From Ricinus communis (taxonomy: Eukaryota > Streptophyta > Magnoliopsida > Malpighiales > Euphorbiaceae), in assembly GCF_019578655.1 (NCBI RefSeq), contig NC_063265.1:2576501-2640500 (forward strand): a DNA stretch of 64,000 bases. The letters are read 5' to 3'. Both the position numbers and the translations under genes were made by a program. Shown piece by piece: positions 1 to 64,000 of the stretch. The notes under the pieces are model-generated. The model was given only the letters and a program-made list of their open reading frames with translations. It made no database searches and had not been told where the DNA came from. Positions within the stretch are counted from its first letter, which is position 1. Each line of letters begins with the position of its first letter.

Positions 1-95
1 AAGTCAGTGAGTGTCAGGCTTACTACGGGTTTCGATGGCCTTACGCCTACCCATTTCCTAGTGCCGGTCACGGGCCCACGGGTGGGGTCGTGACA
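1..95 (-). repeat. Terminus of a long LTR (Ty3/gypsy type), runs off the left edge
   Basis: Read on the minus strand, the segment starts at 95 with TGTCACGACC and continues with a GC-rich stretch containing GGCACTAGGAAATGGGTAGG. This resembles the start of the solo LTR at 2270 and the fragment at 57569, in the opposite orientation to both. Only the first 95 bases of the LTR are in the window, so the element type cannot be read from coding sequence. Confidence 0.7.
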
Positions 96-2264
96 GTTTT
101 AGCATCAAATAAACAAGCATATATTATGTAATTGCTTAAAGGTATTTAAAAATTATAGTCTATAAAATTTATAAATTAACGAAACATGAGTAAATATTTT
201 TACACTATGCTTAATGTGAAGCTTGTAAATAGAGTAAGAATTTTATAAATTAACATAAAAGGTATTATAGTCTAACTGATAAAGAAAATGTACTGGAGTA
301 AGAATTATTATAAATTAACATGAGTAAATTTTTGTAATATGCTTAATGCGAAGCTTATGAAGCTAGACTCGACTCATTTGCATCCCTAGTCCTAGGAACT
401 CGTTTGCATCACTAGTCTTGACTAAATTATAAATGAAATTGGAACGAGTTTGGGATAAGATTCTATGGGGTTTTTTGAACTCTTTTTTAATAAAAAATTT
501 GATTTAATTATTTTAGCTTTTGAATTTATATGCATATTTTGCTTTTATGTATAATTTATAAATAATCGCAAAATTTATAGTTACATATTTGGTAAAATCG
601 AACTTGCTTAATGTGCTTGTTTAATGAGCTTAAAATCGAGCTTGAAATCTTATAAATGGATTTTAAATGAGTTTAAGATGGAATTCTATGGAATTTGTTG
701 AACTCTTTCTTCTTTTTTTTTTTTTTTATCAAGGACTTGATTTAATTATTTTAGTTTTTTATATGCATATTTTGCTTTTATGTAGAATTTATTTATAATT
801 GCAAAATTTACAGTTACATATTTGGTAAAATCGAACTTGCTTAACGAGTTTGAAATCAAGCCGAGCCCGAGTTTAGCTCGTTTATAACAAGTCGAACTCG
901 AGTTCGGCTCATTTATATGTACTATTGAACCAACTACGAGACGAGCTAGAACATATCAAAATTACAATAGCTGAATTCGAGTCTTAAAATATAAAAAAGT
1001 ATCGAGCTCCAGCCGAGCTAGAGCTCAATTAAATATTTGCGAGCCGAGCCTGAATATTAAAAAGCTCGGCTCAGTTTGTCTCATTTGCACCCTTAAAAGC
1101 AATCTTAAATGAAATTTAAATAGAAAACGAAAGTATTCAAACTACAAAAGTCAAATTTTTAAACCTTATTGCAGCATAATAGAAATGTTAGTAAGCGACC
1201 TTAATAAGTATCTCTTCTATTTTCGTAGATAAATCATTTAAATTAGATGTGGCTTACCTAAATACAGTGCCTGTCTCTTGAACCAAGTGTAGAAAAATCA
1301 ATTATGACATCAAACTCAACAAGTAAAAAGAAAATTGATTAAAAATTTATAGCTTTTATGTACAATCTACAATCCGCTATTAATGTCATTACTAATGGTT
1401 AAAAATCTGAAAAAAAAAAGAAAAAAAGGAAAAAATAAGTGTGGAAGTAAAAAAAATTATATTTAAAGTATCTTGAGCATTAATTATTTTAAAAAAAATT
1501 ATGAATAGTAAATAATGAATATTAATTTAATTTTAATAGCTTAAATATTTTATGTTAGTTGAAAGGTTCCAACTTAAATATGTTGTAGCACTTTAATAAA
1601 TTTATTAATGTATATGATGCTCTTGTTATGTTCCATAAAATTAAAAATATCTCATAATTAAATAAATAGAACTCAAATCATAACATATCTAAAAGTTCGA
1701 AGAGAGGAAGTATATATAAATTTAGTAAAAGACCTTGCTATTCCTTTTAATTAATATATTTTATTTTATTTTTTATTAATTTAATTTAATAATTATTTTA
1801 ATTAAACTATATTAATTTGGATTAAGAAAATAATGTTAGTCTTAGTGCAATAGATGTACTTGTATAAAAATCAATGAAAATGAGAAGTCTAACCGCATAA
1901 AAATTAATGACAACCTAAAGTCTGATTGCTTATATTTAATAAACAACTATTCATATAATTAATTTGTTATATAAGTATAAAATTTAGTTGCTGGAAGAAA
2001 TTACAATTAGATTCACGTACTAACAAATAAATATCAATTAGTTTAATAGTTTTTTTAATAATTAACTATTAATAAGTGTTCCACGGTAATATTTTTAATT
2101 TTTATATTATTACTATGTATAAAATGTGAAAAAGGAACCGATAAATTTATTAATAGACTTTTATTAATTTTTTAGTTAATCAGGTTATTTTGGCATTAAT
2201 TTAATTTATAATATTTAATAGTTTTAATTAATAATTCAATTAGTACAAGTATAATTTTAGAAAT
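96..2264. repeat. AT-rich intergenic DNA with duplicated segments; no gene seen
   Basis: No coding region is supported. A block of about 145 bases at 474-615 is repeated at 697-845; both copies share a stretch reading GCATATTTTGCTTTTATGTA and end in GGTAAAATCGAACTTGCTTAA. A shorter block around 186-240 recurs at about 321-362. Between about 365 and 1095 the DNA is rich in GAGCT/CGAGC words and is bounded by CTCATTTGCA(T/C)CC at 376 and 1080, as in non-autonomous plant transposons, but I could not define termini. Confidence 0.5.
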
Positions 2265-2269
2265 TTAAC

Positions 2270-5200
2270 TATCACGACTCACTCTGTGGACCCGTAACCG
2301 ACATTAGGGAATGGGTAGGCTTAAGGCCACCGAATCCCGTAGTAAGCATGACACTCATTAACTCAATCAAATCTCATCTCAAATTAATATTATTAAAGCC
2401 AAAAATTATCTTAATAGTTACATTTTACATAATTACTTCGGTCTGTTAGAAAAATTAGGCGAGCCCGAAACTCAGAAAATTACCACTGATACCTCTACTA
2501 TTACTACTGCGGAGAATCTAAGATTTTTACAATTTGACATACCAAATCAAACACCACCCGATGATGAAGAAGTCGGGTTACTGAGTAAGAGTCGTGGGAA
2601 GACTAACAATCAAGAATCTGAAAAACAGTAAATGGAGACTGTCAGTCTCAAGAGTGAGTTAAAATCAAATAATCTAAAGACTATTGCAGTCTTCACAGAA
2701 AATATTAGTTATTCGAATCAATATATCAAATCCCGAATATAAACACAAATCATAATATCATCATACCATAATAGAAAAATAAATAAATAAATAAAAATAT
2801 ATTTTTACTTTTATGGGACGAGTGGCTCAGTAGAACCCTAACCCCAAATTCTAGTAGCCTTTTGGCTCTCTTAATCCAATAAGACTAATGCCTAGAGAGC
2901 AATGCTCGACTCGGGACCTTACCTCCAGTCTGGTCATTTAAGTATCCAAATAAGCAAGCGCCCACAAAGCAATGCTCGACCAGGGACCTTTACTCCGGCA
3001 TCTCATTCCAATAGGACCGACGCCTAGAGAGCGAAACTCGACCAAGATCCTTAACTCCAGTTTGGTCACTTAATATTCACTATCTGCCTAAGCCTTTCAG
3101 CTCTCTTATTCCAATAAGACTGGAGCCCAGAGAGCAATGCTCGACCAGGGACCTTACCTCTAGTCTGGTCACTTAAGTATCCAAATAAGCTGGTGCCCAG
3201 AGAGCAATGCTCGACTAGGGACCTTACCTCCGGCAATTTACTCAAATCAGCCCAGAAAGCCATGCTCGACCAGGGCAAAACTCATAATAATCTTATTACC
3301 TGTCCATAATCATTACCGGTGCGCACGCGGTCCTGATGTAACCCATTAGGTGGCATGTTCTACGAAAGCCACATTCCCAAATCGCAATCATCACATTTAA
3401 TAAATATCATTGTCTAATGAAATCATTCAATACATATTGAAATAAAGATTAAAAATTTAAGGTAAAGCAACGTGCAATTCGTGAGGAAAAATAATAACGT
3501 TTGTATTATTATAACATTACTAATAATAATATTTATATTATTTTCAATAATTAATAATCAAGTAAAATCATTTATATTGCGATACTAATAATCATATTAA
3601 GCATAAATTCTAAAATAACATATTAAAATCAGACTTAGCAATAGTGCAATGATTAAATGACTTTAACTCATAGAATTGGGCGACCTCCTAGCTCTGCTCT
3701 GGTGCCTCGATTGGAGCGAGCCGAACAGACAGATCATCTAATCACGGAAAATGATTTATCAAATATGTTGAACAATTTCAATTGACCCTAGGTCTAGATT
3801 TCTATGACTACCTGTCTAAGAATCTCGACTCGGTAAATTCTACCGAAAATTCGGCAGAACCTCCCCTACAACACGAACATTTACCCTCCGTAAAACGAGT
3901 CCAAGACCTGCCAGAAAAACACTTCAAATATCTAACAATCCAAACAACGGGAGTCGAGTCCCCAAACTTCACTATTTTTTCTGACTCCGCTACACAGCAC
4001 AAAACACGAGGCAGGCAAACTAACAGACAATTATTTTTGACTCACAAATATCATCTAAATACTCAACACAATTAATAGGCATACAATTACACCAAGAATT
4101 CTAAAATTAACGGGCTAGAGAAAATTACTGAGACGCTTGATTGCTCGGTCGACTCGCCTCTAGCCGCCGAAGTCCGATCAACGATCTGAACACACCATCG
4201 GACTCGAAATGATGCATTGACAATGATCCTTGCTTCTGATTTTCCGATTTGACACCCGATCATCCAGAGAGATTTTTGGACGATCTTAGCCGTCGATTCG
4301 CAAACGAAGTTCGATCGCCACGAAACCGGTGTCATTGCAAAGCTTGAGCTGAGGAGAGTCGGGATACGTCCTCTGATCGTCCATTCTCCGTCGGAGCTCG
4401 CCAAAAAAATCAAAAAATGCAGCCGCCACCTACTTCGCCGGAACTCCCTCCTTCGGCCACCAAAACCGACGCCGCTACCGCCAAAAGGAAGCTTTCTTGA
4501 AAGTCGGCCGCCCCTTCTTGCCTTCCGCCGACACCGCTGCCACACCAGCCACTCTCAGCGATCTTCTCATCCCCGCACGATTCTCTCTCTCCCCGACACC
4601 TCTCTCTCTCCTTTTCCTTCTTCCCCGATTCCTTTCCTTTCAATACCGGCATTTGACCCCTGAACGTTTCCTTATTACAATTTGGTCCCTCAACTTTCTT
4701 AATTACTTACAATTTCATCATGCAGAATTTCCAATTAACCCTTAAACTTTTCTTTAGCCTTTCAATTAAGCCCCTAGCTAATTAATTTAGGCCAAATTAG
4801 AATTATTGAAAATACACAATTACATAAATACCCCTGCCGACATATTTATTTATAAAAATACCAAACATCCAAATTTCCATTAAAACCCCATATTGATGAA
4901 ATTACACTTTTAAATCCTCATCCAAAAATAAATTTTCTATTTAGTATTAACACAATTAATTTAAATAATCAATTTGCTAAATATTTTTCAACTTAAAATT
5001 TAATACCACTAATTAATTAAAATATCTATTTTTTCTAAATTCCTTTTATAAAAACACCCTTTACAATTTCTCCATAATTTTTCAATATATAATTTTATTT
5101 ATATAAATATGCATTTGGAGAAAATTTAAAAATATAATTATTTCTCAATTAATTTACTTAATTAATTTCTTAAAAATTCAAACTAATAGGATATAGAAAG

Positions 5201-5339
5201 AATGACTCCTTTATTAGTCTAATATTAAAATTCAAAATTTGCATTTGAATTATTCCAACTAAACCAAGTAAAAATTAAATTAAATTAATTTTAAATGAAA
5301 ATACTCATTATTAAATATATAAAAATTCTGGATATTACA
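2270..5339 (+). mobile_element. Solo LTR of a long-LTR Ty3/gypsy-type element
   Basis: The left end reads TATCACGACTC (apparently a mutated TGTCACGAC) and the right end reads GGATATTACA. The element is flanked by a perfect 5-bp duplication, TTAAC, at 2265-2269 and 5340-5344. Length is 3070 bp with no gag or pol sequence, so it is a solo LTR left by unequal recombination rather than a full element. Long LTRs that begin TGTCACGACC are known in chromoviruses such as Del/Tekay; that lineage is an inference. The GC-rich part at 4090-4670 has short open frames on both strands, but none looks like a real gene. Confidence 0.85.
2885..3280 (+). repeat. Tandem repeat array inside the solo LTR
   Basis: About six degenerate units of 57-100 bp each carry the core AGAGAGCAATGCTCGAC followed by GGGACCTTACCTCC and, in most, TCTGGTCACTTAAGTATCC. 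Cores start near 2895, 2957, 3027, 3127, 3195 and 3251. It is probably an amplified U3 segment; no coding potential is seen. Confidence 0.8.
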
Positions 5340-5344
5340 TTAAC

Positions 5345-5346
5345 TC

Positions 5347-5388
<42 letters not shown>

Positions 5389-7850
5389 TGATAATCGATT
5401 CTTTTAAATTGGTAAAATTAGTTTGTTATAATAAAGAAAAAACATATGTATACATTTTAATTATTTAACTTATAAAATATAACAGGTTAAGTACAAAAAT
5501 ACTACAATACTTCTAGAATTAGAATCCAAAAAGAATAGCATGTAACTAAATTTTCAATATTAAGTATATATTTAATCTAATATTAATATAATAAGTAAAT
5601 AATTAAAATAACATACTAAATAGTAATAATAATAAATAAAAAGGATATTATATGAAGGAAATAATATGCACGATTTTTAATAGGTCATTAAAAGTAGAAA
5701 GAACAAGTATGTTGAGATAATACAATAAAGGTCTAATTTCTAATTAAATCATGAACTTTACACATAATTTTATCTAATTGTTTTAAAATTTTAAAATAAA
5801 TATTTATACTTCCAATTTAATTTCAACAACACTTTTCAATAATAATTTTTAAAATTTTACAATGAGTCAATTTAGCTTACTAACATTAAAATTAGTAAGT
5901 ATTATATTTAAATGTAAAATATGTTATGTTTATATTTATATTTATATATCAAGATTATTATTACAAATTAAGAAAAAAATTGTAGTAGCATGTAAAGTGT
6001 ATTTATATATGGCATTAAGTTATTATTTTAATAAAATGTAAGCATGTTTATTTTATCTTAATAAAATATGTATATTGTAAGAGTTTTATGTATTAATATA
6101 TTTTTATTAATATATAATATAAGTTATACATAGCATATAGGATCTTCAATTTAACGATTCTATCATTAGATTATTAATAATAATTTCAAATTAATTAATA
6201 TATTGTAAACATAAAAGTCTTATAAAATATAAATAGTAATTTTGATAATCTTTTGCTACATTTCAAAAATCTTGAAAGTAAATTATCAAGTTTCAATTTA
6301 ATTATATTTATCGTAAATGTATTTTAAATATCTAAATTTAAATAAAATCTTAGAATTAACATGTTTAATTTTATAACTTTCTAAAGTAGAGAAATATAGT
6401 TCATACTATAAAGTGCTTTCTATATTTTACTTTATTAAAATAAAATAAAATTATCAGGATATAATTTCTTTATTGAATAGATATTATAGTATTTATAAAT
6501 CTTGAATTTTTAACAATATATGTTAAATTTATTTACTATTAGTTATAAAAGTAATGAGCACAAATTTTATAAGTTATAAATAGGTTAACTATTAGATGAA
6601 GTTACTATAATAAATAAATTCTTTTTCAATATTTTAATGCTAAAAATATTTATGATGTTAAATTTTTATATATATATATATATAAAATATAATTTTATTT
6701 TTAATGATAATGAGTCAAGAAATTAATATTCACATGCTAAGCACCTAAATAAAAAACTAGTTTATATAAATTGCTAAATAAGAAAGAAAAAACATGTTAG
6801 AAAACTGCTTTCATATAAATATAGATTTTATCTATTAATTAAAGATAAAGTTAAATAATTTTTCTTATAAATAAAGTTAAATGATTTTTTAAATGAAAAA
6901 TCATGAATTTTGTGTCTAATATTAGATAGACTCATATGTGAGCTTTAATAAACTGAGAAATAAAAAGAATACACTGCTGATAATATTAGAAAATGTTAAT
7001 ATTCTTTTCTCTACATTTTTAAGACTTTGTTTAAATCATTTTGAAATATGATTTTATCTTTTAAAATTTTCTTTCCAATTAATGATAATATTAATAAAAT
7101 TTATCTTAATTCTAGAAAAAATTTATTTGACTTTTATACATTATAATATATATAAAAAAAAACCACAGTAATTTCCATATAGTGATATTCTATATATAAA
7201 AATAATATCTATATAATGATAAATAATTATGATTTCAATTTGGGTCAGTTATTAATAGGAATAACTATCATAATAAGTTATAAATTTTTTTAAAAACAAT
7301 GTTCCTCTATATAATAATATTTTTATATTTAAATTTAAAAATATGTAAAATAACTACATAGTAACTTTTATATAGTAATATTTTATATAGAAATAATTTT
7401 TATGTAATAATAAAAAATTATGATTTCAATTTGAATCGGTTATAAATAGATATAAACTCTTTATTGTAATTCGTCATAAATATTTTAAATCTTACTTAAA
7501 AAATTCTTTTATATACTAATATTCATATATATAAATTTAAAAAAAATATTATATTATATTTTATCTTACTATAATATCATTTTATCTCATCTATTTTATT
7601 TATATGATAGAAAAATATTAACATATTTTATTTTTAATTTATATTATATTATTTTAAAATTAAATATTAAATTTTAAAAAATAATTTAATTTATAAATAT
7701 CTATTAAATTATTCTTTATAATTATAAATTTTATTTAATTTTAAATACATATTTTACGAAAAATTATAATATTTCAAATTAAAGTCGAGTTTTTAAAAAT
7801 TAATATAACTTCACGTAACCAAACAAAAACAATGAAATGCTTGAAATCGT
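5345..7850. repeat. AT-rich intergenic DNA with microsatellites and a 185-bp direct duplication
   Basis: No gene is supported. An (AAT)n tract lies at 5350-5385 and a (TA)n tract near 6670. A block at about 7167-7300 containing ATTATGATTTCAATTTG is repeated at about 7351-7490, and a diverged third copy lies near 25378-25505. The shared words include TTCCTCTATATA and AGTTATAAATA, so this is a dispersed repeat family. Confidence 0.55.
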
Positions 7851-8059
7851 ATAGGCTCGTTTTGGCTCCCAGCAGCAATAAGTGGCTAGATTACTGACTG
7901 CCACCGTATGGCCGAACCAATGGTGGAAGCGGAGAGGATTTTACTGATAGTGTGAAACGGAGAAGCCATTACAAAAGAAAAGAACCCATCCTTTTATTTA
8001 TTTTCTGTTGGAATCCTAATCAACCACAGGATGGCTGGTTGAATTAATATATCCTCGTT

Positions 8060-8160
8060 GACGTCGCCTCATGCCACGTGCTCCCTCTTCTCTCTTATTT
8101 ATTTATTTTTTCTTTTTCTGTAATATGTCTGCGAGTATTTATATATATATATATATATCA
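8060..8160 (+). promoter_or_regulatory. Proximal promoter of the LEC1-like gene
   Basis: A TGACGTC element (8060-8066) and a CCACGTG G-box (8074-8080) lie about 210-230 bases upstream of the start codon. A TATA-like run, TATTTATATATATA, follows at about 8136-8158. CACGTG and TGACGTC are bZIP/bHLH sites that are common in seed and ABA-regulated promoters. The role here is inferred from position; the transcription start is not mapped. Confidence 0.5.
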
Positions 8161-8288
8161 GCAGACTATAGAAATGTGTACACTTGCTCTCTACTTATTA
8201 TTTTCAGCATCTTCACACCCTTCCTTCCTTCTTGATTGATCAGTTTTCACTTCTGAGCCCAAAGAGGAAGAAAGAGAAAGAGAAGAAG

Positions 8289-12557
<4,269 letters not shown>

Positions 12558-14195
12558 GGTATATATAACGAAGAACGCTACACTAACCAGATGTATTGCT
12601 AACGTAGGTTAGTGTTTATTGTGAGTCGTGTAATGGAAGAACCTAGCACTTGTTTCTGTTTGGTTGGCACTGTACCAAAACATCAAGGTCTTCCCTAATC
12701 AGATGCTCTCGGGTAGCTTTATGACTGTTTATTTTAGTGATCCTTTTCGCATTTTTCCATCCTCTTAATTCTCTCCCATTGTTGAATATCCTGATAGATT
12801 TACAAACCCATAGATTATATATACTAACCTAAGAACAAAAAAAAGACAAGTAAAACTTAGCTATAAAAGATAAAATAAAGACTGAAATGGGTGGGCTCGT
12901 CTTGGACTCAATTTTGATGAATTGAGCCCAAGCCAAATCTTTTGAAATAAATAAATAAATTATTACAGTTATTGTTTTTGACTAATATAAAATTAATATG
13001 GTACAAATTTTACATATTATTGTATATCATCAGTTCATTTCAGCATGTATAAATTCCATTCAACAATATATACACTACATTTATTTTTGTTTTTGGAAAG
13101 GGATAATTATTTTACTGCTTGATTTTTTCTTTTAAATTTTGGGAAAACTATTTGATTTTTGGCTTAATACTGCTTTATTGTTTTATTATATTACATCGTT
13201 TTTATATTTATATAAAATTTAAATATTAATTTCTTTTATTCAAAGTCAATAAGGTCAAAGGCTAAATTAATAAAATAAAATAAAATTGATCCTGAATCTT
13301 TTTATAAAATATTAGATTTGTTTAAAATTATTAATTATTTTTATTAAATTAGATATAATATTTAATTCTAGCATAGTTTAATTCTACTATCTAACAAAAT
13401 AATAATAAAAGATAATATTTGTTCTAAAAATAAATATTTTTGAAATATTTAAATCTTTAAGTTTAAATTATGCAAAAAACTGAAGTAAGTAAAAGAATTA
13501 GTCATTTTATTAGATAATAGAATTGATATGTTGTAAAACTAATTATTACCCCATTAAAATTAATATTTTTTTTTATGATAAAAATATCAATTTTGAATGA
13601 GTTTCATACTTGGTAAAAAAAGTAAAAATTAAGAATTAAAATTTTATTTATTAATTAGTTCTTTTTGATTATATTGACTTTAGATATAAGAATAGTAATT
13701 ATTTTTAGAATATAGTAAAGCTTTTAATATAATAGAAAAGATACAAATAGCAATTCATGCATTAAAATAAAAATTAGAAGGTAATTAGTAATTACTGCTT
13801 TTAGAAAATGAAATCACCTCATTTGCACCAAAAAGGTTATATATATATTATTTTGCTTGTCATTATTATTCACGTTATAAAAATTATAATATTATTATAT
13901 AATATTATATTTTATTACTCAAATTTAATTGTTTTATGTGTATTTCTTTTCCGTATAATAGCATCCTGTTGTTATATTTTAGAATTAATTTTATAAAAGT
14001 TAAATATTTAATTCTTTGCTTTTTTTTATTGATATGTTGTTAATACTATTAGAATTCTGTATTATTTATGAAAAATATATTATTTTTAAATGAATATTTG
14101 TTGTATTTTTAGATATATTTAATAAATTCTGAAAAATAAAAAATATGAAACACGTTTATTACTTTTATTTCAACAATCTTATAAATTTAAAATTT

Positions 14196-14227
<32 letters not shown>

Positions 14228-16100
14228 ATTTAATACTAAATTTCCATATTTAAATAAAAATAAAATCTTATACTTTAAGAATAAGATATCAAGAAAAAAA
14301 AGAATGTAAAAATATATGAATTTTGGATAAAAATAATGAATACAGTAATAAAAGATATTTTTAAATCATCACGATAAAAGAGTAAAATAAACATAAAATA
14401 TTAAATAAATGATAACATTAAAAAATGAGATGATTTTTTCTTCTACATAGCTTGACATATTAGCTTGGGTTTACTAATAACAAAATATAAATAATTTTTT
14501 TTTTAATTTAAAATATCTTAAAATTTTGTCTGCATATTTTATAAATTAAATTTATAATAAGACATAATAGTAAAACTCAACTTTTATACATGTATAATGT
14601 AATGATAATTGATTTAATATATAAAAATTTGATCATATTAAATAATTCATTTATCCTATCAATAAGTATTATAATAAAAAATAAGTATTATGAATATATT
14701 GATTTAATACATTAATATAATGAAATTAATAAATTATTATCTTTCTGTTATTTTATATCTTTAATCGTTACGAAATTGAACATTCGAACCCGTCTTATAT
14801 ATAGTGTAATATTACAATTATTAATTACTTATGAAATTTAAAAATATACTAAATTAAGTTAATTATATATAAAAATTATAATAGGATTAGGATGAATTAT
14901 TTTAATTATTTATTAATTATAATGAGATTAGAAAATTAAATTAATCACATATGAAATTGTGATTAATTAATAATTAATTCTAAGTTAGTTAAAATCTCCC
15001 GGCTATATTTTTATCTAAACTAATTTTGTACAAATAAAAATTATTACTATAAAAATTATTAAAAAGAAATAATATGATTCTTTTTATGAACATCGAGTAT
15101 TTTCTATTTACTATATAATAAAAGATTAAATTAATCTAATTATACAAATTAATGAGATCTTATAAATAAATTCATTTGTCTCTATCTTTCTTTCTTCACA
15201 CTTCTATATATGTTATGATTAATAGATTATTTCAAGTTTATATGAAAAGAGGAAGATAGATAAATTTTTTAATTAATTAGGTTAATTTAGTCATTTATTA
15301 ATGTAATTTAATTTTTTTAGTACAAATCTAATTTTAAAAGTTCAACCTTTTAGGATTTTAATCAATAAACATTATAATTCTAAAAAAAATATATGTTAAG
15401 TATATAAATTAATTTTTAGCTATAGAATAATTTCTATTTCTAAAAAATATTATATTAATTATATTTTAAATACTAATTTTATATTTAATTTTATATCGAT
15501 GTAATAAATAAATAATTAAAATAACATACGTCAATAATAAATATAAAGAGATACTATATGAGAATAATAATCTGTATAATTATAATATTAAAATTTAAAA
15601 TATATTATTTTATTTTATTATATAATAATAAGTCAAATAATTAATATATATTTTTAAAATATCTAAAAAGAATAATATATATATAAAAGGGAAAGAGTTT
15701 TTTTTTTTTCTCTTTTCTAATTGAGAGCGGGAAATTTAAATATGAGATATTATTAAAGTATCTAACACTAAATTAACACTTGGTAGTACCCACATTATCC
15801 GGAAATTAAGTCAATTTCTATGCATCTCAAGATAGTAATAATAGTGACAGATGATTAAGAAGAGAAAATAATAAATACTTCAAAAACCAAAAGATTTTTC
15901 ATGCACGCAAGCGAAAGTACTTCGGGCATATTAGCAAAAAACTACAGTTATTTTTCCTTGAAAAAACCAAAGCTATTTCTTGCCAAAATTTCAATTAGTC
16001 AGTTAACATATTAGGACCTTTTTTGCCATTAAAGTAGAAAAGAAAAAGGAAAATAATCAAATGATTTAGATACACAACCCAATAAACCGTTGTTATGTTC
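12558..16100. other. 3' flank and AT-rich intergenic DNA; no gene seen
   Basis: The first 200 bases are probably the 3' UTR of the LEC1-like gene. The rest is strongly AT-rich, with an (AAT)n tract near 14199-14225 and numerous homopolymer runs. Short frames such as 13808-13996 are hydrophobic by AT-rich composition alone and are not credible genes. Confidence 0.6.
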
Positions 16101-16124
16101 ATGAAGAGTCACCATGCAACTGTA

Positions 16125-16256
16125 TATATACATATATAAACCACCCTGACATCCAAACATTGTCTATCGCCACAACAGCACACATCAAACCATCAAATCT
16201 TAGAGAATATAAAACTAAAAGAAGAAGAAAAAGAAGAAGAAGAAGAAGAAGAAGAA
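16125..16256 (+). promoter_or_regulatory. Core promoter and 5' leader of the OSR-like gene
   Basis: TATATATACATATATAAACC near 16123-16141 is a plausible TATA box about 115 bases before the start codon. The leader ends in an (AAG)n purine tract, about 16217-16256, that runs into the ATG. Such tracts are common in plant 5' UTRs and may vary in length. Confidence 0.45.
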
Positions 16257-16436
16257 ATGGAAGAAGAATATGGATGGGGCACTGGTTCAACCATTGCACT
16301 TGTGCTGGTTGCTTTGATTCTGCTGTTTGCTCCTTTAGGAATGGGGCCATTGCAGCCACCGCCTGCTCTTTTGTTGTTATTCTTCCCTGTCACGCTGGTC
16401 GCTCTCTTCTACTTCCTCCATCAAGCCTCTAAGTAA
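16257..16436 (+). CDS. Small OSR/ARGOS-like membrane protein
   Basis: The uninterrupted frame encodes 59 residues starting MEEEYGWGTGSTIALVLVAL and ending FLHQASK. It has a short acidic N-terminus, a hydrophobic segment (about residues 11-27), a turn with GMGPLQPPP (about 28-36), and a second hydrophobic segment (about 37-55). This two-helix layout around a proline-rich turn matches the OSR domain of ARGOS, ARL and OSR1, ER-associated promoters of organ growth linked to auxin, brassinosteroid and ethylene responses. At 59 residues it is shorter than ARGOS and lacks most of the N-terminal region. The start follows the (AAG)n leader directly; there is no intron and the 3' flank has no continuing frame. 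An unrelated hydrophobic peptide remains possible. Confidence 0.6.
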   Translation: MEEEYGWGTGSTIALVLVALILLFAPLGMGPLQPPPALLLLFFPVTLVALFYFLHQASK

Positions 16437-16888
16437 ATACATGCATTTGTAATATGTATATGTTTTCAATTACAAATTCTTTCTTTTTCTTTCTTTCTTT
16501 TCTTTTCCTTTTTTTTTGGGGTTATTGTTGTTCTATATATTAACAAAGTGGGGCTACTGTCAGAACTACTGTTGTTTCTTTATAAATGATGTTTTTTTTT
16601 TTGTTTACTTTTTCTATGATTATATTGGTAATATACCCATTTTGGTTCCTGTTTACATTTATTTGTATGCATTCTGCTGCACTTAGTTCTTCAACTTTGC
16701 TAGGAGGAACCCTGTAACCACATTGCAGATTGGCTAGCCAAGTAAATTGTATATAATGTTTTTGTATATTGGCAGGGTTGTATCCCCCCCTTCTAATATG
16801 TTGGAATATTAACATATAAATATGATAAGCCAGCAGTAATATTTATGTGTAATATATTATTCTCAACAATAAGGAGTAAGAACTACAA

Positions 16889-19800
16889 CACTACTATTTA
16901 CATTAAAAAAATATCATCAGAATAGCAGTGAAGGACAATTTTAATGACGAAATTGCGATGAAATGACACATTATAAAAATCATTGCAATTTAGTAACAGA
17001 TTCGTAATGGAAGATGACGGAAAATTGAAAATGGACAGATTTCATCTCTGTCACATGTGCCAATTCTTTGAATTGACTTTTGTCATGGAAGTTATTTGTT
17101 GCTATAATTTGGCATGTGATACACGCTAAGATTGGCGACAAATATTCTTGTTGATAATTAGCAACAGGTTAAATCTTTTGTCGCTAGACTTAATATCATT
17201 TTCTGGTATATATTGAATTTAGCAATAGATATGATTGTCCGTTGCTAAGCTATGAAAAATATATTTGTTGCTAATTAGCGAGGAATTTCAAATTATGTTA
17301 CTCAATTTAACATAAAATATTTTCGGTATATATTAATTTAGTAACAGAAGTATATCCATCACTAATTTGCAATAGAAAGCATATTTATCACTAATTAGCA
17401 ACATATTTCAAATTTTATCACTAAATTCAAATAATCTTTTTAGTATATGTTGAGTTTAGTGATAGATTTCAAATTTCATAGCAAAATTTAACATAAACTT
17501 TTTAATATTTTCCATTTTGGCAATGAAATTTTTTAATCTGTTGCTTATTTTTCTCCATTTTTTTTATTTTTCTGCTAATTTTAAAAAATTTTCCCATCCT
17601 TTTTTCTCTTTTCCCACTTAATACAACACTAACGCATCTTTTGTCTTTTTTTTTTTATCTAATTTTTTATTTTTCCACTTAAATACAAATTAGTAATGGA
17701 ATTGTCCGTCGCTAATGTTAATTTCTTTTTCCATATTGATTCTCTTTTCTCACTCGCTTGTTATATTTTTAGTGATGGATTTAGAGGAGAACTAAGAATG
17801 AACTTCAACCTTCTTTCATAAGTAAAAGAAAGGGAACTTCAAGGAGTAAAAATTTCATAACAAAAAGGCAATTACAGGTAATCATATTTATTATCCCAAT
17901 CTCCATTTATTCAATAAAATATGATTAACCATAATTTTTAATGTACAATACTATTTATTATTACAATCTACATTTAGACAACTGAATAAAGGATCTCCAA
18001 ATGTAAAAGGAAACAACAGTTTGCAGCTGGAATAGAGTTGAGAGATGGACAATTTCAGTTGCAAAATTGAGTTCAATTAGAGGACAAAGAGAAACAGACC
18101 CTCCTCAAATGGTGATGAGAAAAGAAAAGAAAAAGGGAACAAGAGCAAAAACGGTGGAACCACTTCAAGCAATTCAAAAGTTCCAATTCTAACTCAAGAA
18201 TCTACAATGACCGAACTTCATCAAGGAAAAAATTGGGATAATGATATAAATGGTCACTGAACTTTGCATTTAGTTACATTTTAGTCACAAAACTTTAATT
18301 TATTTCATTTTCATTATCCAACTTTAATTTTATTTCAATTTATTTACTTTGTAAATAAAAGATTGACACGTGGCGAAAACAACTAATAAGATAAGAATAA
18401 TAAAAAAAGAAAAATGTGACACGTCAACTTCTTACTGGCAATATGACTAAATTGCAACAAAAATTAAAATTAAATGATTGAAATAAAATAAATTAAAATT
18501 TTACGACCAAAATAAAACTAAGTGCAAATTTAAATTACTATTTATATTATTGTCCCGAAAAGCTATATTCTTTACTATATTTGGTTGATTTTGGATTTGC
18601 CCATACTTTGATCACTATATCTATTTTGCCTAGTCTAGGTCCGACTGCTTTGCCTAATGTCATGAAAGCTGCAGTGAAAAACTTATTAATCGCTGTCTTG
18701 TTTCAAATTAGATGCATTTTGTGTAACAGTTATGTCCATTGTGAAGGGACATGGAACAATTTGCTTGTCTGCTAAATAGCTTAGGTAATTTTGTCCTAAT
18801 GTAAAATTGAAAGCTTATTTTGATTGAAGATTTTATGCATTTTCTACTATTTGTATCCATGTGTGTATGCTTAACAATGCAATACTTTTTTCAGTTATTG
18901 TTCAATGTTTATAAGATACTCATAATGGTCTCAAGTTTTTACCAGTATCCTACATTACAAACTAGTTTTCTTGCAACTATCCTTCACTTGTGCATTCTAT
19001 TAAACATATAGTATCTAATATATAGAAGAAACTTTAGTCAAATTTAATTAAAGAAAAACCTTTCGTAATTTTCATTCATAATTTATTACACTACAACTAA
19101 AATATGTACTTGCTAACTATATTAGCACTAAAATTCTAAGTCATAACAATCCCTAATCCACATTATCATTATCATCAATGCTCCACACTACAACCATTAG
19201 TGACATCATTTAAAGATAATGAGAAAATTGCCCATGCATGCAGGCAGTACTCCCTTTTTCAGCTCCTCTGTATTTCACCTTTAATTTTTCTAATCCTCCT
19301 AGGAATTATTTGTCTTGCTTTATCACAAATCCACCTGAAGTATGCACATGAACCATTCTCACATGTCTTAAATTTCGATTTCTCTATAACTTCTTTTTAA
19401 CACATTGTCTATCACAAAAAACATATATCACCAATAACATCTATTTCTTTTTCTTCTATAAAATTTGGTTTAGTAAAAAGCTCTAAAAGATCTATAATAT
19501 ATAGGTTCAAATACTTAATTATTATAGAACTAGTTGAAACACTTGTTTGTTAAATTTTGAATACCATCAATGTATGTTACCCTTTTCTTTATCATATTTT
19601 TATTTTATTTTTTTATCATTTTTTTATTATTCCTTTTTGTTTTCATTTCATTTTCATTTTCTTTTACTGTAATTATTTTTTCTTCTCTCCTTTCATTTTA
19701 CTCTTTATCATCTCTTTCTCTATTTCACTTCTTACTATTGTTTCTTTTTTGCTCTCACTTTTACTTTTTCTCCATCTGTCTTCCATCTCTTCTTCTTCTT

Positions 19801-20215
19801 CTTTCCTCTTTTATCATTGTATTATTATATTGATGAAAATTAATTGAACATTAACATAAAAATAAAGAAAATGACAATTTATTTATTTTAAAATATTTTT
19901 AAAGGAATTTTTTTTAGCAATAACTTAGTAATAGATTTTGTATTTCTTAAAACTAATAATTTTAGTAAGGGATTTTCGGACCATTCATTGCTAATTTGTC
20001 ATGAATGAGGAAAGTCCCTAGCTTATGGAGGGACTCTTGCATCCATTACTAAATATAAAAGGTCATTGCAAACATCATTACTAAAGCATTTGCAAGGATC
20101 ATTTTAGCGAAGACATGTTTCGTCATTGATCCGTCGCTAATGGCCTTTAACGATATATTTTCTTACTTCAATGATGGATTTTGTAGACAGCTAAAAGTTA
20201 TTTCTTTTTATAATG
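16889..20215 (+). mobile_element. Probable non-autonomous CACTA (En/Spm-like) element
   Basis: The left end is CACTACTATTTACATT at 16889. Both subterminal regions (about 16930-17770 and 19910-20200) are packed with variants of GTCGCTAA / TTAGCAACAG, as expected for transposase-binding subterminal repeats. The proposed right end TAATG at 20211-20215 is one base from the expected TAGTG. Flanks are CAA (left) and CAG (right), close to a 3-bp target duplication. The 3.3-kb interior has no recognisable transposase. A pyrimidine-rich stretch at 19560-19830 yields long Phe/Leu/Ser frames that are compositional. The right boundary is the weakest part of the call. Confidence 0.5.
18235..18556. mobile_element. 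MITE, about 320 bp, copy 1
   Basis: It starts GGGATAATGATATAAATGGT and ends ATTTATATTATTGTCCC; the two ends form imperfect inverted repeats of about 40 bp. It shares ends, length and internal words (TTAGTCAC, ACACGTGG, ACTAAATTG) with the element at 40203-40522. No clear target duplication is visible, so flanks have diverged. It sits inside the CACTA-like element. Confidence 0.75.
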
Positions 20216-20339
20216 CAGGCTAAGCTATTTCTATTTAGGTCCAGAGGTCATCATGAGTTCATAACTTGATTTAGGCTTTCTTCGAGTAGTTTAGTGAAAG
20301 AGTATTCTAATAGACGGTTATCTGAGGTTTAGCTTGGAA

Positions 20340-22957
20340 TGAGTAATTAAGTAAATTGACACTGATTATGGTGCTTCAAGCTCAGTTCTATTACCTTGAC
20401 CCCAAATATCAAGCTCAAAATACTACGTTGATCTAAGATCGGGAGAATAATACTCAGGTTATTCTTATTCGAGTTGTTTAAATAGGTCGGGAGTTTTAGG
20501 AGTTTCAGTTGGAAGATTGAGTTGTGTTTATGGAAGGTTAGAATTAGGAAAATATTTAAAGTCAGGTTGTGTTTAAAGGTCAGCAAAATATTTAAGGTCG
20601 AATTGTGTTTGAAGGTCGGGCTGCAAGTCAATGTTTCTCTCCCCTTAACTTGCAGTAGGAAAATACATCTGATGTTCATGAAATCGGATATCTATACTGA
20701 CATACATTTATTGAGTTGGAGGGTGATAAAACCTATATCCTTTTCGATGAAGACCATATGCAACAAAGATACACCAAATAAAACCATATTAGAGTTTGTT
20801 GTGTATATAGTGAGGTAAGTGAATAAAGGTGATGCAACCTAGGACTTTAGAAGGTAAGTTCGGTAATTATGGTGAGGCAAGACTTTTATTTAATATATTA
20901 AGTGGGGTATGAAAGTCTAGAGTACGAGATAGAATTCCGTTTATGAGGTAAAAGGCTGAGGACAAAGTTTCTTTCCAATATTGGAGAGGCATATTGGCTT
21001 CAAATAGTATAGCTTGTACCATTTCCAAGAGATGTCAGTTTTTTCTTTCTGTGATCCCATTTTGATAGGGAGAGTAAGGGCATGTGGTTTGATGGATTAC
21101 ACCATGTTGTTGAAGGAATTGTGTGAGTTAATGATTAATGAATTTGCCTTCATTAACTGTCTGAAGTATTTGAACTGAAGTTTTGTACTGAGTTTGCACC
21201 ATCAAATAAAATCTCTTGAATAATGAGTAAACATCCTGCTTACTTTTATCAAGCATATCAATGTCATACGACTATAATCATCAATAAAGGAAATAAACCA
21301 TCGAGCTCCATTTAAGGTCGGCACCTTTGCAGGTCTGAAAACATCAGAGTGTAGAATCATAAATGGTACTAAACTTTTATTTATGCTTATAAAAAAACAG
21401 ACTCGATAGCTTTTTGCCAGTTCACAAGTTTCACATTTGAAGTTCAAAGTAGATGTTTTTGAAAACAATATAGGAAAGAAATACTTTAAATATTCAAATG
21501 ATGCATGTCCAAGGCGCTTATGCCATAACTAGATTGTATTTTCTATACTTAAGAATACCGAACTATTATTCCTTAAACTCAACTTAGTCAATGCACTTAA
21601 ACTAGATGGTGCAAGGTCAAGATAATAGAGCTTCCCTTTCCTAGTACCACAACCAATCATACTATTTATTTTGATGTTCTTAAAAACATAATAATCAGGC
21701 CAAAAAATTACTGCACAATTCAAAAAGGTGGTTAGTTAAGATACAAACATTAAATTGAAATTAGAGAATGAACAATTAGAACAAATTCTAAATTTAGGTT
21801 ATCAAGAGAAAATGACTATTTACTAGTAACACTAGCTTTTGTACCATTAGCTGTAGACACAATAGATTATTCGGATGGTTCTAGCTCGGTAGGTATGTTA
21901 AAAGACATATGATCAGTTGATCTAGAATCAATAATCCATGTATACAACCTAACAGTAGCAGAATCATAAAAAAATTTACTTGGTTATTCTGAGATACATG
22001 TAAAGTAGCAACATTTGGTGAGGAAGGTTGCTTTTTGATGTAGTTTTAGACTTTCGTTTTAGGGCTTTAGAAGGATCCTACCATTCTGGATATTCAATCA
22101 GGTCATAACATCTACTTTGAGTATGTCATGTTGCACCATATATGTACATTGCTTTATGGAATTGGTTTGTTCAGTACCAATATTAAAGCTCCAAGTTGTA
22201 TTTTTCCGAGTAGACGAGTTATTTCTTTTGGTAAGCAATGCAGTTGGCATTGAAGAAGTCTATTCATCAGTCAAGATCTTTTTTTCGATTTACTTCTCGG
22301 TGAACATATGCATATGTTCTTACAAGGTCCAAACTCGGATCCATTCAAAGAATTTCTCCTCTCACTTGTTCAAATTCAGCATCAAGTCCATTTAAGAGGA
22401 TGTGAATTCTCAACTTTTTCACAACTGCTGTATACATAGTGATGTCATCAAGATCTTCCATTCTTACTTTATCCCGATGATCAAGTTTCTGAAATATTTC
22501 AATCAACTTGCCATAGTAAGGCAGAAGAGATCCGTCAAACCGTCGATTTAGGAATACTAGTTGATTAAGAGCAAAAATCTGAGTTTCGTTTGATCCATCA
22601 TTTTTGCAAGAGCATTCCAGATTTCACGAACTGTATAAATATGAAAGTACCTTTTCATGATCTCTGATGTCATTGATGTGAGTAACCAACTTTTAACTTT
22701 CTGATTTTCTGCATATCACTTAGAATAAGAAGAAGAATCTCCCATAATATAATCTATCCAGCGATATGCATCTCCATAATTTGAGACCAAATATCATAAT
22801 TGGTTTCAGGAAGGATTATTCTAGTTTTAAAACTAGAATTTTTAGAGAAAACATGAATAATTTGTGATAATGGTATAATGGTTGATTTAGTGGGAGTTTT
22901 CAGATGGAGAAGACGACATCTTTTAATGGAGGATTTACATAATATGCTCTGATACTA
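20340..22957 (-). pseudogene. Ty1/copia retrotransposon remnant (gag to integrase)
   Basis: Minus-strand frames, broken by stops and shifts, give in order: gag-like sequence (about 22900-22000); a protease relic near 21950-21830 with the copia context around D-S-x-x-T-D-H-M, where the usual glycine of DSG/DSA is Arg; an HHCC integrase zinc motif split by a stop (WHKRLGHASFEYL near 21530, then CETC); the integrase core with FIDDYSR (about 21290) and HQTTCPYSP (about 21090); and the post-integrase sequence near 20760-20690. Reverse transcriptase and the 3' LTR are missing, so the element is truncated on its 3' side. Confidence 0.85.
22945..22954 (-). other. Initiator tRNA-Met primer binding site of the copia remnant
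   Basis: On the minus strand the sequence reads TATCAGAGCA three bases after the LTR end, the usual plant copia site complementary to the 3' end of tRNA-iMet. Confidence 0.75.
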
Positions 22958-23188
22958 TGAAGAAACTTGATTCAATATTTACTCTTATTGAATTACTCAA
23001 GTACAAATACTTATATAGACTCTCCTTTACAAGAATCATACTATAATACAAATTAGAAAAAAAAAATATTTCTAAAGGATAGGAACATATATGGTAAGAG
23101 ATAAATACAAGAGATATATATTATTTAGGAGATACATGCCAAAGTAAATCTCCTACAAAGTATACATGGAGCATACATACACTTGTCA
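22958..23188 (-). repeat. 5' LTR of the copia remnant
   Basis: On the minus strand it begins TGACAAGTGTATG (23188) and ends AAGTTTCTTCA (22958), giving 231 bp with TG...CA ends directly before the primer binding site. No matching 3' LTR is seen within the window. Confidence 0.75.
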
Positions 23189-23193
23189 AGTTA

Positions 23194-25500
23194 CCTATTA
23201 TACGAGTTCACCAATAAAATAATTTTTAAAATTAAATACTATTTACTTTCTCATGTTTCTTATAAAGTTAGTCTATGTTATTTTATTATATTAAATTTCT
23301 TTAAATTTTAATAAAACTAAATACTACTTCTCTGTGTTAGTCAAATAACTAAACTCATAATTTAAAATTAAAATCTAATCCTTATATTTATTATCAAATA
23401 TCAAACTCGTCCAAAATTAATTTTATTATCCAAATTAGAATAAAATAATATTTTTAGCACAAGTTAATTTTAATGTCTAATTAAAATAATAAATTTAATA
23501 TTCTTTTAATTTTTTAGTATAATTTAATCTTAGAAAATTTAGATATATTAAAAATACTTTATTTAATATTATTAAATTACTATATAATGTAGTTTAAAAT
23601 TTTTACATAAAATAAAAAATAAAAAATTATTATTTTAGTTCAACATTAAATTAAAATATATGAAAAATAAAAACTTTACTTGTATTAGTTTCATTTAAAT
23701 GGTTGATGCAAAACTTCATTTTTAACCTATAAGATTATTATGGTATTTTTCATGGGTAGTGAACTAGTTAACTTCAATATTTCTTCTGTTAAGCTAATTA
23801 GTGTCTAAATTATTTAACTAAATTAAGACATAATTATTTAATTTGATTTTTATTTTAATATAATTTAACTCTAATATATAATAAAAATAACAATAGAACT
23901 ATATTTTTAACTAGAAATATTTATTTTATATTAATAACTTAAATTATATTATATAGTAATTTAATAATTGTAAATAAGTAGTTTTAAAATATTTAAATTT
24001 TATTTGAATTAAATTATATTAAAAATAAAATATTCAAGCAAGTAAAATATATTAATTAATTATTTTAATGAGACACTAAAATTAATTTATACTTAAAATA
24101 AAATCTTACTATAAAATATTAAAATTAATTTTAAATGAATTTAATACTTGATAATAGATTCAATGATCAGATTATAATTTTAGATTATGAATTTAGTCCT
24201 CCGACTGATATGAAATAAATAATAGTTAGTTTTATTGAAATTTTAAAAAAATTTAATGTTTTAAAATAAATTATTTATTAGATGAAATTTCAAAGGTAAT
24301 TAAATAGTATTTTGCTTCTTTAGACTAGTGGGTTACATTGTTTTTAAACATGTGGAGATTTTTAATAACAAAAAGTGAACCAAACCAAATTTTAAATTTA
24401 ACATAAGTCTAAAAGATTATTATTATATGGAAATTATATGAATTTATATAGTTTGTTACTTTTAGGGCTAATAAGATAGAATTCAATTCTATAAGATTTT
24501 CCATATTCCCACCAAACCAATAGAATCTTTTTTTAGCACGATGAGTAGAATAGTTGGTTAGGTAAGATAGTGACGGAAAGGGTCTCCCATTAACGATATG
24601 TGCTCCTCACCATGATCGATTCATGGAACATGCAAGGCTTAGAGGGAGCTCCATGTGGTTATGGTATTGGTGGAATTTGAGTAGCACAAATACTGATAAC
24701 AAATCCATCCTGAAAAACAGAGCCATGCTTAGTTTGATGCCTACTATGAATTCAAATTGTCGGCCATTTCTACAGATGACAACCCATTGAGTCAAACTTA
24801 CGACCCAGTGATGAAAAGCTCAACATGCAGTGCAAATGTAACGTCTTGCCTGCTGCTTAATGATTATGTTGAATTTTTGACACTGTAATGGTAAAAGCTG
24901 TATCATCTGGCAAACCTTAGTTCTACCCTCCGTTATTATGGTTGACTAAACAAAAATTGGTTTATAATTTAAGAGTTGGTTTGGACCGAGGGATTGAGAG
25001 ATTTTAGATGAAATTTTTTGTAAATATATGGATTTTGTTTAGTTTAAATCTATCGTTCATAAAATAAAAATTTGGTATGAATCTATGAATTTTAATAAAA
25101 TTTTCATTTTCTTTAACTCTTTTGTTCTTTAGGGTTTTAATTTCCATCTAAAAGGTGAAAAAGTCCAAAATTCATAGTTTTAAATGAATAATAAATTATT
25201 ATATTATTTGTTATTCTAATATTTTTTTAATAGATTTATTTGATTTTAATATTATTTTTAACTTTTAATAAAAATCTATTGTTTTTATGTATAATCCAAA
25301 TAATAGAATTTTAAAAATTTATAAATTTTGATTAAACCTATGGATTTTAAAATTTTCAATTCAAATGATCTAAGGACTCTATAAAGTGATAAAAATTACG
25401 GTCTCAATTTGAGCTAGTTATAAATAAAAATAAACTTTCTATTATAATAAGTTATTAATTCTTTAAGTGCTGCCTTAAAAAAATTCCTCTATATAGTAAT
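23194..25500. other. AT-rich intergenic DNA with one less AT-rich island
   Basis: No gene is recognised. The stretch 24535-24900 is clearly less AT-rich than its surroundings and has a minus-strand frame of 62 residues (24795-24607) that I do not recognise; it may be a relic of a gene or transposon. The block near 25378-25505 is a diverged copy of the dispersed repeat at 7167-7490. Confidence 0.45.
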
Positions 25501-25502
25501 AG

Positions 25503-26249
25503 GAAAAATTACAAATTTAGTGTTTTAACTTTTACGTTTTTCTATTTTAGTGTCTAAATTATTCTTTTATTAATTTAAGTGTTTGAATATGTTAAAAATG
25601 TTCAATATTGTGTCTCTAGCCGGTCTTATAGGTTAAAGTGTTTATTTGGTTTATTTTGAATTGCAAATTAACTTAAATACCCTCCTTTAAAATAATATCA
25701 TATTTATTTAATTCTTCTTTTTATCTTTTTTATTTTTATCCATTTTCAACACTATTTCTTTTAAATTTCATTTGCTTCTCAAAAGTTAAAAGGAAAAAAA
25801 TAAAATTATTTTATTTTTATCATTCATTCAAATAAGAAATTAAAAATAAATAAAAGTCATTTACTTATTCTTCTTATTTTCGTGCATTCACCTTAAAAAA
25901 TTAAAATAAAAATATTTTTCATTTCAAAACAATAAGAGAAAAAAAAAGTATTAAGTGTTTTTAAAAAATAACTTTTAGATATCAAAAGATGATGAGTAAA
26001 TTTTTTTAAGGAAAAATATTTAATTCAATATTTTCTTTAGTGCTAAAAGAAGAATTTATAGAAAATAGAAACAAGATTAAAAAAATTAAGAAAAATAGGA
26101 AAGAAGAAATAGAAAAAATTATAAGTAAGGATGAATAAGGATATTTAAGTCATTTTATATGTAAAATGAATTAAATTATTACTTTAACCTGTAAAGCCTA
26201 TAAGAGGCACCATAATATATATAAATTAACAGGTTCAGATTAAAAAGGC
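25503..26249. mobile_element. Foldback/MITE-like element, right arm cut by a copia LTR
   Basis: The left arm around 25590-25680 (with TCTTATAGGTTAAAGTG) is an imperfect inverted copy of 26140-26235 (with TTAACCTGTAAAGCCTATAAGAGGCACC). The left arm extends about 85 bases further out than the right arm, which stops where the copia 3' LTR begins. The interior is AT-rich with no coding sequence. Confidence 0.6.
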
Positions 26250-26464
26250 TGCCAGAATTGTTGAATTCGTCACTTCCTTTTATTTAGACTGATAGAATAT
26301 ATATACAACTAGAGTGCTGCAGCAACAACTAACTAACAGCTACTAAGTTTGAACAATTCAAAATGATTTGAATGAAACTTAAAGAGTAGTTACAACAGAA
26401 CATTAAGGATAAGGAATAATCAAATTTGAAATATATAACAGAATATTCACAGCCTGTATTATAG
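26250..26464 (-). repeat. 3' LTR of the second copia element
   Basis: On the minus strand the region follows the end of pol and a purine tract TTGAGGGG at about 26464-26475. It has a TG near 26453 and ends TCTGGCA at 26250. The exact 5' base of the LTR is uncertain by about 12 bases. Confidence 0.6.
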
Positions 26465-29400
26465 CCCCTCAAGATGGAGGTCTGTCCAAGACTCCAATCT
26501 TGTCTCGTAGAAGAAGAAATCTGGTTCTTGTCAACGGTTTGGTTAGAGCATCAGCTAGTTGATCAATTGTGGAGACGTGTGAAACACGAAGTGTACCATT
26601 CTGAACTTGATCTCGCACAAAATGAAAGTCAATGGCCAAATGCTTCATTCTTGAATGCAAAACTGGATTAGAACATAGTTGATTGGCACCTAAATTGTCA
26701 CAATATATAATTGGAGCAGAATTGATTTGCTGGCCAATATCACGTAAAAGAGAAGTGATCCAATTGATTTCTGCAGCAGTATTTGCAACTGACCTGTACT
26801 CAGCTTTTATGGAGGATCTTGCTACTGTACGTTGTTTCTTGGAGCTCCATGAAATAGGATTTCTGCCAAGATAAATCACATAAGCACCAATTGAATAATA
26901 ACTATCTTTATCTCCACCCCAATCTGCATCTGAGAAGGCATGTAAGGTGACATATGAACTCCAATGAAGTTGTAAGGATTTGTTTTGAGTGCCAACAAGA
27001 TAGCGCAATATTCTTATCACAAGAAGCCAATGTTCATTCGTCGGTTTATGCATAAATTGGGACAATTTATTGACTGGAAAAGCAATATCAGGTCTGGTCA
27101 TTAATAGATATTGAAGACTGCCAATGACAGCTCTATATTCTGAGGGATCCTGAAGAAGTTCACTTGAGTGTATCATTGATGACAATGGAGGACTCATCGG
27201 TGTTTGCACGAGCTTTGCATCTATCATTTTGGTGCGAGTTAATAAATCTCTCAAGTATTTTCGTTGAGATAGCAATAAACCTTTCTGATTTGGAACAACT
27301 TCGACACCAAGAAAATATGACAATGGTTCCAGATCTTTTATTGAGAACTTTGCAGCAAGAGTGCTTATAAATTGTTTATAAATTGTTCTATGTTGTCAAT
27401 ATTATTACCTGTAACAATAATATCTTCAACATAGACCAAAATATAAATTAGATCACCTTTAGACTGATATACAAAGAGAGATGTATCTGCATCTGAATTT
27501 TTGAATCCCAGTTGAAGAAGAAATTTTTTTAATTCATAGTACCATGCCCTTGGGGCTTGCTTCAAGCCATAAATTGCTTTCCTTAGTTTGCAAACATGTG
27601 AAGGATTTTTTGGATCAATGAAGTCTGGTGGTTGGTACATGTACACTGTCTCATGAAGATGTCATTGTAAGAATGCATTGTTTACATCTAGTTGCCGTAG
27701 CAACCAGCCTTTAGACACTGCAATGCTCAAGACAAGACGTATTGTTGTTGGTTTAATCACCGGGCTAAAGGTATTATGATAATCTACACCTGGCCTTTGA
27801 TGAAATCCTTTAGCAACCAAACGAGTTTTAAACCTGTCAACAATACCATTAGAGGAAAATTTAGTACAAAAAATTCATTTACAGCCAACCACATTCTTAG
27901 AAGGATATGATGGAACTAATTTCCAGGTTCCATTTTTCAGTAAAGCATCATACTCCTCAGATATGGCTTTACGCCATTTGGATCCTTTAAAGCTTGACTG
28001 GTTGATGTAGGTTCAAGAGAGTTGGATTGTTGGAGTTGAGTGTTTAGGTTGAGTTTCTGAATAGGTTTATGAATGTTATTGCGTGATCTTGTTTTCATAT
28101 GGTGGGGTTGGGTGGTGTTTGAAGGTTGTGGATTTGATGAGGAGAGATTTTATTGCGGTTGAGCTGATTATTAATTCTCAGATACTGATAGAGTGTTACC
28201 TACAGTTGAAGATATGAGTGACCTTGATGATGAATCAACAATTGGAACTTTGATGATTGGAGGAATCCAAGTAGATACTGATAGATCACGTATTTCAGAT
28301 TTTTATGAGTTAAGAGTTTTGAAAGGAAAAGATAGACTCAACAAACTTGACGTGTCTAGAAGTTTAAATTTTAGAGGAGGATGTATCAAAACATAGATAA
28401 GCACTCTGAGTTAAGGAATAATAGAGAAAAACACATGGCTTTTACCGAGATTCTAATTTATGTGATGTATATGGTCTTAGCCAAGGGTAGCACAAGCATC
28501 CAAAAATCTGTAATTTTGAATAATTAGGTGTTGTTTGAAAAAGAATTTCGTATGGGGAGAGAAGATTAAGGGTTTAGGTAGGCATTCTGTTTATCAGATA
28601 CACTGCAGTTGAAAAGGCATAATTCCAATAGGATAAAGGAATAGATGCATGAGACAAAAGGGTTAACCCAGTTTCAACAATATGGAGATGTCTCCTTTCA
28701 GCTAGGCCATTGTATTCAGGTGTGTGAGGAGGAGTAGTGAGATGTGTAACACCATGTTCTGCTAAAAATTATTTTAAAGCCATATATTCACCACCGTTAT
28801 CGGAGTATAAAATTTTGAGTTGATTTTTGAAGTGATTTTCAACAATGGCTTTGAATCTAATAAACACTTCCTTAACTTCAGATTTACGTTTCAAAGGATA
28901 AAACCAAATGTATTTGGTATGGTGATCAATAAAAATCACATAGTATTTAAATCCTTCAGATGATATTACTGGTGAGGTCCAGACATCAGAGAATATGATA
29001 TCTAAAGGATTCTTTGACATAAGAGAAGAAGAGGAAGAAAAAGGTTGTTTGTGACTTTTCTTGCACTGACAAGAATTACAAAAATCAGAAGACATAGAAG
29101 ATATTTAAAGATTATTTTTGGAGACAATATGCCTCATTATTGGAAGAGCTGGGTGTCCTAAACGACTGTGCCACTCAGAGGACGTTGCTTTTAGACTGGA
29201 AAATGCAAGAATAGGTTGAGAAGTAGGCCACTCATAAACTCCAAACTGTAGCTTTACCCTTCATCAACATTGCACCTGTTTGGAGATCCTTCACAATAAA
29301 AGAGTTTGGTAAGAATTCAATGGAGGTATTATTTGTAGTACAAAATTTAGAAAAAGAAATTAGATTATGTTTCATGCTGGGAACACAAAGAACATTATCT

Positions 29401-29760
29401 AACTGAAATTTAGAATTTGGAGTGCATAGAGAGGTAGAGCCAGTATGAGTAATTGATAATCCAGTACCATCTCCTATCAATATATCATCAGAATCAGTAT
29501 ATGGAGCATGAAGTGCAAGATTATTCAAATCTGTGGTGACATGGTGTGTTGCTCCACTGTCAAGTAGCCATTGATTTTAAGAAGACTGAGTTGCAATGTT
29601 TGCTTACGGTGGCTTGAGGTTATTTTATGGGCTTGATTTGGTGTATTAGGTAATTGGAATGATGCGATAATTTGGACAATTTTTTGCCGAGTGTCCTTGA
29701 GTTTTACAGATTTGACAGAAGTCAAGATATGGTCGTGGTGTTTTTGCACAGCTTCAAAAG
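26465..29760 (-). pseudogene. Ty1/copia retrotransposon remnant (gag end to RNase H)
   Basis: Minus-strand domains in order: a CCHC zinc knuckle C-x2-C-x4-H-x4-C near 29713-29672; gag-preintegrase (29528-29232); integrase (29095 to about 28560) with an FSDVW and FIDHHTKY-type core; reverse transcriptase from about 27990, with [10 protein letters not shown] near 27690 followed by a stop, then KAIYGLKQAPRAW and YVEDI (first Asp of the usual YVDD changed to Glu); and a 284-residue block (27323-26469) with SYFLGVEV, PDIAF, DADWGGD and the RNase H end ADALTKP. Stops and shifts make it non-functional. The 5' end is cut within gag near 29760 and no 5' LTR is visible. Confidence 0.9.
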
Positions 29761-30241
29761 GCTATTTTCCTCTTTCCCTTTTCCATTTTTTAGTCTAATT
29801 GATATAGATGTATCTAGTACACATCCTATACTCTACTAAGGACAAAACATCTTTCATTCCACTCTCAAGTCCTTATAAAATCAATATTAATTGTTATATA
29901 GCTAACTGATAGGATACAAAAAGCAAATAAGAAAACAAAGGTACCTTTTGCATGTTTGAAAATAACTGTGAAGCTTGCACCTTCTTCCAAGTGTAGATTA
30001 GCTTGGAGACACCTTAGAAACTAGTTCCATGTTGCCTTTATTTCCAATTGCACCACAATTCATGTAATTTGAAATATTTTATTGTTCTATCTCTCCTAAC
30101 CGCACATAATAGCTGGAGAAAAATACAAAAACATACATTATGGTTAGACACTTTTACATTTAGGGGACTCTGATTTTTTTTCGAGAGAAAGAAATACCTT
30201 GTGATTTATTTTTTTATTTTTATTTTTTTTTACAATTTTAC
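29761..30241. other. Junction region without recognisable gene
   Basis: After the gag truncation the sequence loses resemblance to copia. No coding region or terminal repeat is supported here; it may belong to the transposon relics on either side. Confidence 0.4.
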
Positions 30242-30560
30242 TACCTTACAAATTAATATTTCTAGATTTTCATGACTTAATATTAGTATACTATTCATGT
30301 TCAATAATATAATTATTTTATAGGTGATTTACTATCAAATCAACTATCAAGATACTTTTAAAAATATTATAATTTTATTTTAAGAATTATTTTATTTTAC
30401 TTCTAATAAAATTTAAAAAATATATTAATTTTATTTAACATAATTTCAATGTAGTTAGTTATATACTAAATCATTTAATAAGTGATTTTGTTATGTTATT
30501 GAAAATGAATATTATACTAATATTAAATCATAGAATCTAAAGATATTAGTTTGTAAGGTA
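30242..30560. mobile_element. Palindromic MITE, about 319 bp
   Basis: The first 70 bases, beginning TACCTTACAAATTAATAT, are an imperfect reverse complement of the last 70, ending ATATTAGTTTGTAAGGTA. The inverted repeat continues inward (GTGATTTACTATCAAAT against ACTAAATCATTTAATAAG), so the element is close to a full hairpin. The ends are TA...TA, compatible with a TA target duplication as in Stowaway/mariner-type MITEs. No coding sequence. Confidence 0.75.
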
Positions 30561-30607
30561 ATAAATATGTAAGAAAATTAAATCAGAGGGTGCTTCTTTG
30601 TCACGAC

Positions 30608-32240
30608 AAAAAACCTAGAGTCCTTTAAGTATAAAAGTGTCAAACCATATGCCATTTTTTAAAACTTTTCCTTAATAGTTGTCCTCACATACATCCTTAA
30701 GAAGACAACCATCCAATTCTACTATTGGCCTGCAACCCTCATTCCATCCTCTTTTGCAAGCCTCAAGGCATACATAGAATCTATTGAATAATAGCATACC
30801 TTCTTTATTATTGAAACATGACTTCACAAAACAAGTTGATCCATAATTTGTCTTATTTATCACTTGTGCATAATCATGTAATAAGCCAAACTTCTCTATA
30901 TATCTTTCCATTAGTTTTCAAATTATATTCCTTTTTGCTTCTCTAACCACGCGAAATGTAACATTAAATTTAACTCACTCCTAATTAATACTTTAAAATC
31001 TTTAAGCTTAAGATTTGGTTGCATTATTGTCTTATTCCTAAAATATCTTTTTAGAAACTCATTATTGTGGAATTTTATCCTATTTTTCCTATGGCAGTCA
31101 TAATGTGGATTGTAGGTTTAACAGTTAATATGTTATCTCCACTATGAGTGCTAACTAACATAACTTAAGGACACCCTTTCTTGCATTTAGCTCTAACTCT
31201 TGTTGCCTCATTTTTCTTATAATGCACATATAATCTCTTCATCACAGTATATTTAGCTATCGCTGTTCCACTTTCTCTATATTTTTAAATATCATTCATA
31301 AGTAAAATACATGGATTTTTAAAGTTGGGTCAAACTTAACTTTGGTCCTAGCCTTCCATATAGCCTTCTCACCAAACTTATCATCAGTGTTAGTGTGTAC
31401 CTAGCTCTGAACTACTATAATAGATAGAAGCATTACCATTTTTGTCTTCATGATCATCATCTAGTTCTTCATCATCACTAACTTCTTTCTCATCTTTAGA
31501 AATGATATTAACTTGTATAGTTATTTCTGCCTTCTTATCCTCATCACCTTATTTATCTTTATCTTTTCTAGGCTTATGCCTGCCAAGCCTCTCTCACTTT
31601 GTTTCTAGTAGCCTATAGCTCATCATCATCATCATCATCATCGGTTAAACAAGATACATTGATACATATATCATCAAAACTTGGTACTCACATATTCAAG
31701 TAAACATTCTTCATCACTAACCCCACCTAGTGATTCCTCTACTTCTATATCAGGAGTAACTTCATCATTAACCCTGCCTAATGATACCTTTACTTTTATC
31801 TCAGGAATAACTTCACTCTTTAAATCTCTATTTATACCCCCCACAGTTGTATCATTGAAAGAAGTATTGAAAGATGTCGTCTTTGGGGTAGATGAGACAT
31901 TTAGAGAGTTATTAACAACATGCACAGAAGGATTGGACAAGATATGTTCAATAACTTGCATTAATGTTATTAATATGTTCAATAAAGAACTCTAACCTAT
32001 CACCACCATTTAGAACACTACTTATTTCCAGCATAATCTTATCACCATTAACTAAATAAAACCCTCATTCAGTCTTTTCCTTACAATATAATCCATCAAT
32101 AGTACACATAGGACATTATATTAGGATATGATAATGAAACTGTATATAAGTCTTCTTTTGCCAATTTTTTCTTAGCTATAAAATATCCGCCTCTTTTTAT
32201 GCAACTTCCATGATTCAGTACAAAAATCAATTCTTATATC
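30608..32240 (-). pseudogene. MuDR-type (MULE) transposase relic
   Basis: On the minus strand, near 32240-32210, a frame reads like the N-terminus of plant MULE proteins (M-G-D-I-R-I-D-F), followed by degraded sequence and an acidic region (31982-31674). Near 30911-30672 there is FNRFYVCLEACKRGWNEGCRPIVELDGC, which matches the segment just upstream of the catalytic core in plant MuDR transposases (RFY...A...GCRP.I.LDG). Only the N-terminal half survives; the DDE core and terminal repeats are not seen. An ATC/GAT microsatellite (about 31621-31645) lies within it. Confidence 0.75.
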
Positions 32241-33650
32241 ACCCATGCCTAGACATATAAACAAAACATGATAAAATAAAGTCATTATTTGGGTTTACAA
32301 GATATTATTCAGTTAACATTCAATAGAAAATAGAAAATATTTGCTATCCTTATCAATTTTTTATTTTATATATTTACTGTTGTTAAGCATTAGTGTAAAT
32401 GATAAAAAAAATTCATATTTAGAGCTTTGTTAGTGAAAAGAAATTCATTCGAAACCATTAACTCAAAAACCAGCATAAATAAACTATACCAAACAAAATG
32501 CTTAATAAGGGACCACAATGTCACAAAAAGACACCTATAAAGAAAAATAGAAGCTTGCCTACTTTCAATACAATTTGAAGGTCCACCAATAGCACACTTT
32601 ACCACTGCTTACTGAGGGAAAATCGTTTTGTAAATAGAAAATCGACAACTATTCACTTTACAAGTGAGGTTGTCACATAAGGGAGATTGTTTCAAAGTTG
32701 GAGGTTCAGGGATTTTGCATGTTTTATAATCTTCGATTTAGGGATTAGGGATTCTTTTATTATATTCCTTTTGTTATTTTACTATTTAGATATTAGGGAT
32801 TATAAGTATGTCAATTTACTATTTTAACCTCCTAATTTAAATGTAAACTTTTCATTTACAGACGTGTCAAGTGACATGACACATGTCTAGCATGTCACCT
32901 TTAGCACTCACACTAGACATCGCGTCTTATCTACTCGCGTACTGGGTATAACAGAAGGACTAAGACTTTAATGAAATAGATGTTAAAGGACTCAATTTTA
33001 CCAAATAAAAGTGAAGGTGCCAAATCCAAAAAACAATAAAAGTACCTGGGGTAAGTTATGGATTCTTCCTCATTTAATTCTTCAGACATCATTGAGACAT
33101 ACATCAGCAACTTACTTCCGTTGTCACTACTCATCCAATATATAGATTTATGTAAATTCTTAAATTGGTCGAATTCAATAAAGCTTAATTATTAGGAAGT
33201 CATATGTTGTGACTTTGAAGGCTGTGTTTGAAATTATGTGAATAAAAAAACAAAAAACAAAGTAAAAGATAAGGTAGCAAATCATTTTCCTGGCCCATAA
33301 ATTTCTTATATATTCTCTTTATTATTATTTTTTCAATTAAGAGTTTATTTCTTATTTCTATTTATTTATTTTCCTTTTTACTTTGGGGGGCTTCTTATAT
33401 ATTGTATTATATATGATTCTCCCGCGGGACAGGGGAGCGATTGATTTAGTATAGTTAGAACTTAGGATGTTACGTATTCGGCAGTTCAGTTTTACTGCTC
33501 GGAAAAATCTTCATTCAAACTCTCAAAAATGTTCATACCCATTAAACAAATGAGATTCAAAGTCTCAACCCCAAGTCTCACGATTTGATACCCACAAACC
33601 CAGCATGACCGCTCCATTTCCATGATTTTTCTTGGATTTTATTTTTTTAA
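32241..33650. other. Intergenic DNA between the MULE relic and the Nudix gene
   Basis: No gene is supported. Short frames on the minus strand (32605-32390 and 33134-32931) have no recognisable motif. The last few hundred bases probably hold the promoter of the Nudix gene: a GATGGGTATAAATATC sequence at about 33662-33677 is a good TATA-box candidate. Confidence 0.45.
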
Positions 33651-33663
33651 ACCCAATTCTCTG

Positions 33664-34189
33664 ATGGGTATAAATATCTTTGCTTCCCTCTTTAAATCTT
33701 CACCTCTATCCTCCAAAAGCTTTTGATTTCTTTCTTGTTTTTCAATCCTCTATCTTTATCTTTCTTGCCTCTTGTTCAAGAACAGGATCCTACTTCTTGG
33801 GTACAAATCTTTTCTGGTTAGTGCATTTCATGCCATTTTGTATTTTGAATTCTTTTCTCCCTTCAATTATAGGAAGTTGTTTGCTTTCTTTATCTGAATT
33901 TCATGCAAATTTTTGTGTGTGTTTGTGGAAACATAATTAACCTTTTGCAGATTCTGTGGTTTAAGTTCAGTGAGGATAGGTACTTTGTTGCTCCATGTAG
34001 TATGATTTGTACAATTATGATCGCAAATTTGTGCTTTTGCAACTTTTAGGAACTCTGATACATGTTGCTTTTCTAATGATTGTATTAATGGTTGGTGGAT
34101 TTAGAATTTCAAAGAGTAGACTTCCCCTTCTCTTTTTCCTTTCTGGCATTTTGGATTACAGCAATTGTTCCTTCTCTACTATCAGATCA
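33664..34189 (+). promoter_or_regulatory. Probable promoter and 5' UTR of the Nudix gene
   Basis: GGTATAAATATC near 33667 is a candidate TATA box. The pyrimidine-rich DNA that follows (33690-33790) looks like a plant 5' leader. Sequence resembling an intron (donor-like GGTTAGTG near 33817, acceptor-like TTTTGCAG near 33950) may split the 5' UTR. The coding frame is open upstream of the chosen ATG from 34007 but the upstream residues look non-conserved. Confidence 0.4.
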
Positions 34190-36772
34190 ATGTCGGCTTC
34201 ATTAAGTTCAACACCCGCCATGGTTCAAGGAGTAGCTGAAAGTGAAGTGAAACAGATGAAGCTACTTGCTGCAATCAATGATGGACATGAAGGTGTTATT
34301 GTGGAATTGAGTGAGCCTATGTCGTCAGAAGTCTTTGGTTCAATGCTTAAAGCTTCACTTGCTCACTGGAGAAAGCAGGTATACGTCAGTCAACTTTAAT
34401 ACTTCTTTTTATTACTACTTGTTGATAGCTTTGCACCAATATGGTTGTTGATTTTTTTTTTTCCTTCCCAATTTAATATGCTATTAATTGCATAGGAAGG
34501 ATATAGAAGTGCTACTTCTGGCTCAAACCTTTTCTCTTTTCCTTTTTAAACTAAAAATATCTGACAAATCTAAGCTTCAGGGTCACAAAATATAAATAAA
34601 CAGCTCAACTAAGCCAGTCTCAATCCCTATATTTTTAGTTGGAATTGGTTGTATGGTGCTTTTCTCCATATCACTCGGTTTAGAGCTATACAATCCAAAT
34701 GTTTGTTGCATTTAGTTTATGCATATTAAAATGCTTTTATATTTGATTTTGCTTCCTATTCTAATTATTGGTCTGCAAAACATGCATTCAGGGTAAGAGG
34801 GGTGTTTGGATCAAAGTGCCTATTGAATTCGTCAATCTAGTCGAAGCTGCTGTTAAGGTAATATAGTTTTTTTTTTTTTTTTGGAATGCAACAATGATGA
34901 CTCAAGAGATGCCTTATGCCAGATAAGGTATTTATTTACATGGTCTTCCAGCTATCATCTTATGCTGTTGACTTTTAATTCTGTAATTTTCTTCACAGGA
35001 AGGGTTTTGGTACCATCATGCAGAACCAAAATACCTGATGCTTGTATACTGGATCCCAGAAGGCACTCACACTCTACCTGCGAATGCAACTCACCGAGTG
35101 GGTGTTGGAGCATTTGTCATGAATGAAAACAGAGAGGTATTCCTACAATTTCTCATCAATTATTTTGTTCTTCTGTTATGAAGTTGAGTACTTCTGCTGG
35201 AAGTTCTGTCTGCACTCTGCATTCATGCGGTCAGAGTCTCATATGCCCTTGTTATAGCCTAAAGGTCTTGCATATGCCTTTTGGGAATATAGATTTCCTG
35301 TGGGAGACAGAAAGAAATATGTGTGCAAAAATATTGCTTGGCAGGATGGTCTTATTTTTACTGCATATACTTCATGTTTCCAATACCTGAAATCTTCAAT
35401 TTGCCTAGTCATGATGATTTTTGTTATACATCATGCATAGTTATGATTTGATTATTGGCATGGTCATTTTGGAAGTATTTTGTACTTCTTGATGCTGCTG
35501 TATCTCTCTGATTCTCTTCTTTGGTCATCATAGTAACTCTTTGGACCTTTTATAAAATTATGCATTTGCAATTTTCATTTGAAGGTGCTAGTGGTCCAAG
35601 AAAAAAATGGAATATTTCGAGGGATGGGTGTGTGGAAGTTCCCTACTGGAGTAGTTGATGAGGTATATTTTTATAAGTTCTTTTTGTCATGGATATAATG
35701 TTATAGCATGGAAGATTATGACACAGCTTTATCATCTGTAGGGAGAAGATATCTGGGCAGCCGCAGTAAGAGAAGTTAAAGAAGAGACAGCTGTAAGTCA
35801 CTGGATACAACTTGTAATTCGAAGAAAGCTTAAAATTATAATGGGATTTAATTTTGACAGTTTCATTTTGGCTGTAACAGATTGAAACAACGTTTATAGA
35901 AGTATTAGCATTCAGGTATGAGGTTGACTAAAATAATGTATCCTCATCTGTTTCTCTGAATTCAGTTACTTTTTTCAATGCCATTACATTTCCATTCTAA
36001 ATCTACTGCACTTGAATAACTTCTTCTTGGATCATGGGGTGATTTATGTGGCTCTATGTGCATGCATTGTTTGATTACTATTAAGTGTTTTAAGGACTTA
36101 GATCAATGTCTTTCACAAGAGAGTCTTTAAAAGTTATGGGTTGGAGAGATCCAAAGCACCTCAGATCAGTGAATTATTATATCCTATGCATCTAAAATCT
36201 CTTGGATTGTAACTCATCTCATTCTGAGAAATATAATTACATTGCCCTTCTCATAATTTACAGGCAAAGCCACAAGGCATTCTTTGGGAAATCGGATCTA
36301 TTCTTTTTATGCCTGCTGCAACCCCTCTCCTTTGACATTACGAAGCAGGAATCAGAAATCGAGGCTGCCCAGGTAAGTTATGATTGAAGCAGATTTTCCA
36401 ATGGGAATGTTTTCCACTCATCGATTAACAGCAGCATAGTTGAATCACTTATTGTTTATCCTCCGTAGTATCTACTCTTATATAAAGAGTGGTGGATTAA
36501 TATTTTGATTAGAGTGTCATGCATGTGCACTATAGCAGCTACTGTAGTAGTCCTAACATTGTTACTTGTGATGCCTGCAGTGGATGCCATTGGAGGAATA
36601 TCTAGCACAACCATTCGTCCAAAAAAATCAGCTTGTGAGGCAGATTAATGATATATGCCTGACAAAGTTAGATAAAACCTATTCTGGGTTTTCTCCGTTA
36701 CCTGCTACATCAAATCGCTCAGATGAAAAGAGTTACTTATACTTGAACGCTGGAGACATGAAATGGCAATAA
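34190..36772 (+). CDS. Nudix hydrolase, plant NUDT2/6/7/10 type (seven coding exons after the 5' UTR)
   Basis: Coding exons: 34190-34378, 34792-34857, 34999-35136, 35585-35662, 35742-35792, 35881-35915 joined to 36264-36372, and 36581-36772, all with GT...AG borders. That is eight segments if the small 35-base exon is counted separately. The product has 285 residues, the usual size for this group of ADP-ribose/NADH pyrophosphatases, which hydrolyse nucleoside diphosphates linked to another moiety. An N-terminal domain (about 1-110) with HWRKQGKRGVWIKVP and FWYHHAEPKYLML precedes the Nudix domain, which opens at THRVGVGAFV. The Nudix box reads G-V-V-D-E-G-E, then x7, then REVKEETAI: the catalytic REVKEE is intact, but the usual glycine in EExG is alanine. 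RQSHKAFFGKSDLFFLCLL and EIEAAQWMPLEEY follow, as in plant homologues. No target peptide is evident; cytosolic location is inferred. Confidence 0.92.
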
Positions 36773-37474
36773 GATCTGGTGATCACCTGTCACTCTGTGG
36801 AATCATACTCAGGAAACCATTCTAGTTCTACAATTTCAGTTATCAGGGAACAATAAATTCTGTTGGCGTGGTTCATTCTTTAGAAAGGAAAATAAATAGT
36901 GTTGTATTATTGCATTGTTTGATTCATTATGACTGATCTGTACGCTCACTGATTAATTAAGTAGTCTATCTTTGTTCACTTAAATAGCCATTTTCTTTAT
37001 CACACTGTCAACAATTTTTCAATTTCAGCATCAGCAATTTGAGAGCCAGGTAAACCAATTAAGGGTCCATTTAATTATATATGTTAGCTTCTTAAGATCA
37101 TCAAGGGTAGTGGGGGCGAGTCTGTCTGAGATTTGAGTACCTCCCATGACGTTGCATGTTTCGTTTTTAAAATTAAAAAAGAAAAGGACTGAGAAAGGAG
37201 AGATGACGGTTTTATTTGCTGACTTCTGTAAAATCTCAAGCAATAATATGTACTTTTTACAGATTAATAATACCAAATCAGTCGCAGAAGATAGTCAATC
37301 AAGTGCATAAAATTACTCAGACAATCACATAACAATCAAGGTTGGTAATGGTCAGTAATCAAATTACTAATGCACATATCCATAGCTAGAATTTGCAATG
37401 AATACTAATGAAAGAATCGTCCAACAAAGATTTCTACTCTATTCTATCTACTACCCAATATAGAAAAATCTCTG
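36773..37474. other. Intergenic region between convergent Nudix and TBP genes
   Basis: Holds the Nudix 3' UTR (an AATAAA-type signal at 36851-36856 and another AATAAA near 36889) and, on the other strand, the 3' end of the TBP-like transcript. No further gene is seen. Confidence 0.55.
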
Positions 37475-38056
37475 CTACCTCTTGAACCCAGCAAGAACAG
37501 GATAGATGTTGTCGAAGGCAGCAAAGGCCTCATCCGTCTTCTTGGCTCCTGTAATCACAACTTTTCCTGAAACAAAGATAAGCATTATAATCCGCGACTC
37601 TTTCATGCGATAAATGAGGCCTGGAAACACGTCAGGTTCGTATCTAGAAAAAGCAGCATGCTTGGTGTATATAAACTTCTCAAGTCGAAGAGGGAATTTC
37701 ATGTCACAAGAGGCGACAATATTCTGAATCTTGAAATCTTTAAACTTGGCAGGAAAACCCAACTTCTGCACGATTCTTGCGAACTTTCTCATTGCTAATT
37801 TTGAGTCTTCTTCCGTTTTAGCACCAGTACAGACCACCCTGCCGGAGGCGAAGATCAGCGCTGTGGTTTGAGGATGTCTGATTCGCATAGTCACAGCGGA
37901 GAATCGCTTGGGGTCGTATTCAGAATTGAGAGAGTGAAGTGCTATGCGCTTGAGGTCGAGTTTGCAGTCCAAGTTCACTGTTGATGCGATGTTTTGAAGC
38001 ACTGGTTTAGGCGTCATAGTTTGTGAAGAAGAATGCGAAGTTGAGGTGCTGTTCAT
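37475..38056 (-). CDS. TBP-like: Intronless, diverged TATA-binding protein (TBP) gene
   Basis: An uninterrupted minus-strand frame encodes 193 residues. After a Ser/Thr-rich leader of about 16 residues come the two TBP saddle repeats: repeat 1 begins near [16 protein letters not shown] and contains [12 protein letters not shown]; repeat 2 begins [20 protein letters not shown] and contains [15 protein letters not shown] binds the TATA box in the nucleus and nucleates TFIID, and also serves Pol I and III. The four DNA-intercalating phenylalanines (in KRF, ALIF, AAF and LIF contexts) are present. It differs from typical plant TBP at many normally invariant sites (for example [19 protein letters not shown] replaced by LNSEYD) and ends early, FKR. 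Plant TBP genes have many introns, so the lack of introns suggests a retrocopy. An open frame with conserved key residues suggests it has been under selection. Confidence 0.9.
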
Positions 38057-38925
38057 CGTGTGAGAGTAATGTATGATCTTCGTAAATCTGAAATAGTTGA
38101 CAGAGTGGCCCTGACTTTGCTAACCCTACTCACTTATGCCTTCTTCTTGCATATTCCTTATGCCTGTATGAGTCCTTGCAATGCAAGTCTGTTGATTTAG
38201 GCGGTGCAATCAAACCCAATCACTTATTTTATGGCAAAATAGTATTGATAGACTTTGAAAGTTTCGTAACTCTTTTTACAATTTAAGTCCTAATAAAAGT
38301 ATGAAAAGGCCTTTCATTAGTTCTAGTCCTTCAACCTAACGAAAATATGCTGATCTAGCTTTATCTGTATATTTAATCTTGCCACGTCAGTCTCCATGTC
38401 AAACTAACTAAACCTAGTTCTGCAGTTAAATTCTTTACAAAACATAATTTCTTTTTTTTTTTTTTTTTCTAATCTTTTTATAATATTATCATGAATAATC
38501 TATTAAACAAAAAAATTAAGAAAAAAGAAAAGAAGAGAAAGAAATTGTTTTTTCCACTCTAGAAGAAAACTTTTAGATTTACTAGATATTTGATTTATAT
38601 TTTATTTGGTAGATTACTCATGATGATATTATGAATAAAAATTAGAAAAATAAGAAAAAGATATTATAAATTAATTGTAAGAATATAATTTTTCTTAAAA
38701 TTTAATTGTAAAATCAGATCCACATTGGAGTGATATAAAAATTAAAATGAAAAGATCAAATGAATAATTAAAACTAAATTAAAAATATTTTGATAGAATA
38801 GAATATGTAAATGGACTTCCTATGTACGTTCAGGACTTGCTTATCTATTCAAATCTTGAAGTACTTATGAAAGTAGAATATTTATTGATGCGAACCTTGT
38901 GTATAAGTATAATATAGGCAAAAGG
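38057..38925. repeat. Upstream region of the TBP-like gene and an inverted repeat
   Basis: The first 150 bases are the TBP-like promoter on the minus strand. Farther out, TTTTTCTAATCTTTTTATAATATTATCATGAATAATCTA (38460-38498) is nearly the reverse complement of 38610-38650, forming a foldback with about 100 bases between arms. It probably belongs to a MITE whose outer ends I cannot define. Confidence 0.5.
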
Positions 38926-38929
38926 TAAA

Positions 38930-39828
38930 AGATATCATTGAATTTATTAGATAAGTTTTTATTTTTTTTTCTCAATTAAACCTCTTAACTTTTATAAAAG
39001 ATCCAATTAATTATGGCTCAATTAAACCCATTAATTTTTATAAAAGATCCAATTAACCCATAATACTAACAGCGTCGAAAATGTCGTTAAGTGTAAGGGT
39101 CCTATTCTTTTGAGAGTACGAATAATAACCGCTCTGAATATTTTAAAGTCACGCTTATATCATGTGACGAAGAGAAAATAACTTCTTCTTCTTTATTTTT
39201 GCACAATTAGTATTTATAAATCATCATTTACAAAGAAGAATAGTGATTTTTTTCTTCATCTGAAATGGCAACAACATTTTTTTCTTTTTTATCACGCTTA
39301 TTTATAAGTAGAGGGTGAGTGCAAGTTGTTGAGTTAGATTACATCTTTCCACCTCAAATATATTACAATAAAACCACAAAGATGTACACCTCATGACGAG
39401 AGACCAATCTTGGAAAGAAATTCTGGGGTTGTAGGAGCTATGATGTAAGTTAAATAAAGAAAATAAATTGATTTTCTCTCCCTCACGTGATATAGGTGTG
39501 ATTTTAAAATATTAATAACGGTTATTATTCGCGCTCTCAGAATAATGAAACTCTTACACTTAGTGGCATTTTAGACGCTGTTATTATTCATGCTCTCAAA
39601 ATAATGAGACTCTTACACTTAATGGCATTTTAGACGCTGTTAGCATTAGGAGTTAATTAGACCTTTTATAAAAGCTGATGGGTTAAATTGGCCAAAAAAA
39701 ATTTAAAACTTAATTGGACCTTTTATAAAAATTAATAGGTTTAATTAAGGTAAAACAAATGATAAAAATTTAATTGGACTTTTGTAGTAAGTTTAAAGGT
39801 ATTTTTGTACTTTTTGCTTATAATATAT
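38930..39828. mobile_element. Long-arm foldback transposon, about 0.9 kb
   Basis: The start TAGGCAAAAGGTAAAAGATA pairs with the end TACTTTTTGCTTATA, and inverted similarity continues over several hundred bases (for example TTTATAAAAGATCCAATTAA against TAATTGGACCTTTTATAAA, and the GTTAAGTGTAAG / CTTACACTTA stretches). The right arm has a direct duplication of about 67 bp (39512-39578 and 39580-39645, core CTCTTACACTTAxTGGCATTTTAGACGCTGTTA). No coding sequence; target duplication is ambiguous in AT-rich flanks. Confidence 0.65.
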
Positions 39829-40202
39829 CAAACCATGTTTTCTCGTGCTTATGTTAAGGGTACAAGTAGGGGGGCTTGAATGAGTTGTTTTAACACAATA
39901 AGTCCAATTTAGCATTTGAAGTTTATGAAAATGACCAAATCCACTATTTTGACTATTTTGATCTTTCTATTACGGAACTTGTGATTATTTGTGGGTTATT
40001 TACCCTGTTGTTTGGCTACTAGAATTTGCATATCATATGAACTCATTGTTAAGCCTTGAGTTTTTTGAGTTTTATTGTATTGAGGCCATGAATTTTTATT
40101 TTGTTCCATTGAGTCCTTTAACTTTTGTTTTTGCTGAATTAATGATTTCTTATATATGTTTTAGGAGATTTTTATTTGTTCTATTAGATTCTTGTACTTT
40201 TG

Positions 40203-40522
40203 GGGATAATAATATAAATAGTAATTCAACTTTACGCTTAGTCTCGTTTTGATCATAAAATTTTAATTTGTTTCATTTCAATCATTCAACTTTAATCCAG
40301 GTTGAGATTTAGTCACCTTACTAATGAGAAATTGACATATCATATTATTCTCTTTAAATATATTTTTTTATTAGTTGTTTTTGTCACGTGTTAATATTTA
40401 TATATAAAAAGTGACTAAATTGAAACAAAATTAAAGTTGGATGACCGAAATAAAATAAATCAAAATTTCATAACTAAAATGCAATTAAGTGCAAAATCCA
40501 GTGACTATTTATACTATTTCCC
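40203..40522. mobile_element. MITE, 320 bp, copy 2, with 11-bp target site duplication
   Basis: Starts GGGATAATAATATAAATAGT and ends GACTATTTATACTATTTCCC with imperfect inverted ends. Exactly repeated flanks TTGTACTTTTG lie at 40192-40202 and 40523-40533. A duplication of 8-11 bp points to Mutator-like mobilisation. It belongs to the same family as 18235-18556. Confidence 0.88.
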
Positions 40523-40674
40523 TTGTACTTTTGTATTTGCATTTATTAATGATAAATAAGGAAAAAATAATGAAATAGAATAAAAATTGAAGAGTTAGTA
40601 AAATAAAACTAAAAAGTTCAAGAACTTAAAAGTATATTTTGCCTATAGATAATAATAATAAAAAGGGAAGAGTA

Positions 40675-41165
40675 CCTAAAACATATATATGGTCTGACTG
40701 TTTTTCGACTTTAAACATGTCATTTTTTTATTAATAAATTAATATATATGGTTTAGTCCATCAAAATTATGTATATTTTCATAACATCATTAATATTTAC
40801 TAATCTACCATTGGCGTGTCATAAATTCTCTTATCATGTAAGTGTTACATCACCAAAATAACTATATTACAAATATGAAATTTTTTTACTTAGACTTGGT
40901 GTATGTTTCTACCTATACACTAAACTGATAGATGATTGATGCATATTCATTAAATTCTAAACTATAGTGAATGAGTCAATTACTTAATACCAAAGTGTAA
41001 AAACTCGCATATACATATCACTCTCCTATTTATTATAGCGTATACACTAAGTCTAAATAAAATTTTATATAAAAATATATTTGTTTGTACTAATGGACTA
41101 AAATACATGTATTGATTTATTAAGAAAAAAGCACATACTATAAAAGGACCAATTTTATAAGTTCA
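40675..41165. mobile_element. Foldback/MITE-like element, about 490 bp
   Basis: Segment 40725-40785 (AATAAATTAATATATATGGTTTAGTCCATC) pairs with 41085-41135 (ATGGACTAAAATACATGTATTGATTTATT), and an inner pair, TTTTTTACTTAGACTTGGTGTA (40882-40903) with TATACACTAAGTCTAAATAAAA (41040-41061), extends the hairpin. Outer ends are approximate. No coding sequence. Confidence 0.6.
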
Positions 41166-41413
41166 TCCTACTTATTTATTTATGAAAGACATTTCAAATT
41201 AAAAAGTATTTTTCACCAGTTGAAGTCGATAAAGTTCTAAACAGGCCTATAGTCAAGGATAGCATAATACACTATTAGAATGAAAATTAGTAAGTGCTTG
41301 CATTCAATACATATGGAGGAGCTAATTTGTCCAATATCAAAGCTTAAATAACTAAGCTTTTGGGGTTGGCAATCTAGATAATCAAACTTGATAGTTAGGA
41401 TGATTGCTAGTGA

Positions 41414-42226
41414 GAAGTGTCATGGCCAAAAACTTTTCTCACCCCAATCAAGGCTCATATGCACATATTCCTAACTAATAAAAGCTAAACATCCATGACT
41501 GATACAAACTCGAATCGGATACGTTCAAACACCAAGATAAGTAATGGTGAGAAAATCAAACTGATAAACGCTCTCCCTATTTAAGAGGAAGCACCCTTAC
41601 CAATAAGTTCGAATTTGTCGCCCCAAAATCTAACTTGAAAGTTTGCAATTGATTATGGAACTAACAAACTTAGCAATAGAACTACTAAGCCCTTTAGTTA
41701 TAAATAGATGAAGAATGTTCAAACAACTCAAGAAACTAATAAAAAGTTAATTGATTGATCAAACATGTAGATGTGAAACTAAATCAAACAAGTTAATTTA
41801 ATCTCAAGAAATTCAATAAGGAACACCTTAAGGAATAAGAGTTAACAACTCAAATAAAACTTCATTCGAAATGTATATTGATCTTATGTCCTTTAGCCCG
41901 AAATACATAGCTCTATTTATAGAGTCTTGAAATGATTCTAACCCTAAAAAGGACTAAGAGATAAGCAATAAAGAATCAAACCCTAAAAGACTTCTAATGT
42001 GCGGCTGCCTCCTTTTGTAAGCATAAGTGGTGGTACGCCCTAGGGTTAGGTAAGACCTCCAATGCTTCTAGAAACCCTAATGTGCATTGATGCTTAGAGT
42101 GCGGCCCAATGCTTCTAGAAACCCTAATGTGGGTCCAATGCTTCAGAAATCCTAATGTGCCCATGCTTCAAAACCCTAGGAAAGCCTGTTGACTTTGATC
42201 CCTGATCTTTGACCTTGACCAGAAGT
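41414..42226 (-). repeat. Probable 3' LTR of a gypsy element
   Basis: It lies directly after the end of a gypsy polyprotein read on the minus strand. On that strand it contains a TATA box TCTATAAATAGAGC (about 41925-41912) followed by an AT-rich transcribed-like segment, and ends near GGCCATGACA (41414-41423). Termini are not confirmed by a target duplication. Confidence 0.55.
42058..42180. repeat. Minisatellite of about 28 bp units
   Basis: Four to five degenerate units share CCAATGCTTCTAGAAACCCTAATGTG. They sit in the presumed U3 part of the gypsy LTR, upstream of its TATA box. Confidence 0.75.
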
Positions 42227-42470
42227 TTAAGCTTCATTAATAGCAATTAATGTCACTATCTTCAAGGCGTTGTTATCTTCATTAAAAGCACCATCATTAG
42301 CCATCTTCAAAACATGCTCCAAGTAAGAATTTAAGGCTTGCTTGAACTTTTTACTCCTTGCTCGTGTCATTGGTCCTCCATAGGCTAGTGGATCCATGCT
42401 AGTTGACTTAGATGCATCCTTGGTTGCATCAATGACTCTCATTGCTAAGGAAGCATTAGACAAGATTTCT
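42227..42470 (-). pseudogene. C-terminal fragment of a Ty3/gypsy polyprotein
   Basis: A 78-residue minus-strand frame contains GGPMTRARSKKFKQALN, the basic motif found at the end of many plant gypsy integrase/polyprotein ORFs, just before the 3' LTR. Upstream sequence is lost at about 42470, where a different, oppositely oriented coding relic begins. Confidence 0.7.
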
Positions 42471-42476
42471 CGCTAG

Positions 42477-44440
42477 TTGGGATTAAGGCAGGCGAGATTC
42501 CTCGCCCAAAGCAGAGCAGTTCATACACATTCATCACTGATAGGATTTGGCCAATCAAGGCAAGCAGCAAGACTTGTTAGGATACTGCCGCAAATGAGCA
42601 AGCCCCTGATTCATCAGCAGTCAGTTCCTCAGCAATTCTATGAAGCAACCAATCCTAACACTCAGCTTACTTGTATGAGGCAAAGCCTATTCCACAAGAA
42701 AATCCATATATTGGATTTAATAGCGGAAATATTCCTCAAGTATTTATTCCTGAAATTAACATTAATGCAAGTGCTGTGAGAAAAGCAATACAAAAGTTGA
42801 ATGGACCTGGCCTTCATTAAATAGGTTGTCTTCAATTTCAGAAGCCATATCCTGTTGAAGAGAGGATCGACAAAGTTCTCTAAGAAGAAAAAAAAACTAT
42901 GCTAATAGACGAGGATTCATTCACTTTTGTGGCCTCCATCAATACTATTGCTTTTAAATTAAGATCAATCCTTAAGGACAAGAAAAAGGCATGGATTAAG
43001 GCCAGGAACTCAATATCTAAGAATTCATCAAAATTCAAGAAATCTAATCACAAGAAGATGCTTTATAGAAGGTGGATACCTAAGGAAATGATAATTCAAG
43101 TCCAGTAGGATTGTGCACTAAATCAAAATGGAATCTGCCTACTCAAGGAATTGACATTCAACATGAGAGAGTCTAGTAAATCCCAACAGGACCTGATGTC
43201 GAGGAAATCAAAAGAACATAACCTCAACAATCAGGGTTGGAAAGTCATCCATAGGCTTTCAATGCAAATTCTAGAAGAACTTGAGAGGCAACCCTTAGAA
43301 GTTCCTAAACATGTTCTTCAAGAGAGTAATGATCATGATCATAGTCAAGTCGAGGAGTAGTATAAAGCACATCAACAAAGTGAGGAATCAACTCATCCTT
43401 CTTACACACCATATAATGATGGCTGCTATAATGGCAGGCCTACAGATCCTCAACAAAGTCACATAATTTGTTCTGGTATGCATGGAGCTAAGGAATTCAA
43501 AGAAGTTCCACTTGAACTCAGAGCGTAGTCCTTAAAGGTTTCTAAGGAAGACCTTAACTTACGTCATATTCAGGCTAAGGAGTATTAATTGTTCCATAAG
43601 AGTGAGGAATTTCTACAAAATAATAGCCATTGTATAAGTAGACTTATAAATTCTCCACAAACTTTTAGAATCACTTCGCCTCTTGTTGCATTCTTGAGTA
43701 AAAAATGGAGATCAAAGAAGAAATACATAGGCAGTAACACTTTTCGCAAGGTGTGGGTTCTTGAGAAATATCTGATTCAAGTAGAAAAAGAGCAACATAG
43801 GAATCACCAAAAGAAGAAAGCTTCAAGAATTCATATTAGGAAGACTTTCTATAGGGTGTGAATTTCTAAGTAATATTTGGGGCAGGTAGAGAAGAAACAT
43901 TGAGGAATATTAATAGGGCTTCTTATTCTTATGCAAGGTTCCACAAGAAACAACTGAGAACAATAAATTCTCTACATGTGAAGCCCCATCAACATAGATA
44001 TGGATTTCATAAAAAATCTCCATAGTCTCTCACAAACTCAAAAACAAAGATTGTAGAGGTAGAGGGCTGTAAAGAGAAGATGGGTGGAGTTGAAGACACT
44101 ATCTAAGGTGAGAAAATCCACTAAAGAGTCAAGATCAGTAGGAATAGTAGAATATTAAAATGGAGTTTTTAAAGTAGAGGAAATTCTAGTACCTTATAAA
44201 AATTCTATAAAATTGTCATTCACTATCCAAAAGTCCGCTACAGAAGAAGGAAGGAAGGCTCATACAGAGGCTCGAGAAGTACTTTCCCCAACAAAAAAAG
44301 GGGTTCACTAGTCAAGAAAAGGTGAGGATTCACAAGCTTCTAAGAAAAATTTCAGAGAAAAATTCAATAAAAGACTTCATCTGCATGGAAGAATCAATTT
44401 TAACATTTCATCAGGAGATAATCAAAATCTGGAGAACCCA
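42477..44440 (+). pseudogene. Degenerate retroelement-like coding region, family not recognised
   Basis: Plus-strand frames continue for about 2 kb with many stops: 42477-42779, then KPYPVEERID near 42845, a Lys-rich stretch with WIKARNSISK (42899-43108), 43151-43360 and 43589-43861. Codon-like texture, base composition and repeated basic motifs (KKMLYRRW, KKASRIHIRKTFYRV) indicate former coding DNA, probably a retrotransposon gag-like protein or an ORF of a gypsy element. I do not recognise a domain. It lies back-to-back with the gypsy fragment. Confidence 0.45.
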
Positions 44441-45130
44441 CACATTGAGATCAAAATTGACAGTAAGTTTTTACTATATGCTTTCTCTTCATTAGTATGC
44501 TTTAGGTATTAAATGTCACCCGAATTTTGCAATTCTTCCATATTGGATTCTTTATTTTCTTTTGATATGCATTTTAATACATCTAAACTTTCTTTCTTAA
44601 ATTCTCTAATTCCAACTCTATGTTCACGCAACTCATATTTCAATTCTTTATAATCATAAAATCAAACATTTTCAAGAAATATAATGGACGATTTTAACAG
44701 TTAAAAATGACATAATAAATAATATAAACACTATTAAATTAAAGGACAAGTCAACTCATGACATATGTGTTTGCTTCAGTGTCATATTCTTCAACTAGCT
44801 TGATCTAGATTTCAATCATTTTAGTTATAAAATTATAAAAATGTAAAAAATAAACAATTATGAAAACAAACATCTACATACCTTGGTATTATCAAGATCT
44901 CCATAGCTCTTGACCTTGACCAAACTTTGTTAATAGTAATGCTATCCTAATACAAAATAGAAGGTCGTTCGTCTCGGTTGATACTTATATTTGTATACTT
45001 AATATATATGTGTGTTTAAAATAAATAAAAAACTATATAACAAAAATAAAAATAAAATAAAATCATTACATTTACTCAATTGATAATTATATTAATACAT
45101 ATACAAATGAGATATAGTTTAACCTGTAGT
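44441..45130. other. AT-rich spacer without gene
   Basis: Nothing recognisable apart from A/T runs; the left portion may be the 3' part of the relic before it, and the right portion may contain the 3' end of the LINE that follows on the minus strand. Confidence 0.4.
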
Positions 45131-48100
45131 ATTAAAAAGCATCTATATTGATTTGCTTTTTTTTGTTAGCTTCAAAGTATATTCCATAAAACTTTTGAAT
45201 CTCAGTCACAAGAGCTTGGATTATGTAGTTAGCCCAATTCGTTTCAAAAATCTTAGATAAATCATTTAAGAGGCCAAGGTAAGAACTACTAAAAGATGAA
45301 CTTGTATTGGGTGTTATTATTATACTAATATCAAACAATACAAATTTGGCTTTAAATTTCTCATTAGCATGCAAATTTTGTAGCTCATTAAATAAATAAA
45401 TAACATCAAACTTCTTAGGAATTTTATACCTAATCAAAATATTATCACAACATGAACCCATATAATCTTGAACTTCTAATCATTTAGAAGATAAACCTAG
45501 AGGTTGTTTCGCATAATGAGAGGCAAGTTTTATTCTCCCATTATGAACACACAATTCACATCTATCCAAATCAAATCTTTGTGCAAGCACCTAAATCAAA
45601 TTATTTTTAAGTTCTTAATTTTAATATGTAAAATACCACAAAGCTCAAGGTCTTTAACAATATTAATCTTTTTATCGTCAAAGCTTTGAATGAGATCTAC
45701 AAATTTATGCATTGTACAGCTTGATAAATAAGCATTTTGTTCCTTCCATATCAAGTTGCCTATGCAATAGCAACACAACGACCAACAAAAACCATATCCT
45801 GATCCTCAATAATTTGAGAGAACCACTTCGCAAAAGGCATTACAGCGACATGGAAACATTTAAGCCCAAACTACTCCCAAACCACACACCTTTAACCTAC
45901 AAGCAATCTCTTAAAACGTATTCCACTGATTTTATATTACTGCACCTATCACAGCCACCCATCACAATAGACATTCTTCTTTCAATAATAACTCTAGTCT
46001 GTAGAATAGCTTTCAAAGTTTTCCAAATGAAATGTCTCAATTTTGGAGGGATATGAAACCCCTAGATTTTCTGCTACAAACTTGTAAGACATGATGTTGA
46101 AGCACCCACAATTGATTGGTGTTCCATGTCTAGATGATACGCTGATCTTACTCAAAATATTCCATATTTGTGTAATGCCAAGTCCATCTATCTTTTTGCA
46201 ATATTCTATTTATAGGGATACTAAGGATAATATCAACGTCTACATTGGATAAATGGTGCTTAATCACATCAACCTTTCAAGAACTAGTGTCTTCATCTAT
46301 AAGATCACTTACCAACATATTCGCATTGGATGAAGTAGGAATAGAAATCACCTTAAACTCTTTTGGCTAAGGGACCTAAGCATCTTCTTATACCTAAATA
46401 CTTGTAATGTTCCCCACTTTCCATTGTATTCCTACAAAAGAAAAAGATCTTTAGCCCAAAAAATGCTTCTCCAAGTGTAACTGGCTTAGATCAAATAGTA
46501 GCATTTAGAAACTCTCTATTAGGTAAAGTACTTTGCTTTTAAGACCTATAAAGCCAAAGAAGAACCATCTTGTAGAAGACGCGAATATTGCTTCGCCAAC
46601 ATAGCTTTGTTGAAGCTCTTAATGTCCCTAAATCCTATTCGACCCTCTCGTTTTGATTTATATAACTTTGCCTAATTCAACAGCGAATCCCATTTTGACT
46701 TAAAATTAAAGATTAAAGATTGAATTTCCACAATTAATTAGGAGGATAATCTATAAACACTCATAACATAAGTTGGGATTAATTGAATTACCGCTTTAAT
46801 AAGTATCTCTTTAATAGCAATAGAAAATGATTTTTCTTTCTACCCCAAAAGCTTCTTCCCAACCTGATCTCTGATTGAATCAAACACTTCTTTTTTTGAC
46901 CTACCAATAATTTTCTGCAAGCTAATATACTTCTCATGTTTCAAAGCACCCCTAAGACTTTGCATAACATTTCCCTCCTCAACATTGGAACACCCTTGCT
47001 AAATGTTATCCTAGACTTGTCGAAATTAATGACTTGTCCAAAAGCTTGCTCATACATTGTTGTTATACCCTTCAATTCAATAAATTCATTAACAGTGGCC
47101 CTGCTGAAATTATTAGATCATCAATAAAACATAAGTGCGAGATAACTGGTGCTTGTCTAGCAACACAAATACCATGAATTCTTCCCTCATACTCAGCTTT
47201 TGACAATAAACCTCAAAAAGTTTCAAGATAAAGAATGAACAGAAAAGGCGAAAGAGGGTCTTCTTGTCTAAGACCTCTTCCAGGGTTAAATAGTCCATGA
47301 GCATGTCCATTAATCATGATGGAAAAAGAAATAGAGCAGATACATCTCATAATAAGATCAATTAAGTCCTTAGAAAATCCCATCTTGCACATGAGCTGTT
47401 CTGCAAAAATCCACTCAATGTGATCATAAGTTTTGCTAATGTCTAACTTCAAAACTAAATCACCTCTTTTATCATTATTACGATGCTTCATGTTCACTCA
47501 AAAGCAACCAGAATATTTTTAAAAATGAGTCTTTTTATGTACAAAAGTACTTTGGTTATGAGAAATAAGGTTAGAAAGAAGAGACTTTAGTCTATTTGCA
47601 ATCACCTTAGACACTACCTTATAAATTAAATTGCATATGTTGATGGGTCTACAATCTTTCATAGAGTCAGGTTGCGTTATTTTAGGAATAAGAACAATGT
47701 GTGTGTAATTTAAATTTTGAGAAAAAGGAGCACACCATTAAGCATATCAATAATAGCAGAGGAAACATCATCGCCAATAATGGACCAATATTTTTCAAAG
47801 AATAGCATAAACATACCATCATGGCCACATTACAACTGCATATTTGAACTTTCTTGGGCTAGTGTGAGCACTCTATAGTTTGGCCATAACTCCCTCAACT
47901 CATCATTCCTAAGGAATCTATCTAGCCTTTCCATAATAACAAAACTTTCCATATGCCTTCGACACTAAGTGTACGTGTTAAATAGCTATCCCAAGTCCCT
48001 AAGACGACACCTCTCCACAACATTTCGGGATCTATACATCATTATAAAGTCCCTTACCCTACCCTTAACTTTTTCTTCATCCCACATTATTTCATTAAAT

Positions 48101-49690
48101 TTCCCACCTATAATCTGCGGCCTATGCAACTCATTACCAAGATGGCACAATAAATCCCATAATTGTCATTTCTTATTTTCTTTCGCCCACCCATAAAGCT
48201 AGTAGCTCGCCAATCCCTCTTGGAACTCAGATCATAAACATCAACATCTATGTGATGAGAAGACTTTGAGTGCACATGTACCTCAAATCTGACTATCCCA
48301 CATCAAGCCTACACCTCCACTATGACGCTTACACCTAACACTAACACAATTAACCCATCTTAAAGAGCTTGCCACGTTCATGAGACCCTCCTCACACAAA
48401 TTTATTTTCGGTATAAACACTAAAATGGGGAAACAATTTATGAAGTAAATCTCATAGAGTTTGGACTGTACGGGGATTCCCTAACCCCCTACAGTTTCAA
48501 AATAAGTGTTTTATTATTGATGGCGGACCCGGATGTCTTTCGAATTGGCCGATAAAATTTGAGTTTGATCATTCACATTGGTCCTCATGGGTTTCTTTGC
48601 CTTCCAACCATGTCTCTCATCATATATCAGCCATGATTTCCACTTCCTTGCCCTTTCTTTTACCTAAAGGCATACCACACCATCATTTTTATGACTTGAA
48701 CATACCTAAGCCTCTCTCTTCCACCTTGTTCCCTTCTCTCCAACCATTAGAACAGTAACCACATCTTATATTATATTAACGTGCATAGTAGGAGTTGCAC
48801 AAATAATAGTGTCGTGCACGTCTAGGAGACCTACATCTTCCCCTTCACTATCATAGATTATGGAACTCCGAGCCTTTTCTATCTAGTTTTCTTTGCCATT
48901 AATGTTTAACATAGGGCCTTCACTCAATGAATCACGGTTCCCATTCATATTCTTATTATCCCCATCATCCTTTTGTCTATCATTGAATACAACTTCCTAA
49001 CCAATTCCTTAATAAGCCTTTCCTCTCTCTCAATGTCTTCTTTTAGCTCTTTTTTTTATGATCCTTAATAGGCTCTTTTAGCTCATTGTCCCCAGGTCTC
49101 ATTCTTATTTATCTATACTAGCCCCCTATGACCTTAATGATACTGATATTTATTCTCGAGATAGGGAGGTTGAAGGCTCGAATCCAAAATTGCACTGTAT
49201 CAAACTTAATCTCTATTAGAATGGTATCTCCATTAAGTTCCTAAACTAGCAGCAGATGATTATTAAAGCTCTATGGGCTCCTTCTCATCACCCTCTCCTT
49301 ATCTCTTTTGAGAAAGAATTGGAAGAGAAAAACATTCTTTATCCAAGCCTTCATCCTAAAAACCTTACTCAATTTCCAAATTTGATTAAAAATTCATTTC
49401 ACGGATTCCATATTCACATGTTTCTCTCTTAGCATTTTGCAGCCAAACACAATTTCACCCTTATTGCATTTCCATTACCCACTTCATGTCCCAAAACTAA
49501 GTAAGCACTTTCGTCCTCCCTCAATTGCAAAGGTCCACTATTCTCAAACCTTGTTGACCCTAATAAAGCCATCAATCAGATGGATAAAACCCTAAAAGGA
49601 GACGAAACTCTTAAAACTCAAGACTATACCAATCCTGTGAAACCCTAGCCTCCAAAGAGAAAACCTAGGGTTAAGAAGAGATTTTTTATA
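45131..49690 (-). pseudogene. LINE (plant L1-type) retrotransposon relic
   Basis: Reading the minus strand from right to left: an ORF1-like part (about 49570-48850); an endonuclease start with N-C-R-G-L-G-N-P near 48505; degraded endonuclease (48300-47900); reverse transcriptase with [17 protein letters not shown] near 47455 and the [18 protein letters not shown] block at 47280-47215; and a long 3' part (47000-45800) with remains of the C-terminal zinc/RNase H region. Reverse transcriptase FxDD is not intact. Numerous stops and shifts show an old insertion. Neither a poly(A) tail nor target duplication is clear. Confidence 0.85.
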
Positions 49691-50640
49691 AAGTTTTATT
49701 TTAAAAATTCTCTTCCATTTGAGAGATAAAGATCTATTTTTCGATATCAAGTATCACAAGATAACGTAAATGGTGCTCATTTATAACACTGCTTGCATTT
49801 AATTTAAACTCTAAACTCTGAAATTATATTTTTTAATAAAAAGAAAATGATTAATGCAGTGATTCATTTATATAAGCATTGTAATAATTAAATAAATAAA
49901 TAAATAAAAAATACTAAATTAATAATATATTTAAGAAAATAAAATAATTATTTAATTGATGATCATAAAACTATTGATATATGATAAATTATTATACGTA
50001 TAATTACTCTTAATTTAGTATCAAAAATATTAATGATCTGGGGAACAACTGCTAGACATTTATATGTATTTATATTTATTAAATTCTCAAACATAAAATT
50101 TTGTTGAGACGTGTGACTATATTTTGACACAAAATTTTTATTTTGATATATATAATATTTTTGATACATGATATTTAAATTTATGTGTGATTTTATTATT
50201 TTTCTATTGATTTATTAACTAATGAGTTATATTTATAATTAAATAATATCTTTAATCCGATAAAATAATTTTTTACTTAAAATTTTAATACTATATTAAC
50301 TAACAAATTAGTTTTCTAATTAGATATAATGATTCTAATTCTAAAATATTAATTTTCTAATTATACCGAAAAATTTGAATTCTAAAAAATAATAATAATA
50401 ATTATATTTCTAATATTAATTTGTATATACTAGAAGTCAATTAATAAATATTTTTAGATTATTTTATATCATTGTACTAATAAAGATTCCTTGCAATCAA
50501 TAAAATTTTAAAATCTTAAAACAATCTAATAAAAAAATTTAATGTGATTTCTTCTATAAACTATCATAAATAATAATAAAATATTAAAAATTTATTTATC
50601 TATAAACTCAATTTATAAATATTATCTATAATTAAAATAT
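49691..50640. other. AT-rich intergenic DNA; no gene
   Basis: Extremely AT-rich with short homopolymers and an (AAAT)n tract near 49888-49910. No supported feature. Confidence 0.5.
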
Positions 50641-50679
50641 GCCACGTCTAAATAAAGTTGTAGTTGCCTAATAAAATAA

Positions 50680-51045
50680 TTCCTGATGGGGGTTACAGAA
50701 AAAGCATTCGTCTCTGGCTGGCATCCCCTCCGCTGTGAGGGTGGACTACTGTGGACCACAATACACCGTCATCGATCTGGGGATCTCAACTCCACTAATC
50801 AAGTGATGACTAGTGGGCAATCTTTAGGTGTCCCAACACGCACTTTGGACCCTAGCAAAAGTTATATGAGCGGGACCCATGTTCCAAAGAAAATCAATCA
50901 GAATTCGCCACGTGCTATTGTCTGTTTTCCACCGCGTGGGCCCATCTTGATTACAATATGGAAGATCAGCACCTTCCATGGTATGGTGGCTATTATTCTT
51001 TCACCCTCAAAAACTGAAATTGTTTTTGGCCATAGCAACTGAGGT
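50680..51045 (+). other. Isolated GC-richer island with G-box; function unknown
   Basis: Within AT-rich DNA this 360-bp stretch has balanced composition. It contains GCCACGTGCT (CACGTG at 50909-50914) and CCGCGTGGG near 50932. A plus-strand frame of 118 residues (50686-51042) matches nothing I recognise. It could be a gene relic or a detached promoter fragment. Confidence 0.4.
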
Positions 51046-52138
51046 GTAATTCTTAAACTCCTCTTTTTCCTACAATATGTATGATAAAATACTCAAACAC
51101 ATTGAGATTTAATTTGGCCTACAAAATGTTTTAGTCTTCTTTCTATTTCAAATTACTAAATCTATGGATTAGCTGGAGAAAGAATATAGTTTTGGGGAAC
51201 TAAAAAACATTTCACAATATAACAATCTAAAGACTAAAGTACAATTTGGAGTTGCAAATGTTAAGGACTAAAATTCAATTTATTTTGAATTGTCAATTAG
51301 GAATTTAAGCGTTATAATGTTATAATTTAATACTAAAATATACATATTATTATAAAAATTATAACATAAATATATATAAAATAATTCTAATGAAGTATCA
51401 TAATAATAACAAACCCATGAATTAATATATCAATAAAATAAAAGTAGAAATATTTGTTTTTTTTATAATTTATTATCTTCAATTTTTATAAAATTTTATA
51501 TTGAATTATTTGAACTCCATTGTAGATATATATAATTCGATATATAGTAATCCATCAATTTCTTAAAGGATTAGGAATATACATAAAATTATTATAGAAT
51601 TAGAATTAAATTAATTCCATTAGAATTAGGATAATTACTAATTAATTCTATTAAAATTAAAAAAATAAAATAATTATATATAAAATTATGATAAAATTAA
51701 TAATTACTGATTAATTATATAATATGTTATCATAACACATCAATTACTTATAAAATCAGGATCAAAAGTCTATTAAATTTAAGAATCATAATAGAATTGA
51801 AATTAACATAATATCTTTTGGCCGACATAATTAAGAAAATCAACTCTCACAAGGAAAATGTTTAGCATAGCAGAAGTGTTGCATTTTGTTGATAGACAGA
51901 TTTAGCTCCAGATCGATTTATAGTTAAGGTGGAGAAAAAGAATTTAAAATTAAATCCAACTTTAGATTTCAGAAATCCTCTAAACTTTTATAAATTTTGG
52001 TTATTGTTTTTTTTCATTTTTCTTCTCATCTTCCTTTTTTTTTTATTGTTACAATATGTTCTCCGTTTTCAGGTTAATTAATTCAAGTTAGTTTATTTAT
52101 TTATTTTTATCAAGCTATTATTTTCAAAGTAAGAAAAT

Positions 52139-52170
<32 letters not shown>

Positions 52171-52300
52171 AAAAGTGAAAGAAAAGGAAAGAGCGTCCAA
52201 CCACTAAATTAGTAATTTTTTGCACTTATTGATCGGTCCAAATTATGTATAGATATTTAAGGGTATTTTAAAGTTTTAATGATATATTTATATATATAAA
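51046..52300. other. AT-rich intergenic DNA; no gene
   Basis: No coding region. (AAT)n tract at about 52139-52165. Confidence 0.45.
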
Positions 52301-52309
52301 ATGGTGAAA

Positions 52310-53515
52310 ATATGTGATTTTGCCTCACTTAAGTTTAATTGTCTATTTTCAGGATAATTAGCAAAAAGAGGAAAATATGGAGCTAAAAGAAGCTTAATGG
52401 GACATATTCGTATCAAGGCCCAAGATTAAGACGCATGGACTGCTAATGATGAGGCCCAAGGGATATTTTAGTCATTTTATATAATTATTAGGATTTATAT
52501 TAAGAGTTATTTATGAGATAGTATTTGGTGGAGATTAAGATACTTAAAGTCTTATCTATTAGATAGACTTATATTAGTATACTCATTTCTAGAAAAATTT
52601 ATTTAGAGGAGGACTCTCCTCTATATAAATCTCTGCAAAACTCTAAAGAAAGGGAGGAAGAAGGAGAAGAGTTTTCTCCTACCTGCTCTCTACACCTACC
52701 ACCATTATTCTCTCTATAATTCTCTACAGTTCTTCATAAACACTTTAGTTTTAGTTTTCATTGTTCTTTGAGGATCTAAGGAGCTTTTCAAGAAGTGGAG
52801 ACTGAGGACCAATCTTCTTCCTACTTGAAGAAATTCTGGATCTTGAGGGAGCTTTTTATTTTATTGTTTTATGTCTTTCTATTTAATACCATGATTATTG
52901 GGTTAAATATGTTAGGCTAGTTTTCATAAGTGTTTAGTTTAGTCTTTCTATTTTTGTATGAACCTTGTTATTTATTTATTTAATGAATGATTTCTTTACC
53001 TTCATATCTTTATTAGTTTCAGTTATTATTGTTAGTTAACCATCATATTAATTTAGCAATAGTAATTGTTATGAAAATCTTTAGGTTTAAAAGTATTGGA
53101 AACATCATCTTTACTTTAATCTATGTTGGTATAAGAAACCCAAGTTACATCATTAGCTTGAGTGATTTAGGAAAAAGGCACATCACCATCTCATTCATTA
53201 GATCTAGACTTAAAATAAAACAAGGAGATTACTAAATAAATGGCTAGATTAAATATTATTTGTAGCATATAGTTTTAGATCATAAGCATTTGCATTTGCA
53301 TTGCATATTTATTTATTTTTTAGTTACTTTACTTTATGACCATTATCCTCTCAAACATACGATTTAGAGTGTTTAGATTTACTTTTATTGTTTTGTGTTG
53401 ATAATTAGTCTTTATAATAAGTGGCCTCATAGTTCCTTGAGATATCGACCTCGTGGTGAACTTACCCTTACTATAGAAACGGTTCGTGCACTTGCAAGTA
53501 CTAAAAAAGACACAT
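52310..53515 (+). repeat. LTR-like segment (possible gypsy solo LTR)
   Basis: It contains a core promoter (CTCCTCTATATAAATCTCTGC at about 52615-52635), a purine-rich then pyrimidine-rich leader, and a final part with GATATCGACCTCGTGGTGAACTTACCCTTACTATAGAAACGG and GTGCACTTGCAAGTAC, a layout I associate with R-U5 of plant gypsy LTRs. TG...CA ends are possible at 52312 and 53515 but no target duplication is visible. The 68-residue frame at 53029-53235 is not credible as a gene. Confidence 0.45.
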
Positions 53516-56285
53516 CACTTGTTTATATTTAAGCTATCATTTTCTTTTTGTTGCTTACATGTCCATATGTCTATTTGAGGATGTGCAATCAGTTCTATTT
53601 AGTGCAAGAATTTCAATATCAAACGAGTATCTAACCACCAAAGTAATTAAATTTGATTGCTAATTTTAAAATAACGAGTATATAAAACTTCTAGTATATA
53701 AGTGCATATTTTCTTAGTTGTCTACGAAGCCACTCTATTTAAATCAATTTTTGAGAATTGATATTTAATGTTTCGCTTCAAAGCTTCAGAATTAGGAATT
53801 TCATTTTATAGCATTAGAGATATATATTGTAGATTTAAGAGATTTAGAGTTTTCTTTTCCGATGAATAAACTACCAAATTTTAGATAAGTGACCAATTTA
53901 TACCCAAACTTAAAATTAAATGACTATAATGAAAAAAAAAAACAGTTACGTGATAAAAATTGAACTTAGTATAAATTAAGTGATGATTGGTATAATTATT
54001 TCAAATTAAATTCAAGTTTTTTTCTTAATTCTTTCTTAAAAAATAAAAGAATATTTTTTCGTCTGTCTGAATCGGAAAAACTGGAACTATAAACCGATAT
54101 TGGTGGATTTTGAACCGGCCCTAAACTATTTAAGAAGCGGTTTTGGTCTGATTCCAGGTTCTATTGAACCATAAACTGGCAATTTCAAACCGAAATCGAC
54201 GGATCCCCAACCGTGGCCAGCACTAGAAATAACTAGGTGTAAATTGATAAAAAAAAAATCAGATCTTTTTGACAATTAAGCATACATATATATACACATC
54301 AAGATTTTACTTGTGTCTCAATATTATTAACACTTATTAAACAAACTTTTAATAGTATATATAGAAGTATAATCTTGACATATATGCAAAATTTTGATAA
54401 ATCAAATAATAATATTGTGCAGTTTTTATATTTTAATATTTTAATATTATTTATATAAATATAATTAATATTAAACAATTATATTGTTTATTAGATTTTT
54501 ATTATATATATCTAATTTATTATTTTTCAAATTTTATATATGTATTATATTTTAAATATAAGATATAATTTTTGATTTTTTAATTAAAAAATATGTATAA
54601 TAGAAATAGTATCAACGATGCTTAGGTAGAGCAATAGCTTTTTCCTTTTCTTTTTCTTTTTTTCTTTTGTCTTTTGGAAGAGAACATATGCTTACTAGTT
54701 ACTAAAAACAAATTTAAATCTTTTTTTTTTCTTTAATTAAAATGCCAAATAAGTTAGGCAATATAAGTAAGACAATGACTGACAGTGATATTAATATTTG
54801 ATAAGCTCAGAAAGAAAACAAACAAAAAGAAAAGTAACTAATATTGATAGATGATGAGAAACCCTTCACACCTCTAAAAGGTGTGAAAGAAAAAGAAAAA
54901 AAAAAAAGAAAAAAAAAAGAAAAGAAAAGTCAAGAGGCACTCTTTGTTCCATGACATTGGTGGATAAAATAGTCAGGTTTTATTGTCTGAACAATGGTAA
55001 TTTATTTGAAGAACCATTGATGCAATAAACAATAAATTACTACAAGGTATTTTAATATATGGGTTGCATTTTTTTACAGTTCTAGCTCTAATTAAATTTT
55101 ATGAAAAGGATTCTCTAAATTATTATAAAAGATTGTGAAAAATTATAATTTCTTTTTTTGTCTGAATTAAGTGTATATGTTTTCACTTATAAACAAAATT
55201 GATAAGTGATCAATGTTATATTTATTTATTTTAAATAATTAAATATATATTAGTTATTTATTACTAAAATATAAATATTCATATTATATTAATTATTCTC
55301 TTATTAATTACGCTATATATATTTAATATAAAAAAAGAATAGCCAAAAATTATTCTGGTAAACTAAATGAACAGAAATTAAATTTTACATGCTGGACTTG
55401 CTTAAGAAATAGTAGATTCTGATGAAAACTCACATTTGAACATGCATGTGTGCTAAAATAGGTTAAAAGCAAAATAATTATTTCAAATTTAAGTTATTAA
55501 CATTTTTCTGATTAAAGATAAAGAAAAATACATTAATAAATACTTCATATGAATATATAAAATTATATTAGCTAGGCTTAATATAGACAAAACCCATATT
55601 TTACTTAATCTCTGTACATCAATTGCTTCGTAAGTACTCTTTTTATTTTTATTTTTATACCTAATTGGTTCTTATGATAACAGGCGTTTTGCGATGATTA
55701 AACTCGTTGTTATTTGCGTATAGATCCATGACAGCGTTTCTTTATTCTTTTTTTACTTTTTATGGCTTCTTCTTCAACATGTCTCATTTGTGTTCTTGAT
55801 CTTCATGGTTAGATTTAAGGCACAATCATAATGACAAACTGTTTATATATACATAAACCTGCAAAATATCATTTCTAAATATAAAAGAACAATATACACC
55901 AGCTAATTTGAAGAAGAACTGAAAATAAAATAAAAAAAGAAAAGAGAGACTGTGTATAGAGTTCTCATCTTTCTCTGAACATTCAATTTAAAATCTATCG
56001 ACAATCTCATTCTCCTATTCTCATTTTCACTCTTTTCCACAGCTTTACCAATCTTTCATTTTTCGCTTATGTTTACCATGAATAGAGCCTCACTGGTGCA
56101 TTTTTTTTTATTGCTGTTCAAATGCCAATGTGTTCTTTTGTACCCTTTTTCTATATAGATTTATGTTTTTCTTTTCTTAAGCTAATTTGTCTTTTGTTTC
56201 TCTATTAATTATGCGTATATACCAAATCAAGATAATAATTTCTTATTGCCTGTATAATGCATGAGGAAATGTCTTAAAGAAATAT
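53516..56285. other. AT-rich intergenic DNA with a diverged repeat
   Basis: The block 54060-54235 is rich in AACCG/CGGTT words (GAACCGGCCC, AAACCGAAATCG, CCAACCGTGGCCAGCAC), typical of a non-autonomous transposon, but termini are not resolved. Pyrimidine-rich and purine tracts occur at 54640-54670 and 54885-54930. No gene is seen. Confidence 0.45.
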
Positions 56286-56290
56286 ATATA

Positions 56291-56451
56291 GGTATTGTAG
56301 ATGATGTATTGGATTTGGTAGTGATTGGATGTGGTCCAGTTGGTTTAGCTCTTGCTTAATCTGCTAAGTTAGGATTAAATATTAGTTTTATTGATCTTGA
56401 TCTTTCGTTTACTAATAATTATGGGGTTTAAAAAAATTAATTTAAAGGTCA
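56291..56451 (+). pseudogene. LCYE-like: Lycopene epsilon-cyclase fragment
   Basis: The plus-strand frame reads VLDLVVIGCGPVGLALA, a stop, SAKLGLNI, then LSFTNNYGV and further stops. This is the Rossmann dinucleotide-binding segment (GxGPxG) of plastid lycopene epsilon-cyclase, which forms the epsilon ring of alpha-carotene and lutein. In the true enzyme NNYGV is followed by W-E-D-E-F; here stops and changes replace it. Only about 50 codons are recognisable; no other exon of the gene is seen nearby. It is a dead gene fragment, possibly carried by a transposon. Confidence 0.8.
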
Positions 56452-57568
56452 TCTGCTGCTTAATTTACTCAGTTATGGATATCAGTTCGGGCATGAGTAA
56501 TTATGCACAGATATGTTATGAAGTTTTTTTGGGGTTTTGATCTTTTAACATTAATGTTAATAATTTTGCTAAACTGTTAACTCAAGGACTAATTAGGTAC
56601 AAAAATATAAATAAATGAACTATTCATGATACAATTGATGTATAGAAACTGCATGAAACAAACTCTTATATTATAGGACCGAAAAATGGGTTTTACAATT
56701 CTAAAATCATATAATTATATTTTTAGACAAAAAAAAAAAATTATTTCTACTGATAGGGGTGTAAAACAATCTAAAATGTTTCAACATTAGATTTAAATCA
56801 CTTTTTAATTCATTCGAACTCATTTAAAAAGTATAATAATTTAAATTTGATCTTACCTTTATATTCCGTTAAAATTCAAACCGAATTTGAAAAAAAAAAT
56901 CTTAGCTTGATAAATTCATGAACATTTTTAAATTTTGCTTGTTATAAATAATTTTTTTTTAAGTAATAAAAATAAATAAATCTTTCTTTAGCCTACATTT
57001 TATATTTTTGAAAATATGACAATATCTTCTAGGATTCTCCATATTAGAGACTAATTTTTTTAGTTACTTTCAAGATTAATAATTATATTTTACTTTATTC
57101 ATACAATAAAAATAAAAGAAAAAGTCAAAATATTTTAATTTCCTGAATGAATCAAACTTGATTTAAATTCAGTTTATTTTCTGATTTATTGGAGCTCATA
57201 TAAAATATGTCAAACTTAAAATTATTTTGAATAACTAATATAATTTCATTAAAACGAAGTTAAAAAATGATATTCGGATTGGCACGTCTCATTTTCTTTT
57301 TCTTACCCAGCAAACGCAGCCCAACCCCAGCTGATGAAATGCATCCTATAGACGCGTATTTGCAAAAAGAGCTTAAAGCATGAAACGTAGACATGGATTT
57401 AGGATTGCATCCTAAGGCAAGAGTTTTTCTTTCTTTCTTTCTTTTTTTTTTTTTTTTTTTTTTTTCTTTTTCTTTTAGGTAGAGTTAATTTAGAGCATAT
57501 GTCGGATAGCAACCTTACAGATGGCAAGATGGCAAAGTAGTCTCTCAAGACTTTTAAAGCAGCGGTAT
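56452..57568. other. AT-rich intergenic DNA with poly-pyrimidine tract
   Basis: No gene. A CTTT/T-rich tract lies at 57425-57476; the minus-strand lysine-rich frame across it (57581-57399) is an artefact of the tract. Confidence 0.5.
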
Positions 57569-57640
57569 TGTGACGACCCAATCTAAGGAATGGGTAGGCT
57601 TAAGACCACCAAAATTCATAATAAGTCTAATTAATCGATA
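57569..57640 (+). repeat. Truncated LTR terminus of the TGTSACGACC family
   Basis: Starts TGTGACGACCC and continues GGAATGGGTAGGCTTAAGACCACC, matching the first 60 bases of the solo LTR at 2270. It breaks off at the (TA)n tract that borders the viral insertion. Confidence 0.7.
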
Positions 57641-57650
57641 ATTATATATG

Positions 57651-57692
<42 letters not shown>

Positions 57693-57693
57693 A
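57640..57693. repeat. (TA)n microsatellite at the viral insertion border
   Basis: About 50 bases of alternating TA with two interspersed TATG units lie between the broken LTR and the first viral base. Endogenous florendoviruses are reported to sit preferentially next to TA dinucleotide repeats. Confidence 0.85.
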
Positions 57694-58540
57694 TGACATT
57701 TTCAATCCTTATTCAAAGTTTTGCATTGTCTACATTGATGATGTGTTGATATTTTCAAATTCTCTAGAACAACATGGAGACATTTTTCTATGTTGTTAAG
57801 AAAAATGGTTTAGTGGTTTCAAAATCCAAGATATCTTTATTCCAAACAAAAATTAGATTTCTTGGTCACTATATCTCCCGGGGAACTATCACCCCAATTG
57901 AAAGGTCTCTAGCCTTTACTTCAAAGTTTCCAGACAAAATTTTGGAAAAAAACACAATTACAAAGATTCCTTGGCAGTTTAAATTATGTAATGGATTTTT
58001 ATCTAAATTTGAACTGTCTTGCAAAGCCTCTTCATGATAGGTTAAAGAAAAACCCCCCTGTATGGACCGATGAGCATACGAAGATTGTCCAAAACATAAA
58101 AAAATAAGTTTCTGAAATACCATGTTTACACCTAGCTGATCCATCTGCATTCAAAATTGTTGAAACTGATGCATCAAATCTAGGATATGGTGGGATTCTT
58201 AAGCAAGTCCAAAATAACAAAGAATGTATTGTCCAGTTTACTTCTGCACACTGGAATGATACACAGAAAAACTATTCAACTATCAAAAAAGAAATTCTTT
58301 CGATAGTTTTGTGCATTTTAAAATTTCAAAGCGATCTTTTAAACCAAAATTTTTTTTTTAAGGATTGATTGTAAATCTGCTAAAGAAGTTTTACAAAAAG
58401 ATGTCCAAAACATAGCTTCAAAACAAATTTTTGCCAGATGGTAAGCCATTCTTTCTGTTTTTGACTTTGAAATCGAATACATAAGAGGAGATTCAAATTC
58501 AATTCCAGACTTTCTAACCAGAGAGTTTCTTCAAAAATAG
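57694..58540 (+). pseudogene. Endogenous caulimovirid: reverse transcriptase (part) and RNase H
   Basis: The frame begins inside the reverse transcriptase just before the YIDDVLIFSN active site (about 57733), continues through the thumb with LGHYIS (near 57866), and ends in RNase H with ETDASN (58164), KKEI (58290) and IDCKSA (58364), ending ...FLTREFLQK and a TAG at 58538-58540. RT and RNase H replicate the genome from pregenomic RNA. An internal short deletion near 57775 and shifts near 57950 and the T-run at 58349 break it. Sequence 5' of this point in the polyprotein is missing here. Relationship: reads as Caulimoviridae, closest in layout to Florendovirus. Confidence 0.88.
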
Positions 58541-58548
58541 GAGTGAAA

Positions 58549-60003
58549 ATGCCAAGAAAATTAAAAGCAAAAGAAGAAAAGTCGACAGCAAGTTCAAAGC
58601 CTGTCCATAGTCCAAAGAAGGAAATTTTGCCTTCCTCTTCAAAGCCCATCAGAACCTGGACCGAAATCATCCAGGAAGAAATTGACCAAAGCAAGGCCGA
58701 TCCGGCCCAACAACAATTGCAAATTCAGGAGTGGCTTACACAATAAGATCCTGAATTCCTGAAAAGGGTCGAAGAATATTCAAAGCAAGTGATACAACTT
58801 CAACCCGAAGCCTCTCCAAAGTCATCCTCCTCCTCCAACAAGGGTAAAGGTATACTTTCTATCCCTTTTTCAAAACCTGAGATAGAAATTTTTCCTCAAA
58901 ACCTATCTCAAAGCTCTAAAAGTATTTCAAAGCCCAACTCTCAAGAAATAGTTTTGTCACAAACAAAACTTTTTAAATCCAACGAATATATAGAAAAGCA
59001 AAATTTTTAAAACATTTTGACTATTGAGGAAGGATTCTGTACAGAAAGCCCCTCAAAACTGATTTCAAAGATTTTCCCTCCAGGATGGTATTTCAAGCCC
59101 TGAAATATTTCAAAGCCTCAATCCTACTACCAGTCTATCCTTGAGGTAACTAGTTCTGCAAAGTTCAAACACTTCAAAAAATACAAAGACCATATAGACC
59201 CCGCATATTCCACATGCACCATACAAAGAATCCTCCACCCTACAGATTGGGGAATGGATTTACACTCTTCAAGATCTTTCCCAACTTCCCTCCAAAGAAC
59301 CTACCCATCAAGCCTAAACACTTCTTTCAACTATTGGGATTACCAAAAAGCTTGGTTTAATACCTTTCTTCTTCAAAACAAAGGACAAAGCCATTATTGG
59401 CTTTTCTACTTCGATACAAGCTCAATCCAAACTTCAAAGATCCCCTATTGGTTTAAACAATGGTGGAATTTTTATGGCAATGTTCCTGAGACCATAATTC
59501 CAGAAGTTCTACCTCTGTTCAACCTTTTCAAAGCCCACTATAAACTAAACAAAATAGAAAGATGTTTTCCCCCATTATTTCTATTTTGTTCAAACTTCTT
59601 TCTTCCTTGGGTATGTGTATGGTATTTCCATTTCAATCAAGCAGCAGATGGAGAAATCATTCTTACCCGAAGGTTCAAAGTCAAATGGTGGGATAAATTT
59701 AACCACCAAGAAAAATTATCACTAAAGTTGGTACAAAATATCCTTTCAAAAAATAGCTTCTTGCCACCTCCGAAAGAACAGACCACTTTCTTGGCACAGA
59801 AGTCCTTCATAATTCCAAAGCTAGCGGCTGCTCAGACAGAAGAAGATTTCTTACAGTTGATCAAACAATTGTTGGAAACCGCCTCTTCCAAAGGAAAATC
59901 AAAAGCTTCATCTTCCTCTTCTAGCACCAGCTCGGCAGCAATAGACCTAGATGGTGACTCAAACGAAGATGACTGTTTTGGGATATTCAAGCCCATCAAA
60001 TAA
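58549..60003 (+). pseudogene. Endogenous caulimovirid ORF2, function unknown
   Basis: This ORF starts eight bases after the polyprotein stop and spans 484 codons in a single frame, broken by three in-frame stops (TAA about 58744, TAA about 59008, TGA about 59101) and no shift. The N-terminal third is Lys/Ser/Pro-rich and disordered-looking; the central part (about 59254-59720) is rich in Trp, Phe and Tyr and probably folded; the C-terminal tail is a Ser run followed by an acidic patch near 59930-59990. A downstream ORF of unknown function after the polyprotein is a known trait of Florendovirus. I recognise no conserved domain. The 249-codon 3' part remains open. Confidence 0.75.
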
Positions 60004-60600
60004 TACCTCTGTAAAGCCCTTGGGTTGAAAACCAGAAATGGCAGCCCGAGATATTTATGTAATGGGCCAAAAGCCCAATGTAAAAAAAAAGAGTCATTAA
60101 AAAGAAAAAAGAAAGAAGACAAAAGACTCTTTAAAAAAGCAAAAGATTTTTTTTCAAAGCATGGCCGACAACTTCCACAAAAGGAGTGAAACATCTTACT
60201 CCATTGTCACAAGACTACAAGAAGAAGTGGAGCCCCCTTTATTCCACTAAGAAGAGCATCCAAAGCTTCAAGGCCTCTATAAATAGAGGAGTTTCCCTTA
60301 GAAGAAGGCAAACTGAAAAATACGAAGAACCTCTTGTATTCTTCAAGTCACACAAAGAGAAATATAGTGAGAAAAGAGAGAGTACAGTGTGAGAGTGGTA
60401 GTGAGAAGAAACACTTTCCTCTTATATTCAATTTCTCCTCTTTTAAGTTATATTTCTTTAGTTTAAAGCTTTCATTTTAAAGCTTTTTTCAAAGTTTGTA
60501 TATTTGTTCAAAGTTTGTGTTCAAAGTTTGTACCTATCAATAAAATTTTTATCTTCTTATCTACAATCTTTTAGATTTAACAAGTGTATGCTCTGTGCTT
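60004..60600 (+). promoter_or_regulatory. Viral intergenic region: promoter, leader and poly(A) signal
   Basis: TATAAATA lies at 60278-60285 in the context CCTCTATAAATAGAGGA. AATAAA is at 60539-60544, about 255 bases downstream. In plant pararetroviruses the poly(A) signal lies downstream of the transcription start, in the terminal redundancy of the pregenomic RNA, so this spacing fits. Three tandem-like TTCAAAGTTTGT units lie at 60488-60531. No initiator tRNA-Met primer site was found before the junction near 60600, where RT sequence starts. Confidence 0.75.
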
Positions 60601-61177
60601 ACCTCATCTGAGGATCCTGCATACCAGAAACTTGTTGATATGAAATCAGGATTTTGGCAAATCCAGATTCATCCAAAAGACAGGTACAAAACAGCTTTTA
60701 CAATTCCATTTGGCCAATACGAATGGAATGTAATGCCCTTCGGATTGAAAAATGCTCCTTCTGAATTTCAAAAAATCATGAATGACATTTTCAATCCTTA
60801 TTCAAAGTTTTGCATTGTCTATATTGATGATGTTGATATTTTCAAATTCTCTAGAGCAACATTTCAAACACTTGGAGACATTTTTCTATGTTGTTAAGAA
60901 AAATGGTTTAGTAGTTTCAAAATCCAAGATATCTTTATTTCAAACAAAAATTAGATTTCTTGGACACTATATCTCCTAGGGAACTATCACCCCAATTGAA
61001 AGGTCTTTAGCATTTACTTTAAAGTTTCCAGATAAAATTTTGGAAAAAACACAATTACAAAGATGCCTTGGTAGTTTAAATTATGTTATGGATTTTTATC
61101 CAAATTTGAACTGTCTTGCAAAGCCCCTTCATGAAAGGTTAAAGAAAAACCCCCCCTCCATGGACTGATGAGCATAC
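60600..61177 (+). pseudogene. Second copy of caulimovirid reverse transcriptase fragment
   Basis: The region starts at the palm domain (VDMKSGFWQIQIHPKD near 60624), passes MPFGLKNAPSEFQ and an active site where a two-base loss in the YIDDV segment shifts the frame, and overlaps about 400 bases of 57694-58075 at high identity. It retains the 11 bases lost from the first copy near 57775, so the two copies carry different lesions. It ends abruptly at about 61177, where minus-strand protease sequence begins. Confidence 0.85.
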
Positions 61178-62343
61178 ATTCAAACCCATATCTTGTTTCA
61201 AGTGGAAAAGCTGGGTTTGTTTTCCTTTGATCAAAGCATTTATCTCAAAATTATAAATTGAGTGGGCTTTAATAAGATTGAGATTTCTCTTTTTAGGTTT
61301 TTCTATAAAAGGGAAAACAATCTTTGAATCTTTAGCTTTAAAAATAATACCAGCAGTAGTTACTTTGAAAGGAGTAATTACATTGATAAAGGGAGTTTCT
61401 AAAATAACTGTTTGCTGAAGATTTTTTGTAAGAATAAAAATATTTTTTAAAGCAATATTATTATTTAGAATTGCAGCTTCAGTTTTTTCCGCAATCCTAA
61501 TCTTTGAACTATTGGCTGAAGTAAGCCTTTCTTTAGTTTCTTGATGATACCTTTTAGGAACCACCTCATAATTGATACAGTTAAGGTCTGCTCCTATATC
61601 AAATAAAGCGATGGTTTCTATTTGAAAATCACCAGGGAAAATGAGTTTTATTTGAATCAAATATTTCCTTGAGGTAATTTCCTTTAAAACATTAATGAAG
61701 TTTTCTGGAACACTTTCAGAAACCTCAAGATTTTGAAAATCATTTTCTTCTTCAGAATCAGAATCACTATTCTGTTTGAGAATCAGGCTTTGGAGTAAAA
61801 CAGAATCATTTTGTTATTTTTCTTTTAAATCTTTGAGCTCAGTTTTGATTGCTTTGATTTCTTTCTGAAGTTCTTGAACGGTAGGAAGAGGGTTTTTTAA
61901 CTTTTTCCCTTTATCCAAGATCATAGTAAGATCATAAGTGTTCTTACTAGAAGAGGGGACAAGGGTTTCAGTTTTTAAGATTTCTTTCAAAACTTGTTTT
62001 TGGATTTGGGGGTCATTAATATGCTTGACGGCTTCAAGAAGAGCTTCTTGTTGCCTAGTGAGCATATTAATATTCTTTGAAATATTTTCAGAATCTGATT
62101 CAGAATAATCGGATGAGGTTTTGATTTCATCAATTTGAAATTCTTCCTCACTATTCGAAAATTCTGATTCAGAGGAATCAACAAGAAGAGCTGAAATTTT
62201 GCTTAAAACTTCTTCTTCTATTTGGAGCTCATGGAGTTTTTTAGAAAACTTGCAATACTTTGAAGTATGACCCTTTTTGCCAAACTTATAGCAAGTAATT
62301 TTGCTAAAATCTTTTTTAAAATTTTATTTTGGAAATTTAGAAG
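61178..62343 (-). pseudogene. Endogenous caulimovirid: coat-protein zinc knuckle and aspartic protease, inverted
   Basis: On the minus strand a CCHC knuckle (C-x-x-x-x... written as CYKFGKKGHTSKYC, 62294-62253) opens the segment. A Ser/Glu-rich acidic spacer follows, then a predicted coiled coil (about 62065-61814, LTRQQEALLEAV to LKDLKEK), a stop, and the protease (about 61660-61190). Its catalytic loop reads LFDIGADLNCI, where D-T/S-G-A is expected, so Ile replaces the Thr/Ser. The protease normally cuts the polyprotein. The last residues of its frame run into the junction with RT sequence in the opposite orientation. Confidence 0.83.
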
Positions 62344-62822
62344 AGGACAGAACCAGTTACCTCAAGGATAGACTGGTAGTAGGATTGAGGCTTTGAAATA
62401 TTCCAAGGCTTGAAATACCATCCTGGAGGAAAAATCTTTGAAATCAGTTTTGAGGGGCTTTCTGTACAGAATCCTTCCTCAATAGTCAAAATGTTTTGAA
62501 AATTTTGCTTTTCTATATATTCGTTGGATTTAAAAAGTTTTGTTTATGACAAAACTATTTCTTGAGAGTTGGGTTTTAAAATACTTTTAGAGCTCTGAGA
62601 TAGGTTTTGAGGGAAAATTTCTATCTCAGGTTTTGAAAAAGGGATAGAAAGTATACCTTTACCCTTGTTGGAGGAGGAGGATGACTTTGGAAAGGCTTCA
62701 GGCTGAAGTTGTATCATTTGCTTTGAATATTCTTCAACCCTTTTCAAGAATTCAAGATCTTGCTGTGCTAACCATTCCTGAATTTGCAATTGTTGTTGGG
62801 CCGGATCGGCCTTGCTTTGGTC
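62343..62822 (-). pseudogene. Second copy of the ORF2 N-terminal part, inserted between coat-protein segments
   Basis: The minus strand matches ORF2 from about 58682 to 59160 at high identity. It is spliced at DNA level between coat-protein sequence (to the right) and the zinc-knuckle segment (to the left). Its first third is in frame with the coat-protein-like part, yielding one open frame of 382 codons (63692-62544). It carries its own stop near 62544 and shares the later stops of the other copy only in part. Confidence 0.85.
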
Positions 62823-64000
62823 TCCTATGAAGTGGAGGGAAATCGTTAGGATTAGAGTTGACACATCATCCTCAATCGGATTTCCTAGTTCATCTAAGAT
62901 GGGGGTCCCTTCTATTGTGGTTTGAATGGCACCTAGGATTTGGAGCTGTTGTGCTTGTGTGAGATGGTAATCCCACAATCCTTTAAGCTGGCCAGAAAAT
63001 CCAGCTATAAGGAGCTCAGCAATGGCTCTATCAGAGGTACCGCTTTGGGTTTTGTAAGCATTGGCTGCCATGGTCATCTGTTGCAAGAGACCAAGGTTAT
63101 TATATTCTGTCATTCCATCTATATTCCATTTATAGACGGAGGAAGCATTGAATCTAGATTGGGTTAGGATATTATTCCTATTTTCTATTCCTAGATCTAG
63201 GGCAGTATTCCTAGAAGTATGCCAGATCAATCTAGGGGCTTGCCATCCCAGTCTGTTGATGTTGGAGGGTTTTTCAGTGACACTTTCAAGCTCTGAATCA
63301 TTTGATTCATTGCAATGGGCTTGATCTATAGTACTGATATTCCTACTGCTTTGAGGAGTATCTGGCACTAGATTTTTGGAGGACTCAAAAGTTGCTAATT
63401 TGCTAAGCTGTTCTCTGACTGCTCTAGCAAACTCAGTTTGCTTTTGAAATTGATCTTGGCTAGGCTTTGAGATTTGGTAGGGTTTGAAGACTGGATTTTT
63501 GAGCTTTTCCGATTGACTTGTCTCTTTTGGATGTTCAGTGTTGGGGATTGGAGAGGTGAAAACTACAAGAGGTTTTTGGATCTGGCTTTCTATCCTAACA
63601 AGCTGCTTCCCTATTGTGTTAAGATAGGTATTCGAGAAATTGTTCTGCTGAACAATGTTCTTGACATTCTTTTCAAGATCTTCTCCTACCAATTTGTAAG
63701 GTGAAGCCTCTATTTCATTCTCTCCATAAGGAATGGTTATCTTCCTAAGGGGAGGATGTTCAGACTGGATGGTTAGGTTTTCTCCGACCTTCCACTCTGG
63801 AGCCTTGTTTCTTACAGTGACAAGACTAATAAGTTTTTCTTTGAAAGGATAAAGAATACTATTTTCATTGCAATAAATCTGAAACCAATCAAAAAATTTG
63901 ATTTGGACTTTGTTTTGAATGCAAAATTGATAGTACCTTTCTTGAATACTGTCTTTTTCTTGTAAAAAATTCTTAAAAAACTAAAATTTTTTAGAATGGT
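62822..64000 (-). pseudogene. Endogenous caulimovirid: coat-protein-like region, runs off the right edge
   Basis: The minus strand is open from about 63982 to the ORF2 junction at 62822. It holds a Lys/Gln-rich linker, LGWQAPRLIWHTSRN (near 63245), YKWNIDGMTEYN (63133) and AIAELLIAGFSGQLKGLWDY (63030-62971), the pattern I associate with the capsid region of petuvirus/florendovirus-like polyproteins. Sequence upstream of about 63700 is probably the linker after the movement protein. A stop lies at about 63983; the movement protein itself is not in the window. Confidence 0.7.

What the first reader, a model, noticed from the sequence alone, without database searches (positions are those of the whole stretch)
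57640..64000. Mosaic, inverted endogenous florendovirus-like pararetrovirus adjoining a (TA)n tract
At least six viral segments are joined in non-genomic order and opposite orientations (RT/RNase H, ORF2, intergenic region, RT again, then inverted protease, ORF2 piece, coat-protein-like). The left border is a (TA)n repeat that itself truncates an LTR. Junction at 57693 shares short homology (AATGACA) with the viral sequence. This fits microhomology or end-joining repair of several viral molecules at one break, as described for endogenous florendoviruses.
Basis: partly seen in the sequence, partly recalled or inferred. Interest (0 to 1): 0.8.

Follow-up and report, generated by a model that had tools for sequence, protein, structure and literature searches.

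The report
Scrambled fossil plant virus insertion
Broken, shuffled and flipped pieces of an ancient plant virus were stitched into a TA-repeat inside a plant mobile element, an accident of DNA repair of a kind already known, though its junctions show some new detail of how the pieces were joined.

Summary
The finding is real and larger than reported. Window 57692-64000 is the left part of an 11.2 kb block of florendovirus-like DNA that runs 4.9 kb past the window end (to about 68916 in window coordinates). I count 13 segments in mixed orientation. A (TA)n tract lies at both ends. The two host flanks are the two halves of one interspersed repeat; in 8 of 8 fetched paralogues (of 39 listed) both halves lie together with a short TA-rich stretch between. 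So the (TA)n does not truncate an LTR; it is the insertion site.

Junction overlaps are no longer than random blunt joins give, so microhomology is not the evident driver. Details: four break points have both sides kept, one fused join occurs twice in opposite orientation, and divergence within the block is uneven (0.020-0.070). This points to end joining of broken viral molecules with copied filler.

Rearranged, (TA)n-flanked endogenous caulimovirids are well described, so this is a new member of a known kind. A related locus holds 40 stitched viral pieces, 30 of them 100-165 bp, which is stranger than the window.

The parts
57583..57643 (+). left half of an interspersed host repeat (TE/LTR-like, not classified) into which the block is inserted; the right half resumes at about L009:5440 (window 68940)
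   Evidence: 40 scored of 65 candidates: 39 other places match parts of query 96-171; 8 of 8 fetched paralogues hold both halves contiguously
57643..57692 (.). (TA)n tract at the left border; partner tract at L009:5416-5442 (window about 68916-68942)
57692..60639 (+). segment S1: RT (partial) - RNase H - ORF2 - intergenic region, collinear with the virus
   Evidence: Pfam RNase H-like 2.9e-21
58108..58368 (+). RNase H-like open stretch, 86 aa, inside S1
   Evidence: PF17919 2.9e-21, PF17917 1.7e-16
59104..60003 (+). main open stretch of the florendovirus-type ORF2 (299 aa); the part before it is interrupted by stops
   Evidence: 18 homologues, 5 with a host name (Citrus sinensis three times, Hevea brasiliensis, Primulina eburnea); no Pfam family
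60004..60639 (+). intergenic region; ends some 20-30 nt before the place of the tRNA-Met primer site in other copies
60635..61178 (+). segment S2: second RT piece; its ruler continuation is S6 at window 64119-64296 (L009:619-796)
61179..62347 (-). segment S3: aspartic protease region and a zinc-knuckle-like stretch (the latter by eye; Pfam gives it only weakly, in the related S7)
   Evidence: 98.1% like S7 and 97.7% like S11 of the same block where they overlap
62348..62822 (-). segment S4: ORF2 piece, inverted; with 58684-59158 it forms an inverted repeat of 475 nt, K2P 0.051
62819..64000 (-). segment S5: coat-region piece (DUF7588, DUF7746), inverted; continues to window 64118 (L009:618)

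Best explanation
A (TA)n stretch inside a host repeat broke. The break was healed with DNA of a replicating florendovirus-like pararetrovirus: long, already broken pieces of more than one viral molecule were joined end to end in random order and orientation by host end joining, and some joins were bridged by short stretches (37, 46 and about 60 nt) copied from nearby viral templates, as polymerase-theta-type repair does (recalled). Shown: the two-sided insertion into a TA-rich stretch of a repeat, the 13-segment order, lack of excess microhomology, reciprocal breaks, one join present twice. Inferred: a chromosome break as trigger, end joining as route, polymerase theta as copier, one event, at least two viral genotypes. 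I saw no intact gene set; any present effect might come from its long inverted repeats (475, 757 and 845 nt) feeding small RNAs, which is untested here.
For: Both flanks are halves of one repeat, uninserted in 8 of 8 fetched paralogues. (TA)n within 60 nt outward of 15 of 21 viral borders that I listed, against 0.7% of 82,701 host positions. 13 segments, with no gap over 18 nt between them. Junction overlaps as in random blunt joins. Five abutting end pairs at four points against 0.14 expected, none of 20,000 simulations as high. The join between the movement-protein tail and RT occurs twice, once inverted, in the block and in none of the 44 other records held then, at up to 3 changes. Where they overlap, S3-S7, S3-S11 and S5-S7 are 98.1, 97.7 and 96.6% alike, above the best fetched locus of each (95.4-96.2%, over other lengths), while S1 and S4 are nearest to L020. 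At 6 of 21 borders the virus ends at, just before or just inside the tRNA-Met primer site, where pararetroviral DNA is known to have a gap (strand gaps: PMC3759858, passages; junctions at discontinuities in rice: PMC526188, passages).
Against: S2 and S6 are contiguous on the virus and enclose S3-S5, and divergence within the block ranges from 0.020 to 0.070; both also fit two events at different times. The empty site is paralogous, not orthologous. Uniqueness of the junctions rests on the fetched loci and, genome-wide, on one answered search of one junction (only the window covers both sides by more than 7 nt among 40 scored of 1243 candidates).
Confidence: 0.72

Rival explanations
1. Stepwise build-up: a simpler viral insertion came first, and later breaks inside it took up more viral pieces or suffered local inversions (nested insertion and in-place rearrangement).
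For: S2 and S6 abut on the virus and enclose S3-S5; reciprocal breaks at ruler 8226 and 6905/6906 are what inversions can leave. Divergence within the block is uneven (0.020-0.070).
Against: S3 (inside the supposed nested insert) is 98.1% and 97.7% like S7 and S11 (outside it), more than like any of the 20 loci compared, so insert and surroundings share a source.
Confidence: 0.3
2. The mosaic is a defective viral genome that replicated in rearranged form and then integrated.
For: One fused join occurs twice in the block.
Against: No printed match in the 19 other records crosses the 4 in-window junctions; the S1/S2 join was spanned only by the window among 40 scored hits; pieces of unequal divergence are mixed.
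Confidence: 0.06
3. Assembly artefact: reads of many similar copies were wrongly chained.
For: The family is large (743, 1243 and 1710 first-look candidates) and its copies are alike (best 40: 94-97%), which is hard to assemble; no reads are held.
Against: No N in the records fetched; both borders sit in the two halves of one repeat, which random chaining would hardly give.
Confidence: 0.07
4. Retrotransposon or integrase-mediated insertion of a chimera of viral and LTR-element DNA.
For: The site is a TE-like repeat; such routes are named in PMC10377300 (section 12).
Against: Both borders lie in the (TA)n and by eye I saw no target-site duplication other than the tract itself; the viral map leaves no gap over 18 nt for other DNA inside the block. 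No dedicated search for integrase was made.
Confidence: 0.04

Closest known systems
Endogenous florendoviruses (Geering et al. 2014, PMC4241990), e.g. the Ricinus communis virus named there
   Same: MP, coat region with zinc finger, protease, RT, RNase H, then an ORF2 without known homologue; tRNA-Met start; frequent (TA)n flanks; more than 1% of the Ricinus genome
   Different: In the passages and section I read, short gains or losses at the site are reported; I did not see a per-junction analysis of mosaics there
Endogenous rice tungro bacilliform-like sequences (Kunii et al. 2004, PMC526188, passages)
   Same: Rearranged, inverted, duplicated segments, most flanked by AT repeats; ends preferred in the intergenic region and at places of strand discontinuities
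   Different: Another caulimovirid group (tungro-like), in rice
Filler DNA made by polymerase theta in plants, as at T-DNA joins (recalled, no call)
   Same: Short copied inserts between joined ends, mixed orientation
   Different: The excess microhomology often linked to that route is not seen in this block

Membership tests
Caulimoviridae | RT/RNase H nearer to caulimovirid than to Ty3/gypsy enzymes | tested here: met
   Family representative L033:1876-2940: best solved relative 8r0s 'Enzymatic polyprotein' 277.8 bits against Ty3-type 200.8 (that 8r0s is cauliflower mosaic virus and 4ol8 is Ty3 is recalled). The window's own RT piece: 83.5 against 73.4 bits. No tree was made.
Caulimoviridae | viral movement protein and caulimovirus-type coat region | tested here: met
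   In the block beyond the window: PF01107 MP 9.1e-21 and DUF7746 9.1e-32; zinc knuckle 0.0008 and Caulimovir_coat_dom 8.1e-5 are below their cut-offs
Florendovirus | domain order MP-CP-zinc finger-AP-RT-RH, followed by ORF2 | tested here: met
   Order on ruler locus L022/L033, by mapping the block's annotated pieces onto it. Two open stretches of L033 itself in the MP part gave no MP match. The window block holds the parts scrambled.
Florendovirus | ORF2 protein of the florendovirus type, without homologues outside the genus | tested here: inconclusive
   18 homologues, 5 with a host name, all plants; no relative confirmed in IMG/VR; no Pfam. No reference florendovirus ORF2 was at hand.
Florendovirus | tRNA-Met primer site after the intergenic region | tested here: met
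   TGGTATCAGAGC in 6 of 26 records scanned; directly after the intergenic region in L012, L015 (one change), L023, L024, L026
Florendovirus | RT inside the florendovirus clade of a tree with named genera | not tested
   No genus-labelled RT set was fetched; the 120 listed hits (of 1081) carry host names or none

The most novel reading that the evidence does not exclude
Viral minichromosomes were cut up in the nucleus and the pieces stitched into plant chromosomes. In a sister locus (G000:C6:27276469-27281814, L032/L042) 40 pieces, all viral, 18 in one and 22 in the other orientation, lie end to end; 30 of 40 are 100-165 bp, none lies between 160 and 240, and the spread (CV 0.40) is far from random breakage (0 of 20,000 simulations). 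That is about the length of DNA on one nucleosome. On average the pieces are nearer to the long viral segment on their own right side than to any other one record, though the flanking segments hold the top copy for only 11 of 34. The window block would be a milder case of the same process, with breaks whose two sides were both kept.
Probability: 0.25. Interest if true: 0.75.

Novelty: new member of a known kind. Interest (0 to 1): 0.42.

Why it matters
How pararetroviral DNA, which codes no integrase, enters plant chromosomes is called speculative in a 2023 review (PMC10377300, section 12). This genome offers many copies with readable junctions: (TA)n sites with paralogous empty copies, viral ends at the primer site, copied filler, and one locus of nucleosome-sized pieces. 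Together they make competing models (end joining, microhomology joining, template switching, recombination of older copies) countable.

Tried and rejected
Excess microhomology: tested and not found in the block. A small excess appears in the C6 patchwork (41 junctions, p 0.012), while the 32 junctions kept from other loci (those of L014, L015, L032, of wide gaps and of the natural circle join were dropped) show less overlap than random joins (15 of 32 with filler).

A shared defective genome: disfavoured, but only one of the block's 12 internal junctions was answered genome-wide; the searches for in-window junctions S2/S3, S3/S4 and S4/S5 and for the fused join stayed unanswered, and the rest were not sent.

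Reciprocal breaks in the C6 patchwork: none beyond chance (1 against 1.4 expected). So the two loci differ, which speaks against one single process. The C6 locus also shows no (TA)n at either border.

Short internal pieces of other loci show no clear nucleosome-size peak (for example 42, 52, 153, 112, 35, 195 in L016), so the size peak rests on one locus.

Virus relatives in IMG/VR by ORF2: none confirmed. Literature searches with pararetrovirus or endogenous viral element plus discontinuity, nucleosome or polymerase theta terms showed, in titles and abstracts of what was listed (12 of 26), no report of nucleosome-sized viral patchworks; the library holds open-licence PMC papers only. Valli et al. 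2023 on rearranged copies and 22-nt RNAs was not found in the library; I know it only through passages of PMC10377300.

Papers seen: PMC4241990 (outline with abstract, section 9, passages), PMC10377300 (section 12, passages), PMC526188 (passages), PMC3759858 (passages); others as listings only.
Full report
WHERE IT IS. The window is G000:C10:2576501-2640500 of a 315.5 Mb plant genome in 140 contigs. An NF-YB (LEC1-like) protein of the window has its nearest named relatives in Hevea, Mercurialis, Jatropha and Euphorbia, so the family is Euphorbiaceae. Nine contigs whose length I saw measure 26.6-36.7 Mb and C9 has at least 24.2 Mb. Ricinus communis is reported to hold more than 1% florendovirus DNA (PMC4241990, section 9). 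I take the host to be castor bean (inference; its ten chromosomes are recalled).

WHAT IS THERE. The virus-like DNA starts at 57692 and ends near window 68916, that is L009:5416. Measured on a ruler locus (L022, continued by L033; virus sense runs downward), the block has 13 segments: S1 57692-60639 (+, 6876 to 3901), S2 60635-61178 (+, 7022 to 6477), S3 61179-62347 (-, 7469 to 8637), S4 62348-62822 (-, 5400 to 5874), S5 62819-64118 (-, 9138 to 10436), S6 64119-64296 (+, 6478 to 6301), S7 64300-65541 (-, 8226 to 9467), S8 65538-66616 (+, 11717 to 10599), S9 66608-66644 (+, 6905 to 6869), S10 66648-66693 (+, 11763 to 11718, 87% alike), S11 66686-68005 (+, 8226 to 6906), S12 67996-68041 (-, 6860 to 6905), S13 68060-68916 (-, 4390 to 5232). 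The total is about 11.2 kb against about 7.9 kb for one ruler unit, with many stretches present twice, so more than one viral molecule contributed (arithmetic).

IDENTITY. In the window: RVT_1, RNase H-like, RVP (weak), DUF7746 and DUF7588. In the rest of the block: movement protein PF01107, DUF7746, RVP, and weak zinc-knuckle and caulimovirus coat matches. The RT/RNase H of the family is closer to the solved pararetroviral enzyme 8r0s than to Ty3 (277.8 against 200.8 bits). ORF2 has 18 relatives, of which 5 bear a host name, in Citrus, Hevea and Primulina. The order of parts on the ruler and the tRNA-Met primer site after the intergenic region match the florendovirus description in PMC4241990 (passages). 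A genus-labelled RT tree was not made, and no reference florendovirus was compared directly.

SITE. A (TA)n tract borders both ends. The left flank (57583-57643) and the right flank (L009:5440 onward) both align to each of 8 fetched paralogues (L034-L041, chosen from the 39 other places listed), where the halves are contiguous with only a short TA-rich stretch between (BLAST for 8, printed alignment for 6). This is a paralogous empty site. Across the loci fetched, (TA)n lies within 60 nt outward of 15 of 21 viral borders that I listed by hand from the maps, against 0.7% of 82,701 host positions near these loci; the six misses are L011, L017, L024, L025 and both borders of the C6 locus. The loci were chosen as best ORF2 matches, so the fraction is not a genome-wide estimate.

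VIRAL ENDS. In L010, L013, L018, L019, L022 and L031 the virus runs up to, or just into, the primer site and passes into (TA)n, in L019 and L031 as ...CTATCTTGGTA followed by TATATA; L025 is a doubtful seventh. Genome-wide the pattern of this border occurs 6 times exactly, 6 more times with one change and 53 times in all with up to two, against 39 for the reversed control at up to two; only the exact and one-change hits stand out. The loci are centred on ORF2, close to this viral end, which favours seeing it. Strand gaps are known for pararetroviral DNA (PMC3759858, passages), and junctions at discontinuities were reported for rice (PMC526188, passages). The window block does not have such an end at its own borders; its S10 begins at the primer site.

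JUNCTIONS. Overlaps (negative means filler) are 5, 0, 0, 4, 0, -3, 4, 9, -3, 8, 10, -18; 1486 simulated blunt joins have mean 2.1 and median 1; p 0.41. Segment ends abut at four points of the virus (6477/6478, 6905/6906, 8226, 11717/11718), five pairs against 0.14 expected and none of 20,000 simulations as high; without the three shortest segments two pairs remain (p 0.004). One join, between the tail of the movement-protein region and RT, occurs at L009:3103 (+) and L009:4516 (-) and in none of the 44 other records held then, at up to 3 changes. It was probably made once and copied, which fits templated filler.

SOURCES AND AGE. Where they overlap, S3-S7, S3-S11 and S5-S7 are 98.1, 97.7 and 96.6% alike, more than each is like any of the 20 loci and two C6 flanks compared; S1 and S4 are nearest to L020 (95.5 and 96.6%); S1 and S13 are 92% alike; S2, S6, S8 and S13 are nearest to other loci. 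Pairwise K2P within the block: 0.020, 0.023, 0.034, 0.045, 0.048, 0.051, 0.054, 0.070. If all entered together, at least two viral genotypes took part. If S3 and S7 entered together, the smallest value caps the age at about 0.8-1.4 million years at recalled plant rates of 1.3e-8 to 0.7e-8 per site and year.

HOW COMMON. By my reading, 13 of 18 distinct places (20 records) show out-of-order or inverted viral joins within the 9.9 kb fetched; 5 (L017, L018, L019, L020, L025) do not. Mosaics are common here.

THE STRANGER RELATIVE. At C6:27276469-27281814 two long viral segments are separated by 40 pieces, mean 137 bp, 30 of 40 between 100 and 165 bp, all viral, 18 and 22 in the two orientations. 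A genome-wide search with 523 bases of it, four pieces, found no other place that spans more than one piece among 40 scored of 1710 candidates; two pieces are well represented in that list, with best identities elsewhere of 99 and 98%, one has a single 92% hit and one has none. Of 30 pieces of 90 bp or more, none matched any of 33 other records at 100% (best 99.3%, mean 96.2%; control pieces 97.2%, 1 of 135 at 100%), which argues against a collage of reads from those copies. One junction of 34 tested was bridged, weakly (82.9%), by another locus. The pieces are on average nearest to the right-hand long segment of the same locus (mean advantage 2.36 points, next record 1.15); the flanking segments hold the top copy for 11 of 34 pieces. 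The size matches nucleosomal DNA, and caulimovirid DNA is packed in nucleosomes (PMC3759858, passages), but it also matches common short-read lengths, so reads must be checked first.

VERDICT.

Noticed in passing
L032:5470-9901 and L042:1-914 (G000:C6:27276469-27281814): Patchwork of 40 viral pieces, 30 of them 100-165 bp, in mixed order and orientation between two long viral segments; no (TA)n seen at the borders of the locus.
   Followed up: partly
window 62544-63980 (-): A 478-codon open stretch runs across the join of the coat-region piece and the inverted ORF2 piece, so two unrelated viral parts are fused in frame.
   Followed up: no
window 58684-59158 with 62348-62822; 61179-61936 with L009:3186-3942; 59326-60171 with L009:4560-5416: Three long inverted repeats (475, 757 and 845 aligned sites; K2P 0.051, 0.023, 0.070) that could fold into hairpin RNA if transcribed.
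   Followed up: partly
L022:3848-3877 and L033:2964-3019: The ruler locus too lies between two (TA)n tracts and contains an inverted RT piece next to the primer site.
   Followed up: partly
L014/L015/L016, G000:C4:8811000-8830200: Cluster of viral copies in both orientations with a run of short pieces (42, 52, 153, 112, 35, 195 bp).
   Followed up: partly
window 37475-38056 (-): Intronless intact open stretch of 193 codons that looks like TATA-binding protein (my reading of the sequence, no search); perhaps a retrocopy.
   Followed up: no
window 11958-12557 (+): Intronless NF-YB (LEC1-like) open stretch; nearest named relatives in Euphorbiaceae.
   Followed up: partly
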